Positions 1-64,000 of a stretch of 64,000 nt of DNA are shown here, piece after piece (within the stretch, counting starts at the first letter, position 1; the number at the start of each line of letters is the position of its first letter). This DNA is from Nannochloropsis oceanica (lineage: Eukaryota; Sar; Eustigmatophyceae; Eustigmatales; Monodopsidaceae), in NCBI GenBank assembly GCA_004519485.1, contig CP038107.1, positions 682,001 through 746,000 on the forward strand. The letters are read 5' to 3'. A program made the position numbers and the translations under genes. The notes beneath the pieces are model-generated. The model saw nothing but the letters and a program-made list of their open reading frames with translations. It was not told the DNA's origin and searched no databases.

Positions 1-1
1 T

Positions 2-730
2 AAGATGGACTTGAGCCTGTGGCCTTCACAGTCGGATGCTGTAAATAAGGCCCAGATCTTCGCCAACGTCTTGGAGGCGAGTTCGATTAATTTGCTCGCG
101 GACGATTTTCCCGCTGTAGCAGCGCATTTGAAGGAAGGAGGGAAGGAGGGAGGGAGGGTGGACATCATTGTGGATAATGCAGGATTCGAGCTGATCACGG
201 ATTTGCTACTGGCGGATGCGTTGCTTGTGCACGGGTTGGCCGCTAAGGTGGTATTTCATACCAAGGGCCACCCTACCTTTGTCAGTGATGCGATGGACAA
301 AGACGTACAGGAGACAATCGAGTACCTCGCTGCTGCCGGCGTCTTTGCCGCGAAAGACCGTTGGGTCTCGTATATGAAGACAGGTCAATGGGAATTACAC
401 GCGCATAATTACTGGGCGCAGCCATTTCCGTTTTGGGAGCGTCCGAGAGACGTGAGTGAGGACTTGAAGAAGGCAAGGTTGGCGTTTGTGAAGGGAGATG
501 CCAATTACAGACGGTTGTTAGGGGATCGGGAGTGGGAGTTAGGCACGCCATTTGAGGAGGTGGCCTCGTATTTCCCCTGTCCAGTTGTAGCATTGAGGAC
601 GTTGAAGGCGGAGTTGGGGTGTGGGATGGCGGAGGGGGATGTAGGGAGGGCAATTAAGGCGGATGCAAAAGATTGGATGGTGACGGGGAAGTATGGCGTG
701 GTTCAGTTTGTGGACCCGGAAAAGCTTTAG
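2..730 (+). CDS. ARMT1/DUF89 damage-control phosphatase, 3' part
   Basis: C-terminal part of a DUF89-fold metal-dependent phosphatase of the ARMT1 subfamily, which in other organisms dephosphorylates damaged sugar phosphates. The sequence keeps the signature VDNAGFELITDLLLAD, in which the Asp-Asn pair is a metal ligand in this family, and a following FHTKGHPTFVSD segment typical of ARMT1. The reading frame is open to the left edge. The ATG at position 5 lies inside the conserved NK-x-DLSL region, so it is probably an internal Met and the gene begins outside the window. A GGA/GGGA tract near 127-158 adds a KEGGKEGGR insert just before the metal motif. Family assignment is from motif recall and is fairly sure. 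Confidence 0.85.
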   Translation, partial: KMDLSLWPSQSDAVNKAQIFANVLEASSINLLADDFPAVAAHLKEGGKEGGRVDIIVDNAGFELITDLLLADALLVHGLAAKVVFHTKGHPTFVSDAMDKDVQETIEYLAAAGVFAAKDRWVSYMKTGQWELHAHNYWAQPFPFWERPRDVSEDLKKARLAFVKGDANYRRLLGDREWELGTPFEEVASYFPCPVVALRTLKAELGCGMAEGDVGRAIKADAKDWMVTGKYGVVQFVDPEKL

Positions 731-1069
731 AAGAAGAGGAGAGCGCTCCGGAGAAAGGGAGGGAGAGAGGTACAGATAGAGTGATGATATTTTGAGTTTG
801 AGAGAGTAGGAGGTATCGAGATGAGGGATCAGTCTGGGAGAAAAAGGGAGAGGAAATGGAAGTGGAACATGAGGGAGGAGGAAACGTGTCCATGCAAAAT
901 GCGATTTCGACGAGTAATTGAATTCACAAAGCAAACAAGCGCTTGAGAGTGTTCTTGAGAATCTCACTGAGGTTGCCAAGGGGCAGACCAGACTGTTGTG
1001 TTGTATCGTTTCCTCCCTATTGACTATTTTCTGCACATTCTTTCTCCCCTCCCTGTTCATCTCCTCCGT
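731..1069. other. Convergent intergenic gap
   Basis: Space between the stop codons of the ARMT1-like gene and RRP15, which converge here. It is purine-rich on the + strand just after the first stop. No gene or RNA was seen; it presumably holds the two 3' untranslated regions. Confidence 0.5.
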
Positions 1070-2528
1070 CTACTCTGCTTCTGACTCACTCATCATGCCC
1101 TCCCCTTCCATATCTCCCTCCTCTTCCTCGGAGCCATAGTCGTTAATCTTCGGGGCGGTCATCAAGTAATCATCCTGGATCGCAGCCCAACTTGCCTCCG
1201 CTTCCTCCTCCCCGCCCTGCCCTTCCGGCGTCTCATCAAGGAAGGGATTCCTTCCCTTCCTTTTTTGTTCACCTTTTCTACTAACACTGCTGCTGCTGCT
1301 GCTGCTGCTGCTGTTGGCAGCACTACTGCCAGTCTTGGAGGTCGAGGATTTCAGCATCTCCAAGAAGTCTTTTTTGGACATGTCTTTGGCTTTTCCCCCG
1401 CCGCCGGCTTTCCCTACAAGGAGGAGTTGAGCCGGAAAGAAAAGTGGATAGATAAGTAAATGATGGCCGGAGGGAATGAAATGAAAACGGGGAACAGGCA
1501 TGCGTTTGAAAACTTGGCCTGGCCTTGTTGGAAAGTCGTATCAGATAGGGGCGAAAGATAAGATGGCGCATCTTTATCATCAAGGGAAGTTCAGGTGAAC
1601 TATGCATTGAATTTGGCAATCATCACATTGAGCTTTCCACAAGACCACTGGTTCATACGTAAGCTTGGGATCGGGGGGCTGAAGGGGGTGGGGGAAGAGG
1701 TAAAGTTCTGTACAGGAGTACTCTTCTCATACCAAGGATCGAAGAAATGGGATGGACAATTTCCCATACAATTACATAATCCTTATGTTGGATGCATAGG
1801 ATAAGATAAAAAATATGTAAACATGACAACATACCTGCAGCAGCATCGCCGCCGTCCTCCTGCGCTTGCCTCGCTTTGGTCACGGCATTGAACAAGGCCA
1901 CCACCCCACGTGTCGCAATTCGCCTCAACTGCCTCTCCCGCTCCGTATCCTTGTGATCGGGCACATACAGCTGGTGATTCAGCGCAGCGCGTTTTTCCTC
2001 CGCCGCCTCCTTGGCGCGATGCCGCTCTCGCTTCTCCTTCTCCATGTCTTTCATTAGCGGCGTCCGTCGCTTGGCCAGCACAGGGGCCTTCTTTTTCACC
2101 TCCTGGCTCAAAATTCTTGCCATGACGTCCGCCATTCCATCTTTCTGGTCAATGCCGCTCTCGGTAGCATCGGCCTTGGCGGTCTCGTTCCCTAAAAAGT
2201 CATCTTCACCCAACCCATCCGTCTCGTCAAAACTCTCCCTGCCGGCATCCGACACATCCCCTTCTTCCCCCGCATCACCGCTACTACTGCTGTCGACACT
2301 GTCCTTGTTATCATTCCCGTCATCGTCGTCGTCACTCTCAGCTGCCTCCTTGAGCAGGCTTACGGGCGCAGCGCTGCGAGCATTCTCTTGCTTGTTTGCT
2401 TTGGAGGGCTGGGAGAGTTTTGGATGTGGTGGCTGCTCTTCCTCGTCGCTTGACAGCTCGTCCTCAAGACGTTGAAGCTTTTTTTGTAGCCTCTTGTCCT
2501 TCCGGCTGGGTTTGCGCTTTACCACCAT
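1070..2528 (-). CDS. RRP15: RRP15-like pre-60S ribosome biogenesis protein (2 exons)
   Basis: Nucleolar protein needed for 27S pre-rRNA processing in yeast. Exons are 2528..1835 and 1413..1070. The intron is 421 nt, starts GTATGT, ends TTGTAG, and splits a Gly codon in phase 1. Exon 1 has a Lys/Arg-rich start, a long acidic Ser/Asp region, and the family core: GMADVMARILSQEVKKKAP, LAKRRTPL and the near-invariant ATRGVVALFNAVTKAR. Exon 2 carries SKKDFLEMLKSS and WAAIQDDYLM, the expected C-terminal block. A poly-Ser run encoded by AGC repeats lies between them. The start is the ATG giving MVVKRKPSRKDKR. The frame stays open upstream, so an earlier start cannot be excluded. The P5A ATPase gene is divergent. 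Confidence 0.85.
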
Positions 2529-2854
2529 AGCTCCGGCTGTGGTTGTGTGGGAGGGAGGTACGAGAATTGGATACATTTCTCCCGTCATGACCTTCTCTCC
2601 TCCTTCGCGCTCTCCTTTCTTCCTCTCAAACCACCATCCCTCGCCACAGCAACCCCAACAACAGCAGATATACAATCATAAACCTTCAGCGGAACGTCCA
2701 TTCCAAAACAAAATGTGCTCTTGCTTGATCTCAAGACACGAAGGACAGTGGAGGGCCATTAAAGAGAGGGGGGAGGTCGACGAGTTGTCGCCGAAGCGTC
2801 GCTTGCCGAAGTTGTCTTCTGAGTCTCACAAACGCAACCCACCCCATTCTACAT
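2529..2854. promoter_or_regulatory. Shared divergent promoter region of RRP15 and the P5A ATPase gene
   Basis: About 326 bp between the two start codons. No TATA-like or other recognised element was found. The promoter role is inferred only from the divergent layout. Confidence 0.35.
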
Positions 2855-5800
2855 ATGCACAAACACAGGATGAAGGGCGAGACTGTAGCCTGGGCCGGCC
2901 TCTATAAGGTACGCCTGGGGGGAGCGCGGCTCGACTTTCTACCCTTCCTCGTCATCTACGTCGCCCTTGTCGCGGGAGTTTTTGCCCCTCTCTCACCTGA
3001 AAAGGCAGGCGAGGACCAAAGCAGCAGCACTAGCAGCAGCACCACCAGCACCACCAGCCTTAGTACTGACAGCGGCGTAGCGCCCCTCTGGGTCTTGATC
3101 GTCTGGCCCTTGGTGTTGTTGGCCCACCTGCTCACTCACCTCTCAACGCATTGGTCTGTGGCTTGCGACGCGACTGTCTCGTACGCGCGGGTTTCAACGG
3201 CACGTGAAGCCACTCACGTCCGTGTCCGTCCGCCGCCCAACTCGGGGTCAGAGGAGATGGTGCCATTGCTGCGCGTGGACGATGAAAGAGTGAGTGCAGA
3301 GAATTCATCGATTACGAGCATCACATTAGTGGGACAAGAGCACCGCTTGCCTTTCGCGCGGTTCAGCTTCCAGAAAACCCACTTTTGTTATTGGGACCGG
3401 ATGGCGACTGCTCATGAATTTACGCGCTTGTCTTACCCGACCACGGGGCTCGTCCACCATTTCCTGCAACGACAGGGGTATGCAGAAGAAGGGGAGGTGA
3501 AATTGGCCACGCGACTGTGGGGTGAAAATGTGTTTGACATCCCTCTTCCTCCCTTTCGGGACCTCTTCAAGGAACATGCTGTGGCTCCGTTTTTTGTTTT
3601 CCAGGTATTGTGCGTGTTGTTGTGGAGTCTGGATGAGTATTGGTACTACTCTTTATTTACCCTTGTTTTGCTCGTGGTGTTTGAGTCGACTGTTTGCTAT
3701 CAGCGGCAAAGGTCCTTGGAAATGCTTCGTTCCATGCGTCGGCCTCCTTATCGTGTCTGGTGCTACAGGGGAGAGCGCTGGCGCCTCCTTTCCAGTGAAG
3801 ACCTCCTTCCAGGCGATTTGATCTCACTAGGGAGGATGAATGCTCACCCTTCTTCTGGGGCCGATGCAGAGGAAGAGGAGGAAGAAGCGGGACGTGGCCC
3901 CAAACGACGAGCAGCGGCAGGAGGAGGATCGCTAGCCAAGTTTAAGGGCAGGGGAGGAGGAGCGCGTCGAAGGGCAGGCTATCAACCACCACCACCACCA
4001 CCACCACCAGAGCAGGAGGAGGAGGCGACGCCGTCGGAGCGTCTGGTGCCGTGTGACTTATTGTTGTTGAGCGGAACATGTATTGTGAACGAGGCGATGT
4101 TAACGGGGGAGAGCACTCCGCAATTGAAGGAGTTTTTGGAGATAGAAAATAGCAGATGGAGTAGCTGTAGTAATGGTAGTAGTGGCAAAAGTGGCAGGAA
4201 CAGGAAGAAGAAGGGGAAGGGGAAGGTCGAAGAAGAGGTGGAGGAGGAGGAGGAGCAGGAGTATGGTTTGGCGCCACCGCCGTTGTTTTCTCTGGGTCCT
4301 GGCGTGTCGGTGGACGCTGAAGTACGGTCCCACGTTGTCTTTGGAGGGACCAAGATCTTACAATTGGGTGGCACCAAGCAAGCCACCAACAGCAGCAGGA
4401 GCGGCGGCAGCAGCAGCAGCGGCAGTGTTCCTGCACCACCAGACAAGGGAGGGGCGGTCGCCTTCGTCCTTCGAACGGGGTTTGAGACAAGCCAAGGCCA
4501 ATTGATGCGGACCATCATATTCGCCACGCGTCGGGTCACAGCCGGTTCGGCTGAAACAGCCGTATTTATTGGTATTCTCCTCCTCTTCGCCGTGGTTGCC
4601 TCCGGGATAGTCCTCCTTGAGGGCCTGAAGGACGAAAGCCGGAATCGGTTCAAACTGCTCTTGCATTGCATCATGATTATAACCTCGGTTGTGCCCCCTG
4701 AGCTACCCATGGAGCTTTCTCTCGCTGTGACCAACTCGCTCGCAGCGCTGACGAAGAGTTTGGTTTACTGCACAGAGCCGTTTCGGATACCATACGCAGG
4801 CAAGGTCACCGTGTGTTGTTTCGACAAAACAGGGACCCTGACGTCGGACGACTTAGTCTTGCGAGGAGTGGTGCCGCTCGTTAGCGACAGCAGTGGAAAG
4901 GAGGGAGAGCTGGAGGGAGGAAAAGATGGTAGCATCATCGTCAATGGAGGTACAAGTGGGAATGGAGGAAAGAAGAAGGTGGTGGAGGAAACGATACTTT
5001 CCCCTGATCAAGTGGCCGGGCCGGCATTATGGGTGTTGGTGGCTTGTCATTCGTTGATGACGGTCGAGGGGAGGGTAGCTGGTGACCCGATGGAGTGTGC
5101 AGCAGTGGATGGGTTAGGCTGGATGGTTGCGAGCAATGGGGACGCTGTTATGCCGAACCCGACGTCGACATCGATGCGCCAGCAGCAGCAGCAGCAAAAG
5201 CAACAACAACAAGGAAAGGCGGAGAGAGGGGAGATGAATGAGGATCTTGCCCCTATTAGGCTTCACCATCGATATCCGTTCAACTCCACCCTGCGTCGGA
5301 TGTCCGTCCTTGCCTCCCGCTCCTTGCCCTCCGCTTCGCCCCATTCTTCTTCCCATCAACAACAACTCCTCATCCTCACTAAAGGCGCCCCCGAAGCAAT
5401 TCGCCCTCTTCTTTCCACCGTGCCCCCCCACTACACCTCCACCTACCTCTACCACATGGGCCGCGGTCGTCGTGTGCTTGCCCTTGCATATCGCATCCTG
5501 CCCCCTGAGACCCAATATGAGACTGTCCGCCATTTCTCCCGAGAAGATGTGGAGGAGAAGTTGCACCTTGCTGGTCTATTAATTGTTGACTGTCCCTTGA
5601 AAAAAGATACGGGGGGCGTGATCAAGGCGCTGCGCGAATCCAGACATCGTACTGTGATGATAACGGGGGACTCTGCCTTAACAGCAGCCGAGGTAGCGAG
5701 GCAGATTAGAATGGTACCACACGGACCAGAGAGGACGTTGCAGTTGGTTCGTAGGAGGATGAGCGGGGGGAAAGAAGGGAAGAAGGGCAGGAGGGGGGAG

Positions 5801-7255
5801 ATGGGATGGGAGCCTATGGCGAATATGGTGGAGGAGGTGGTGAAGCACGAGGGGGACGGGAAAGGGAGAGAAGGAGCGAGATTTATCCCGTTCAGGGCAG
5901 AGGAGATGAGGAGTTTGGCGGAGAAGTTTTCTTTGTGTGTGGGAGGCGAGGCATTAGCTGATCTTGTGGAAAGAGAGGCGCGTTCCTTCTCCTCGTCCTC
6001 CCACACCTCCGCGGCATTGTTCACAGCGGAGAAAGAGGGATTAGACAGCAGCATCAACGGTGCCACGACCACCTCCAGCAACAGTCGAGCAGGGAGCATG
6101 TCTCGGGAAACCCTCCGTTGGCTCTCTAAAATCTGTCCGCACGTCGTGGTCTTCGCCCGCGTCGCCCCCGACCAAAAAGAAATGCTTATTGCTTCCCTGA
6201 ACGAAGCAGGGGATGTGACGTTGATGTGTGGAGATGGGACAAATGACGTAGGGGCCTTAAAGCAAGCCCATGTCGGCGTTTCCATAATCAATTCACCGGA
6301 GCTCGAAAAGCGCACAGAGGCCACTAGTGCCAAATATGAATTCAAGTTGGCTGCAATGGGTGCAGGGAAAAAGGGAAATGCTTCTCGAGCGCAGGTGCAA
6401 GCAGCAGCAGGTTTGAGTGGGGGAGGGTCGTCGGAGGAAGAAATTTCACAGATGGCGCAGATTTTGGCGGAGCTCCGGGAGCAGGAGAAGGACCCAGCGA
6501 TTGTGCAATTGGGAGATGCGTCGATTGCGTCTCCATTCACGGCAAAACGGACGTCGGTGGAGTGTGTGTTGGCGGTGGTGCGTCAGGGGCGATGCACATT
6601 GGTGACAACCTTGCAGGTTTACAAGATTCTGGCATTGAACTGCCTGGTCTCCGCATACATGCTCTCGTCCCTTTACCTCTTCGGTGTCAAGCAAGGCGAT
6701 CTGCAAATGACTGCTCTGGGACTGGCTGTTGCAGCATTGTTCTTCTTCGTGAGTCGCGCTGAGCCGTTGGAACGCTTGTCGGCTGAGAGGCCGCCTGCTC
6801 GTATTTTTTGCGCGCAAGTCTGTGTGTCGATCGCGCTGCAATTTTTGGTTCACTTAGGGTGTCTAGTGAATACGCTGGAGAGGGCGAAGCCGCTGATGAA
6901 ACTAACAAGCAAGGATCCCAGCATTGCCCCGGATGGTCCGTTTCGACCCAATCTTGTCAATACGGCCATATTCCTCCTGTCGGCTGTGACGCAGGTGAAC
7001 ACTTTCACGGCCAACTATCGCGGGCATCCATTCATGCAGAGTTTGGGTGAGAATAAAATGCTCGGCAGGTTTACCGTGGGTTTGTATGCCGTCCTGATGA
7101 TGCTGGCGCTTGAAATAGTTCCGATATTCAATCATTGGTTACAGCTTGTTCATTTGCCGGGGCCTTTCCGACGGCATTTGGTTACTGTGTTGCTGTTGGA
7201 CACTGGTGCGGTTTTGACGATTGAGCAGTTGTGCTTGCGCTTCTTGCCTGCGTAG
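2855..7255 (+). CDS. ATP13A1: P5A-type ATPase (ATP13A1/Spf1), ER transmembrane-helix dislocase
   Basis: Single-exon protein of 1466 residues. P5A ATPases sit in the ER membrane and pull out mis-inserted terminal transmembrane helices. Seen in order: two N-terminal hydrophobic helices (about residues 29-95), a transmembrane pair near 230-285, an actuator region with MLTGEST, the P5A helix motif PPELPMELSLAVTNSL, the phosphorylation motif CFDKTGTLT with the phosphorylated Asp at residue 657, the hinge GDGTNDVGALK near 1127, and about six C-terminal helices. Length is greater than the usual ~1150-1200 because of low-complexity inserts: an acidic/Arg/Pro stretch and a Lys/Glu stretch in the actuator region, a Gln-rich stretch in the nucleotide-binding region, and a Gly/Ser stretch after the hinge. 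A second in-frame ATG at 2870 is an alternative start. Confidence 0.95.
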   Translation: MHKHRMKGETVAWAGLYKVRLGGARLDFLPFLVIYVALVAGVFAPLSPEKAGEDQSSSTSSSTTSTTSLSTDSGVAPLWVLIVWPLVLLAHLLTHLSTHWSVACDATVSYARVSTAREATHVRVRPPPNSGSEEMVPLLRVDDERVSAENSSITSITLVGQEHRLPFARFSFQKTHFCYWDRMATAHEFTRLSYPTTGLVHHFLQRQGYAEEGEVKLATRLWGENVFDIPLPPFRDLFKEHAVAPFFVFQVLCVLLWSLDEYWYYSLFTLVLLVVFESTVCYQRQRSLEMLRSMRRPPYRVWCYRGERWRLLSSEDLLPGDLISLGRMNAHPSSGADAEEEEEEAGRGPKRRAAAGGGSLAKFKGRGGGARRRAGYQPPPPPPPPEQEEEATPSERLVPCDLLLLSGTCIVNEAMLTGESTPQLKEFLEIENSRWSSCSNGSSGKSGRNRKKKGKGKVEEEVEEEEEQEYGLAPPPLFSLGPGVSVDAEVRSHVVFGGTKILQLGGTKQATNSSRSGGSSSSGSVPAPPDKGGAVAFVLRTGFETSQGQLMRTIIFATRRVTAGSAETAVFIGILLLFAVVASGIVLLEGLKDESRNRFKLLLHCIMIITSVVPPELPMELSLAVTNSLAALTKSLVYCTEPFRIPYAGKVTVCCFDKTGTLTSDDLVLRGVVPLVSDSSGKEGELEGGKDGSIIVNGGTSGNGGKKKVVEETILSPDQVAGPALWVLVACHSLMTVEGRVAGDPMECAAVDGLGWMVASNGDAVMPNPTSTSMRQQQQQQKQQQQGKAERGEMNEDLAPIRLHHRYPFNSTLRRMSVLASRSLPSASPHSSSHQQQLLILTKGAPEAIRPLLSTVPPHYTSTYLYHMGRGRRVLALAYRILPPETQYETVRHFSREDVEEKLHLAGLLIVDCPLKKDTGGVIKALRESRHRTVMITGDSALTAAEVARQIRMVPHGPERTLQLVRRRMSGGKEGKKGRRGEMGWEPMANMVEEVVKHEGDGKGREGARFIPFRAEEMRSLAEKFSLCVGGEALADLVEREARSFSSSSHTSAALFTAEKEGLDSSINGATTTSSNSRAGSMSRETLRWLSKICPHVVVFARVAPDQKEMLIASLNEAGDVTLMCGDGTNDVGALKQAHVGVSIINSPELEKRTEATSAKYEFKLAAMGAGKKGNASRAQVQAAAGLSGGGSSEEEISQMAQILAELREQEKDPAIVQLGDASIASPFTAKRTSVECVLAVVRQGRCTLVTTLQVYKILALNCLVSAYMLSSLYLFGVKQGDLQMTALGLAVAALFFFVSRAEPLERLSAERPPARIFCAQVCVSIALQFLVHLGCLVNTLERAKPLMKLTSKDPSIAPDGPFRPNLVNTAIFLLSAVTQVNTFTANYRGHPFMQSLGENKMLGRFTVGLYAVLMMLALEIVPIFNHWLQLVHLPGPFRRHLVTVLLLDTGAVLTIEQLCLRFLPA

Positions 7256-7468
7256 GAGGGGGGGAAGGGAAATCATGGATTCAAGGGACAAGATAGCATG
7301 CGGATAAAGAATGAAATAATGAACGGAAAGAAAATGTGAATTACAATTGACTTCTTTGTACGAAGGAAGGACGGGGAGGTTCTTCAACTCATTCTTTCAT
7401 ACCCGGCAGAAGCATTTCTCAGACGTCAACTAATAATAATACCACAAACACGTCGTACAGTTCACGCG

Positions 7469-8739
7469 ATGGGGCCCTTTCGCGAAAGTCCAAAACGAGC
7501 CGACATGTCGGCGCCATTAACAACAATTACGACGCCAATCACGAAGAGGAAGCGGGGCCGGCCGGAACACCAGAAGACATGGCTTCAAGAATTCTTGCTC
7601 GGCGGCGTCTCGACAAGTGTGGCATGCCTATTCAGCAACCCGTTTGATGTGCTCAAGGTACTATCAGAAATGTATGCTTTTCGTCTATTTGTCTCTATCC
7701 AAGTCCTCTCGCCCGCCTATTTTAGTTCCCTCAAGTCCCATTCATTTTATTTCCTTCCCTCCTTCCCCACACCCACTCCCTCCAGGTACGAATGCAACTC
7801 CAAGGTGAACTCAAGAGCAAAGGCACCTACCAAGTCCACTACCGTAACTTCCTCCATGCCGCTTGGACCATTATGCGGGTCGAGGGCATCCTGGCCTTAC
7901 AAAAGGGATTGGGACCCGCGATCCTTTACCAATTTGTAATGAACGGGGTAAGGCTGGGCACGTTCCAAACGCTCGTCAACCGCGGAGTGACCGCCGATAA
8001 CGAAATGAGGACGAGAGAACAAGGAGGACATACTCGTAGCATGAGAACCATGAGTAGTGGCAGCTCCAATAGCAGTAGTAGTGGCATTAGTAGCAACAGT
8101 GGTGGCGGCAAGCTGGCCCGCTCCGCATTGGCTGGAGCATTGGGTGGAGCTTTGGGTGGGGTTGTGGGTAGTCCCCTCTACCTCGTCAAAACGCAATTAC
8201 AATCACGCGCACTACAAGCTATTGCTGTTGGACATCAACATCACCATACCTCGACTTATCAGGCCTTAAGAGAAATACACATGCAACATGGTTACAGAGG
8301 CTTGTGGCGAGGGGTGGAGGGAGCGGTGCCGCGACTGATGCTGGGATCCGCATTGCAGCTGTCTACCTTTTCGTATATCAAAGAGGCGGTTCGGAAGTGG
8401 GGATGGGTGGATGAGGGATGGGTCCCTGTACTGGCATCATTACTTTCGAGCGTGAATATCATTTTGTTTATGGAGCCATTGGATGTGGTGAGGACGCGGC
8501 TGTATAATCAGCCAACGGATGAAAGAGGAAGGGGAATTTATTACAGGGGGTTTGTGGATTGTTTTACAAGGGTGGTGGAAAAAGAAGGATTCTTCCATGG
8601 AATGTACAAGGGGGCGGGGGCTGCATACTTCAGGATGGCACCGCAGGCGATCCTTGGGCTGAGTTTCTGGGACTCGTTCAGGAGGATCTGGTATGGCAGG
8701 GGGTTCGGGAGGAATGGGAATGAAGAGATGGAGGAGTGA
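7469..8739 (+). CDS. Mitochondrial carrier, SLC25A34/35 or Oac1-like (2 exons)
   Basis: Inner-membrane solute carrier of about 380 residues. Exons are 7469..7657 and 7786..8739; the 128-nt intron begins GTACTATC, ends CTCCAG and joins in phase 0, restoring NPFDVLKVRMQLQGE. The three carrier signatures are NPFDVLK, SPLYLVK and EPLDVVR. The third continues as RTRLYNQPTDERGRGIYY, which is characteristic of SLC25A34/35 and yeast oxaloacetate carrier Oac1. A Ser/Gly-rich insert follows the first repeat. The intron falls inside the first signature. ATG 7505 is a possible shorter start. Family is sure; the substrate is only inferred from the subgroup. Confidence 0.9.
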
Positions 8740-9487
8740 AAGACTTGAGGGACAGAAACCAAGCAAGCCTAGGCAAAAAAGTAACAACAAATTATTTTTT
8801 CCATAAAAGTAATTAGTCTTGTTAGTAAGCCTCCCTCATAAGGGTATGAAGGGCATTGTTTGTTGGCTGGGAAAATTCTAATCAAAGGATGTTGAAAGTC
8901 CAGAATTCCCCCCTATACCTGCATGCATCAGTTCATGGAAGAGTGGGGCCCCGGAAACGGTTATAGGGCGGTACGTCACGGCGGCCAGCTTGTACGATTT
9001 AAGCCAGCCCTCTAAATGCTAAAGGGAGTGAAGCCCAAACCCACAAGCGCCTCTGTGCACCCTGTCAGGGCTTTCTGGCCATGAGAAGGTATTACTTACT
9101 TCCTCTTGCTCACCCAGTCCCGGTCACCCCCCCTATACCTGCGTGCGGCCTGAAAAGCAAGACACCTTCTTTTGCGTCCAATTTTATCGTTGCTATCATG
9201 CAAAAATGATCACCTGGCTATTAAAAAAACATTAAGTTTGTTTGCTTAGTTCTTTTTGGCGTTCCTACATCCCTCTAGAACTATCGCATGCAACCTGCGT
9301 CTTCGAGGACTTGCATACGAGGGGGAGCCTTCCAACAATAAAATGTTGCCTATTCACCCCTTATTTCCTTGTCCGAGTTTTTCTAGCGACTTTGATAGAT
9401 TTTTCGATCAGGCAAAGTCCCCGGACGGCCCACACAGGGCCAGGAGGAGAAGGGGAAGGAGGATGAAAGAGGAGGTCAGCGGGAACG
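8740..9487. other. Gene-free stretch with a direct repeat and a short palindrome
   Basis: No convincing coding region. It holds two copies of a 19-nt motif 220 nt apart (listed separately), and the perfect 11-nt palindrome CCCTGTCAGGG near 9060. It lies beside the TnpB-like relic, so it may be debris of an inserted element, but no terminal inverted repeats were recognised. Confidence 0.4.
8908..9146 (+). repeat. 19-nt direct repeat pair, 220 nt apart
   Basis: CCCCCCTATACCTGCATGC at 8908-8926 recurs as CCCCCCTATACCTGCGTGC at 9128-9146, differing at one base. The offset is exactly 220 nt. The flanks show no other similarity. Confidence 0.6.
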
Positions 9488-9814
9488 CTACACATAGAGT
9501 GTCCGCATATCTTGCCGCGGTTGACCAAACCGAAGATCATAGGGACGAGCTTCCCCACGGACCATACTCCTGTACCCCCGTAGGGTGTTACGTGCCCCAT
9601 TGCCGTCCCGGTACACGAACTGTTCACAGGTGTCACAATAACAAAGTCCTCGGATGGCCCGCCCATGACCTCCTCCTCTGCCTCGTTCAAGAGGACGCAG
9701 AGGGTCGCCTGTGACATAGTCATCGTCGTCGTCGGCGCCGCTAGTGTCACCTTTGCCATGCAGGATCCCAGCCGGCTCGATGTAGTATTGTATTATTATC
9801 ATCAATGTATTCAT
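9488..9814 (-). mobile_element. TnpB/Fanzor-like nuclease, C-terminal relic
   Basis: This open frame of about 108 codons ends with a stretch resembling the C-terminus of TnpB/Fanzor RNA-guided nucleases, the proteins carried by IS607-like transposons in eukaryotes. The sequence CDTCEQFVYRDGNGARN has a CxxC knuckle, five residues, then RDxNxARN, the RuvC-III catalytic block with the usual spacing. It continues NTLRGYRSMVRGEARPYDL, matching the GE-x-RP tail I recall from algal and viral Fanzors. The preceding residues do not look like the rest of the protein, and the first zinc-knuckle CxxC and the RuvC-I and II blocks are absent. I read it as a fragment of an old insertion, not a working gene. 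A chance match is possible but the spacing argues against it. Confidence 0.5.
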
Positions 9815-9965
9815 TTAATGCGTTGTCCTCGATGGCAGGGTCATTGCCAAGGTCGGGATCTTGTGCCACGCCTCGGAGCAGACGAATAGGTGTGACGGAC
9901 AGGACGATGATAGGCAGGAGAAATAGAAGGACCGCGATCGGGGCATAGACAAGACGCACAGCCAT
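9747..9965 (-). CDS. Short open frame with a membrane anchor, doubtful
   Basis: A 72-codon frame starts at an ATG and begins MAVRLVYAPIAVLLFLLPII, a good signal peptide or membrane anchor, followed by an acidic tail. It overlaps the TnpB-like fragment in another frame on the same strand. I recognise no family. It could be a small secreted protein, the first exon of a gene whose remainder I cannot place, or chance. Confidence 0.15.
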   Translation of the reverse strand: MAVRLVYAPIAVLLFLLPIIVLSVTPIRLLRGVAQDPDLGNDPAIEDNALNEYIDDNNTILHRAGWDPAWQR

Positions 9966-10936
9966 GGCTAGGATGTTGGTACAGTAGGAAATTCACGTCG
10001 CCTGGTGTCGGGGAAAGAGTCCTCGTGAGAAGGGAGAAATCAAGAGAGAAGGCAAATTAGAATGGTGCGCATTAATGGTGCTGGGGCGAAGGCAGACAAC
10101 AATGAGTTGCAGCCCCATGAACAGAAAATTTCAGAACGCTGGAGGTGTCAATTTCAGAATGGCCTGTGCACGACGGGTAAATGACAGCCAAAAGGCAGGC
10201 ACTGGCCCGTGGGGGGGTAGGAGGTCGCCTCTGCCATGTGACAGCGAGGTGATAAATAGGTTGATTGAAAACGACAAAGAAAGAGACAATGATGCACGAT
10301 GTGAATCTGAAGGTACAGTCACGACATTTTTGCGTATTTGCATAGATAGACTCGCATGTTTGTCTCCAAATGGCGCGGCACTCGAGCGAAGGCCAAGAAA
10401 CGGTAAGTTGACCTTAAACGTTATCTGCCCTCAGGAGGCTCCTTCTTGTTCCATAAGCATCATGCCGTCCCTATCCTGTAAATGTTCTTTCCCGATCACG
10501 GATTTATCCTGCCTCTCCTCTATTTTCTTGTTACAGTTAAGAAGGGTGTTACTCGCTCGCATAGCCGCTCGCCTCGGTCCCTCTGTTACACCCCTTCGCC
10601 CCTGTGCTTTCCTTCCCTTCAACCCTTTGAGCTTCCTCTTCACAGATCCCACCAGCACGCGCGCACACCGCCACCAACAGACAATGGAAGTCTTCAATGC
10701 TAACTATCAGATAGGCACGATGATGACGACTGATAAGGCAGCACATGGCCCGTTTTAATTCGAAGTCCTTTCAACATTATAATTGAACACACCACACCAC
10801 ATCATTAAAAACCATGTTGACGGGACATTGGACTAGTCGCCGCTGCGTGATCCGTCGATGAATTGCACCAAAACTGTCGCCGAAGTTTGCTTAGGTTGCG
10901 GCGTCTGAGGGCGGCGTTGTGCTGCTTACGGCGGCT
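9966..10936. other. Gene-free stretch upstream of the tandem metallopeptidase gene
   Basis: About 970 bp with no recognisable gene. An open frame covers 10075..10758 but its translation shows no family features. A TTGCTTAG sequence at 10887-10894 could be a 3' splice site for an upstream non-coding exon of the next gene. Confidence 0.4.
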
Positions 10937-12511
10937 ATGCCGGGCTCCATCCGCGTCAAGGCGGATGGGTTTGAAGCCAACGAGGAGGATATTGCTGCCG
11001 TTTGCTTGTCTGCAATCAGGGAACTGCAACGCCATTGCCCGGCGCTTCCCACGGAGGATGTTGTGATTGAGCACGGCGGTGGCGAGGGCCATGCAATCGT
11101 ACTGCATGAGCGCAACAACCATGGCGAGGTGGTGATTCGGCTCGACACCTGCAAGACCTTTTGGAGCCAGTATGCCTATCAGGCCGCTCACGAGATGTGT
11201 CACGTCCATTGCAGTTTCCGCTGTGGTCCGATACAGAACCAGTGGTTCGAAGAGACCGTCTGTGAGACGGCGTCGCTTTTCTGCCTTCGTGCCATGGCGC
11301 ACACCTGGAAGACTGAGCCACCATACCGTCACTGGGCGGACTACGCGACGTCTTTGCTAGAATACACCGAAGATGTAATTTCCAAACGCATATACAAGGC
11401 CGAACTCATTAACAAAGGCCTTCCCCAATTTTACCGCGACCATGAGACCGAGTTACGGGCCAACGCATGCGGACGTGAGCTTAACGGCGCCATTGCCCTG
11501 GCATTGTTACCGTACCTTGAAGAGATGCCGAAGCATTGGGCGGCATTTCATTGGCTGAATGCGACAGAACGTCCAGAAAGTGAGCCCTTCGTCGACTACC
11601 TGACACGATGGGAGCAAAACACGCCAGCGGAATACAAGGCCACGGTGCAGGGCGTGCAGGCACTCTTCGGGGTTGTTCCGGCAATGGCTCTATCGGAATC
11701 TATTCGTATCGAGGCTGCCGGCTTCGAAGCAGTCCAGGAGGATATCGCTGCAGTCTGTCTGTCTGCCATCGGCGAACTGCAACGCCACTGTCCGGAGCTG
11801 CCCGCTGAGAGAGTGGTGATCAAGCACGGGACAGAGGTTATGACGCTGTACGAGCGCAATAACGACGGTGAGGTCGTGATCCAGCTGGCCACGCGCAATA
11901 CCTTCTGGTGCCAGTACGCCTACCAGGTCATCCAGCAATATGCGACTGTGCATTGTGGCCTCCGCTGCGGTCCGATGCAGAACCAATGGTTTGAGCAGGC
12001 TGTGTGTGAGACAGCTTCACTCTTTTGCCTCCGCGGCATGGCCCGCTCGTGGAAGACCGAGGCACCCTATTCCCACTGGAGAAGTTACGCATCCGCCTTC
12101 GCGGAATATGCCGACGATATGACAACTAAATGCACGTACAAAGTGGAGCTTATGAGTAAGGGTCTTGTCCACTTTTATCGAGACCATGAGGCCGAGCTAC
12201 GCGCCGCCAATGCAGACAGACGCGACCTCACCGCGGCCATCGCCCTGGCATTGTTGCCATTCCTGGAGGAGGCGCCCTGCCGTTGGGCGGCTCTTCGTTG
12301 GTTGAACGCGACGGCATGTCCCGAAAACGAGCCTTTCGCCGACTACCTAACACGCTGGAGGAACAACACTCCAGAGAAGCATCAGGACGCAGTGCATGAT
12401 GTGCGTCAGCTATTTGGACTTTGCATAAATAATTCGCCATGTCCCTCCGGGGTCTCACCGGAGTGTGTATCTACACGGCAGCAGCAAGCGGGAATTGAAA
12501 GACAAGAATAA
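10937..12511 (+). CDS. Tandem zincin-like metallopeptidase with an inactive second domain
   Basis: Intronless protein of 524 residues made of two homologous units of about 240 residues, by eye roughly 60% identical. Unit 1 has a zinc-peptidase motif HEMCH (His85, Glu86, His89), then NQWFEETVCETASLF, where Glu105 or Glu106 is a plausible third ligand. In unit 2 the same positions read QQYAT (residues 333-337) and WFEQ, so both His and the catalytic Glu are replaced and one candidate ligand Glu has become Gln, while flanking sequence is kept. Each unit begins with its own Met in front of a matching SIR-x-x-A-x-GFEA block, which supports the start at 10937 over the GTG 18 bp upstream. I recall similar HExxH/NxWFEE proteins of unknown role in bacteria, so transfer from bacteria is possible. 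Substrate unknown. Confidence 0.7.
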   Translation: MPGSIRVKADGFEANEEDIAAVCLSAIRELQRHCPALPTEDVVIEHGGGEGHAIVLHERNNHGEVVIRLDTCKTFWSQYAYQAAHEMCHVHCSFRCGPIQNQWFEETVCETASLFCLRAMAHTWKTEPPYRHWADYATSLLEYTEDVISKRIYKAELINKGLPQFYRDHETELRANACGRELNGAIALALLPYLEEMPKHWAAFHWLNATERPESEPFVDYLTRWEQNTPAEYKATVQGVQALFGVVPAMALSESIRIEAAGFEAVQEDIAAVCLSAIGELQRHCPELPAERVVIKHGTEVMTLYERNNDGEVVIQLATRNTFWCQYAYQVIQQYATVHCGLRCGPMQNQWFEQAVCETASLFCLRGMARSWKTEAPYSHWRSYASAFAEYADDMTTKCTYKVELMSKGLVHFYRDHEAELRAANADRRDLTAAIALALLPFLEEAPCRWAALRWLNATACPENEPFADYLTRWRNNTPEKHQDAVHDVRQLFGLCINNSPCPSGVSPECVSTRQQQAGIERQE

Positions 12512-12995
12512 AACGAACGAATGAATAGATAGCATTGCTTCTCGATACGAAAAAGGTGGATAATATAAGGAACAAGAAATAATATACGCCCCATGAGATA
12601 TATAAAATGTTTTCTTAATTTTTTCCGTCACAGCTGGAGAGTCGAGTGAAACATTTTTCATTTGCTTGTTCTGAATTTTAGATTTACGCACCGCTATCTT
12701 GATCGCCGTCGCTTCCCTCGTTTTCTTTCTCCTCTTCTCTTATCGCATGCACACAGAAATATTGATTAGGCACATTTCCTCACAATCCACTTCCTTATGT
12801 GCCATCTGCTCAAACTTGCCCATATACACATATATACTTCCGCGGCCGCATGTCACATGTAACATTTTGATTGACATCCTCCCCCCACCTTCAGGCATAT
12901 TCGTACGCGAACATTTGAAAATACATTCGCATACATTCGCTTCTTTTCCTCTTGCTCTCCTCAATCTCCTTCTTCAATCTCCTATCCCCTACACT
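12512..12995. other. Convergent intergenic gap
   Basis: Space between the stops of the tandem peptidase gene and the following minus-strand gene. It is AT-richer than the surroundings at its left end. No gene or structured RNA was recognised. Confidence 0.4.
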
Positions 12996-13127
12996 TCAGT
13001 TGCTCCCCTCCTCGTCGCCCTCGAACGTCAGTCCAAGCGCCCGGGCCTTGAAGCGAGACATGCCCGGAGGAGCAATGTCAGCCCTATCTCCTCCTCCTGT
13101 CGTGAATGTGACCACTTCCCCCGCTCT

Positions 13128-13160
<33 letters not shown>

Positions 13161-14192
13161 GTTAATCGCCATCCTTGGCTGCGATCTCTGCGTCGGTTGG
13201 GGCGCTGGCATGTTACATGCTCCATCCGATGCTCCTGCCCCTTTCTCTTTCTTCTCTTCCACATTCATCTCGCTTACTTGTCCAGTGAAGGCTTCAGCTT
13301 GCGCTTTCTCCTCCTCGTCCTCGGATTGAAACTGCTGCATCTGCTGTCGCTGCTGCAGCTGCCGTCGCAGGGCAGCAAACGCACGTTTTTCCTCGTCCTT
13401 CTCCTCTTCTGCTTCCGCTTGGTAAGGGCGAGGGACGCGAGAATGTGACAAGAATTCTAGAGGTTTGTGTCGAGGAGTTGGAGAAGAATCGAGGTTGAAG
13501 CTCACGTGCTTCTTGCTGCCGCCATACGAGCTCTTAGTGTGCAAAATGCTCTTGATCGGAGATGATATATGCCTGGTGGTAACGGTCAGGTTCCCCTTCA
13601 TGCTGCTAGCGTTGTTGGTATCCTTTTTGCCGGTACTTTTGCTTTCTTCGTTGTTAAGAAAGAAGCCCTTTCCCCAACCGACCCCTTCGAGCCTATCCCG
13701 TCCTTTCGCCGTGTCCGCCTCTGCCTCTAATTCTCCATGCACGGACCTACGCTGCAAGGTTTCGATTTCCTTCGCGCGTTTCTTGATCCCTTCCCAATCA
13801 TGGTCATCTAAAAGCTGGCTCGTCACGTTCGGAAGAGCGCCCCCAGCATTCAGCTGAGCGGGATGGCGGTTACTTGCTTTGTGCCTGCTGCCGCTGTTGC
13901 TGCTGCTCAACGTGGTCTTAGTCGATACCTCGTCTACTTTCACTGAAAAATGGCTGTTCACGGCATCATTAACCTCGGCAGCGGTAGCTGCGGCGGTAGT
14001 GGCCTCTTTCTTGGCCTTAGCGGCCTTCTCTAAGGCCCCAAATAAGTTAAGCGCCTGCACTTGTCTGGCTGCCTCCCGCACACTGTACACTTCCGACGAT
14101 ACCTCTTTCCCGTCCTCGTCGAGCCATTCCCGGATCTCAAACACATCGCCCTCATCCTCGGCGGGAGGCTGCCCATTGCTGGTGGCTGCCAT
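12996..14192 (-). CDS. Unknown protein with SILK- and RVxF-like PP1-docking motifs, possible URI-like C-terminus
   Basis: Single-exon protein of 398 residues, mostly low complexity and probably largely disordered. It starts with DVFEIREWLDEDGKEV, has a helical Ala/Lys segment, and contains KSILH (214-218) followed at residues 228-232 by KHVSF. A SILK-type plus RVxF-type pair is the usual docking arrangement for protein phosphatase 1. A GAGAGA run near the end comes from a six-base repeat. The C-terminal MSRFKARALGL resembles the last block of URI/Bud27 prefoldin-like proteins, but no prefoldin domain is visible. Function is therefore unproven; PP1 binding and the URI relation are inferences. 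Confidence 0.6.
13129..13160 (+). repeat. (CTCCTG)n hexanucleotide repeat
   Basis: About five CTCCTG units inside the preceding minus-strand gene, encoding an alternating Gly-Ala run. Confidence 0.8.
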
Positions 14193-14545
14193 GGCTATTG
14201 CTTGTGGTCTAAGTTAACTGAATGCACTCCTTTGTCAAATTTGATGCTGATGCAGGTGGAATTGATACGAGGGTGGGGGAGAAGTGAAGTTTGGCGGCGG
14301 ATAGTCGAGAGGCCTTACAGCAAATGCCTGTGAACTGGTTGGACAAATGAGAATCGTTAAAAGAGAGGCAATGATATGCAACACAATTGAAATGGGACGG
14401 GGCTTGTGATAGGTTGAGGCTTTCAGAAAAGAAAGGGAGAAGGCTCACGCGGCTTTTTCAGAGTCTAGAACGGGTCTAGAAGCGGCGCCCCAGTTTTTGG
14501 ACGGTGTCGGCCCAACAAAACATTCCCTGCTAACTACCTTGACAG
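14193..14545. promoter_or_regulatory. Divergent promoter region before the ribokinase gene
   Basis: About 350 bp between the divergent starts of the PP1-motif gene and ribokinase. TCTAGAACGGGTCTAGA at 14462-14478 is an imperfect inverted repeat. No other element was recognised; the promoter role is inferred from layout. Confidence 0.3.
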
Positions 14546-16259
14546 ATGATGAACAGGCGTTGTGGCGTGGTGTGCGTTGGCAGCCTTAACATCGACTTAT
14601 TATGCTATCTTGGCGGCCAATTTCCATCGCCCGGTGAGTCGTGAGACAGCCAGTGCTGCATGGGGCCGCATTTTTAACACATACATGCAACACGCCGCTA
14701 ATCCTCTAGGAGAGACTGTCCATGGCCTCCGCTTCTCCACGTGCCTTGGGGGGAAAGGGGGGAACCAGGCGGTGATGGCGGCGCGCCTTGGGGCCCCGAC
14801 TGCCATGGTGGGAAGGGTGGGAAATGATTTGTATGGCAACAAAATAAGGGAGGCTTTCGAGGGGAACGGTGTCGACACGAGGTAATGGAATGTATACGTG
14901 TATACTGAAATGCGATTTCTTTCCGCTTATTCTGGTGTCTCATCATTATTAATGTACGTCAGGTACCTCCTCAAGACGGCAGACGGGATCGCCACGGGCA
15001 CTGCTCACATCCTGGTCAATGGTGAAGGCCAAAATATGATCATCGTAATAGCTGGTGCGAACGGGCAATTAACACCCGCGGACGTACAGGCAGCAGAAGA
15101 TGTCATAGCGCAAGCAGCAGTCTTAATGGTACGTGCTTGTATGGAGGTGTGATCTCGTTGCCTGTGAAACAAACGACTGCATTTACATAATATGGCCGAT
15201 GCACAGGTGCAAATGGAAATCCCTACCGAGACGAGTTTTGAGGCCCTGCGTCTTGCCAAAGCCCATGACGTCTTCAGCATCCTCAACCCGGCCCCAGCAC
15301 CGGATGGAAGGCTCAGTCAGGTCCGTGCGATTTCAACGAAAGTCACTGCGGGCACTGTCATAGGGTTGATATCGATTTCACAAGCTGAAAAATTGACATG
15401 GTTATTGGCAACCTCATGAATTCGGGGGTAATATCATTGTAGGGCTTCCTGAGGGCGTCAGTGCCGAGTGTAGGGAGATCATACAAAATCTTGGTAGGAG
15501 GGGAGAGGTCCTCCCAGCCCTCCTTACCATTTCTGTGACATTCTTGTTCCTACCACTACACTTAACAACCGACCAAAAACCGGTCCTACTCGCTGCTGAC
15601 CATACATATATATCATATATTACACATATTGCATCTCTCTCCCCTTCCCCCCCGACAGGAGTTTCTCGCCTTCGCCTCCCTCGTCTGCCCCAACGAGACG
15701 GAACTTGCCATTCTCACCCAGCTGCCGGTTGGGACCATTCCTGAGGTCCAAGCGGCAGCTCACAGACTCCGAGAGATGGGTGCTGCGAGTGTACTCGTTA
15801 CGCTGGGAGCTCAGGGTGCTTTGTTGATGACGGCGGAGAACGCGGCACAGGGTGGTCAGTTAATTCCTTCGAAGCGTGTTGAGCGAGTGGTGGACACGAG
15901 TGGCGCAGGCGATTGTTACATCGGAAGCTTGGCAGCATTTCTCTCTCGAGGGGTACGTCAACGGGAAGAGCGTGCGTTTTTGTGAGTAAATTCTATTTCT
16001 CCCCCCCCCCTCTCTCTCTCTCTCTCTCTGTCACTCTCTCCCTCTCCCTCTCCCACTCTTCTCTCTGTATTTTCTGTTTTTACAGCAATCACCTTATCCT
16101 TATATGTGCGTTACGTACGATTTAAAGGCGCCTCTCAATGAAGCTGCCACCAAGGCCGGTGAGATGGCCTCACTAAGTGTCTGCAAGGCGGGGACACAAA
16201 CATCCTATCCTTTTGCGAAAGATCTCCCGGCACACTTGCAGCTTCCACAAATAGCTTGA
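14546..16259 (+). CDS. RBKS: Ribokinase, PfkB family (6 exons)
   Basis: ATP-dependent phosphorylation of ribose to ribose 5-phosphate. Exons: 14546..14633, 14710..14881, 14963..15128, 15207..15320, 15659..15952, 16086..16259, giving 335 residues. Exon 1 supplies the conserved start VGSLNIDLLCYL and runs into PSPGETVHG across intron 1. Later exons carry GGKGGNQAVMAARLGA, GRVGNDLYG, TGTAHILV, EIPTET, LNPAPAPDG, CPNETE and the catalytic DTSGAGDCYIGSLAAFLSRG. The last exon ends ASLSVCKAGTQTSYP, as in ribokinases. All joins are in phase and rebuild family motifs. Intron 5 begins with GTACGT and contains a (CT)n run. With five introns it is far more split than its neighbours. Confidence 0.92.
16007..16029 (+). 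repeat. (CT)n microsatellite in ribokinase intron 5
   Basis: A run of about ten CT units after a C tract, inside the last intron of the ribokinase gene. Confidence 0.8.
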
Positions 16260-16825
16260 GTCAGCATTATCAGAGGGAGAGGAAGCAGAGGAGGTTTGTG
16301 GAGCAGGAAGGTGCAAATTTCAATTTGGAAGGTAAAATAGGAAGAAAGTGAATTTGAGTGCAAATAAAAAAGAAATAAGAAATGTAAGCGGCTGCAGACA
16401 AGCCCAGAAAATGCTAAGTGGGAAGACATAATTCATGTTTTCATGCTGCAGCTGCTACTTTTACCAATACTTCTATTTTACTGCGCGCTTTAGTCCCTTG
16501 AAGAGTTAGAGATGGGGGGGTAAGGAGGTCGGCAGCTGCGATTTCAACAATTTCATATATGTGCGCGTCACCTATCGGATGGGGTCCTTCGGTCTTGTGC
16601 ACTTTAAGCGCCTCTAAGCTTGTGTGGCCCTGACGCACCTACGCCCGTGTTGCCACATCGATCTGTTCTGAAATGGCCGTCGAGGCGAGGCCGGGGCAAA
16701 ACGTTTGAAATGATGGTGGGGTATAGCTGAATCTCGTGTTCTTCCATCGTCTTCTCCTTTCGCCCTCAATGCAAGCAAACATCCTACACGCCGCCACCTT
16801 ACAGACACAGTCTCTTCTTAACACC
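16260..16825. other. Intergenic region between ribokinase and aminopeptidase genes
   Basis: About 565 bp between two genes in the same direction: 3' region of ribokinase and promoter of the next gene. No other feature was seen. Confidence 0.4.
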
Positions 16826-18547
16826 ATGTCGATCCGCTTCTACGCGCTCGACTCCCCCGAGCTCAAGGCCATGGAGACAAACGGGCACCTCCTGTTGGTG
16901 GGCACCAAAGAAGCCTTGGAATTCTGCTCTCCAAACGTAGCTTTTTATGTCAATTGCGCCGTCAAGGTCAGCTACCTAGAGCATACGGGCCTAGACCCTC
17001 CTGCGCCTTTGCTTCGCTCCGTCACGAGCAAGCTGAGCCCCACCTTTGATACCCATTCCTGCCTCGACACATGGGTGGACGTCGATGGCACAGTGGTCCG
17101 TGTTACGTTGGGATGCCTTCCTTCCGGCCCCGCGTCCCGACACAACTGTCCATCCAAGCCCCATGCCGTCACGGATATTGTCAAGAGCGTGGCAAGCGGA
17201 GAAGGAACATTGCGAATTCTTATTACATTGGCTGCTGCCGACCACGCCGTGGCGTTGGGCACGGCCGTGGCCAGAGCCTTCCCGCTTTACAACCACAAGA
17301 GCGGCAACGGCAAGCCCTTGCGCAAGGTGGAGGTGGTCTTCAACATGACCAGCGCCGCATTGGCAACTTGCATGCTGGTGAGCGGAGGCATTACGGATGA
17401 GACGCAGAAGCAGCAGCAGCAGCAGCAGCAGCGGCAGCAGCAACAACAAGTCTTTGATCCTTCCTTGACGGTCCTCCACAAATTGCAGGCCTTGTCCGAC
17501 GGCATCCAGCTTTGTGCCCGCCTCGTTGACGCCCCGCCCAATGAGATGCACACGGATGCCATGGTCGAGGAAGCGGGACAGGTCTTGCATCGCCTACAGA
17601 AGCTCAAGACTCAGGATAACGTGACTGTTACCGTAATCCGAGGAGAAGAATTGAGAGAGAAGGGCTTTGGGGGCCTGTACGGTGTGGGCAAGGCGGCGGA
17701 GCACCCGCCGGCACTGGTGGTGCTGACCTTGCTACCCAAGGTGATGGGGGTTGGACGAGGGTCGGGTAGTAGTAGCGGCAGCATCAGCAACAGTGGCAAG
17801 AAAGATAACACCGCGGGGACCAGTGTGGTATGGGTGGGGAAGGGAATTGTGTATGACACGGGAGGGTTAAGTATCAAAACCAAAACGGGCATGCCTGGTA
17901 TGAAGAGGGACATGGGTGGCGCGGCTGCCATCCTGGCGGCTTTCGAAGCTGCTGTTCGCCTTGGGTACCACAAAGGGCCTTTGCATGCTATTTTGTGCTT
18001 GGCGGAAAATTCGGTAGCGGCGAAGGCGACGAGGCCAGATGACATTCATGAAATGTACAGTGGCAAGACTGTGGAGATAAACAACACCGATGCCGAGGGA
18101 AGGTTGGTTTTGGGGGATGGCGTTGCGTATGCCGTGAAGCAGTTGAAGCCTGCCGTTATTTTGGACATGGCGACATTAACGGGCGCCCAGGGGGTGGCCA
18201 CGGGGAAGAGGCACGCCGCTCTCTATTGTAACAATGAAGCCTTGGAAGAGGCGGTGGTGGCGGTTGGGAGAGCGACAGGGGATCTAGCGCACGCCCTGCC
18301 ATATGCCCCGGAATTCTTCCAGAGTGAGTTCCGCTCGGCGGTGGCGGACATGAAAAACAGCGTGGCCAACCGGGAGAACGCGCAGTGCTCGTGCGCGGGG
18401 CAGTTTGTGGGGGCTCATATTAAGGAGTGGGTGGAAGGCGAAGGGCATGGATGGGTGCATGTGGATATGGCCTATCCCGTGCACAATGGAGAGCGGGCGA
18501 CGGGCTATGGCGTGAATTTGTTGGTTGGCTTGTTGGAACGGCTGTAG
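16826..18547 (+). CDS. NPEPL1: M17 leucyl aminopeptidase family, NPEPL1-type
   Basis: Two-metal aminopeptidase of the M17 family, closest in my recall to animal NPEPL1. Visible motifs: GFGGLYGVGKAAEHPPAL, WVGKGIVYDTGGLSIKTK with metal-site Lys and Asp, MPGMKRDMGGAA, the family signature NNTDAEGRLVLGDG with metal-binding Asp and Glu, MATLTGAQG, and SAVADMKNSVANR. Single exon, 573 residues. The start at 16826 has the context CACCATGTCG and gives the same distance to the LLLVG segment as in NPEPL1; ATG 16769 would add 19 residues. Inserts relative to animal proteins are a Gln/Arg run from CAG repeats near 17407 and a Gly/Ser stretch. No plastid leader is visible. Confidence 0.92.
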   Translation: MSIRFYALDSPELKAMETNGHLLLVGTKEALEFCSPNVAFYVNCAVKVSYLEHTGLDPPAPLLRSVTSKLSPTFDTHSCLDTWVDVDGTVVRVTLGCLPSGPASRHNCPSKPHAVTDIVKSVASGEGTLRILITLAAADHAVALGTAVARAFPLYNHKSGNGKPLRKVEVVFNMTSAALATCMLVSGGITDETQKQQQQQQQRQQQQQVFDPSLTVLHKLQALSDGIQLCARLVDAPPNEMHTDAMVEEAGQVLHRLQKLKTQDNVTVTVIRGEELREKGFGGLYGVGKAAEHPPALVVLTLLPKVMGVGRGSGSSSGSISNSGKKDNTAGTSVVWVGKGIVYDTGGLSIKTKTGMPGMKRDMGGAAAILAAFEAAVRLGYHKGPLHAILCLAENSVAAKATRPDDIHEMYSGKTVEINNTDAEGRLVLGDGVAYAVKQLKPAVILDMATLTGAQGVATGKRHAALYCNNEALEEAVVAVGRATGDLAHALPYAPEFFQSEFRSAVADMKNSVANRENAQCSCAGQFVGAHIKEWVEGEGHGWVHVDMAYPVHNGERATGYGVNLLVGLLERL

Positions 18548-19259
18548 GGCGGAGGGGAGGGAGGGAGGGCCGGAGGAAAGAGGAGGTAATTGGAAGAAAA
18601 GAAGAAAAGAATTCAAGATCCGATAGATAGCGTTATTAAACCGCCATATTCTTTTGTCATAGATTTTATTGGTGCATAAATATAATAAGTGAAATTCGGA
18701 TTTAAAATACATCCCGGTACCCCACCCCTCTCGTACTTGTCCCTACTGCTGCTCCTATTGCTCTCCCAGTTTTCAATCTCTCCATCGAGCCTTATTAGGG
18801 TCGTGATCATAATAAGTCAATTATTATATTACTCGAGCAGTTATAGCTCGCTCACTCTCTCTCTCTCCCTCAATTTCGAATGGTCCTTTCCTCCTTCACC
18901 TTCCATGCTCTCTCTCGCTCTCTCGCCCTCCCTAATCTATTTCATTCTAAGAGGATGACCCTTCGCGCAATTCTCCTCTTTCTCTCCTTCCCTCCCTCCC
19001 TCCTTTCCCGCCCTCCATACCTCCGATCTTACATGATGACCACGCGCCCTCACCTACACAAGGTGCGCACATTCGAATCCGCATACACACGCGGTAATAA
19101 CTACAACAATACAAATACACTCCTGCCCTCTCTCCCTCCCTCCCTCCCTCTCTAAGTCTCCGGCCTCCCCGACACGGGGCGCTTTACACATACACCCACT
19201 TACATCCTCCTCCGCTCCTTATCTTCATCCTCCCCCCCCCGCCCCCCACTTTAAACTGC
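18548..19259. other. Convergent gap rich in CT and CCCT tracts
   Basis: About 710 bp between converging stops. Much of 18730-19220 is pyrimidine-rich on the + strand, with CT and CCCT runs. No coding region with family features was seen. Confidence 0.4.
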
Positions 19260-20792
19260 CTAAGCCTGTCGCATATAACACACAAGGCCCGTGGGCGTAT
19301 GCCTCATCGTAAGATCCATCATCGGTCCTTGCCCTGGGTAATCCGGATGTGGGTACTTCGCCTGAATCTTCAAGCGGGTTATGGTCTCTGGGTTCATCAA
19401 AAGGTTTCTAATCGCATCATTCACCACCCCCCGATGGGTCTCGTGGATCACCGCCCAAAGCGGCTTTCCCATATACCCCCCCGGCATGGCTTCCACTCCC
19501 CGGGCAAAGGCCGCATTGGCGAACAAAACCCGCCCCTCGAGATCGGGGTGTAGCACCACGATCATATCAGGGCTCTCTTCGATTATCAGTCGATAAACCG
19601 TCAAGCACTCCATCTCCGCCTTCAACTCCCTCATGTTACTCTCCTGCCGTCTCCGCGCCACGTGCGAATACAGCCTCGCCTTCTCCTTCCTCCGTTCTAC
19701 CCTCTCCTCCTTACTCAAGCTCGCAAACGCCTTCTTCCTCGCGGCTCGCGCCTTCTGCCCGTTTGCTCCCCCGCCATCCTCCACCGAATCCGAATAGCTT
19801 TCATCACCATCCAGCTCCTCGTTATAGTCGTCCCCCATCTCCTCTTTCTCCTCCTCCTCTTCCCTGTCACCCTCGCTACTCGCACTCAAACTGTTGGAGC
19901 TGCTCATCACTACTCCTCTCCCCCTCCCTTCTACTGATGTCGGAGGCCGCAAGGTCATCGGCGACATACTTTTCCCTCTCCCACCACCACCTCCAGTTTC
20001 TTCGCTACCATCCATCGTCATCTTGCCCCCCCTTAACCCAGTCCCTAGGAAAGCAGCTGCCGCCGAGCCTGCCGATGACAACATTTGCTGTTGCTGGTGA
20101 TGCCCCCTCCATCCCTCCATCATTCCCTCCTCCCTCCTCTCAATGCTGGTACTGCTCATGCCACTATCACTCATTCCCTTTACTCCTTCCCCGCCCATCA
20201 CCGCCCCAAACCCCCTCTTATTCCGATTCATCGCTATCCCGGCCTGATATGAAGACGCCATCGCGCTCCCTCCCCCCACTCCTCCCCCTGGTTTCGGTGG
20301 TACCAGATTGGCAGGCAAAGGCAAGGGCTGCCCCCTCTGAAGCGACAACAGGCGCTGCAGCGCACTCATCGGGTTCACCACTCCTTGCCCCTGCGCCTGC
20401 TTTAGTTGTTGTTGCTGCGGCTGCTGGTGCTGGTGCTGCTGATGATGATACCCGGCACTGGACCAGCTACCTGCGTTATTGCTGCCGCTGCTATTCGCAC
20501 CCATTTGAGGACGAGGGGGCATTGCTCCTCCTTCCCCGGCTCCACCACCGATGCTGCTGCTTGTGCCGGTACTGCCGTGGGGGCCGGACATGTTGCTTTT
20601 CCCTCCTCCTCTTGAAGAGGTTGCCACTTGATCAGTGGACGGACGAAACACGGCCAGGGAAGGAGGGATGATTGACCTGGAGAGTTGGAGACCGGGAGAA
20701 TAAGCTCCTGAGACCTCGGGACTTCCTGTGCTCCATAAAGAAGAGAACAATCACGTTATTAGGGTTAAAGTTAGTATGCTACCCATGGACAT
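19260..20792 (-). CDS. bZIP-PAS-like transcription factor (2 exons, 10-nt first coding exon)
   Basis: Probable nuclear regulator. Proposed exons are 20792..20783 (ATG TCC ATG G) and 20725..19260, joined through a 57-nt intron that starts GTAGC, contains TACTAAC and ends GCACAG; the join makes MSMGSPEVSG in phase. The alternative is a start at ATG 20591. The N-terminal 300 residues are Gly/Ser/Gln-rich and disordered. A basic stretch KEERVERRKEKARLYSHVAR and a following heptad-like helix lead directly into a PAS fold (IIEESPDMIVVLHPD, RVLFANAAFARGV, GKPLWAVIHETHR). The basic region fits bZIP spacing, but Ala replaces the usual Asn. The PAS domain has no LOV photoactive-Cys motif, so it is not an aureochrome. 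Confidence 0.7.
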
Positions 20793-21796
20793 CAAAGTTT
20801 GAGTTGGGCCCGACTTATTCGCACATAGAGCACTGGCAGGATGGGTTGTGAGCCCGGGGATGTGCATGTGAAGGTCGGTCGTACGAACTCCACCGAGGAT
20901 AAGACACCCCCTTCGACGGCAGAGGCATGCTCGGGCGTGCGTCTCAAGACTGTCGCAGAGGGTCAGTCACCGAAGGTGGGGGATCGGCATCTAGAAACTT
21001 GAGGAACAGAGTCACGGAAGGTGTTTCCGGAAGACAAGGGCAAGGAGGGTGTTCATGTTGTTGTCAACGCTAACTGTTTTGAGCAGGCATGTATTTTGAA
21101 TGGGTCTTGCTGCCGTCTGCGTTCGCCGATGCTCAGTGTCTCGGTCAATTCTTCATGGGCTTCGCCTTGATCGTCGGGGCCCGCGGGTGGAGGCCGCGAT
21201 AGGTAAAATTTCCGTCGCCCAAAAAGGGTGCCGACGACCTTGCTGTCTATTTTACTTCTTGTATGCTTGGACGATGCCTTTACTCGTTCTCTCCCCCTGG
21301 CGCCTGTTGTATTGCAGTTTTGCAGCATTTTAGCAACAGGCACATCCCCCCCAGCAGTTAACGGGGTTGACCATGATCAGCACTTCACTGCTTACATCGA
21401 TCTCCCCTAACACAGTTCCATGTTGTAAAAGTTCTTAGATCCGACGGGGTCTAACTTTAATAACACGCTTACACATTTGTTCACGTGGTGGTGTATATTT
21501 GGTTCTTTCCTCGCTTGCCTTCGTTCTTTTATCGTCCTCGCGCTCTTTCCCGTCTGCGATTTTCCTTCGCTCTTTGTCCGTGCTCGCTGCTGTGCGCGTT
21601 GCCCTTTTTGCGTTCAAGCATACACCACCTAGACCTGCACACCAAAAGAAAGTCAAGACACCACACACTTGGGCACGTTACGTCTTAATAATAGAAACCT
21701 CTAATGTACCTCTACCATACAAAAAACCAAGCACATGCAAAACAACAAGCAGATATGCGTATTTCCACCTCCCTCTCTCCCTCCTTCCCTGCCTCC
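20793..21796. other. Intergenic region upstream of the bZIP-PAS gene
   Basis: About 1 kb between two minus-strand genes, so it holds the 3' region of the RMD1-like gene and the promoter of the bZIP-PAS gene. Two minus-strand open frames (21343..21053 and 21668..21435) have no recognisable features. The region is not low complexity. Confidence 0.4.
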
Positions 21797-24020
21797 TTAG
21801 TACTGATACCTGTCCAGGTGCAAGAGGTCATTCAAGGCGATCTCAAGCACCTGCAACACCACCTCCACGATAATGAGGGCGATGACAATCAATTCCAGCT
21901 GTGGGGGGAAGGGGGGGGGAAAGAATGAGGAGACGTGAAATTTATCGTCAAGATGAGTGAGTATCGACGGGAGAAGGCAATAGTTATGAAAAGAAACGGG
22001 GGGGAGGGGAAGATGGGTTGAGAAGTTTTGATGAGGATCCCCCACCCCCTCTGCCTCCCTCCCTTCCTCCCTCCCTTCCTTCCCCACCTTCGTGGAGTGG
22101 GAGTTATCCAGTTGCGTCTCGAGCACATTAAGCAACTCTCTCAGGATGTCCAACCGTTTATTCAAAATGTTTATCCGGTTCGGCAAATCCAGATACTTGC
22201 AGAAAGCCACATACCGCGGCTCCCACAGATCCGCCTCCCAAAACCATTCGGGGGTGTCAAGGATGTCCGAGTGGAGGTTGACTTCATTCCGCTCCAAGAA
22301 GACCTTCCCCGTCAATTTGGATATCTCCCGCCGGCTCACGTTGATCTTCCCGAACTCCGCCAGGTGGATCGGGATGTGCTTGGTGCTGGTGATGGTCCCG
22401 TCGACGCGGTCTTCGAACACGAACAGCTTCGCGCTCTGGGCCAGGGAGAAACTCAACGCCAACTTCTCCTCCGGGTCGTTGCTCGAGAGGGTGATTTCAT
22501 AGTGAAGGATCATGGGAGAGTCCCCGTAAAGGTACACAAAATCATCGTGGCTCTCCTCCCGCTCCATGACTGAGACGGGCTCGACGGCGAACGGGAGAAG
22601 CATAGATATGAAGAGCTCTTCCTCCTCCTTGGTGCAGCCCCAGAAAACCGTGCAACCGTAAGGGAAACAGAAGATGTGCTTCACTTCCAAAGGGTCGCAC
22701 TTACCATCGTCGTTCGTGGTGTACACCACGCCCTGTGTTGGTGGAAAAGAGGGAGGGAGGGAAGGAGGAAGGGCAGGAGGAAGGGGTGAGACACAAGACC
22801 GAAGGGGAAAGCGAGGCAACTCTGTATGACTATCGTGACAAATAATCAAGCTCGAGCACACACGATCTATCATAATCTCTTCGTCCGACACAAACAAATG
22901 AATCCATCTCCTTTCCTCCCCCCCTCCCTCCCTCCTTTCCTCCCCCCCTCCCTCCCTTCCTTCCTCCCTCCCTCCCTCCCTCTCTCCGTACCATGTAGTT
23001 CTTGTCGCGCCAATTTAGACCGACCAGAGCCGAGGTGTCCTCCACCCTTTTCATCAAGCTCCTCTTTACCTCCTCCCTTCCTCCGGTACAGCCCGCGCTG
23101 CTGCCACCGCCTGTCACTGCCGCCCCCACCCCTCCGCTGCTGCTATTGCTCTTCCCCCCCCTCAGCATCGGCAGCAACAACGAACTCGAATTCGTTGTGC
23201 TCAAGGTGGGAGGTGCAGGCGGCGCGAACGAAGAATATAGATCCCCCCCCCCACCATTTCCCCCGTTTGTACCGTAATATCCCCCCCCTCGTCCTCCTCC
23301 TCCTCCTCCTCCTCCTCCCTCCCCTCCCCCCCCCGGGAGAACCTTCTCCTTCTTCCGTTGCAACAAATACCGGAGCACCTGATCCGTCTGCAACTCACTA
23401 GCCACACAATAAACAGCCAACCGTCCCTTCCTCACTGCCGTTGTGGGCCTCTTCGCCCTTTTCCTTGTCACCTTCCTGTTCCATCGCGATTTTCTCGGTT
23501 CCACCCAGTCTTCCATCGAACTCCGGAACTTATCAAAGTCCAGCATCGCCTGCCTTGACCTCCCATGAGTATCATCACAGCTCACTTCCCCCATATCCAT
23601 CGACGGCCTACGCGAATAGTGGTGATGCCTTTCCCGCTCCCTGTCGCTCTCATCATTGTCCGTCCCCATCAGGGGCTCTGCTGCCGGATCAAGCATCTCC
23701 CTCGAACCCATGCTCCTCCTTCGATCAGGACTGATGTGAGAATAACTCGGAATCGCACTGTCTGAGTGGTATCCCGAGGCTTGATACGCCGTTTGGCGCA
23801 TGAGCGAGGAGGTCGTGGAGGAGGAAGGAGCAGTCGGTGACGACGTGTGCCCTCCGTCAAGATCTAGTCCAAGGCCCTCAAGGCTGCCCCTGCGCCTGAG
23901 GCCTTCTTCGGCATCTGAGGTAGCGACGCTAAAGTCGTCTGAGCCATGTTTCTTGCTGTACCCTTGATAAGGTGGAGAGAGTGCAGCGTCGTCGTGGATG
24001 ATGGGGGGAGAAGAGGACAT
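21797..24020 (-). CDS. RMD1/RMND1-family protein, DUF155 (3 exons)
   Basis: Membrane-anchored protein of the DUF155 family, whose members act in mitochondria (RMND1) or at other membranes (yeast Rmd1, Rmd8). Exons 24020..22992, 22732..22088 and 21898..21797, all joined in phase 0, give 591 residues. Exon 1 is a disordered Ser/Gly/Arg leader followed by a basic block and RKGRLAVYCVASELQ. Exon 2 has the family core HIFCFPYGCTVFWGC, then HSDILDTPEWFWEADLWEP and NRINILNKRLDILRELLNVL. Exon 3 supplies the final hydrophobic helix LELIVIALIIVEVVLQVLEI. Both introns are G-rich after the donor and C-rich before the acceptor. Targeting is not clear from the leader. Confidence 0.88.
22913..22984 (+). repeat. 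CCCT/CCCCT simple-sequence tract in an RMD1 intron
   Basis: Near-continuous CCCT/TTCC repeats on the + strand, which is GGGA on the transcribed sense strand, immediately downstream of the intron 1 donor. Confidence 0.8.
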
Positions 24021-24830
24021 TTCGATGCTGCTGGAGGGTAGAAGGTGAGGGTGCGAGAGGGGTTGCTTGGGAGGGGAGTTTTTGGTGGGCGTCGCAATGA
24101 TTGATACTGTGGCTGAATGAATACGAATAATAAAGAAGTAAACAACGTTGCTTGCTTGGCCGCTGCTGCTTGCTGTTTTGTGTCAGCTAGCAGGCGGGCG
24201 TGCTCTCTACTCCTCGTCCTCTCCTTCCCTGTGTTGGATGTAGGGTGTAGCATAAGAGGGACAGGAATGAGGGTTGGTGCACGTCCATAGGCAAGGTGGA
24301 AGCCAGAGCCCCTGGAACCATTTAGAGGACGCTGATGGTGGTGACGGCCAGACGTCAAGGGCAGGGCAGGGCAGCGATGTAGACTGGTGCGTGTCCGAGT
24401 AGAGGAAGGGGAGGGGGCAAATGGGTGTGCAGCAACTCTCTTGGCTTCAAAAGAGGACGCAACGCCATGCCCCGGTACCCACAAGACTGTCATGTCAAAT
24501 TACTGATGGCATGGTTTGGTTGGGATGAGCAGCGCTCGACAACAGTGTGGCTGCAGGTGGGTGGGTGACAGCGTGTCCTTCAAAACTCGGGGATCATCCG
24601 ATGAGAGTCTTTCACCTCAAAGCTTGTGTTCGTTATCAGCTCTGACCTCCCCTCCTTAATCCACGCCAAAACCAAACCCATTCAAAACACACAGGAACTG
24701 TGGACGACTCTTCCCACGTAACTAATTTACCTAAGAAGAACCCTCCAATAGTCCGGGTGATTGCTCTTCTCTCCCAACAAAAACTGGCCTTTCACATTGT
24801 CCTCCCTTCACCCTCCCAAGCCCAGCAGCC
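24021..24830. promoter_or_regulatory. Divergent promoter region of the RMD1-like and neurochondrin genes
   Basis: About 810 bp between divergent start codons. A long minus-strand frame (24493..23864) overlaps the RMD1 start in another frame and shows no family features; it is probably chance in the 5' untranslated region. No promoter element was recognised. Confidence 0.35.
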
Positions 24831-27653
24831 ATGCCCCGGGCAACACCGCCGGCTCGACCACAACCAGCAACTGGAGACGTCATAGGGAATGCCCTCCAGC
24901 TCATGCATGGTAGCCAGGATGAGGCTAAATTTGCCGGGCTTCTCCTGCTCGTGAAGCATCTCAGCACTACCACCACCTCCCCAACCAACGCCACTTCAGA
25001 CAACAATGACATCCGTCAACTCGTCTTGGAGGCAGTGACCCCGCAATTTCTGGCGCGTTTGCTTGCCTCACGTGCTTCCTCTCCCAACAGTCAGCATTTT
25101 CGAGGAGTGGCTCTTGCCGTATTATCGACGCTGGTCCAAGATCCTACCCTTGTTCCTCGTCTCCGGCCGTTGCTCAAGCATGTGTTGAGCGCACTTGACG
25201 ATATTTCAGCGCTATCTCAAGCCTCTCAGGGGCTAGTGATTGGATATGAAGAAGCTCGGATGAATGTGGTGGAGGATTGTCTGTTTTTCTTGTATGCCTT
25301 GACGCAGCATGATCGAACGGTAGCATGTGTGCGGGAGTTTGACACTCTGGAGGTATTCAGGCGCGTGACCGCTTGTATGTTGGAGTTGCGAAACATGCGT
25401 ATAACAATCAGCAACAGCATCAGCAGCCATAGTAGTAGTAGTAGTAGTAGTAGTGGTAGTAGTAGTAGTAGTAGTAGTGGTAGTAGAAGTAGTAATTGTA
25501 GGAGTAGGAGGATGGGTAAAATTGAGGAAAACGAAGTGACGGAAGCAGCAGAAGCAGTGGCAGCAATGAAGACAGTAGATGAAGAGGGGAAAGGCGGCAC
25601 TTCAGATGCCAGTCCTGCACCCCCCGCTAGTAGCAGCACCGATACACAAAACACCACTATTACGACCGACAACATTCCTTCAGCTACTGTTGCTGCTGGA
25701 ACCATCGACCACCCTACCCGTCTCCTTACAGAAGCTTGCGCCACGTTACACGAGGTTCTACTCATGGGGCATGAGCTCCAATGTCCTCAGCGCTTGAAAC
25801 CTGATGATAGAGATACCCTTGTCACGCTTTCCTTTATACTAGAAGAAGAAGGAGGGGACGTCAAGCTTAGAATCCTCCACCTCCTCAACTTCCTCTTTTC
25901 CCACGTACGCAGTTCTCACCAAGCAGCAGCGGGAGCAGCAGCAGGGTCAGCAAGAGATGGTAGTGGAGGAGAAAGATACATGACAAATACCAGCGTACAC
26001 ATGTTGGGCAGGCATATGCGTGGCGCTCTGCTGCAGCTGCTGCACGGCGCCTTGAGGGAAAGGAATCGCGACCCGGCCTTGAGACTCCTCGTGCACACGC
26101 TCGCTATATTTGGGCAAACCTGGGCGATTGAAGACGAGGACGAGGAAGGTAGGGAAGAAGGAAAGGAGAAAGCGGTTCTTTCCATCAACCCTAGGGCTGA
26201 GGGGGAGAGAAAAGGAGTAACAGGCATGTCGCGTGGGACTTGTGTTGGGTTTTTTGTGCATGTCCTTTCGGCGGAAACCAGGATGGCGGCGGAGGAATTA
26301 GAGAGTCTCGCCAATGTTGGAGAGGAAGTGATGGAGAAGGATTTGTCGTTGAAAGATCGGCTGGGACGAGTAAAGGAAATGATACCCTTGTGTGTGGATG
26401 GCCTAGACTCGGTGTTAAGATTTTTGTGTGGTGCCGGTGATGGACCTGAATGCCTGCGGCTGCAGCAGGAGGAGGATGAGGAGTATCATAACCATCAGCA
26501 AGAAAGGACGAAGACATGGGTAATGCTGCCGGGGGAAAAGTTGCTGGAAATTCGCGCATCCTTACATGATGCTATAGGGGCACTACTGAAACTCCTGCAT
26601 GATGGAGCGAGGGAGTGGAAGCAGCAGCAGCAGCAGCGACAGAATTGTTCGGCGGGAGAGGAAGCGAAGAAGGGGGAGTTAGAGATGGAGGGGGTGTACC
26701 GTGAGGTCGCTCGGTTTCTGAGTGCGGTCCTGGCAGAGGATGAAGCATGCATGACTGGAGAGGAAGCATTGAGTGTCCTGCCATTTGTCATGTATCTAGC
26801 CGGTGAGACCGAAGGAGGGGGAGGAGGGTACGAAGGAGGGCGCGAAGGAGGAAGGGTTGGATGGGTGCTACCGTGGGTGTCACGCGTGCTGTCGCCCGGG
26901 ACAGCGGAGGAAGAGGCAGAGGAGGGGATAGCGGTCTTGTTCCGGTTGGTCGACGAATGCCAGATTCATCTGTGGTTTGCGAAGCATTTATTGCGGCCTT
27001 TGTTGCCAATTTCAGAGAAAGGGGAAAAGCAGCATATCGACCTTCTTCTCCTCTTTCATGATATTTTATTTAAAGGAGGGGATTCGGTGCTGTCCGACGA
27101 TCATGCTTGTCTCCTCGCTCATCACCCGCAGGTGCTCAGTTTGGTGCGTCACCTTGTTTTGGGCAACTCCTCGCTTTTTTCCCCCTACCCCTCGTTCTCG
27201 AACATTCGCGTGCGCCTGTATCAGGTCTGGTTTGTCTTGTCCCTTCTTTGGGGTCGGGCTGATAGCAACAGCAGCAGCAGGAGTAGCAGTGGCAGGGCGG
27301 TAGGAGGGAGGAAGGGTCAGGTTGAGAAAGGCGAGGGGTTTGCACAGGAGGTGCTTCAGCGGGTGTTGCCCGTGGGGAGTAAAGAGTATTGGGCGTGGAT
27401 GGAGGGCGTGGGGGGGGTCTTGATTGAGGGCATGAAACTAGTCCAGCAAGGTGCTCCTACGAAGATGGAAGAGGAGGACCGGCAGGAATTGGAGGGGTTG
27501 TGGGGGCAGAGTGTCGATCTCCTTTCCATCGCATCAGAAGATGTACGCAGAAATGTCTTGCAAGCATCAGCTTTTAAATATGGCAAGAGGGAAGTAGAGA
27601 TGCTAGAAGGGGAGTTGATGCTGGTAGGGGCGGCATCCGCAGTGTTAAGTTGA
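24831..27653 (+). CDS. NCDN: Neurochondrin-family protein
   Basis: Single-exon protein of 940 residues. The N-terminus matches the neurochondrin family (HEAT/ARM-like all-helical proteins): ALQLMHGSQDEAKFAGLLLL followed by a short linker, then RQLVLEAVTPQFLARLLAS and FRGVALAVLSTLV. The rest alternates Leu-rich helices with low-complexity loops, including a poly-Ser run from AGT repeats near 25431, a Thr/Pro stretch near 25610 and GGREGG inserts near 26830. Neurochondrin in animals is a cytosolic adaptor; its role in algae is unknown to me. The start is the first ATG in a good context (CAGCCATGCC). Confidence 0.8.
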   Translation: MPRATPPARPQPATGDVIGNALQLMHGSQDEAKFAGLLLLVKHLSTTTTSPTNATSDNNDIRQLVLEAVTPQFLARLLASRASSPNSQHFRGVALAVLSTLVQDPTLVPRLRPLLKHVLSALDDISALSQASQGLVIGYEEARMNVVEDCLFFLYALTQHDRTVACVREFDTLEVFRRVTACMLELRNMRITISNSISSHSSSSSSSSGSSSSSSSGSRSSNCRSRRMGKIEENEVTEAAEAVAAMKTVDEEGKGGTSDASPAPPASSSTDTQNTTITTDNIPSATVAAGTIDHPTRLLTEACATLHEVLLMGHELQCPQRLKPDDRDTLVTLSFILEEEGGDVKLRILHLLNFLFSHVRSSHQAAAGAAAGSARDGSGGERYMTNTSVHMLGRHMRGALLQLLHGALRERNRDPALRLLVHTLAIFGQTWAIEDEDEEGREEGKEKAVLSINPRAEGERKGVTGMSRGTCVGFFVHVLSAETRMAAEELESLANVGEEVMEKDLSLKDRLGRVKEMIPLCVDGLDSVLRFLCGAGDGPECLRLQQEEDEEYHNHQQERTKTWVMLPGEKLLEIRASLHDAIGALLKLLHDGAREWKQQQQQRQNCSAGEEAKKGELEMEGVYREVARFLSAVLAEDEACMTGEEALSVLPFVMYLAGETEGGGGGYEGGREGGRVGWVLPWVSRVLSPGTAEEEAEEGIAVLFRLVDECQIHLWFAKHLLRPLLPISEKGEKQHIDLLLLFHDILFKGGDSVLSDDHACLLAHHPQVLSLVRHLVLGNSSLFSPYPSFSNIRVRLYQVWFVLSLLWGRADSNSSSRSSSGRAVGGRKGQVEKGEGFAQEVLQRVLPVGSKEYWAWMEGVGGVLIEGMKLVQQGAPTKMEEEDRQELEGLWGQSVDLLSIASEDVRRNVLQASAFKYGKREVEMLEGELMLVGAASAVLS
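25428..25490 (+). repeat. (AGT)n trinucleotide tract encoding poly-Ser
   Basis: Interrupted AGT repeats in the neurochondrin gene. Confidence 0.85.
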
Positions 27654-28574
27654 GAGAATGGAAAGGGGAATGGAAGAGGGCCGGAAAGAGACAATACATG
27701 GATGAGCAAGTCGACACACCTGTTTAAGTCCTGTCCAGCCATTATTGCTGCGTGCGTGGCACAAAATCGGGGTGTGAGCACAGAAACAAGTACCCAAGTT
27801 GTTTAAGGGCCTTTTTAGCTGCTCACAAAAATAATTTAAAATTTGCGCACATTCATAAATTACTGTAAACTCAAAAGCATCGGGTGATAATTAACCGAAC
27901 AAAAACAATAAAGCGAATGAAATTCATGCATGCTACTTTGTGCTTTTTTCCGGGTTTTCGTCCCTTTGGTAACGACTTTGTTTGCGTGTGCTCTTTGGCT
28001 TCAGCTCGCTCTTGTTCTTCTGCTCCATCGCAAAGTTTCTTGATCAAATCACGACCCAGTGTTTTCTTCACAGTGATTTCTTCACATATCGTGTTGGCTT
28101 TGTATCACGACGCACAATTCTAATGTTTTCCGACGACACTGCCTCGCCGGGAATTCTTTGTCTTTCGTCTTATTTTTTACAGCTGCACAATCCCCCCTGC
28201 TCCCTAAATGCTAGGGCACACAGATCTCCAGCCCTTTCTTTCCTATGATGGCTCTACTCTGTCACGTCTCTAATTGGACCTTTTTTGGCGATTTAAAGCA
28301 GTCAGGCTGGTAAATTCTCTATTTTCCGTCCCGTCGTCTGGGGTTACTCGAAAACAGACACAGTGACGGCACACCCCTTTCCCAGAACAAAAGAGAAAAT
28401 CCTCGTACGAATCTCTATAATCACATATGATACTCAAAATACACTACTGAAAGAAAGCTTGATGCCTCTTTGTCCCTGCTCCCTCCCCCTTGAAATCGAA
28501 ACAAAAACGACTCTCGATAATAATATGTACGTAAAGATACACTCCTGAAAGAGAGGGAATTAAACCCTTCTTTG
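27654..28574. other. Convergent gap, 920 bp
   Basis: Unusually long space between converging stops. A minus-strand frame (28071..27871) encodes a Lys-rich peptide with KSLPKGRKPGKKHK, but no family or start context supports it. CCCTAAATGCTAGGG at 28202-28216 is a near-palindrome sharing the ten bases CTAAATGCTA with a site near 9013. Confidence 0.35.
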
Positions 28575-31343
28575 TTATTTGGTGCGGTTGTCCTCGTTTT
28601 TTGCAGGCAGCGACGGTGCCATTGCAGCGCTTGCGCTTGTAGCATCATCGCCACTGGCGCCGCCATTTTTACTGCTGATGCGGGCAGCCTTGCCACGGCC
28701 CCTGGTCCTCGACGCGCTTGGGAGCATGTCGCTGCTGCTGCTTTCCTGGACGCTCGCTGCTTCAAACGCCGACAACGGCTTACGTTGCTGCTGCTGCTGC
28801 TGCTGTTTCTGCGGTCGCACTCCCAGAGTCTCGGCCGCTTTCTCTCCACCGCCACCTCTATGCGCAATACTACGGCCCTTTCCACTACCAGCGTGCAAGA
28901 GAGCATCGGTTTGAAACCGTGGCTGCTGCTGGGGGCGGAGTTTCTGCTGCTCTAGCTGGAGGCGTCGGGAACCACTTTTGTTGCTGTAAGAGGCGCCAGC
29001 ATGGTTTAACATCTGCAGCATCTGCTCCTTGGAAGAGCGTAAGGCCTGGTGCCGGCCCCCGTACTCAATCTGGGTGTCTACAAGAAGGCGGGCAATTTCC
29101 ACTTGCTTATGCGTGCCCACAATTCGCACTACGGTCACTTTTCGACTCTCCGAAGCCTCCTGCTGCTGCTGCTGCTGCACGTAAGTACCAACCTTATCAG
29201 TCCGTAGTATGACACAGCCCGACTTTTTCTTCAAATTGTCAAGTACAGCGCAGGAAAACCATGCCACCGCCTCAAGCGGCACCTGTACATCCTCTTGTAC
29301 CAATTCCAGCAGCTCCCTCGCTTTCATCACCGCCGCGACTGTCGGTCCCACAACCCGAATCATGCCATCATCTCCAACGTTGATCGACGAGACGCCCGTC
29401 TCAGCTAACACTCTTTTGACACGCTCCCCCTTCTTCCCCACTACAACCCTTCCCAACTCCTTCCGAATCCCAAACTCTATTCGCAACCCCGCAGCCACCT
29501 CTTCCTCCACCACCAAGAATTTATTCTGTACTTGTTGTAACCGTCGTTCGGTCCTAAGGAGCTCCTGTTGGTTTTTCAAATGCAACTCAAGCAACGTCTT
29601 GGCCCTATGCGCTTCCTCTGTCGACATGGCTGTAATCACAAGCACCTTCCCCGACTTCGAGCCTGAGGATTTTTTTCCTCCATCCTGTACTGCATCTCCT
29701 TCTAGCGTCTCCAAAATAATGGACAGAACATTACTTCTCTCCCTAGTCTGAGTCAGAATATTGTTGAGCTCATAGGCGTGCGTGTTTGTCCACTCGGCAA
29801 GGGCCAGAGGGACAGGCAGACACTCCATAACCACGGTGCCGCTCCGCTCCAGTGCTGCAAGATGCGTTCGGACTCGCTCGACTAAAGGAGCGGAAGGATG
29901 ATGAGCTAGCGCAATAGTGAGGCCGGGGACAGGGTTGCGAGGGAGGGAGGTCGATGAAGGCGCTGGAGCAGGTGGCAGCTGATTTTGTTGCTCCTTGCCT
30001 TGTCGTTCTTGCTGCCGTTGCCCAGCAGTAGAGCCGATATACTGCATTGCAATTAATTCTCTCTCTTGTTGCTGTGGCTGCTGATGTTGTGTGGGCGGAT
30101 GCCTTTCTCCGGCAGTCAAAAGGGGCTGCTGCGATTCGGTCCCTCCCTTCTCCTCATGTTGCTGCCCGTTATGGTGATGGTGCTGATGCTGCACAAGTGC
30201 GTTAGGCTGCTGCTGCTGTACTTGCTTAGAAGGCCCTCCTTCCAAGGAAGGAGTAGGGATTTGTTCCAGATTGTCAAACTCCTGCTTTCCCTGGCTCCTT
30301 CGCTTCTGCCGCTTCTGTTTCGTTGCTTCCCAGGGCTGTTGCACCATGACTGCGGCGGATGGAGCGTTCATCGACACAGTCATTTCAATTCCTTCATGTT
30401 TCTGTTTTTGCTGCTGCTGCTGCTGTGCTTGCTTGGTAGCTCCTCTTTCCACGACGACAGGAAAGGCTTGTTCTGAAGCGGCAGACTCCTGCTTTTTCAG
30501 ATGCTCCTGCTCCTGCTTACACTGCTGGGCTTGTATGGGTGGTTGTTGCGCCGGCGGGGAAGGCGATTCATCTCCGGTGAGAGGCAAGGGGACCTTTTTA
30601 TCCATCAACTCCCTCCTGTTGGTTCCTTCTTTTTTTGTCGCCGCGTCATGCTGATCTCTTTGCATCGTCGCTGACTTGAGAGTCGAGATCTCCTTTTCTT
30701 CCTTCCCTGCTTCTTCCTCCTCCACCACCACAGCGGGTAAATCCATCGCTTTAAGGGTGCTCTTGCTCTCGTCCATGGCCTGACTCTTCTTGGTTTCATT
30801 GTCGGGAGAGGACTGGGCCATAACAGCAGCGGGTGCCGGTACGGTGGGAGACGCGGTACCCTGTTGCTCCTGCTGCTCGTGCGGCTTCGACGTGTCCTTG
30901 TCCTTGGGGGTGCTAGACGTTGGAGTATCTCCCGGGGACTCCCGCCCCTTTTGTCCCTTGGCTGACTTCGAGCTCGTGTTACTAACAAGAGCCATGTTTT
31001 GGAGTTGCGTGGTCAGGGCAGGGTTGACGTTCACCTTCACTTGAGCAGGCAAGGGTTGAAGGGGCCTGCCCCAAGCGGCTGCGGACGGCGAGAGGGGGGA
31101 CAGAGGCGTGGGCGCATCGACGGCGACACTGGCGGTAGATGTGTCATCACTCCCGTGGCTGGCTTCTTCGGCAGCAGCAGCCACAACTGTGGCTATCAAA
31201 GGCCTGGGAATGTCTGAAGTGGAGTTCGACAGAGGTGTTTTTGATGTCTCCTGGGGAAGGGACGGCTCGTCGTCATCGGGGCGTGGCACACCCGCTGCCT
31301 CAGGGCTCGAAGCCACAGCGAGTGTGGAGGGCGATACAGTCAT
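28575..31343 (-). CDS. FMRP/FXR-like tandem KH-domain RNA-binding protein
   Basis: Single-exon protein of 922 residues. The first ~500 residues are disordered and rich in Gln, Ser and Pro. After a helical segment (EEAHRAKTLLELHLKNQQEL) comes a KH domain near residues 620-690: IEFGIRKELGRVVVGKKGER, with GKKG as the GxxG loop, then TGVSSINVGDDG and IRVVGPTVAAVMKARELLEL. The linker VQEDVQVP is nearly the same as the one joining KH1 and KH2 in FMRP/FXR proteins. The next domain keeps the KH frame (LEAVAW...NLKKKSGCVIL) but has no GxxG, so it is probably not a classical RNA-binding KH. No Tudor/Agenet domain was seen. The C-terminus is Gln/Arg/Gly-rich. FMRP-type role in mRNA control is inferred. 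Confidence 0.75.
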   Translation of the reverse strand: MTVSPSTLAVASSPEAAGVPRPDDDEPSLPQETSKTPLSNSTSDIPRPLIATVVAAAAEEASHGSDDTSTASVAVDAPTPLSPLSPSAAAWGRPLQPLPAQVKVNVNPALTTQLQNMALVSNTSSKSAKGQKGRESPGDTPTSSTPKDKDTSKPHEQQEQQGTASPTVPAPAAVMAQSSPDNETKKSQAMDESKSTLKAMDLPAVVVEEEEAGKEEKEISTLKSATMQRDQHDAATKKEGTNRRELMDKKVPLPLTGDESPSPPAQQPPIQAQQCKQEQEHLKKQESAASEQAFPVVVERGATKQAQQQQQQKQKHEGIEMTVSMNAPSAAVMVQQPWEATKQKRQKRRSQGKQEFDNLEQIPTPSLEGGPSKQVQQQQPNALVQHQHHHHNGQQHEEKGGTESQQPLLTAGERHPPTQHQQPQQQERELIAMQYIGSTAGQRQQERQGKEQQNQLPPAPAPSSTSLPRNPVPGLTIALAHHPSAPLVERVRTHLAALERSGTVVMECLPVPLALAEWTNTHAYELNNILTQTRERSNVLSIILETLEGDAVQDGGKKSSGSKSGKVLVITAMSTEEAHRAKTLLELHLKNQQELLRTERRLQQVQNKFLVVEEEVAAGLRIEFGIRKELGRVVVGKKGERVKRVLAETGVSSINVGDDGMIRVVGPTVAAVMKARELLELVQEDVQVPLEAVAWFSCAVLDNLKKKSGCVILRTDKVGTYVQQQQQQEASESRKVTVVRIVGTHKQVEIARLLVDTQIEYGGRHQALRSSKEQMLQMLNHAGASYSNKSGSRRLQLEQQKLRPQQQPRFQTDALLHAGSGKGRSIAHRGGGGEKAAETLGVRPQKQQQQQQQRKPLSAFEAASVQESSSSDMLPSASRTRGRGKAARISSKNGGASGDDATSASAAMAPSLPAKNEDNRTK

Positions 31344-32106
31344 GGCTGTGCGTGTGCGTGGAATTGATGTGTGTGTATGTGTGTGTGCGTGTATGTGTTA
31401 GGATACGTTACCTCTTATCCCGATTGTCTCAGTTATCCCGAAACTGTTAGACGTCATGCAAACAATCAAGTGGGCTCGCTTACATCCAGTGCTCGTCCAG
31501 GGGACTGGAACACGATGTACATCATGCATTCGCATATAGATTCTCAGTCGGCTGTGTCATGGATGGCATAAGGTATCTCTTCTCATTCACATCTAACTTC
31601 GGTTCTTGGCCGCTGAACATTCGCAGAGGTGATAGAAAAGACAGCCAGGAGACTCGGCCCAGACAAATCTGGCTACACATCACCGCAAGATGCTTTCAAA
31701 GGCCACGCAGCGGCAGGGAAGGAAGGCCACCCCTCGTCGCATAGAAGAATGGCAGAGAAAGAGTGCCCGTGGAAATGAACTTTGATTCCGGCACAACTGT
31801 AACGGTCACAGGCCATGGGCGATTGCCAACTTGCTTAACTTGCTTGAAGCTGAGGGGAAATACCCTTGGAACGGGTCATGAGCCATCAAAACCGCTCGAT
31901 GCTCCGAGCCCTGAGCTCGCCTACCTCTATTTGTCCCGCCTTTGTCTTTTAAAGGAGACAAGGGTGTTGTGCATGCGAATTGTGACTCTTAACCTCAATT
32001 CTCACTCCTCCATCATACAGCAATACAGTAAGTACTTCATCGCCGCGACCTGGGAGTCCGGACGATCCTTCGTCGGGTGCTGTTGCTGCTAGTCAGAAAA
32101 ATTGTC
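31344..32106. promoter_or_regulatory. Divergent promoter region with a GT-rich microsatellite
   Basis: About 760 bp between divergent starts. An interrupted (GT)n run lies at 31367-31398, about 25 bp upstream of the KH-protein start. No other feature was recognised. Confidence 0.35.
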
Positions 32107-33330
32107 ATGTTGCATCGGACTGTCGCCGCCTCTACCGTAAGCCGGTGCCCCCTGGCCACCACGTCCCCTGCAGCTGCCTCCGCTGCGGCTTCTGCTCTGA
32201 TGTCCCCCGGCTGCCGGCGGTCGTCTCACAGCCACCACGACGGCAACAACTCGCACAGCAAACGTCGAGATTATCGAGGCCCCTTGCTCGTTGGCGGCTC
32301 GTTAGTTGGGGCATCGACGCTCCAGTACTACCTCCACCAACGAGCGTTCACTAGTCCCGTGATTTTGGGGCAAGGACATGCCCATGCGCAGCTCGTCGCC
32401 TCAACTTCCGCGGCCACCACCATTGGAGCAGCAGCGGCCGCCACCTTTTCGACCACGGCAGCAACCTCCTCACCGGCCACCAATGCAACTACCAGCACCA
32501 CACCATCTCCGACCATGCATGCGTCCTCGGTGGCATCTCGCCCCTTGTCCTCCTCTGCCTCCACATCCGCCCCGACGAGCTACAGCAGCAGCGCAAACCC
32601 TTTAGAAGGCCTGCGGATCACCCTCTATCAATACAAAATATGCCCCTTCTGCTGCAAAGTCAAGGCTGTCCTGGACTACTACAAAATCCCCTACGAGACC
32701 ATGGATGTCAATCCTCTTACCAAAGCCGAAATAAAGTTCTCCGCTGACTACCGCAAGGTACCAATTGCCCGGATAGGGGATGAGGTGGTCATTGATTCCT
32801 CCATCATCGTCGGCAAGGTTATGGATTTGCTCCGCGCGGCCCACGTGGCCCCTGCGAAAGAATTGGACGCGTTTTTCGCACCTGAGGCGACGCGATGGGC
32901 CGAATGGGCGGATATGGAGTTAGCAGTATTGTTGTTTCCTAATATAACCCGGACATTTGGAGAATCATACCAGGCGTTTAGTTACGTGAAGGATGTGCCT
33001 CATTTTTCGATGCTTGATAAACTAACTAATCAATGGATAGGTGCCACGGCTATGTGGGCAGCACAGGGGAAGATAAAGAAAAAGTACAACATCACGGATG
33101 AACGCGCTGCGCTGTTTGCGGCGTTGGAGACCTGGAGTAGCGAGGTGGGGAACAAGCCGTTTTTGAGCGGGAGTACTCCCAATGTGGGGGATTTGTGTGT
33201 GTATGCTTGCATTCGAGCTATTGAGGGGTTGGATGCCCATAAGGATTTGCTGGCGAACACGGGGATAGGACCCTGGTATACACGGGTGGAGCATGCGATA
33301 GGGGCGTCGTCGTGTGTGCATGCGGAGTAA
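32107..33330 (+). CDS. PTGES2: PTGES2-like protein, thioredoxin/glutaredoxin-GST fold
   Basis: Protein of 407 residues related to membrane-associated prostaglandin E synthase 2. After a long Ala/Ser/Thr-rich leader comes the glutaredoxin-like domain: ITLYQYKICPFCCKVKAVLD with the redox motif CPFC near residue 180, then YRKVPIARIGDEVVIDSSII. A GST-like helical C-terminus follows, with LSGSTPNVGDLCVYACIRAI. The start is ATG 32107. The leader is basic and free of acidic residues at its start (MLHRTVAASTVSR), which suggests mitochondrial targeting. Algae are not known to need PGE2 synthesis, so the real substrate is open. Confidence 0.88.
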   Translation: MLHRTVAASTVSRCPLATTSPAAASAAASALMSPGCRRSSHSHHDGNNSHSKRRDYRGPLLVGGSLVGASTLQYYLHQRAFTSPVILGQGHAHAQLVASTSAATTIGAAAAATFSTTAATSSPATNATTSTTPSPTMHASSVASRPLSSSASTSAPTSYSSSANPLEGLRITLYQYKICPFCCKVKAVLDYYKIPYETMDVNPLTKAEIKFSADYRKVPIARIGDEVVIDSSIIVGKVMDLLRAAHVAPAKELDAFFAPEATRWAEWADMELAVLLFPNITRTFGESYQAFSYVKDVPHFSMLDKLTNQWIGATAMWAAQGKIKKKYNITDERAALFAALETWSSEVGNKPFLSGSTPNVGDLCVYACIRAIEGLDAHKDLLANTGIGPWYTRVEHAIGASSCVHAE

Positions 33331-34078
33331 GATTGATAAAAGGACTGGGCGAGGTAGGCTGATGGGATTGGAAGAAAATGGCAGGGAAAGAAAAAAAAGA
33401 ATGGGATGATTTTGCAAGAGAGATCTTGGCCGGGGGCGTCATGCTACCGGAGGAATGGATTTCGTTCGGTTTCGCAAGGTGACACCAGGTGCTGGTGGTG
33501 CCGGTGATGACACTTCTTTATAATTCTAATTGTATTTTAAGATGGAGAGTCGGATTTCTAAGCAATATTATCATGAGTTTATTCTTTCTCATGACTCGAA
33601 AGCACTCGACTTGTTACGGAAGCGGATACGCATAGCCCGTGCTCGCGGAGGCACAGGTCGCGGTAGGTATTGGGAGCAAGGCATGAGGTTTAATAAAATA
33701 TTCATCGAATGTTGCAAATAACGAGATCCAGGAAAAGAAAGAGCTTTTGAGGAACCTTATATACGCAATTAGACCTATTTTTAGGAATTGGTAAAATGGT
33801 AAAGAAGGCAGATGGGCCGGCAAGCAACCGCTCTTTGAGCATTTGACTTTCATCCTCAGCCATGCAAAGACCACCACCACAGACCGCAAAGACCACAGAT
33901 GAAACTTCGGACGTCGCATTGAGATGCCTGCTTTGCTTTTTGTCTTCTCCGTACGGCTGACGTTGATTATATCCACACATCCGCTTGTATGTCCTCATTC
34001 CTTTGCCGCTCCTCCGTCATGCCCCTATCATGCATCTCCTCTCATTCATGCCCCGTACCACACGACACAGGGCAAATC
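33331..34078. other. Intergenic region between PTGES2-like and phosphotransferase genes
   Basis: About 750 bp between two + strand genes. A 60-codon frame ending at 33721 (MESRISKQYYHEF start) has no recognisable family. The rest shows nothing. Confidence 0.35.
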
Positions 34079-35577
34079 ATGCGCAGCAAGTGTTGGGGAC
34101 TGTTTGACAACGAAGGTGCCGATGCCCTCCGCAACTACAAATACGTGGGGGTGGACAACTCTTTGGCTTACAAGTAAGTCTTGGTTGGTCGATAGAGGAG
34201 GAGGATGGAAGGAGAGGGGGAGGGTCGGGAGTAGAGCATCGCACAGGTCAACCAGAAATTTGCTTGGATTACAAAACGCGGCTGCTATCTTTCTCATCAA
34301 CATCGGTTTACCATGCATGACACCACCCTCTTTTTACTTTTGTATGCCGTCACGCTCGGGCCCCCAGTCCTAGATGAACCCAACTTCTATTCGCACACCT
34401 CTCATCCACTCCCAACCCCGTTTCCCCCCGAAACAGGCATGCCCTTTCCCCTTTTGCCGAGTACATGGTCGTAAACTTCGTTCCTATTTGGATAGCCCCC
34501 AACCTCATCACTCTTCTCGGCCTCACCTTCCCTCTGGTCTCCTTGGGCATCTTTGCTTGGCACTCCCCGCACTTCAAGACGGAGCCTCCCGCCTGGACGT
34601 TCTTCTTCAATGCCTTTGCTTTGTTCGCGTATCAGACATTGGACAACATGGATGGGAAACAAGCCCGGCGGACAAATAGCAGTAACGCTCTTGGTATGGT
34701 ATTTGATCACGGGTGTGACGCTATAAACGCTGGGATTGGCGCGATTAATTTGTTGGTGGTTCTAGGGATAGTTTCCTCAGGGGAATGGGATGCCTTTTTG
34801 GTCTTATCAGCATTTGCAAGTCCCTTCGTCCCCTTCTACGTGGCGACCTGGGAAGAATATTACACCGGTGCCTTGGTCTTGCCAATCATTAATGGCCCGG
34901 CGGAGGGCGTCTTGATGGGGGTGTTTATTTCCATTCTCTCCGGGTTTCTGGGTTCCGCGTGGTGGATAAAGGAACATAAATTCCTATTAGCCCTGGAATG
35001 GATGCCTCTCAAAAGACCAGGGGATCTGGTCGGATGTTTCAGCCTGGTTGGTGTGATCGTCACCTGTATCTCGCAAATCGTCAACGTCATGGTTCTTCAA
35101 TTCAAAAAAGGCCGTTCGCTCCTCCATCCCCTGCGAGACCTCCTTCCCTTTGTATTCTTGGCCATTGGAACCCACGTATTGGTTGTCACCAAACACGCGT
35201 TTCTTACCGAAGCCCCTTTGCTGACCATGGGCGCTGTTTCCTCTATTTTTGTCGAGCAAGTCGTGTCCCTTATGCTGGCCCATATGACTCACTCCCCGTA
35301 CATCCCTTACCACCGCACCCTCCTCCCTCCATTCCTCGGCTTCGTGGCCATGATGAGCATTGAGTGGCTCGCACCAGTCAAGGAGGGACTAGATGCTGTT
35401 GAAGGGAGGCTTTGGGGCTTGTGGCAAGGACATTTTGCGATAGTGTTTGGGTATACTGCCTTGTATTTGGTGTTGGTAGTGGCGGATTTGAGCAGGGTTT
35501 TGGGGGTACGACCGTTCACGATTGCCGACATAGGAGGGGTAGTAGGTGTAGGAAATGGAAGCAAGAAGCGGCGTTAG
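34079..35577 (+). CDS. Ethanolamine/choline phosphotransferase (CDP-alcohol phosphatidyltransferase), 2 exons
   Basis: Last step of the Kennedy pathway in the ER/Golgi: transfer of phosphoethanolamine or phosphocholine from its CDP form to diacylglycerol. Exons 34079..34173 and 34437..35577 give 411 residues. The join restores YKYVGVDNSLAYKHALSPFAE and WIAPNLITLLGL, as in EPT1/CPT1. The CDP-alcohol motif is complete: DGKQAR, eight residues, G, three, D, three, D (DNMDGKQARRTNS followed by GMVFDHGCD). About eight more hydrophobic helices follow, and the protein ends in basic residues. The 263-nt intron is purine-rich early and pyrimidine-rich late. Ethanolamine versus choline preference cannot be told from the sequence. 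Confidence 0.95.
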
Positions 35578-35936
35578 ATTGATCGGGAATTGGTGTGAGA
35601 GAAGGAAGGGTCAGGGAGGGAGAGAAGGGGAGGGAGGAAGAGGGAGTAGACTGGAGAGTGCATGTGTTTTAGAAACGGGAGGTGAGAAGGATGTCCATTT
35701 TGAAGATTAGAGCAGCAACTGTACGGCATGAAGGCGCGACAACAACGACAACAACAGAAACACACAACAAAGCGACAGAAGGAAAGCACGTCGGGATAAC
35801 GCAATCGACAGCCCCTTGTTCCGAATTGTGCTTGTTTCTTCTGTGCGGGCACATTTGCATCACTCGTTAAAATTAAAACGAATTTAATTAGCTGCTGGAA
35901 TTCAACCACAGATTCCCCTTGGACTGGCTCATACGT
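35578..35936. other. Convergent gap
   Basis: About 360 bp between converging stops; AT-rich near 35865-35895. No gene was recognised. Confidence 0.4.
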
Positions 35937-36921
35937 CTAAGGAGTGGGGGGGCGGAATGTCTGCCCGTCGGCGAACTGCTTAAAGAGGAAGGAAGGGAGG
36001 GGCGTCCCATCAACCAGCTTTTGGGCTGCGGAAATGTCCTCAGCGCCTGCAAGGGAGAGGACTTTATCGATGGAGTCCAAGACAGTGTCATAGAATTCAA
36101 AAGCCTGTGTTCATTTGGTGGCGGAAGGGTAAGAATGAATGATAAGTTAACCCGAAGAAGGGCGGGGGATGGAGAAAAGGAGTACTGCTGTAAGGAAGGG
36201 AAACAGATGGGGTGATGCTGCTTCATTTTGCGGCCACTTAAAATAGTGTCAGCATGAAAAGAGAAAACAAAAAATGCAAGCCCCCAAAAAGAATAACAGT
36301 ATATATTTATCATAAGGCCTAGAAACGAACCTGTTTCTGATACTTGAGCGCATCAGGACTGATCTCACCGTCAGTGGGAATAAAGATCTGCGTGTAGACA
36401 CTCGAATCTAGCTGGGATAAGGTATTGTCAATCACGGCAGTCACCTCGGCTGCCTCATCAAGTTTGCTCTGCGAAACGTCCTTCTCAAACGCCAGCAGGA
36501 CAATCCGCTCCATTGCCTTCTTCAATCGAAACTGATTTGTCACATACTTGATATTGGTACGTGCGGGGTCGTACTGGCCAATTTTAATATACTTTGCTAC
36601 GGGCTGCAGGACCTTCTTGCTTAGCAGGAGCTTTGAGACACATTCCTCAAAGCTTAGTGCGGCCGGCTTGTTATCCTTGGCTCGGACCGGGAGAGGAGAT
36701 GCGCCAGCTACAAATAGAAATACCGATGTTAGTACAACACCTTGTTGCAGGGCGGCCTTTCGGTCGAGCCCTGTGGCTGGGGAGTGCTCTAACTGCTGGT
36801 GGGCCGTCATAATCGTGCTGACTCTGAGGGTCGAAGGGCGGAGGAAAAAGCCGTGCGCCACGGCGACCATGGCAAGGAGCGAAGTCACAAGAATAAGTGG
36901 TGTGCGATGAGGTAGGGCCAT
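35937..36921 (-). CDS. Probable thylakoid-lumen protein with bipartite plastid leader (2 exons)
   Basis: Exons 36921..36332 and 36104..35937 join in phase 0 (KYQKQ to AFEFYDTV) to give about 252 residues; the intron starts GTTCGT and ends ACACAG. The leader begins MALPHRTPLILVTSLLAMVA, a signal peptide ending VAHG-FF. A Phe just after the cleavage site is the mark of plastid import in algae with secondary red plastids. A second hydrophobic segment (LTSVFLFVAGASPLPVRA) preceded by Arg-Lys looks like a lumen-transfer signal. The mature part is helical (CVSKLLLSKKVLQPVAKYI, LDSIDKVLSLAGAEDISAAQ) and not recognised by me. A PsbQ-like or other lumenal four-helix protein is possible but unproven. 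Confidence 0.7.
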
Positions 36922-37114
36922 GGTTGGAAACACTGCGTGGTATGTGGTGGGTGATGTGGCGGGTGAGTGTACTCTCTCTTTATGTCGAAGCTGGAGGAAT
37001 GCATCTCTATCATCGTGTCTTTTTTGGTTTCCCTTCTTGCCCACGAAACTCATTTCACGGCAACCACACAATCCATTTCCATTTAATCATGGCGACAGAG
37101 GGTTGTAGGCAAGC

Positions 37115-38755
37115 ATGTGGTTGCGGGCAGCGCGGCGTTGCCCATGGATGAGACAGTCATCATCATGGCCGTTGCCGCCTTCAACTGGCGTATTCGCCAC
37201 CCCAGCAGGACAGCACTCGCCCCAATCACGCTTGTCGTCCGTAAAAATACGGGGCATCAGCACGCGACAGTCACAGCACCTTTACCTCTCCTCATTCTTG
37301 GGACTCCGGCCATCGGCCTCGTTACGAACGTTACGAAGAGCCGCCACGTCCCACCACTCCACTCATCGTCTTCAAACCATCCACCACTCAACCCAAGGCC
37401 CGACATCTACTGCCCAGCCCAACTGTGTCGTTCTTCATATTACCCCCCCTCGTTCCAACCACGAGGATCGAGCACAAGAGGGATACGCCCTTCAAGAAGC
37501 CTGTGCCTTGGCTCAAACGCTGGGCTACGCTGTTCCAATGTACGAAACCCTACGTCTACGTGCCATCCATCCCAAGACGTACATTGGCAAAGGCAAGGTG
37601 GTGGAGCTAAGAGGGATGTTGCGTGCAGTGGACGCAAATGCTTTGTTTATCAACACAGCACGCCTCACGGCTTTGCAGCAGAAAAATATAAGCGAGCTCT
37701 GTCAAGTAAATGAAGTAAAGGACCGTATCAGCGTTATACTTGAAATATTCTCAAAACGCGCGAGGACCACCGAGGCGAAAGTGCAGGTAGAGCTGGCTCA
37801 ATGCAAATATGCCCTCTCTCATCTCGTTCGAGGGGCCGCGGCCGCGTATGAGCAGCAGAGAGGCGCGTCGGGCACTGGATTTATGGCTGGTGGAGGCGAG
37901 AAGGCTTTAGAGATTCAACGACGATTGTTGCGACAACAGGTGAAGTTTCTGCAAGGTAAATTAAGGGTGGTCGAGAAGAGGAGGACAGAGCAGAGGAAAC
38001 ATCGACAGCAACCAAGTGTGAGTTTGGTGGGGTATACAAACGTAGGCAAATCGTCTTTACTTAACGCTCTGACCCGTTCGGAGTCCGTTACCGTTGAAGA
38101 CCGACCATTCGAAACCCTCGATACTACCACCCGCTCCCTCTTCCTTCCCTCCCTCGACACCCCTACTCTGTTGATCGACACAGTCGGTTTTATTTCCCAA
38201 CTTCCTTTGGAGCTCGTCGCTTCTTTTCGCGCCACGTTGGAAGAAGTGGTGGCTGCTGACCTCTTGCTCCACGTGCGTGATGCCAGCACGATAGGCACAC
38301 CTCTTTTCGAAGCACAGCGACGATCGGTTGACAAGGTCTTGGGGGAGATAGGAACACATGAACATCTTAGTAAAAGTGTTATTGAGGTGTGGAATAAAAT
38401 TGACCTGCTCGAGACAGAAGAACAGAAGGAGATGCTTCGGATGGTGAGGGAGGCAAGGGAGGGAGGGAGGGAGGAAGGGGGGCCGCCACCGAAGTGTGTT
38501 GTGCTGGTGTCTGCGCGGATGAAGGAGGGTTTGAATGAGCTGATGAGGGTGGTGGGAGAGAGGTTGGTAGAAGGGGGGCATGTCAAGGTCAGGGAAGAGG
38601 AGGAGAGGGAGGAGGCGGAGCAGGAGTCGATGCAGGGAGAGAAGGAGTATGACGAGGAGGAGGAGATAAACAAGGAGAAGAAGACGGCGGATAAAGAGAA
38701 AGGGGAGAAACAAATAACAAACAGGAAAGAAAAAGAAAGTTTTGAACATACATGA
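37115..38755 (+). CDS. hflX: HflX-type ribosome-associated GTPase, organelle-directed
   Basis: GTPase of the HflX family, which in bacteria splits stalled ribosomes. The first ~100 residues are Arg/Ser/His-rich without acidic residues, fitting a mitochondrial or plastid leader. Then the HflX N-domain with HPKTYIGKGKVVELRG, a coiled coil, and the G domain: G1 GYTNVGKSS near residue 305, G3 DTVGF followed by the HflX element LPLELVASFRATLEE, and G4 NKID. A (GGGA)n tract adds EGGREEGGPP after G4. The C-terminal ~70 residues are a Glu/Lys-rich tail not usual in bacteria. Single exon, 546 residues. Start codons of this gene and the lumen-protein gene are 193 bp apart and divergent. Confidence 0.93.
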   Translation: MWLRAARRCPWMRQSSSWPLPPSTGVFATPAGQHSPQSRLSSVKIRGISTRQSQHLYLSSFLGLRPSASLRTLRRAATSHHSTHRLQTIHHSTQGPTSTAQPNCVVLHITPPRSNHEDRAQEGYALQEACALAQTLGYAVPMYETLRLRAIHPKTYIGKGKVVELRGMLRAVDANALFINTARLTALQQKNISELCQVNEVKDRISVILEIFSKRARTTEAKVQVELAQCKYALSHLVRGAAAAYEQQRGASGTGFMAGGGEKALEIQRRLLRQQVKFLQGKLRVVEKRRTEQRKHRQQPSVSLVGYTNVGKSSLLNALTRSESVTVEDRPFETLDTTTRSLFLPSLDTPTLLIDTVGFISQLPLELVASFRATLEEVVAADLLLHVRDASTIGTPLFEAQRRSVDKVLGEIGTHEHLSKSVIEVWNKIDLLETEEQKEMLRMVREAREGGREEGGPPPKCVVLVSARMKEGLNELMRVVGERLVEGGHVKVREEEEREEAEQESMQGEKEYDEEEEINKEKKTADKEKGEKQITNRKEKESFEHT

Positions 38756-38904
38756 TTATACAGAGAAAAGCGCAAAGAAGTACCTTTCTTGCCTCGGTCT
38801 GAGGAAGCACAGTCGCACGAACACGGGGCAAAAAGAAAAACGAAAAGGAGGAGGCTCTCGCTGATGCGTCCCTGTAACTGAGCATACATTTTCATTTATT
38901 TTCC

Positions 38905-40506
38905 TTACTTTCCAACCGCATTTAGCCCACACACCCTCAACGTCTGCCCGCTCATTCCCCCACTCCCGTCACAGCACAAGAACGCCACCACGGCCGCAAC
39001 ATCATCCGCCAACCCCCCCTGTGAAAAGGCATTCGCCCTCCTTCCCAAGAACTTTCCCAAGGCAGGTATGCTCTGCGTCATGTCTGTCTCGATGAAACCA
39101 GGGGCGATGGCATTGATAGTGGAGCCGGAAGGCCCGCGGGAGGCTAAGATGGGAGCGAGTGACTGGGCGTACGAGGAGAGAGCAGCTTTGGTAAATGAGT
39201 AGTTGGTTTGCCCGAACCCCCCCGCAATGCCATTAATGGAGGAAAGGAGGACGATGCGTCCTCCAGGATTGAGAAATTCTTCGTCCTGGCCGATCGCCCC
39301 TCCCTCCTGCTCGTCCTGGTAGGCCAAACCGAAGGCTTTGTTGATATTCAAGACTGCTTCGAGGTTGACTTTGACTACTTGATGGAATTGCTCGGGCGTC
39401 ATTCGCCTCAACGTTTTATCTTTCGTCAACCCCGCGTTATGGACAAGACAGTCAATCTTCCCTCCATTCCCTTCCTTCCTCACTAACTCTTTCAGCCTCT
39501 CCTCAACGCCTTCAACTGTTAAATCCAACGGCAATCCCACCCCTCCCACACGGTCCATCAGCGCTTGTAACTGAGTGGAGGTACCAGGCAAGTCCACACC
39601 TATAACCCGCGCACCCTCCCTGGCCAGGCGTAAAGTGATGGCTTCGCCGATTCCACGACTGCTCCCAGTGACAAGGCAGCTTTTGCCGTTTAGGAGCCCT
39701 TCTTTTGATGAGGAGGAGAAAGAGGAGGAGGAGGAAGAGGAGGAAGTGGAAGAAGAAGGAGGTAGGTTCTCAAGCCACCGAGACATGGCTGCAGTAGTAT
39801 CAGTCGCCGCAGTGGCGGTAGAGGACGTACCAACGTTTATTATGAATTCTTGCCCGGTGATAAATGCCGCGTCGGGAAGGAGGAGGAAGGCCAAAGGCCA
39901 GGCGACGAGGGCGAGGGAGTCCGGAGAAGGAGAGAGGGAGAAGGGAGAGGAGAGAAAGGAGGTGGACAACGACGAGGTGGAATGGAAAGATCCTCGCATA
40001 TTCACAATGTTGACATTGGTTCCGGTTGGCCCCATTTCTTTGGCAAATGACCGTACTAGTGATGCGAGCCCCGAGGATAAAGAGGTAGACATGACGTCCC
40101 CTGGCATATGTGAAGAAAGAAGCACAATCCGCCCATGCTTGAGCCTACGAGCTGCAAGAGGTTGGAGAACCTGCATCGCCAATGTGGAGACGTCCGCGGG
40201 CGAGCGCACCCATGTCGTGTCCACGAGCACGTTGGAGCTGGATGGTCCACTAAGCTTTGCGCCGAGTTTTTGAGTGAAGATGATGGACAGGGCATCAATA
40301 GTGCCTGCTGCTGCATTCTGCGGTCCGACAAGTGTGATTGGACGTCCTGCAAGAGGCGGCGAGCTAAAACAAGTCTGGGTGCCTCGATCGAGTTGAACAG
40401 GCGTCGGTAGGCCCAGCTTGGCAAGCCAGGGTCTTAGCGCGGCCTTCTGCGAAAGCTCCAGCAACAGGTCGCCTTTTGTGGCGGTGTAAATTGGTCGTGG
40501 GGGCAT
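38905..40506 (-). CDS. fabG4: FabG4-type (high-molecular-weight) 3-oxoacyl-ACP/CoA reductase
   Basis: Two-domain short-chain dehydrogenase of 533 residues, like mycobacterial FabG4. The N-terminal half is a degenerate Rossmann domain without a nucleotide loop (LKHGRIVLLSSHMPG, SLVRSFAKEMGPTGT). A Ser-rich linker follows. The C-terminal half is a full ketoreductase: VTGSSRGIGEA nucleotide loop near residue 272, HNAGLTKDK, active-site Ser in LLSSINGIAGG, Tyr and Lys in YSFTKAAL, and INAIAPGFIETDMT. The block FGQTNYSFTKA and the terminal TLRVCGL are typical of FabG4 rather than plain FabG. Such enzymes use acyl-CoA and NADH in mycobacteria. No clear organelle leader; the end AVGK is not a standard peroxisomal signal. 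Confidence 0.9.
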   Translation of the reverse strand: MPPRPIYTATKGDLLLELSQKAALRPWLAKLGLPTPVQLDRGTQTCFSSPPLAGRPITLVGPQNAAAGTIDALSIIFTQKLGAKLSGPSSSNVLVDTTWVRSPADVSTLAMQVLQPLAARRLKHGRIVLLSSHMPGDVMSTSLSSGLASLVRSFAKEMGPTGTNVNIVNMRGSFHSTSSLSTSFLSSPFSLSPSPDSLALVAWPLAFLLLPDAAFITGQEFIINVGTSSTATAATDTTAAMSRWLENLPPSSSTSSSSSSSSFSSSSKEGLLNGKSCLVTGSSRGIGEAITLRLAREGARVIGVDLPGTSTQLQALMDRVGGVGLPLDLTVEGVEERLKELVRKEGNGGKIDCLVHNAGLTKDKTLRRMTPEQFHQVVKVNLEAVLNINKAFGLAYQDEQEGGAIGQDEEFLNPGGRIVLLSSINGIAGGFGQTNYSFTKAALSSYAQSLAPILASRGPSGSTINAIAPGFIETDMTQSIPALGKFLGRRANAFSQGGLADDVAAVVAFLCCDGSGGMSGQTLRVCGLNAVGK

Positions 40507-40749
40507 GGGAAGCGACTTTGGTACAGGTAGTCGCTGTGATTATTGTAAAAGAGTCTATGGTCAGGATATGTACACTTGATGAAGCCACTATGATGCTATT
40601 ATTACTATATGCTCTCTCAGAGCGAAGATGGTCTGGGTAACGGGCTTCGACCTTTCGTCAACGATGCCACCTCACTGCTTACTCACAAGCCCCTTACCAC
40701 ACGCACCATAGACGCAGACGCACTGCGATTATCGTAATAGTGCCACAAG

Positions 40750-42006
40750 ATGGTGATTCGCGTGATGGTGCCTGCGATGATTCTGGCTAGCCTTGGGTTG
40801 CTCTCTCATGGCTTTATTTTTCCTCCAGTGCGGCAGGGACAGGGAGGTCGACCCCTCCAATCAACCCGGGACCAGACTCCAACCGCAATGACAGCGGTTC
40901 GACCAAAAGACAACAGCAAAGGGGTAAAGATCACGCATGTAAAACGAATAAGAAGCAGCAGCTCCCGCTCTACTGTGATTGACCGTCGGGGAATGTTCAA
41001 GACAGCCTCGGCAATGTCATTGGGCTTGGTACTGGCCAGCCGCATGGAGCTGCCGTCATTGTCATCATCGTCAGCTGCCGACGCCGCAACACCTTCATTG
41101 CGACCACCATTGGTATCAGAATTAGAAGTCTTATCTACAACACTTACAGTAGCTGACACTGGCACCACTATCAACGGAACGCCATCCTCGCCCCTCCAAG
41201 ACTTCATCTCAGGCCTGGCTGGCGGGGCCGCCTCCCGAGCAAGCAAAGAGCTGCTCCTCCACCCCATCGATACATGGAAAACACGCTTGCAATACGCCAA
41301 GGGTGACGAAGAGCCGGCGGAGCTGTTTCGAAATCTCTATGATGGGGTGTGGCCGGCCTTGGTGGTTGGCACCCCTGCTGGGGCAGCTTTTTTTGCCACG
41401 AAGGATGTACTCAAGGGACTTGCGAAGACCACCTTCGGGAGTAAATATCGGATCCTAACCACAATCGGCGCTGTGTTTATTGCTAATTTCCCCTATTGGC
41501 TAATTCGGAACCCGGCGGAAGTCCTCAAGACGCAGCAGCAGACGGGTTTGGTTGATAGTAGTACCGCAGGGGTGATCGAGGCAGTGAAGGAAGAAGGGCT
41601 AGGGGGTCTCTATCGAGGATATGCATCCAATATTGCGTATGCATTCCCAACGGATGCCATTAAATTTGTCGTGTATGAAGCATTGCAAAACCAATTCACG
41701 CGGAAACTGAACCCTTTGGAGTCGTCCGCTTTGGGCTCTGCGGCGAGCTCGGTGGCGCAGCTCATGTCTACTCCTTTGGACGTGGTCAGGACGAGAATAA
41801 TGACTGACTGTAAGTCTACAGGGGAGGCAGATGTGCCGACAGCGTCGGTTTGGAAGACGGCACGCACGATTGCGGCGGAGGAAGGGGTCGGGAAGTTGTT
41901 TAGTGGGCTGGTGCCACGCTTGACGAGGGCTTTTTTGAGTGGAGCGATTCAGTTTGGGTCCTATGAATTAACGAAAGGTGCATTCAGCAATGCGGGGAAG
42001 AAGTAA
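40750..42006 (+). CDS. Plastid-addressed mitochondrial-carrier-family protein, SAM-carrier-like
   Basis: Carrier of 418 residues. The N-terminus MVIRVMVPAMILASLGLLSH is a signal peptide followed by GFIFPP, the bipartite plastid leader pattern, then a basic transit-like stretch. The carrier domain starts about residue 150: GLAGGAASRASKELLLHPID, with signatures HPIDTWKTRLQ, NPAEVLKTQQQ and TPLDVVRTRIM. The first repeat and GTPAGAAFFATKD resemble SAM transporters and related plastid-envelope carriers of plants. It probably sits in an inner plastid membrane. The substrate is an inference from the subgroup. Single exon; 243 bp from the divergent FabG4 gene. Confidence 0.85.
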   Translation: MVIRVMVPAMILASLGLLSHGFIFPPVRQGQGGRPLQSTRDQTPTAMTAVRPKDNSKGVKITHVKRIRSSSSRSTVIDRRGMFKTASAMSLGLVLASRMELPSLSSSSAADAATPSLRPPLVSELEVLSTTLTVADTGTTINGTPSSPLQDFISGLAGGAASRASKELLLHPIDTWKTRLQYAKGDEEPAELFRNLYDGVWPALVVGTPAGAAFFATKDVLKGLAKTTFGSKYRILTTIGAVFIANFPYWLIRNPAEVLKTQQQTGLVDSSTAGVIEAVKEEGLGGLYRGYASNIAYAFPTDAIKFVVYEALQNQFTRKLNPLESSALGSAASSVAQLMSTPLDVVRTRIMTDCKSTGEADVPTASVWKTARTIAAEEGVGKLFSGLVPRLTRAFLSGAIQFGSYELTKGAFSNAGKK

Positions 42007-43093
42007 ATGAGGGCAGTAAGTAAAGGCAAACGTGAAGGACTTTGCTATAAACGGAGTTACCTTTGGAAATGGCACAACAGTTGCCAACTTCGGTTTGGTG
42101 TTCTGCCGGGCCTCAATTCTTTTTGTTGACAACGTCAAGGCCGACCGAATACATAAAAATGATCAGGAAATTATGTGAGATGCTTCACCGACGTTTTTCT
42201 CCCATGTGACGTAATCTCCACCCTCTCAGCCCCTTTCAAGACACACGCGACGCAATGTCCTCTTTCCTCGGGGTTTCAGGAAGAGTATAGAGAAATGCGC
42301 CTCAGTCATCATCATCCAGTCCTCGTGCGCACGTCCGGTCACCCTCAGCTTTGCTGGCCCTCTCTCCGACTTGAGGACCCTGCTGGGAACAAATGCTGCC
42401 TCTTACGCACGTATTTGGCAAGCATTTCCGACAATGGCCAGCATAGAAGGAATGGAGGAAGGTAGGATACGCTGCTTCTGCTTCATCGACGGCTGCGAGT
42501 TTCGTGTGCAAGCTTGTGGATGGTCAGCCATGGGTCAAGGCGTAATATGCGCGGAAAAAGCCTCATCTCTTTCCCTTCTATTCACTCACATAGGGACATA
42601 ATAAGGCAGCAGGGGACCAGCAGCACGGAAGGACGGTAGCGCCGCCGCGACTCCGGAAGGCAGGCGTAGACGCGGGCGCAAGTGAGGAGAGGAGAAGCTG
42701 TTGTTTTATGGTATGTCCAATCAGAGGACATGCGAGAGTGTTTTGACAATTGCTCATTGCTGGCCATAGCATGGTCCACGTAATTTGCATGGTCATACTG
42801 CACAGTAAAGCAGGATGTGTATGCTGGGGTGTTAAGGGCACAAATGCGAGGGATGGGCAAGGGCAGCGTGCGGGGAATGCAAATTAGGGCCGCGTCGCTT
42901 ACCACCCCTCACAACGCAAACCACTTTTCCCCGCCTTTCCTTCACCCCTCCTCCTCCTTCTCCTCGCTCCCCCTCACACTACATCCACTTTCAAGCCACC
43001 ATATCTTTTCCAAACACATCCGCATGCCCAAGGATCCCCCTCACCCTTCTCTCCCTCCCTTCCTCCCCTCCCTCCTCCCTCTTCAACCAGTCA
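42007..43093. other. 1.1-kb gap with a possible PDZ-like exon
   Basis: Between a + strand stop and the next + strand start. A frame from about 42284 reads KSIEKCASVIIIQSSCARP then VTLSFAGPLSDL, which resembles the last helix and strand of a PDZ domain, after a good 3' splice site (GGTTTCAG). I found no upstream exon with the rest of the domain. The last ~190 bp are strongly pyrimidine-rich and end CAACCAG before the next gene's start, which may be a 5'-UTR intron. Confidence 0.3.
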
Positions 43094-43449
43094 TGTCCAG
43101 CACGGGCATCTTCGTCTTCACCCCCTACGGGAAGGGCGAGGTGATGGGAACACGGAACGATGGGATTGTGATTGTACAGTTGAGAACATCCCAGGATAAG
43201 CCCTATCTTGGTTATTTTCACCTGACTCAAGTGAGGCAGCTGTCGAACAATGAGGAGAAGGATCAAAGAGGGATGATGAGTATAGACGAGAACGAGGACG
43301 AAAGAAATTGTCAAAAGCATGACGACATGCGGAAGAAGAGGAGTATGGATGAAGTTGGGGAGGGGGGCTTGGGAGGAATGGCTATGCAGCCGCAGCGTTT
43401 CAGGTGCTTCGGTGGGAATCCTTTCACGGACATGACGAATCATGATTAA
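43094..43449 (+). CDS. Small protein with an SH3-like barrel candidate
   Basis: A 118-residue frame. The first 45 residues, MSSTGIFVFTPYGKGEVMGT then RNDGIVIVQLR and LGYFHLTQV, look like a small beta barrel of the KOW/SH3 type: a TPxGxG turn, an RxDGIxxVxL strand and an aromatic strand. The rest is acidic, then basic, and disordered. I cannot name the family. The start is chosen at the ATG after a pyrimidine tract ending CAG (possible splice acceptor at 43091); the frame is also open upstream, but that part is only Pro/Ser low complexity. Confidence 0.5.
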
Positions 43450-44020
43450 CGTGGAAGGAGGGATGCACGGAAGGAGAAGGTAATGGAGAGGTCCTCAAAG
43501 GATTTCATCGCTGAAGCAGCAAATATGGAATGTAGTGGAAGAAGGGGGGAAAGGAAGGAAGTGAGAGATGGAGGGAGGAGAGGGGGGAAGGAGAATCAGT
43601 AGGGGCAGGCGCTTTGGTGGGGATCAAAGCTAAGGAAGGGAGGGAGGGAGGATAGGAGGAAGGGAAGAGGAAGATGATTGTAATTTATGTGTAGTGAGAA
43701 ATACTGGACAATGTCTAATGGTGAAGAAATGAACGTAAAGATGAGGATGGAATGAAAACGGGGTGTTTTCGGTGCTTGGCCTGGGTTATCATACCAGATG
43801 CGTACTTCCGTGTGTGTACGAAGAGGTGGGGAGGGAAGGCGTCAGTGAAAAGTGTTTGAGTGTAAGTTCGCGTAAGGAAGAACACCAATACGAGCAAGAG
43901 ATAGAGGTCGAGATAGAGAGACAGGAAAGGCTCGCCTGCGTTCCTTTTTGTAGAAAAAAACACCACGCGTTAAGTTTCAAAATCTGTGTGAGAGAGCATG
44001 TGTGTGTAATTCGTGCTTGT

Positions 44021-44050
44021 TTATGTGTGTTTATGTGTGTTTATGTGTGT
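44021..44050 (+). repeat. (TTATGTGTGT)3 minisatellite
   Basis: Three perfect adjacent copies of the ten-base unit. Confidence 0.95.
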
Positions 44051-44291
44051 GATAGAAACAGAAATACCGGGAAAGAAAGAGACGGAAAGTGAAAGGGAAA
44101 GAGAGAGGAGATGGGTTGGTATGGCCAGGGGGCACGGAGAAACTCTAGTTACGGATGGAGGGTCAAGAAAGAAGGAGGGGAGGAGAACAACGACAGAAGC
44201 AGGAGCAGCAACAGAAGTAGCAACGGTAAAAAGATTAAACGGTAGGCAGCGAAAAATGAAATAGCGACAGAAAGGTAAATGCGCACACATT

Positions 44292-44310
44292 CACACACAC
44301 ACACACACAC
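44292..44310 (+). repeat. (CA)n microsatellite
   Basis: About nine CA units with a related CACA stretch on each side. Confidence 0.9.
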
Positions 44311-44501
44311 AGACTCACACACAAGAACGAAGGGAAGTAAAAGAGGGAGATAAAGCATCAGTGGGTTGATGACAAAGAATGACGCTAACGAGGAAACAAG
44401 GCAAATGTCGTCAGCCTATTACATACATCATTTTAGTTTCTTTACAAAAACTTAATATCTTCATGTCGTGGTGTACACATTCCGTCTCCTCCCACTCTTC
44501 C

Positions 44502-45281
44502 TCAACCTTCCCCCTCATCCGAGACCCAGTCCTCCTCCCACTCTTCCCCCCCACCTCCGGCCGCCAACAACATCCGTTCCCTCCTCCTATCCCGATCAAA
44601 CTTCCTTCGCGCCTTTTTCCCACTCTTCCTCGACGGACCCCTTCCTCCACCCCCTCCTCCCCCCCTTTCCTCCTCCCGCCCCTCATCCTCCTCCTCCTCC
44701 TCCTCCTCCTCCATTTCCATCCGCTCTCCTCCCACCATCCCACCCAAAGCTCCCTCCCCCACTAATTGGTAATTTCTTATCTCCGCTTCAAACTGCTCGG
44801 GATTAATCGCCCCCATCATCGTAGCCATTCCTCGATTGAAGACACTCCAAGGACTTATTTTTCCCTCCCCCTCCAAACTCGCATCATCACCCAAACCTAC
44901 CGTCAAAATCAATGACAAGGCCGCTATTATGAGAAAGACAACCCCAAACTCTGCCCGCACGGCAAGATAAAATGCGCTAGAGAAGGCGGTGAGTGGGAGG
45001 AGGTAACGCCACGACGTGAGGTTGCGGCCCACCCGACGGACTAAGGGGGAGACGAAGCGGATGAAGTGATATGTTTCGGCGCAAATGAGAGAGAGGGTTT
45101 GGCGGGTGGAGTGAACGAAGCTATGGAGGTCGCGACGCGTGGGAGGGGTGAAGGGCCTCAGCTCGAAGGCGATGGTGCAGGCGAGGGTGTACCATTTGGT
45201 GGGGTTTTGGGATTGGACTTGACCAGGTGGTTGTGGGTGCGGAGGACGACGAGGAGGAGCGCCACGATGAACGGGTGGCAT
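44502..45281 (-). CDS. SAYSD1: SAYSvFN-domain protein (SAYSD1-like), ER membrane
   Basis: Protein of 259 residues. SAYSD1 in animals is an ER membrane protein that helps clear stalled, UFMylated ribosome-translocon complexes. Here a hydrophobic hairpin (YLLPLTAFSSAFYLAVRAEF and VVFLIIAALSLILTVGL) is followed by GKISPWSVFNRGMATMMGAI and NPEQFEAEIRN. This is the SAYSvFN block with SPWSVFN in place of SAYSVFN. The C-terminal ~80 residues are Glu/Gly/Arg-rich with a basic cluster, possibly ribosome-facing; that is inference. Single exon. The start is the first ATG, before a Pro/Arg-rich leader. Family assignment rests on the VFN-x-G and NPEQFE blocks. Confidence 0.8.
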   Translation of the reverse strand: MPPVHRGAPPRRPPHPQPPGQVQSQNPTKWYTLACTIAFELRPFTPPTRRDLHSFVHSTRQTLSLICAETYHFIRFVSPLVRRVGRNLTSWRYLLPLTAFSSAFYLAVRAEFGVVFLIIAALSLILTVGLGDDASLEGEGKISPWSVFNRGMATMMGAINPEQFEAEIRNYQLVGEGALGGMVGGERMEMEEEEEEEEDEGREEERGGGGGGGRGPSRKSGKKARRKFDRDRRRERMLLAAGGGGEEWEEDWVSDEGEG

Positions 45282-45472
45282 GGCAGGGATGTTGAAAGCG
45301 GCTGGGGAGCACAGATGATGACGACTGGGGCAAAAGCAAGTTAGTTATTAGTAATTGAGCTCTCCGTAAGTGTGCGTAGCCCTACGAGTGTGAGTGCATG
45401 AGGATAGAGAGGGGGTTAGAGTGTTAAGGGTGTCCTCCTGAAGGAAGAAGCGCTAGATTTCACAGGTAGACT

Positions 45473-46062
45473 CTACAAGCGGTTATCATCAAACCATTTA
45501 TGGCTGAATGTACCCGTGTGTACGAAGGCGACTTCGCTTACTTGACAACTGCTTTCGTTCATGCCCCCAGTCAGAGAGAAGAATGAATCCTCGCTCAAGG
45601 AAACAAGCCACTCATAAAGAGCATAATGCTTCCCAGCGAGGCCACCAGCCTTACAATTTCGCGTGACAAGCAAGGCGGCGGGATTACGGGCACTTATGTC
45701 AGTCCCACTACTTTGTATTATAACACTCTCTGCTTGTCGCGCGGATATGTATTGGGGAATCACTGATTGCACGAACTCAGATGACGACGGCTCTTACTGA
45801 TGATACTTGCTTCGTCGCTGCTCTTGGCCCCCTCACAACATTCGTTCCTAATCGAATGTCTCGCCTGGTTTCCTTCCGCCAGATCAATGCATCACTCACG
45901 TTCCTTATATCTCTTGTCATAGTCCGGCGACATCCCTTTTGATAGGAGGACGTGCGGCGACGGAGAAAACAGGCGCAAAAACAGCCCCCAGCCTCCCCTC
46001 CCCGCTAGCAGCAGGACAGTTAGCACCCCAGTAGCTACAAGCGACGCCCGCAGCGCGTACAT
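45473..46062 (-). CDS. Tentative single-pass membrane protein (2 exons)
   Basis: Proposed exons 46062..45900 and 45762..45473, joined in phase 1 (RYKE-L-IPQYI), give 150 residues. The donor AAC|GTGAGT is strong; the acceptor CAATCAG has a weak pyrimidine tract. The N-terminus MYALRASLVATGVLTVLLLA is a membrane anchor. The rest has no motif I recognise (RNCKAGGLAGKHYALYEWLV, SSCQVSEVAFVHTGTFS). The start lies only 45 bp from the divergent VTC4 start, so either the 5' untranslated regions overlap or this model is wrong. Evidence is splice consensus plus an open frame of about 96 codons. Confidence 0.3.
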
Positions 46063-46107
46063 TCGCCTCCACAAAAGCCTTGTGCTAGAAGCCGCACCGC
46101 TAGCATC

Positions 46108-48572
46108 ATGAAGTTTGGTCTGTATCTGCGCGAGAACGTGGTGGAAGAATGGAAGCAATACTACTTGCAATACGACAAACTAAAGCGAATGATTCGCATT
46201 CTGGCCGAAGTGGAGAGCAAAGCCATGGCCCCCGAACCTACCTTGACGGGCAAGGTTGGCTTTTCGCTTACGGTTCCTCCGCCTACCAATGCAGCGGCGC
46301 AGCCTCTCGGCCGTGCGGGCAAGGGCATGGGAGGCGTGATGGACGGAGACTCGGATGATGAAGATTCCTCAGGCGGCGACGAGGCGGACGCTGCGCCCGT
46401 GACGCACGAGTTATTTTTCGATCTGTTGGAGAAGGAAATTCAGAAGGTACACAACTTCACCGACAGGAAAGTGACTGAAATTAGGGCCAAACTGCGGGAT
46501 GTGGGAAAGAGACTGAAAATTGGCACGATAGAAGTCGTGCCCGGGGGGCAGCCTTTGGAGATAGGGGATGCTGTGCGGAAGGAGGTGGACGAGGTGGGCG
46601 AGCAATTTTTGCGGTTGGAAAAGTACGTGAACCTAAATTACACTGGGTTTCACAAGATTTTGAAGAAGCATGACAGGTGGTTGACGAACCCGTGTCGGAC
46701 TTTTTATTTGCAGAGGCTGCAGAACCATAATTGGACGCAAGGCGATTATTCGGATGTGGTGGTGACGATGAGCCAGATCTGGTCGGCGTTGAGGGGGGAT
46801 GTTGCTCCTGAGGGGACCGCGACGGAGAGTCAGGAGTTCGTGCGGAGCACTACCAAGTACTGGATTCAAGACGAGGATATTTCTCAGTTGAAGTGGTTTG
46901 TGCTGCAGCACTTGCCGGTGTTGCTCCAAGAGAGCATGGGAACCAAATCCGATTCTCAGTTGGTGAATTCGGTGTACTTGGACAATGCCACGTTAGAGCT
47001 GTATAAAGGACGGTTGGACAAGACACCAGGAGCGATCGCGGTTCGATTCAGGTGGTATGGGTCCGGTACTCCCGAGCTTGTTTTTGTGGAGCGGAAGACC
47101 CACCGCGAGGCATGGACTGCGGAGATGAGCGTGAAAGAACGCTTCACGGTGCATCCTTCGGAAGTACCGGAGATTTTGGCGGGCAGGTTCGACAAGGCCA
47201 AGCATGTGGAGAAGATGCGGGCGAAGGGGAAAAGCGAGAAGGAGGTGGAGGATTGGGACATCTTGGTGACGGAGGTGTGCCAGGCGATTAACAGCAAGCA
47301 GCTTGTCCCGACGCTGAGGACGCAGTACATGCGGACGGCCTTTCAAATTCCGTTCGATGCCACGGTGCGGATCAGCCTGGACACGAATCTGTGCATGCTG
47401 ACGGAAACGGGGCGGTTGGGCATGGACCAGGACAGGTGGTTCCGAGACCCGAGCAAGCCGGTGCCGCGGAATGAGATCACCCGCTTTCCCCACGCCGTGC
47501 TTGAGGTGAAGCTGCAATTAAAGGACGAGGGGGCCAAGCCGCAGTGGGTCACGGATTTGTTGAGTTCAGGTACGTGGTGAAGAAGAGGTTGCTCATGTTG
47601 TGCGTGCTTCTCCCCCGCTTTTTCTCCCCTTTCCGATTCGTGTGTGCTTTTCCCCTTTTACTAGTATCCGATGTATCTTCTTTCAGCCCTCTCCTCCTCC
47701 TTTTCTCAAATGATCATCCGTTTCTCCCTCCCTCCCTCGCTGCCCCAGGCATCCCCCGCGAAGTCCACAAGTTTTCTAAGTTTATCCACGGATGCGCCGT
47801 CCTGCTGCCAGAGGAAGTGCAGGCCATGCCCTACTGGATCGACGACCCCTCATTGCGCGAGTCCATTGCTGCCTCGGGGTCCGAGAATATCTTGGAACCG
47901 GAGAGTGGGAAGAAGGGAGGGGTGGGAGGAATGCTGGCGCACATGCTGCCGCATGGGAAAGAAGGGAAGGAGAAGGCGAAAACGACTGCGCTGTCTGCAG
48001 CAGCAAAACGAACGCCCGCCCCGACACCAAGGAGGGACAGCGAGACACCGCTTCCTTCAAGGGTGTCAGTGGGTGCAAGTAAAGGAAAGGCATGGTCGGC
48101 GCCTTTGATGGCCTCCACGGAGGAGGAGTATTATGAGGACGAGGAGGGCGGGCCTGGTTGTTGGGAGAGTATGTGTGGAGGGTGTTTCGCCTGGGCAGCT
48201 CCACCCGAGATTTCGGCACGGATGGCGCAGCAGAAAGTGGAGCCCAAGCTGTTCTTTGCGAATGAACGGACATTTATCCATTGGTTGAATATGGCCGTGA
48301 CGATTTCTTCCCTGGGCGCGGCGGTCTTGGCCTTCTCCCCCGAGGACACCGTGAGTGAGCTGTACGGAATTATCTTGATGCCCGTGTCGTTGTTATTCGC
48401 TTTGTACGCCCTCAACACCTACATCACGCGAAGCGCGAAGATCCGGACGCGGGAGCCGACGAGGTGGGATGACCCGATGGGGCCCGTGCTTTTGGGGAGT
48501 ATCTTCACATTGGCGTTGACAGCTCAGTTTTTGATTAAGTTGGCCCATGTGTTGAAGCAGGATGAGGTCTAG
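46108..48572 (+). CDS. VTC4: Vacuolar transporter chaperone 4, polyphosphate polymerase (2 exons)
   Basis: Makes polyphosphate from ATP and passes it into acidocalcisomes or vacuoles. Exons 46108..47569 and 47749..48572 (phase 1, join at LLSSGIPREVHKFSKF) give 761 residues. The SPX domain starts MKFGLYLRENVVEEWKQYYL, with the inositol-pyrophosphate helix NYTGFHKILKKHDRWL. The tunnel (TTM) catalytic domain shows SVYLDN, AIAVRFRWYG, FVERKTHREAW and VEDW. Three C-terminal helices form the DUF202-type membrane part (FANERTFIHWLNMAVTISSL onward). SPX control means that activity should follow phosphate status. An acidic insert lies inside the SPX region. Confidence 0.96.
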
Positions 48573-49318
48573 GTGGAGGGAGGGAGAGAGAGAGGGAGGG
48601 AGGTACGGTGGGGATAAGGTAGGTAGGCGGTCACGGATACAATTGAAGGGGATTGTAGAGGGAATTCGAGGCGATGGGGGAGGGAGAGAAAGAGAGGAAG
48701 AGGGGAAGTTTTCTTTTATTAAATAAGCAAGGGATATGCTGGGATGATATATCGAGGTACGTGTTTAGAAAGAGGGGGTTCAAGGGCGAGATCGACCGGG
48801 AAACTTCGCGGCAGCTCCTACCCCCCCAATACAATCGCACTGGGAGAAAGAGGAGGAGACAATGGTGGTTATAATTATGATAATTGTGCATGCACGCACG
48901 GGCGGTAGCTGACCGACAGAGCGGGTAGAAAAACAGACTTATTTACATGGCAATAGGGGGTTTTGAGAACACGACGTGAAATAGCCGAGGAGTAAGGGAT
49001 GGAGGGAGGGAGGGAGGGGTGGAAGATAAGAGAGTGTAGTATGGGTAGATGGAAAGCGCCACCTTGTCAAAGCTCTATTCAAAGATTTCATCGTCGGAGC
49101 TGCAGCAGCCAGCAAGGGACTCACTGGGCTCTATTTCTTTCATCTTCTCTGCTCTTGTTCACCTCCCTATTTTTGGATTGATTCTGGCTATTGAAAGAAG
49201 TCTATCGGTCTTTATTATAACCCCTACTAATTTTGGTTCTTTCTGTCCCACATCTGCTACATGCCCCTTCACCTACACATACACCTCTCCTTCCTTTGCT
49301 CCCTCCCTCCTTCCATCC
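48573..49318. other. Convergent gap
   Basis: About 745 bp between the stops of VTC4 and PCH2. It is purine-rich at the left and pyrimidine-rich at the right. No gene was recognised. Confidence 0.4.
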
Positions 49319-51020
49319 CTATTCCCGCTCGATCCTCCCCTGCCTGACCGCCTCGTCCATCGCCCCTAAAAACACGTCCAGCCCCACCGTCCGAGGTGCT
49401 GCCATCAGCGAATGGGCCAGCAAAGGCAATTTCCGCAGGCCACGTCCACTCATCCCCTCCGTGCGTTCAACCAACTGGAGTAGTAGCTGCCTTACCCCTG
49501 GAGCCTGCTGCTGCTGCCGCTGCTGGTTGTGCTGTTGGTGCTGTTGGTGCTGTTGGTGCTGAGGAGGAAGGGAAGTGGAATAAGTTGCAGCAGCAAGGGA
49601 GGGAAGCAACTCAACGCGTTCAGGCAGATGCATGCGGGGGATGATGACCCCACAACGCATGAGCTCCACAAGGGCGGAACGAAGGATGGCATACCGCCCC
49701 TCGGGACGGGGCAGGCCCACGTGGAGCTTTAAGTCGCAGCGGTCGAGGAACGCCTGCAGAAGATTGACAGAGAAGAGAGGGAGGGAGGGAGGGAGGGAGG
49801 GAGGGTCGATTCGTGACAGCGCCTTTTAAAGTGGCAGTGAGGGGGTGCTCGAGATACCTAAGTACCTGCCACTCCTTCCTTTCCCCCTCCTTTGTCCTCA
49901 CCTCATCCAACGCCTGAGTCACATTCGATGTCGCCACGGTCAGGACGTTCCTAAATGCCTTCAGTCGGTCCATCTCTGTCAACACAGCATTCACGACACG
50001 GACGGCATCGCTCGGCTCGTTCGTCCCCTTGGACAATGCCTGGCTTCTGCTGCTACATATCGTCTCCACCTCATCAATCGCAAGCACAAATAGCGTGGTC
50101 TTCTCCTCTGCCACCTTCTCCCTCACTGAACCAAACATCCGCCCAACTAACGAACTGCTCTCTCCGAAAAACTTAGAGAGCAAGGCGTGCGCATTGACAC
50201 TCAAGAGCTCCACAGCCGCAAAGCTTTCTCCATGCCTAATGGCCAATTTCTGTGCAAGGCCTCGAGACAAGGAGGTCTTGCCCGTCCCCGGCGCACCGTA
50301 CAAGAGCATGAGTCGATTCCCACTCACCAAGGTAGGGTCCACACCGGCGTTTGAAAAAAGCATGGAGCTTTCAGCTAGGCTGAGCAAGGCCTGTTTCGTG
50401 GAGGGGGCGACATGAATGCTCTCCCACACATTGACAAGCTCAGGGCAAGGACACACGTAGGAGGTAAACGCCACAGGGCACCAGGACGTGGAGGACGAGG
50501 CGGCTGCCGCTGCTCCTCCTCCATCTCCCTCTCCTCCTCCTCCTCCTCCTCCTCCGTCGGCCTCCAAGGCGAAATCTGTTCCACCCACATGTTGGCCTCC
50601 AAAGACAGCGTATACATAGACGTGAGACAATGCTCGCCAGCTAGACACAGCAGTCTCTTGCCCCGTGTTCCCAAGCTCCGTGATGACAATGCATTGGACG
50701 TGCTCCCCCAGGTAAGGATCGAGGGACGCAAAGTCCCCGAGCGGACCGAGGCGATAGACTCTCACGTGAGATTGCAGGAAGGAAAGGACCCGTTTTTTGA
50801 TATCTGAGGGGAGGACAGCGCTGGTGATAGCCTGACGGGCTTCGATGTGGACGTCGATCTTTTTCATGTTCTTGGAGGGGTTGGTTGAGGAGGAGGAGGA
50901 GGAAGAGGAGGAGGGAGGAACGGGGGCACAGGCAGAGGAAGCGAAGGGAGGAGTTGAAGGAGTTGGAGGAAGAGGAGGAGTTGGGTTAAGGCTGAGGGCG
51001 CCCAACTCCATGCTCGTCAT
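49319..51020 (-). CDS. PCH2: PCH2/TRIP13 AAA+ ATPase (2 exons)
   Basis: Hexameric AAA+ remodeller of HORMA-domain proteins, used in the meiotic and spindle checkpoints. Exons 51020..49902 and 49753..49319 join in phase 0 (SNVTQALDE to AFLDRCDLKLHVGLP) and give 517 residues. Walker A is GAPGTGKTS at about residue 242, Walker B FVLAIDEVETI, and a sensor region TVATSN. The C-terminal lid carries GMSGRGLRKLPLLAHSLM, the family's characteristic block. A His/Gln-rich loop (QHQQHQQHQQ) is inserted in the lid. The N-terminal domain has a Gly/Ala insert. The intron has a (CCCT)n pyrimidine tract before the acceptor and a G-rich stretch after the donor. Confidence 0.95.
49779..49806 (+). repeat. (GGGA)n tract in the PCH2 intron
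   Basis: About six GGGA units on the + strand; on the sense (minus) strand it is the pyrimidine tract of the PCH2 intron. Confidence 0.9.
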
Positions 51021-51801
51021 GCTTCCTGTGGGTGAGGAGAGAGGAGGAGGAAGAGGGGCGCGTAAAAGTGTGAGTGATGAAGACGGAGTAAGTTGTGCCG
51101 ACTTATGTGTGTGCGTGTGTATCTGTGCATCTGAGGGGTTGTTACCAGCAAACTCTCTTACATGGATATGCCTTTCTGTTTAATAATGACACAATCGTCT
51201 TTTTGTTTACAATGGAGAGGGTGGAAGGGAAAGAGGAGGGAAGAGAGGCAAACACCGTCGCTTACGTGCCCAGAATGCCGCTTCCCGAGGACATACTTGT
51301 CGTCACTGGTCTTTTCCTCCTTCACTCTAAACACCAAGAGTTCGTACATCGCGGCTCCCCCTCTTGTCTTATACATATAGGAATGCAGCAGAGACAGCAG
51401 CAGCTTGGCTGGCTCGCTCGTAGCATTGTTAGCTACACGACAATCATTTATCTACTAACAGCGATATGCCGCTCAAGACCAGGGACAAGACCAGCGGCAG
51501 CAGCGAGAGTGATTGGAAAGGCGGATATAATAAACGAAGGCCATAAGTGTCCAAAATGACGATAAAAGCATCAGCCGATGACTTTGAGGGTCACGTACCA
51601 GCACAAACAAGTAGTGGGTTGGGCCTTGCGCGCAGGAGGATCGAAAAGTAAGCATGTCTTTCTTTCCGGGTGGCTACAGATAGTATAAATCTTCATACGC
51701 AGGCTATTTATTTTATCTTCATTTGAGTCGGGCTGTACAAATGCACATTCATATGTCTGGCGACCACCTCCTCCCACTCCCTCCTTCTCTTTTTCCTCCT
51801 T
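51021..51801. other. PCH2 promoter and C2CD3 3' region
   Basis: About 780 bp between two minus-strand genes. A + strand frame at 51095..51559 has no family features. No element was recognised. Confidence 0.35.
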
Positions 51802-53638
51802 TTATCCTCTTGAGGAATAATAAGACGAGGCAAAAGCCCGAGACCCCCCCGACGCCGAGAACGCTGCCGAAGCTGAAGACAACGAAAGGCGTGATTTACC
51901 CATCATGATTCTGGCTATTCGATCCGTCTCCTCGTCTGAATACTGAAGATACCGCCTGTAGCGGGGTATCCTTCCCTCTGCATCCATCTCCCCCTTCTCC
52001 CGTTCCTTCTCAAATCCCATCCTTCTCCTCATCTTTTCGATCATCTTGCCGCTGTTGTCGCTGGTGCTTATAGATCGGCTGTTGTTGTAACTGTGGCTGA
52101 GGTCCGCCAGAGCCATCTTTTGCTTCTGAGGTCTTCGGCAGGGGCTCCCGGTAGTGGCTGCTGCTTCTGTAGAAATACCGATGGCAGAGGAATGATTCGT
52201 CGTTCTGATGTTGTCGCTGTCGGTATTGCTGCCACTGGAGGCGCTGTCATGCTCCGTACGGATACCCATGGCACGGCTTCGAGACAAGGAAAATGCCTTC
52301 TGCTCTCTACCCTCCTTCTTCAATCTTGGCCCTGACCAGCTCTCCTCGTCTTCATGCTCTTTCCTCTTGCTCCCTTTCCCGTCTTTTAACTCCCCCCCCT
52401 CTTCCTCCCCCTCTTCCTCCACCTCATCTCCCTTCTCTGTCTCCTCTTCCTCCTCTTTCTCCTCCTCGTCCGTGGTCATCGCCCTCGTTACCCTCTCACC
52501 CATCGCCATTCGACGAGCAAAAAGAGGAGAAGGAGAAGAAGCAGGAGACCTGAAGGACGAATCAAAAGAAATCACAGGTACAGTAGGAGCACTCACATTG
52601 ACACTCAATATAGCGTCTCCCTCTTTCTCTGTCTGAATCGCCATTTCCTGCATCACCGGCATCCTCATAGTGGCCTTCGCATCCAACTCTCCCTCCCTCC
52701 CTCCCTCCATTCGAACACTCGCCAAGAGGCTCCGATCCATTTCAGTGAGTTGAGCGACCATTGCATGTAAGACGTCCATGTCTCCCTCCCTCCCTCCCTT
52801 GTCCTGATCCTTCGCTACGGCCCCTGTAGATTCAAACCCCCCTCCTCCCGCGTTGCCACCACCCCCATTTCCTTCGTCCCCTCCTTCCTCATCTTCCTCG
52901 TCGTCATCCTCCTCCATCCCTCTACCCCCTCTGCCCCCTCCGCCACCACCAGCGGTGCGCCAAGTGTCTGCTTCCCCAGCGCCCTCCTCCTCGTCCTCCT
53001 CCTTATCCTCCTCCTCATTCTCCTCCTCGTCCTCATTCCGAGTCACCCCCGGGAAAAAAGGCTTCCGGTGCTCAAAATACACCGCCACCCTCCCTCCTGC
53101 CTCTGTCTCCCTCCCCCCCTTCTTCCCTTCCTCCCATGCAAACACCCCGGCCACGCCCGTGGACTTCGACAGCAATTGTTTCAAGGGTACCTGCAAAACA
53201 CCCAGAACCTCCCTTTTCTCCCTCTCTCCCTCCCTCTCTCGACACAACCTCAACACCAGCGGCCCATCAAGTACAGAACTGACAAATAAGTCGTTAATCG
53301 CAATCTCGACCCGATCCAAAAACGACAAGCGTGCAATCGACCCTCCCTCCCCCCCTCCTTCAACCACCGAGACCTCATGACGGAAATACGCACCTCCATC
53401 TTCACTCCCGGTTCCAATGACATACTGTACATAAAGCGAGGACGAGGAATGGAGGGAGGGTGAAATGCTCAGCCAGGAGGAGGGCAGGCTACCAGTGAGT
53501 TCCACGAGCTGCACAACGAGTGTCCCTTTTCGATCATCTGCGGCCGATGCAGAGGGGGAGGAGGCACAAGAAAAAGACGCGCCCAAGTCGGAAAGCGCTA
53601 ACCGCTCACGTGAAGATGCGGCTGCTGCTGCTGCTGCT

Positions 53639-53671
<33 letters not shown>

Positions 53672-56600
53672 GCTGCTGCTCTCGCGGCTGCTTCCCCCTC
53701 CTCCTCCTCCCAACTCGCCTTAGTTTGACTGCCATCGCGAGGGAAGGGAAAACGGCGTTCGGACAATACAGTCGACTGCGGTGGCGGCTGCTCCTGCTGC
53801 TCCCCTCGCTCCTTTGTCTCTTCCTCCCCCGCATTAGGCGACTCCGCCGCCGCCGCCGCCGCCGCCTCTTCCGCCGCCGCTGCTGCTGCTGCTGCTGCTG
53901 CCTCAGTCCGTTGCCTTACCCTCGACACCAAAAATGGCTCGCGGTCATACGCCAATGCCACTTCCAACGTTGGGATCCGAATGGGGCACACACCACCCAT
54001 CCCTCCCTCCATCCCTCCCTCTCTCCCTGGACGCGGCGGATGCACCTGCAACCTGAAGGTTCTCACGGCCGTCTCCGGTGTCATCAAACTCCTCAATGCC
54101 TCCATAGAAATATGCGACGTCCCAAATAACTGTCCCTCTCCCTCCTTCCTTCCCTCCCCCCCCTCCTCCTCGCACGGCAAACCAGTCACCCACACCTGCA
54201 ACGTCAATCCAACCTCCTCTCCCCCTCCTCCCCACAACCGCTCGGCCGGGTCTTCCCCATAACCCGTGTATACCACGTGACGTCCCTTGGCGTTCAATGC
54301 CTCATCCTCAACGTCCCACCACAAACATGCCGTTTTCTGCCCTCCCTCCCTCCCGCCCTCGTTGTCAGTACTGAGGCTGGCGAGCATGGAGATGCCTAAT
54401 GCCCCTGCTGTTGCAGGGGCTGCTGCTGTTGCTGCTGCAGCTCCTCGTGCTCCTTCGCTATCGTATCTCACTCTTATTCCTCCAGTGGAAGAGACGGCGC
54501 TAACACGCACCTTGTCATCCTCCCTACTCCTCACCAACGAGAACGAAGGGGGAGAGGAGGAGGAAGGGGGAAAAGAAAAGGAGGAAGAGGAGGAGCATCG
54601 GAAGGTGTAACGCACATACACGGACAACCGACCAATCATATCCTCTGCCCCCCCTCCTTCCCTCCCTTCTGCAGTCGTCCTCGTCAAGGCTGGATTCAGC
54701 TCTACGGGGCACCTCCCCACCACGCGGACTTCCAGCACATGTTTGACCTGAGGACGAGGGAGGGTTGGGGGGAGGGAGGAAAGGAGGGAGGAGGTATCGA
54801 ATGCCCGGTCACCATGAGGAAGAGAGCGGCGTTGCAGGGTTGCCATGGCTGTAGACGCTGAGGTGAAGAACGGAAGAAGGGGAGGAGGAGGGGAGGAAGG
54901 AGGAGGAGGAGGAGGAGGAGGAGGAGGAGGAGGAGGAGGAGGAGGAGGAGGAGGAGGAGGAGGAAAAGAAAAAGAAAGGGCAGTGGCAGCAAGGCGCTGC
55001 GGACCTTGACCTCGGTCGAATGTACTCCTGAAGGCGGCGGCCAATGAAGATAAGGAGGCGGAGGAAGAGGGGGAGGAAGAAGCGGATATAAAGATAGAGG
55101 CCTCCTGGTGCACCTGCCGTGATTTCTCTTTCTTCCCTTCCTCCTCATTTTCCTCCTGCTGCTGCTGAATGGCGGCACGAGCCAACAGCTCGCCCATGGA
55201 GACATCGTTCTTCTCCTCTTCTTCTCGTCTTACTGACCGACCATCCACCGTCGCACCTAACAAAACACCCCCCTCCCCCCTCCCTCCCTCCCTCAAGGCC
55301 CCCTCTGATACCTCCCTCTCCACCATCCGCTCCAGCATGTCCCTCAATTTTCTCTCGGGTCGAGAGGGAGCGGCAGGAACATCAGTATCAGCAGAATTCA
55401 CAAACAAAATAGAGCGTGAAACGTCTCCTTCGCCACCACTACGCCTTTCTCCCTCCCTTCTTCGCCCCCCCTTCTCCAACGCCCCCCGAAACCTCTCCAC
55501 TTGCTCCTCCGTCCCCAACACCAAGCACACCTCACACCAACCCCTCCCACTTCCATCGTACGGGTTCATCACCCCCTGAGGCCCCTCACAGACAAGGAAG
55601 GGCAAGAGGCGGCCACTAGGCAATCCGCTCCCAGCAGCAGCGGCAGCAGCGGCAGCCATCTCCTTCCCGAGTCCGGCTAGAGGGATCTTGACAAGGCCGA
55701 ACAGACAGCTCTCCTCCCCGCCCTCCTTTCCCTGCCCCTTCTCCTTCCCTTCCATCCAAAACTCCATCACCAGGTGAGAAGATTTCAAACGCTTAATCAA
55801 TGACAGTAACCCCACCTTCCCCACCCCCCCTCCACACTTGCCCCTCCACTCATAATCGAATTCTTGAACACTCCCAGAGGCCGACAGGTTCGTCGTCCGC
55901 AACTCCCGTGCCGTCGCTTCCACCACGTGTACCTCTTCATCCTCCTTCCCCTTCTCCTCTTTTCCTCCCTCCTTCCCTCCCCCTAATGCAGACCAAATAT
56001 CTCCAAATTGAAGTCTTAGCAATTTCTTTTCCTGTCGCAAGCTTCTCAAGCCCGGCCCCCACACTCGACCGACGTGCAGCAGCACGTGGAGTGGTAGAGG
56101 AGGTCCCTCCTCCTCATCACCCTCCTCCTCATCATCCTCCTCCTCTTGCTCCTCCTCTTGCTCCTCCTCCTGATCCTCCTTCTCCTCCCTTACTGCCATA
56201 CCGTCTTCCTCAGCTTGCAGAGGAGGAATGTAAGGAAGAGAGCCCAGAGTGGAATGTGCAGGTTGTCGAGAAGGGGGGGCAACAGACGCTCCACCTCCGT
56301 CAGTCGGCGGGAAGGGGCACACATCAGGGACCCTCGCCTTCCCTTCCCTCTGCTCCCTCCCTCCCTCCTCCCTCACCACCCCATCCTCGTTTTCTACCTC
56401 CGCACTTGCAAACCTCGGTGATGCCGGCCTTCCCCCCTCCAGTCCTCCTCCTCTTCCTCTTACTCCTCTTCCTCCTCCTCCTCCCCCTCCTCCGTCTCCT
56501 TCGTCTGGGGGGGTCAAGGCCAGCTCTACAGCTAAAGTTCCCGCCATAGCCTTCCCTCCTCGTCCCTTGCCTGTTTTCCAGACGCTCGCCATGTGCTCCG

Positions 56601-59427
56601 TCGGTCGAATCTCAAGGGTCGAGGCCAGGTGCAGGGTGGGGGTGAGGAGGAGGGAAGACAGGGAGAACTCGGCTTTGCCCACCAACAAAAAACTTTGGTT
56701 GCCGCCGGTGGCCGTGGAGAAGGTGGTGGTCGGTTGTACCTTTCCTCCAACCCTTTCTCCTTCACCCCCTCCTCCACGACCTCCTCCTTCATGTCTACCA
56801 CCACCACCACCTCCTCCTCCTCCTCCTCCTCCTCCTCCTCCTCCTCCTCCTCCCCCTCTTCCTCCTCCACCTCCTCCTCCACCTCCTCCTCTACCTCCGC
56901 CTTCCCCGAGCAACCGATCCCGCACTCTCTTTCCGAGTCCCGCCACGTTTACCCACACCTCCACCACCACCCTCCCTCCCTCCCTCCCTCCCCCCCTAAG
57001 CCAGGCATTCACCACCCTGTCGTTTACCTCCACCAATCCCACCAACGGATTCGTTTTCAGAGGCGTCGGTTTCTCAGGCATATACGACCCCGGGTGCAGC
57101 TTACTGAACCTTGAATCTCCCCCAGGCCCACGCGCCAAAACGCACTCCACCTGCTCCCTCCCCCCCGCCTTCCCTCCTTTCCGCCCGACCGCAGTCGCGA
57201 TCGAGGGAGGGGGCAGGACGTAGGCAGGGAGGGAGTAGCGGAGGAGCAGCTTTCTGGGCGGTTGCTCGCCGTGAAGAAGGGTGAGGGTAGGGAAAGCAAT
57301 GGTGAGATAACGTGCTCGGGAGAGGAGGAGGAGTCGGCGTTGGTCTGCCGCTGTCAGACATGGGTACAAGGCCTGAATGCCCATAGAAGCAGAAGAAGAA
57401 TCAGCAGCATCAGTAGTGAAAGTGGTAGCAGTTGGAGGAGCAGTAGGGCGCGTCTTGCATTTCCTGGGCCGTTGCAACAGAGAACGGATTAAGTTGTCCT
57501 CCTCATCGCTCACCCCTTCCTCCTCGTTCTCGTCCTCCTCGTCATCTTCCTCGTCCTCGTCTTCAGACATTTCTTCCAATCCTTCCAGAATCGCCCTTAG
57601 AGCCGGGCTTGAGATTCGATTGACATCCACAGGTGGCATCCCTCCCTCCCTCCCTACCTTCCGCCCGCCCGCTTCTCTTCCTCCTCGTCTTCCTCTCCCT
57701 CTTCCTCCTCCTTCTCCTTCTCCTCGCACTCCCCCTCCTTCAAAGACTGGTGAACGACCTAGACTTTCTTCTGCCTCCAGAGCCGCATCTACATTACGAT
57801 TTCGATGACAATTGGAAAAGGTAGAGTACGAAGAAGAGGAGGAACCGAGGGAGGAAGGGCTAGTCAGACCCGTCATTTCCCCCCGCTCGCGCAGTCGTAG
57901 TCGTCGCATTTTCCCCTCTGACTCCCCCCTTAGCTCTGTCTCCCTCCTTGCCAAGAGGATTTCCTCCTTGGCCTCCTCCTCCTCCCTCTGCTCATCCTTA
58001 ACCTCCAAATTACCGGTCAAGAGACCAGCACTAGCATACACTCCTCCTCCTCCCTCCCTCCCTCCCTCCCTCCCTCCCTCTTCGTCGGTGTCGAACTGCT
58101 GTGGCTTTGAGACTGTAAATTGCGAGGCACCGCCACCTCCTCTCGCACTCCATCGCTGGTGTGACTGCTGCTGGAGCGGAAGCATGACTGAAGGGAAGAA
58201 GCTGGGCATGGGAGGTTGCCGTGCAGTGGGCGGGTTGGAGGAAGAGGAGAAGGAGGAAGTAGAGGAGGAGGGGGAAAGCCAACCTGGCAAAGCATCTTGG
58301 GTGTCCGAGTATACACGGGCTTCATCGTGTTCGAAGGCTAGCGTGGTTTGGAGGATATGTTCCTCCTCCTCTCCTTCCTCGCCCCCGCCCTCCGCCGCCT
58401 CCGCCCTGTTGAGTGGTACGCCCTGATATAGACCAGCATACCTTCTCCCTTCTTCCTCCTCTCCTTCTTCCTCTTCCTCCTCTCCTTCTTCCTCTTCCTC
58501 CTCCCCTCTTTTGTCCATGCGAAGCTGCCACCCGTCGCTGAACAAGGCCGCTCTTCGCGCGGGCGTCGTGTGCTGCGACTGCAGCTGCCACTGTGGCTGC
58601 TGCTGCCGCTGCACCGGGAAGGAAGAAGCAGAAGATATCATCGACGCAGACGCTGGTTCCGCAGCGATCATAACAGGAAATGCCATAGCCCCAAGTGCTT
58701 GTACATCGTCTGAATGCATCCCTTTCAATAGATGAGGCACATGCGACACTCTGCGTCGCATGACCGCCAAAACCCGCCGCAAATGACTGTGAGGGCCCAT
58801 TCTGATAAGCATTTGGACGTACACCTCCCCTACATGCGGTCCTTCTCTCGTTTCTCCTCCTCCTGCTGTTGCTGCCATACGTAAATACATGGGTATTCTC
58901 CGCAATTTCATGGCAGCGCGTTGGTGGAGGCCATGTTCGTTTAAGGGTAGGTAAGCGAGGGCGTAGGGTCGGCCAGTGGCGAGGTCTTCGATGTGGAGAG
59001 TGAGGCGGTTTGTGTCGTGAAGGTACTGCCAGACGGCGCCTTCTTCCTCAACGCGGACGGGATATAGGCAAGTATTTTGGCGAGTGTGGGACGGCTTTAG
59101 GCTGCTGCTGCTCTTGTCGGTGCGCTTAGGCTCGAAGCACGTCCCTTTCCCACTTTCCCCCCACCATTTGATCCGCACGCGGACCTGCGGTGGAGGTGGT
59201 GGCTGAGGCGCCAGCGACATGGTCGCACTCACACTGACCTTGTTATTGGCCTCTTGGAAATGTATGAGAGGAACGAAGAGCTGCAATTCCCCGAGGATGG
59301 CAGCCGAGGTCATTGGGGGCAGTGAAGGCCCGAGACGATGGAGGAGGCGGGCCGCATGCCTGGCTTCGGCCGCGGGGAAGTACTGGTCCTCGTTGGAAGA
59401 CCGCGACAACGACAACGGTGGCAACAT
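51802..59427 (-). CDS. C2CD3: C2CD3-like giant multi-C2 protein (centriole/basal body)
   Basis: Continuous frame of about 2540 residues. In animals C2CD3 sits at the distal end of centrioles and is needed for distal appendages and cilium formation. The N-terminal C2 domain shows the family pattern VRIKWWGESGKGTCF, a loop, YPVRVEEEGAVWQYLHDTNR and LTLHIEDLATGRPY. Further C2-like stretches include LLLRYSLPAYVLPPP, HVLLHVGRVWG, HVLEVRVVGRCPVELNPALT and, near residue 1970, TLVVQLVELTGSLPSSW and SLYVQYVIGTG. Long Glu, Gly, Pro and Ala runs separate them. The start used is the first ATG after a strong acceptor-like TTTCCTCAG near 59491; ATG 59526 or an upstream exon is possible. The assignment rests mainly on the first C2 domain. 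Confidence 0.7.
54896..54963 (+). repeat. (GGA)n trinucleotide tract
   Basis: Over 20 GGA units inside the C2CD3-like gene; on the coding strand (TCC/CTC/CCT) it encodes a long poly-Pro run. Confidence 0.9.
56796..56890 (+). repeat. (CTC)n/(CAC)n trinucleotide tract
   Basis: CAC then CTC repeats; on the coding strand this gives a poly-Gly run in the C2CD3-like protein. Confidence 0.9.
58049..58081 (+). repeat. (CCCT)n tetranucleotide tract
   Basis: About seven CCCT units; on the coding strand it encodes GREGGREGG in the C2CD3-like protein. Confidence 0.9.
58460..58501 (+). repeat. 21-bp tandem duplication
   Basis: Two adjacent identical 21-nt units beginning TCTCCTTCTTCC, encoding acidic Glu/Gly repeats in the C2CD3-like protein. 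Confidence 0.8.
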
Positions 59428-59771
59428 TTCCTGGCCTGTCGAGAGTGTTTTTATGCCCTGTGTTTGATTATGCAGGGTGGTGTGAGTGTCAACCTGAGGA
59501 AAGAAGCAACAAGTGGGCCGGTACATTTTTTCCCGCGCGCGAGGCCGCCTGTGCGGCACTGCCCGCCGGCTCCGCCCTCCCGTGCCTATCTCACGGACCA
59601 GCACAAGCGTCTTTTATGCTTTCGTATACGCTTCACAGCGCTTATGTTAAATCATTTCAACCCTCCCTATACAGGTTCCTCGCCGACCCAGGCGCACACC
59701 GGGCTGGACATTTCCCAATCGTCGCGGCGGCAGCATCAAGATCATCATCGTCACCGAACAAATCTCAAGCC
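59428..59771. promoter_or_regulatory. Divergent promoter region of the C2CD3-like and SR-NTF2 genes
   Basis: About 345 bp between the chosen divergent starts. Part of it may be 5' coding or intronic sequence of the C2CD3-like gene, because the minus-strand frame stays open and holds a strong acceptor-like site. No promoter motif was recognised. Confidence 0.3.
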
Positions 59772-61646
59772 ATGTCCAGTGGCGGCGGCGGGAGCAGCGG
59801 CCATAGACAAGTCTCACATCCCCGCCACGCGCGACCGAAGCATCCGGATCGTGTTGGCGGGGGAGGAGGCTCGTTCAAGGAAGACAGCCATAATCCAAAA
59901 AATGACAGAGGCTGGGGTGGAGCCGGCGCGGTGGGCTGGGGCGTGCTTGGTGCATTTGGTTCGTTGGAAAAGGACACGGCCGCGCAGGTGGCAAGAAAAG
60001 GGACGCATGATCCGAATGTAAAGATGGTGAAGAATGAGAAGGGGCTGTGGGTCAAGGTCCGCGTGGAGCCCGGAGGAGGCGGAGGACGAGGGAGGGGGGG
60101 GGGTATTCCTGCTCTCGGCGGTGAGTTCGGGAGCTTACAGGAGGGAAGGCCGTACAACGACAAAGGGGAAGAATACGAAGAGAGAGATGACGACGGCATG
60201 GGGCAGGAAGGAGGACAAAGGAAGCGCTCCGACTCCTTGTCCTCCTCTTCATCCCGCTCTTCATCCCCACGGGATAGGCACCGTTTTCGGTCTCGGTCGC
60301 GCGAGCATAATCGAGATCGGAGTTCGTCTAGGGATAAACACCGAGGGCAACGAAGTCAGAGGGGAATGGGGAGGGAAGAACGATGCGCGCGCTCTCTATC
60401 CCCCTCTGAAGAGGAGAAGAGGCAAGGGAGGAGGCAAAGAGAGAGGGGGCATTCGCGCTCTCGCAGCCGGTCACAGGGGAGAGGAAGAGAGCGAGATCAG
60501 CAGCGTCGCCGCGATAACAGAGAGAGGAAACATCGCAGTCGGAGCGGTAGCAAGAATAGGAAGGGCAGGTGGAGGAGCAGGAGTGGCAGTAGGATTGGCG
60601 CAAGGGAACGTGGAGGCGGGGAGGAGGAGAAGAGGAAAGGGAGGGATGACTCGCCGGGGGAGCGGTGGAAGAGGAAGGAAAACAGCAGCAGAAACAGAGG
60701 AAGGAGCAGCAGCAGGAGTTCTAGTAGGAATAGAAGCAAGGAAGGAAATGGCCGGAAGCGACGCCCACAGTCCACGTCTCCTTCCTGCTCCTCGTCTCCT
60801 TCATCTTCTTTTCCTGCTGCTGTCCCCAAGGCACGAGGAAGACGAGCAGACAATGACAGAAAAGAAAAGAGGCAGGAGGAAGAGGAGGTAAAGAAGCAGC
60901 AGCAGGACGTCGTGCCATCATCAGTAGAGATGTCCTTTACTGCTGCCCAGGTATGAGGCGGAAGAGGGAGGGAGAGAGGGAGAGTTTGAGGGAAGCTTTT
61001 TGGCCCAAAGCTCGGTGACGGCAGCATTTGATGACCATAGATACCCAACCTGATCACATTCCTTCCCTTTCCTTTTTGCCCCCTCCCTCTCCTCGGACAG
61101 CTTGCTGACCGCCTCGTTGAAGTTTACAATGGAAGATCTTCCCGGCGCTTCGACGCCCTGGCCGACTGTTTCACCCCCGACGTGTCCCTGTGCGTGCTCA
61201 AGACAAATGCCGCAGTCATCCACGGCGCCCAGCCCCTCACTGCCTCCATGCCCGCCGAATACGCCAAGCAAACTGCCCATGTGACACGGCGTTTGTTCAT
61301 CACCACGGACCTCCCAGAGGACGACCCCTCGTTTTCACTTGACTTCTACCCTGCTGGGCAAGGGCCAGGCATGAATGCCTTTGGGAAAGGCAATGCTAAA
61401 ATGGACACGATTTTATTGTTCCAAGCCAACCCGGGGGATACGTGTGGAAATAAAATAAGTCAGGTGTGGATTGCCCCCGATAGGGAGGGGGTGGCCTCGA
61501 GGGGGAGGGAGGGAGGGAGGGTGACGGAGGAGGACGTGGTCAAGAGTAAGGTGTTCAGGCAGGTGCTGGAAGTGGTGCAGGGGAAGGTGAAGGGAGAGTT
61601 GAGGTTTTATATGCACGACTACGTGTTCATGGACACGATCGGATAG
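59772..61646 (+). CDS. SR-rich protein with C-terminal NTF2-like domain (2 exons)
   Basis: Exons 59772..60950 and 61101..61646 join in phase 0 (SFTAAQ to LADRLVEVYNG), giving 574 residues. The N-terminus has a Gly-rich leader, WGVLGAFGSLEKDTA and MVKNEKGLWVKVRVE. It is followed by about 200 residues of Arg/Ser dipeptides and basic repeats, as in splicing-related SR proteins. The second exon encodes an NTF2/SnoaL-like fold: LADRLVEVYNGRSSRRFDAL, CFTPDVSLCVLKTNAAV, a middle sheet (FSLDFYPAGQGPGMNAFGKG) and ELRFYMHDYVFMDTIG. A (GGGA)n tract adds GREGGR. The start is the ATG giving MSSGGGGSSGHRQ. The join is well supported. A role in RNA processing or export is inferred from composition. Confidence 0.75.
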
Positions 61647-61875
61647 GTGCTAAGGATAGAGGGAATCCATCAACAAGTGGGTGCGAAAATAAGACTTCGA
61701 GCTGCTATCAGCCAGAGAAAGAATGAATATATACAGTTTTTATTTTTTTATGTTTTTTCCAAATTTTGCTTTTCAAAACGCTTGTTTCCTTGTTTTCGTT
61801 GCTGCCCCTTCAAACCGCTTCCCTCGTCCTCTTGTCCTTCCGTTCTTTCGTTCTTTTCTACTCTTTTCTCCCCGC

Positions 61876-63999
61876 CTACGCTACTGCCAATGGCACTTCC
61901 CCCTCCGCTGCATTTACAGGCAGACCAATCGACGCTACCGCCTGTCCCCCTTCTCCGTCCCCGTCTCCAACTACTTTTATTTCTCCCTCTCCTTCTCTTT
62001 CTCCTTTTCCCTTCACTTTCTCGCCCCCTTCCCCCCCGATCCCCAACGCCTGCATAGATGCCAGCAATAACCCTTCCTCATCCTCCATGGTTTGCTTCCT
62101 CATGGGCGGATCAGGAGCCTCCTCACATATTCTGGCCAACAGCCCTCCTCCTTTCCCCCCGCCGTGTTCCCTACTCCCTTCCTCCACACACAATGCATAC
62201 GCCCTTGCGAACTCCTGCCGGATGTGCCGATGCTTTCCTTCCTTCAAAAAATGCGTTACGTTATACCACGTCTCAAACGGATCTTCGACGGCCAACCTGG
62301 AATTCACCGCCCACCCATCCTCCTCCGCCTTCTCCTCCTTCCTCAGCAACCCCCCCATCCTCACACTAAGCACATGTTCTCGGTAGTCAAATTCCCAAGT
62401 GTAATACTGGAAAAACGTCACCAGCAACGCCCCCACCGATGCCTCATTTCTCTTCGCATATTGCTTCAACAACTCTGCTCCCCCTCCTTCCCTTTCTCTG
62501 TCCTCTGTGTAAAAATATGTGTCAACTTCTACCCCCTCCAAGGGGTGCTTTACCAGCACATGGGGCAAATGCCTTCGTCCTCTCAGCAATTCCCGTCTAT
62601 CCACCTCCCTCCCTCCCCAATCAGGGGGCAACAACTGCAAATTTGGCACAACCGGCACCGGCTCTAGTCCGTCTCTTCCTCCCTTACCCCCACCCCCAAC
62701 GCCCGCCGCAGCACTCTGCAGAAAATGCAGTACCATCAATATGTACGCGTACGACGATAACGTCCCTCCACTTGCATTGTTTATCTTCCGGGCACGGGCC
62801 CAATGCTTCACTGTATATGCCAAAGCCCGAACGCGGGGATCGATGCGACTGTACTGGTGAAGTAACTGGGTGTTTCTCAATGCCAGGGGATTCTCCACGG
62901 AGATGTCGCAATCCAAGCCGGTCTTGGGGTCCGTGAAGAGCACAATCGGGATTCGTGCCGTCGGCCTCGGAACCACGTCCTCCATCCCTTCCTCCTCCAA
63001 CAAGGCCGCCAGCGCCTCAATCATGTCCCCTGCTCCTGCTGCACCTCCTGCTCTTGCTCCTCCCTCTCCTCCTTCTCCAACGTTTGGAAACGTGACACAC
63101 ATATCCAGATCCGCCGCGTCGTTTCCGAAATTATTGGCACTCGACCCAAACACACGTAAGCGAGTACCTGGCGGAAATATTTCGTCACCGAGAGAAGGGA
63201 GCAACGCCTCAATCCTCTGCCTCACTTCCTCTCGGGTTTGGAAAAAAGTGGCGGAAGGGTAAAGGGCGGGAAGGAGGGCATTCATTTCCACAGTCAGAGC
63301 TTCAATCACGGAGGGAGGGATGGCATCAAGAGGGGTGGGAATAAAATCCACCTGCCACTGCTCAAGGTAATGCGCGTGCTTGGCCGCCGGAGAGGGGAAA
63401 AATTCTTCATTGAATGGACACCAGAGTGCTTCTGCTCCCAGGAGGAACGCCCGTTGACCGGCATCAAGACACGAAAACACAAATCGATTCCCTAACGCCG
63501 CCTGCAACACTGAGGCCACCCCTGCTATGATTGGATATCGACTCCTCGTCTTCTCTCCTTCCTTCCCCTCTTCCTCCCCACCCTCTTTGATTTGCTTCAC
63601 CGACCACTGCAGGCATGTCCACAGCAAGGTGTGAAATTGCCTCCCTGGCTGCATGGGCCGTAATTCCTTTAGCAACACCCCCAGCTGTGACAAACCCGCC
63701 ACGACCGTCTTCCTCTCCCTTAACTGAGTGGAAATCAACCGTAAATTCCCCTCCACGTCCCTCCCCTGCACCTCCACAACAAAAGCATGGGATGTGCCAT
63801 GGGTAGCGGCGGGGTCTCCACCATCAAACATTCTGAAAACAAAAACACCTGCTGACCGGGGAGCGTAGAATGTCAGCGTGCCTTTGGCGGAGGAAGGGCT
63901 GGAGAGGGGGCCCGAAGGAGGAGGAGGGGGAGAGGGTTTGATGACAATGGTTTTGCTGATGACGGCGTTGGTGTTGCTTGCTACCCCCAGCCGAAACAA
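61876..63999 (-). CDS. Terminal uridylyl/adenylyl transferase (non-canonical poly(A) polymerase), 5' end outside window
   Basis: RNA nucleotidyltransferase of the TUT/Cid1/non-canonical PAP group. Open to the right edge, so the N-terminus is missing. Catalytic core: RVFGSSANNFGNDAADLDMC, with the GS motif and two metal-binding Asp, and the third Asp in GLDCDISVENPLAL. Then HWARARKINNASGG and SSYAYILMVLHFLQ, and the PAP-associated region EASVGALLVTFFQYYTWEFD and AVEDPFETWYNVTHFL. Upstream is a beta-rich segment (GTLTFYAPRSAGVFVFRMFD) that may be a SKICH- or Ig-like domain, unusual in this family. The C-terminal ~80 residues are Lys/Glu/Gly-rich. U versus A preference cannot be read here. Confidence 0.88.
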   Translation of the reverse strand: MFRLGVASNTNAVISKTIVIKPSPPPPPSGPLSSPSSAKGTLTFYAPRSAGVFVFRMFDGGDPAATHGTSHAFVVEVQGRDVEGNLRLISTQLRERKTVVAGLSQLGVLLKELRPMQPGRQFHTLLWTCLQWSVKQIKEGGEEEGKEGEKTRSRYPIIAGVASVLQAALGNRFVFSCLDAGQRAFLLGAEALWCPFNEEFFPSPAAKHAHYLEQWQVDFIPTPLDAIPPSVIEALTVEMNALLPALYPSATFFQTREEVRQRIEALLPSLGDEIFPPGTRLRVFGSSANNFGNDAADLDMCVTFPNVGEGGEGGARAGGAAGAGDMIEALAALLEEEGMEDVVPRPTARIPIVLFTDPKTGLDCDISVENPLALRNTQLLHQYSRIDPRVRALAYTVKHWARARKINNASGGTLSSYAYILMVLHFLQSAAAGVGGGGKGGRDGLEPVPVVPNLQLLPPDWGGREVDRRELLRGRRHLPHVLVKHPLEGVEVDTYFYTEDREREGGGAELLKQYAKRNEASVGALLVTFFQYYTWEFDYREHVLSVRMGGLLRKEEKAEEDGWAVNSRLAVEDPFETWYNVTHFLKEGKHRHIRQEFARAYALCVEEGSREHGGGKGGGLLARICEEAPDPPMRKQTMEDEEGLLLASMQALGIGGEGGEKVKGKGEREGEGEIKVVGDGDGEGGQAVASIGLPVNAAEGEVPLAVA

Positions 64000-64000
64000 G

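Follow-up and report, generated by a model that had tools for sequence, protein, structure and literature searches.

The window, a 64,000-nucleotide stretch of Nannochloropsis oceanica contig CP038107.1 (positions 682,001 to 746,000), contains a gene that encodes two similar units head to tail (Table 1) and that, as the first-pass annotation had claimed, consists of one open frame without an intron. The frame can be read as 530 amino acids from an upstream GTG or as 524 amino acids from the ATG at 10937; its stop codon is at 12509-12511, and a stop just before 10895 closes it upstream. P0120, a homologue of 540 residues with 87% identity across 97% of the query, has its start 21 residues farther upstream. 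The window lacks an in-frame ATG at that point, and we therefore took 10937 as the start. No second match to the open frame turned up when the 29.26 Mb genome was searched.

The gene is flanked by a P-type ATPase gene and a mitochondrial-carrier gene, the latter apparently split into two exons, and its GC and GC3 are in line with those of the other open frames of the window, all of which argues that it is not a contaminant. Contamination is ruled out by these eukaryotic-type neighbours together with a light-harvesting gene on the contig (the chlorophyll a/b-binding family is matched 36 times in the genome, once on the window's own contig, which marks the host as an alga) and a homologue on another 1.2 Mb contig. 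The published spliced leader of Microchloropsis gaditana (PMC8570151) has no match in this genome at up to 2 mismatches, nor does a looser core of it. What had been called a transposon relic beside the gene is indeed repetitive: it comprises a multi-copy element (40 of 224 candidate copies were scored, so the count in Table 1 is a lower bound) and a stretch with a single further copy. An M17 leucine-aminopeptidase-like open frame lies about 4 kb downstream of the tandem gene, at 16727-18544.

Table 1 Features of the tandem gene and its upstream flank, in window coordinates.
Feature	Position	Strand	Remarks
Interspersed repeat, about 440 bp	9246-9686		at least 38 other copies >400 bp, 89-94% identity, on many contigs
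Stretch of ~1 kb directly upstream of the gene	9675-10701		one other copy found, on contig C4, 90% identical
Tandem gene, 524 aa plus stop	10937..12511	+	open frame; active unit followed by dead unit (predicted)
Unit 1, residues 1-249	10937..11683	+	intact gluzincin-like zinc-peptidase domain, predicted
HEMCH (H85, E86, H89)	11189..11203	+	predicted helix 76-91; invariant in 171/171 active units
WFEE; E106, probable third zinc ligand	11243..11254	+	predicted helix 102-126; invariant in 171/171
N183 of RELNGA	11483..11485	+	replaced in 8/8 dead units
Unit 2, residues 250-524	11684..12508	+	catalytically dead copy, predicted fold kept; low confidence from ~499
QQYAT replacing HExxH, unit 2	11933..11947	+	QQYAT in P0120 too
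WFEQ, third-ligand Glu to Gln, unit 2	11987..11998	+	WFEQ in P0120 too

The two units share 154 of 244 aligned residues (63%, E = 4e-107), close to the 60% first estimated by eye, and chance similarity is ruled out. HEMCH and WFEE in unit 1 and QQYAT and WFEQ in unit 2 occur where the first-pass annotation had placed them, and the NQWF, CETASLFCLR and DYLTRW blocks that it described as unchanged are present in both units. The four probable catalytic or ligand residues of unit 1 (H85, E86, H89 and E106) are all absent from unit 2. Within WFEE, the invariant Glu is the second: it is present in every active unit, the first is Glu in 159 of 171, and three distant relatives retain the second Glu alone (FFYE, VLLE and LLIE).

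As modelled by AlphaFold2 (pLDDT 91.6), unit 1 can be aligned along its length with the catalytic domains of M1 aminopeptidases, and HEMCH sits in a helix of this M1-like zincin fold. The model of unit 2 is M1-like too, suggesting that the fold has been kept, and the packing of the two domains is not confidently predicted (pTM 0.55 for the tandem). The likeness to M1 is structural only: the best Foldseek E-value is 0.077, hhalign assigns a probability of 4%, and PF01433 was matched by none of 23 family members at E up to 1. No match was found among Pfam, NCBIfam, PHROGs or PDB sequence families, in searches some of which used unit 1 alone, or unit 1 with family members, as the query.

The predicted site is gluzincin-like, with two His and one Glu on adjacent helices and a Glu as base. 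The family shares with M1 peptidases the HEXXH zinc motif and, according to the model, the fold of the catalytic domain, and in a weak profile comparison E106 aligns with the NEGF Glu of M1. However, the spacing to the third-ligand Glu is HExxH-x16-E here (H89 to E106) and x18 in M1 (as HE..H.{18}E in the four M1 genes of the host), and the M1 N-terminal domain and GxMEN motif are absent from the 524-residue open frame; at the GxMEN place, the four host M1 genes have GAMEN, GAMEN, GGMEN and GIGMEG. The family also differs in size from the M1 aminopeptidases (gluzincins of clan MA), its members being single domains of about 250 residues without a Pfam match. Two places are candidates for the M1 YxKG motif, residues 181-184 (ELNG, picked out by eye) and residues 158-161 (INKG). 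Neither has a Tyr in the window protein, and residues 158-161 read Y-x-[KR]-G in 14 of 171 active units. We considered N183 as the counterpart of the YxKG lysine and dropped the assignment, as residues 158-161 are an equally good candidate. From the motifs and the model, we infer that unit 1 is an active gluzincin-like zinc peptidase.

How precise the loss in unit 2 is can be judged against the family. A set of 187 proteins plus the window's own contains eight tandems: the window protein, P0120 and six bacterial proteins (P0121-P0126), the last all drawn from the protein search. A profile search with these eight, in which the 8000 best candidates were scored, listed 88 proteins with E no higher than 1e-10; all were already in the set, so it added no tandem. 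Every other unit with a readable motif is active by that motif, with 185 such units in the protein set (three more are gapped at the motif) and 80/80, 25/25 and 32/32 in three sets of genome loci; these sets overlap. No dead single-unit relative was found among those with a readable motif. H85, E86, H89 and E106 are invariant in all 171 aligned active units, and HExxH is not variable in this family.

Across the 25 columns conserved at 95% or more, active units show a mean of 0.4 departures. The two algal dead units differ from the conserved residue at P53, H85, E86, H89 and E106; all six bacterial dead units depart at the same four catalytic positions, with one further departure in four of them (E195D, S113A, E110D and S113A) and none in the other two. 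The eight active units of the algal clade all carry Ala at position 53, so the departure there is not tied to the catalytic loss. For the window's unit 2, the claim that the loss falls on catalytic positions thus holds for four columns of the 25, the only other being one whose Pro the active sisters lack as well. Four random departures on these columns would all be catalytic with a chance of 8e-5, and five would include those four with a chance of 4e-4. Among the less strictly conserved positions, N183 is Asn in 152 of 171 active units, Thr in the two algal second units and Ser, Ser, Ala, Cys, Ser and Thr in the six bacterial ones. At residue 77, just before the QYAYQ block, Ser has given way to Cys in the two algal dead units and in five of the six bacterial ones, a Cys that 11 of 171 active units share.

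Might unit 2 be a decaying, pseudogene-like passenger, kept only through in-frame fusion behind a useful enzyme? It does evolve faster: the window protein and P0120 are 84% identical in unit 2 vs 90% in unit 1, which indicates weaker constraint on unit 2. Its C-terminal place means that truncation would be tolerated, and active singles exist in the same clade. However, between the two species the changes in unit 2 spare all 35 columns conserved at 90% or more and fall on 7 of 58 columns of intermediate conservation and 31 of 147 variable ones; the corresponding figures for unit 1 are 0/35, 5/58 and 18/148. Unit 2 is faster-changing, but judged by these alignments it changes where a constrained protein would. 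Its frame is intact over 245 residues in two species, and the same outcome has been reached on two occasions, each time with almost every other strongly conserved residue preserved. The comparison of unit 1 with unit 2 of the window points the same way, with dN 0.24, dS about 1.87 and dN/dS about 0.13; dS is near saturation, so the duplication is not recent. We consider the passenger reading unlikely. The retained pseudo-enzyme domain proposed in the first-pass annotation is supported, and unit 2 has the features of a pseudopeptidase: catalytic residues lost, other conserved residues and predicted fold kept.

The nearest genome loci belong to Opitutae and other Verrucomicrobiota (L002-L015, one of them titled Akkermansia muciniphila) and encode single-domain proteins with 58-67% identity. 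This agrees with the first-pass remark that similar single-domain proteins are bacterial: 80 loci were kept of 111 relatives found in the genome collection, all bacterial by title and each with one unit in a scan of frames of at least 100 residues. The algal units and P0001-P0006 form one clade of ten rows (support 99 in a tree of 179 units, restricted to those that match at least 200 positions of the model, and 100/100 in a tree of 68 units chosen from the 179). A clade of 40 rows encloses it, and the other 30 members (P0007-P0036) have, by eye, bacterial-type signal peptides, none being seen in the window protein or P0120. The N-terminus of P0006, one of the six nearest singles within the algal clade, is hydrophobic and may represent either a signal or an upstream read, so signal-peptide loss need not be general in the clade. 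In P0003, unit 1 is followed by the tandem linker, the first residues of a second unit and then K-V-S-L-Q. As a guess, K-V-S may be the translation of AAG|GTAAGT, where an intron would begin; P0003 would then be a tandem in a relative.

In five loci of the Opitutae-type group the neighbours, read by eye, include sucC/sucD, leuD or leuC, so the gene looks like a resident chromosomal gene of these bacteria. A phage or plasmid source is unlikely, as two Streptococcus phage records (27%) and four Mesorhizobium plasmids (~30%) are distant, and viral contigs gave no pattern match that would point to a viral carrier. Vertical inheritance within eukaryotes, with loss elsewhere, would dispense with transfer, and eukaryotic members may have been missed in a protein set rich in bacterial and metagenome sequences with few named rows. 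This reading is nevertheless improbable: the algal clade is nested among the signal-peptide-bearing bacterial-type proteins with Opitutae as the nearest named loci, the leuC, leuD or sucC/sucD neighbourhoods belong to that bacterial group, and no broad eukaryotic membership branching below the bacterial proteins was recognised. The simplest reading, and a likely one, is transfer from an Opitutae-type bacterium to an ancestor of the alga followed by duplication, with the direction deduced from the nesting and the loci.

The six bacterial tandems have the same layout and order as the algal ones and have lost the same four positions, by different substitutions: QQ..T/Q in the algal second units vs [YF]L..[DEN]/V in the bacterial ones. 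Within each lineage the replacements are consistent, with QQYAT/Q in both algal copies and L86 and V106 in 6/6 bacterial ones, a regularity that might be expected had unit 2 gained a new chemistry or metal site instead of dying. But the algal second units have no His or acidic residue at the four positions, and the two lineages have different replacements, which leaves such a gain very improbable.

The bacterial second units form their own clade (support 99; 100/99) among proteins near Pirellulaceae; we call these tandems planctomycete-like for their place in the tree near the Planctomycetota proteins P0047, P0066 and P0068. The bacterial first units do not form one clade, so recombination or loss of unit 2 probably happened there too. 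Among the genome loci, tandems were absent from the 80 that were fetched and from the 24 (L082-L105) of one order, where 21 of 296 genomes matched. None was seen in the likely donor order either: of its 273 genomes, 36 gave matches, at 39 places in total, and the audit took in the 30 places that had a locus together with two further loci. In two cases, L129 (G559) and G469:C357, a family unit is embedded in long open frames (1378 and 2498 codons); these may encode larger bacterial proteins with the unit as one domain, or may simply be long stretches that happen to read open.

That one old bacterial duplication gave rise to a tandem that was transferred whole with its dead half, making the algal and bacterial dead units one and the same, is hardly credible: the shared order, the same four lost positions, the replacement of N183 on both sides and Cys at position 77 in 7/8 dead units vs 11/171 active ones speak for it, yet constraining the eight dead units together costs 147 log-likelihood units (p-AU 2.7e-6) and is rejected under the model used, the replacements differ, the algal unit 2 is 63% identical to its own unit 1, against 41-44% identity between the bacterial tandems and the whole window protein, and no tandem was seen at the matching places of the likely donor order (30 of 39 audited as loci). 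On the tree, the live-plus-dead tandem appears to have evolved at least twice, with separate origins.

We therefore favour a history of transfer, duplication, a retained pseudopeptidase domain and a separate bacterial parallel, which we regard as probable as a whole. Opitutae-type bacteria would have supplied an ancestor of the alga with the gene for a secreted gluzincin-like zinc peptidase of one domain; in the window's gene a signal peptide is no longer evident. After tandem duplication in the alga, copy 1 would have remained an active peptidase, with H85, H89 and E106 holding zinc and E86 activating water for peptide cleavage. Copy 2 would have lost its three zinc ligands and general base while keeping the fold and nearly all other conserved residues. 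Unit 2 would then be unable to cleave peptides. Most likely it would serve as the fixed partner in a pseudo-dimer formed within one chain, holding substrate or else stabilising and positioning the active half, a role favoured by the retention of nearly all its other conserved residues. Planctomycete-like bacteria would have reached the same architecture separately. More tentatively, and with the odds rather against it, the family may consist of obligate dimers in which one working site is enough: tandem fusion would repeatedly free the C-terminal site from catalysis and yield the same asymmetric enzyme, in the alga after the transfer and again in planctomycete-like bacteria, and the dead half would serve as a specific clamp for substrate or as a switch.

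No description of the gene or its family was found in the literature, as judged mainly from titles and abstracts. The alga probably presents a case of a bacterial gene whose architecture was changed inside a eukaryote. The family itself, small and undescribed, appears to hold two separate live-plus-dead cases beside many active single-unit relatives, which turns the question of why a dead copy is kept into an experiment with replicates.

M16 peptidases have a fold unrelated to that of the present family, and their inactive half is ancient. In insulin-degrading enzyme, the mitochondrial presequence protease and related M16 enzymes, catalysis is N-terminal and the same chain carries one or more inactive homologous domains, as described in PMC8774118. 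Their motif is the inverted HxxEH, in contrast to the HExxH found here. Carboxypeptidase D, from an unrelated family, has three domains, two of them active. It is a precedent, in M14, for live and dead peptidase domains in one protein (PMC11266112). Active-site loss has occurred at least four times within one family in the fungal Dis3L2/Ssd1 proteins (PMC8097288), which are, however, nucleases without a fused live-plus-dead tandem. Live-plus-dead peptidases are thus already known from M16 and carboxypeptidase D. Unlike in M16, the dead half here occurs in two separate lineages while the other family members are single and active, and it is the parallel bacterial tandem that adds to the earlier observation.
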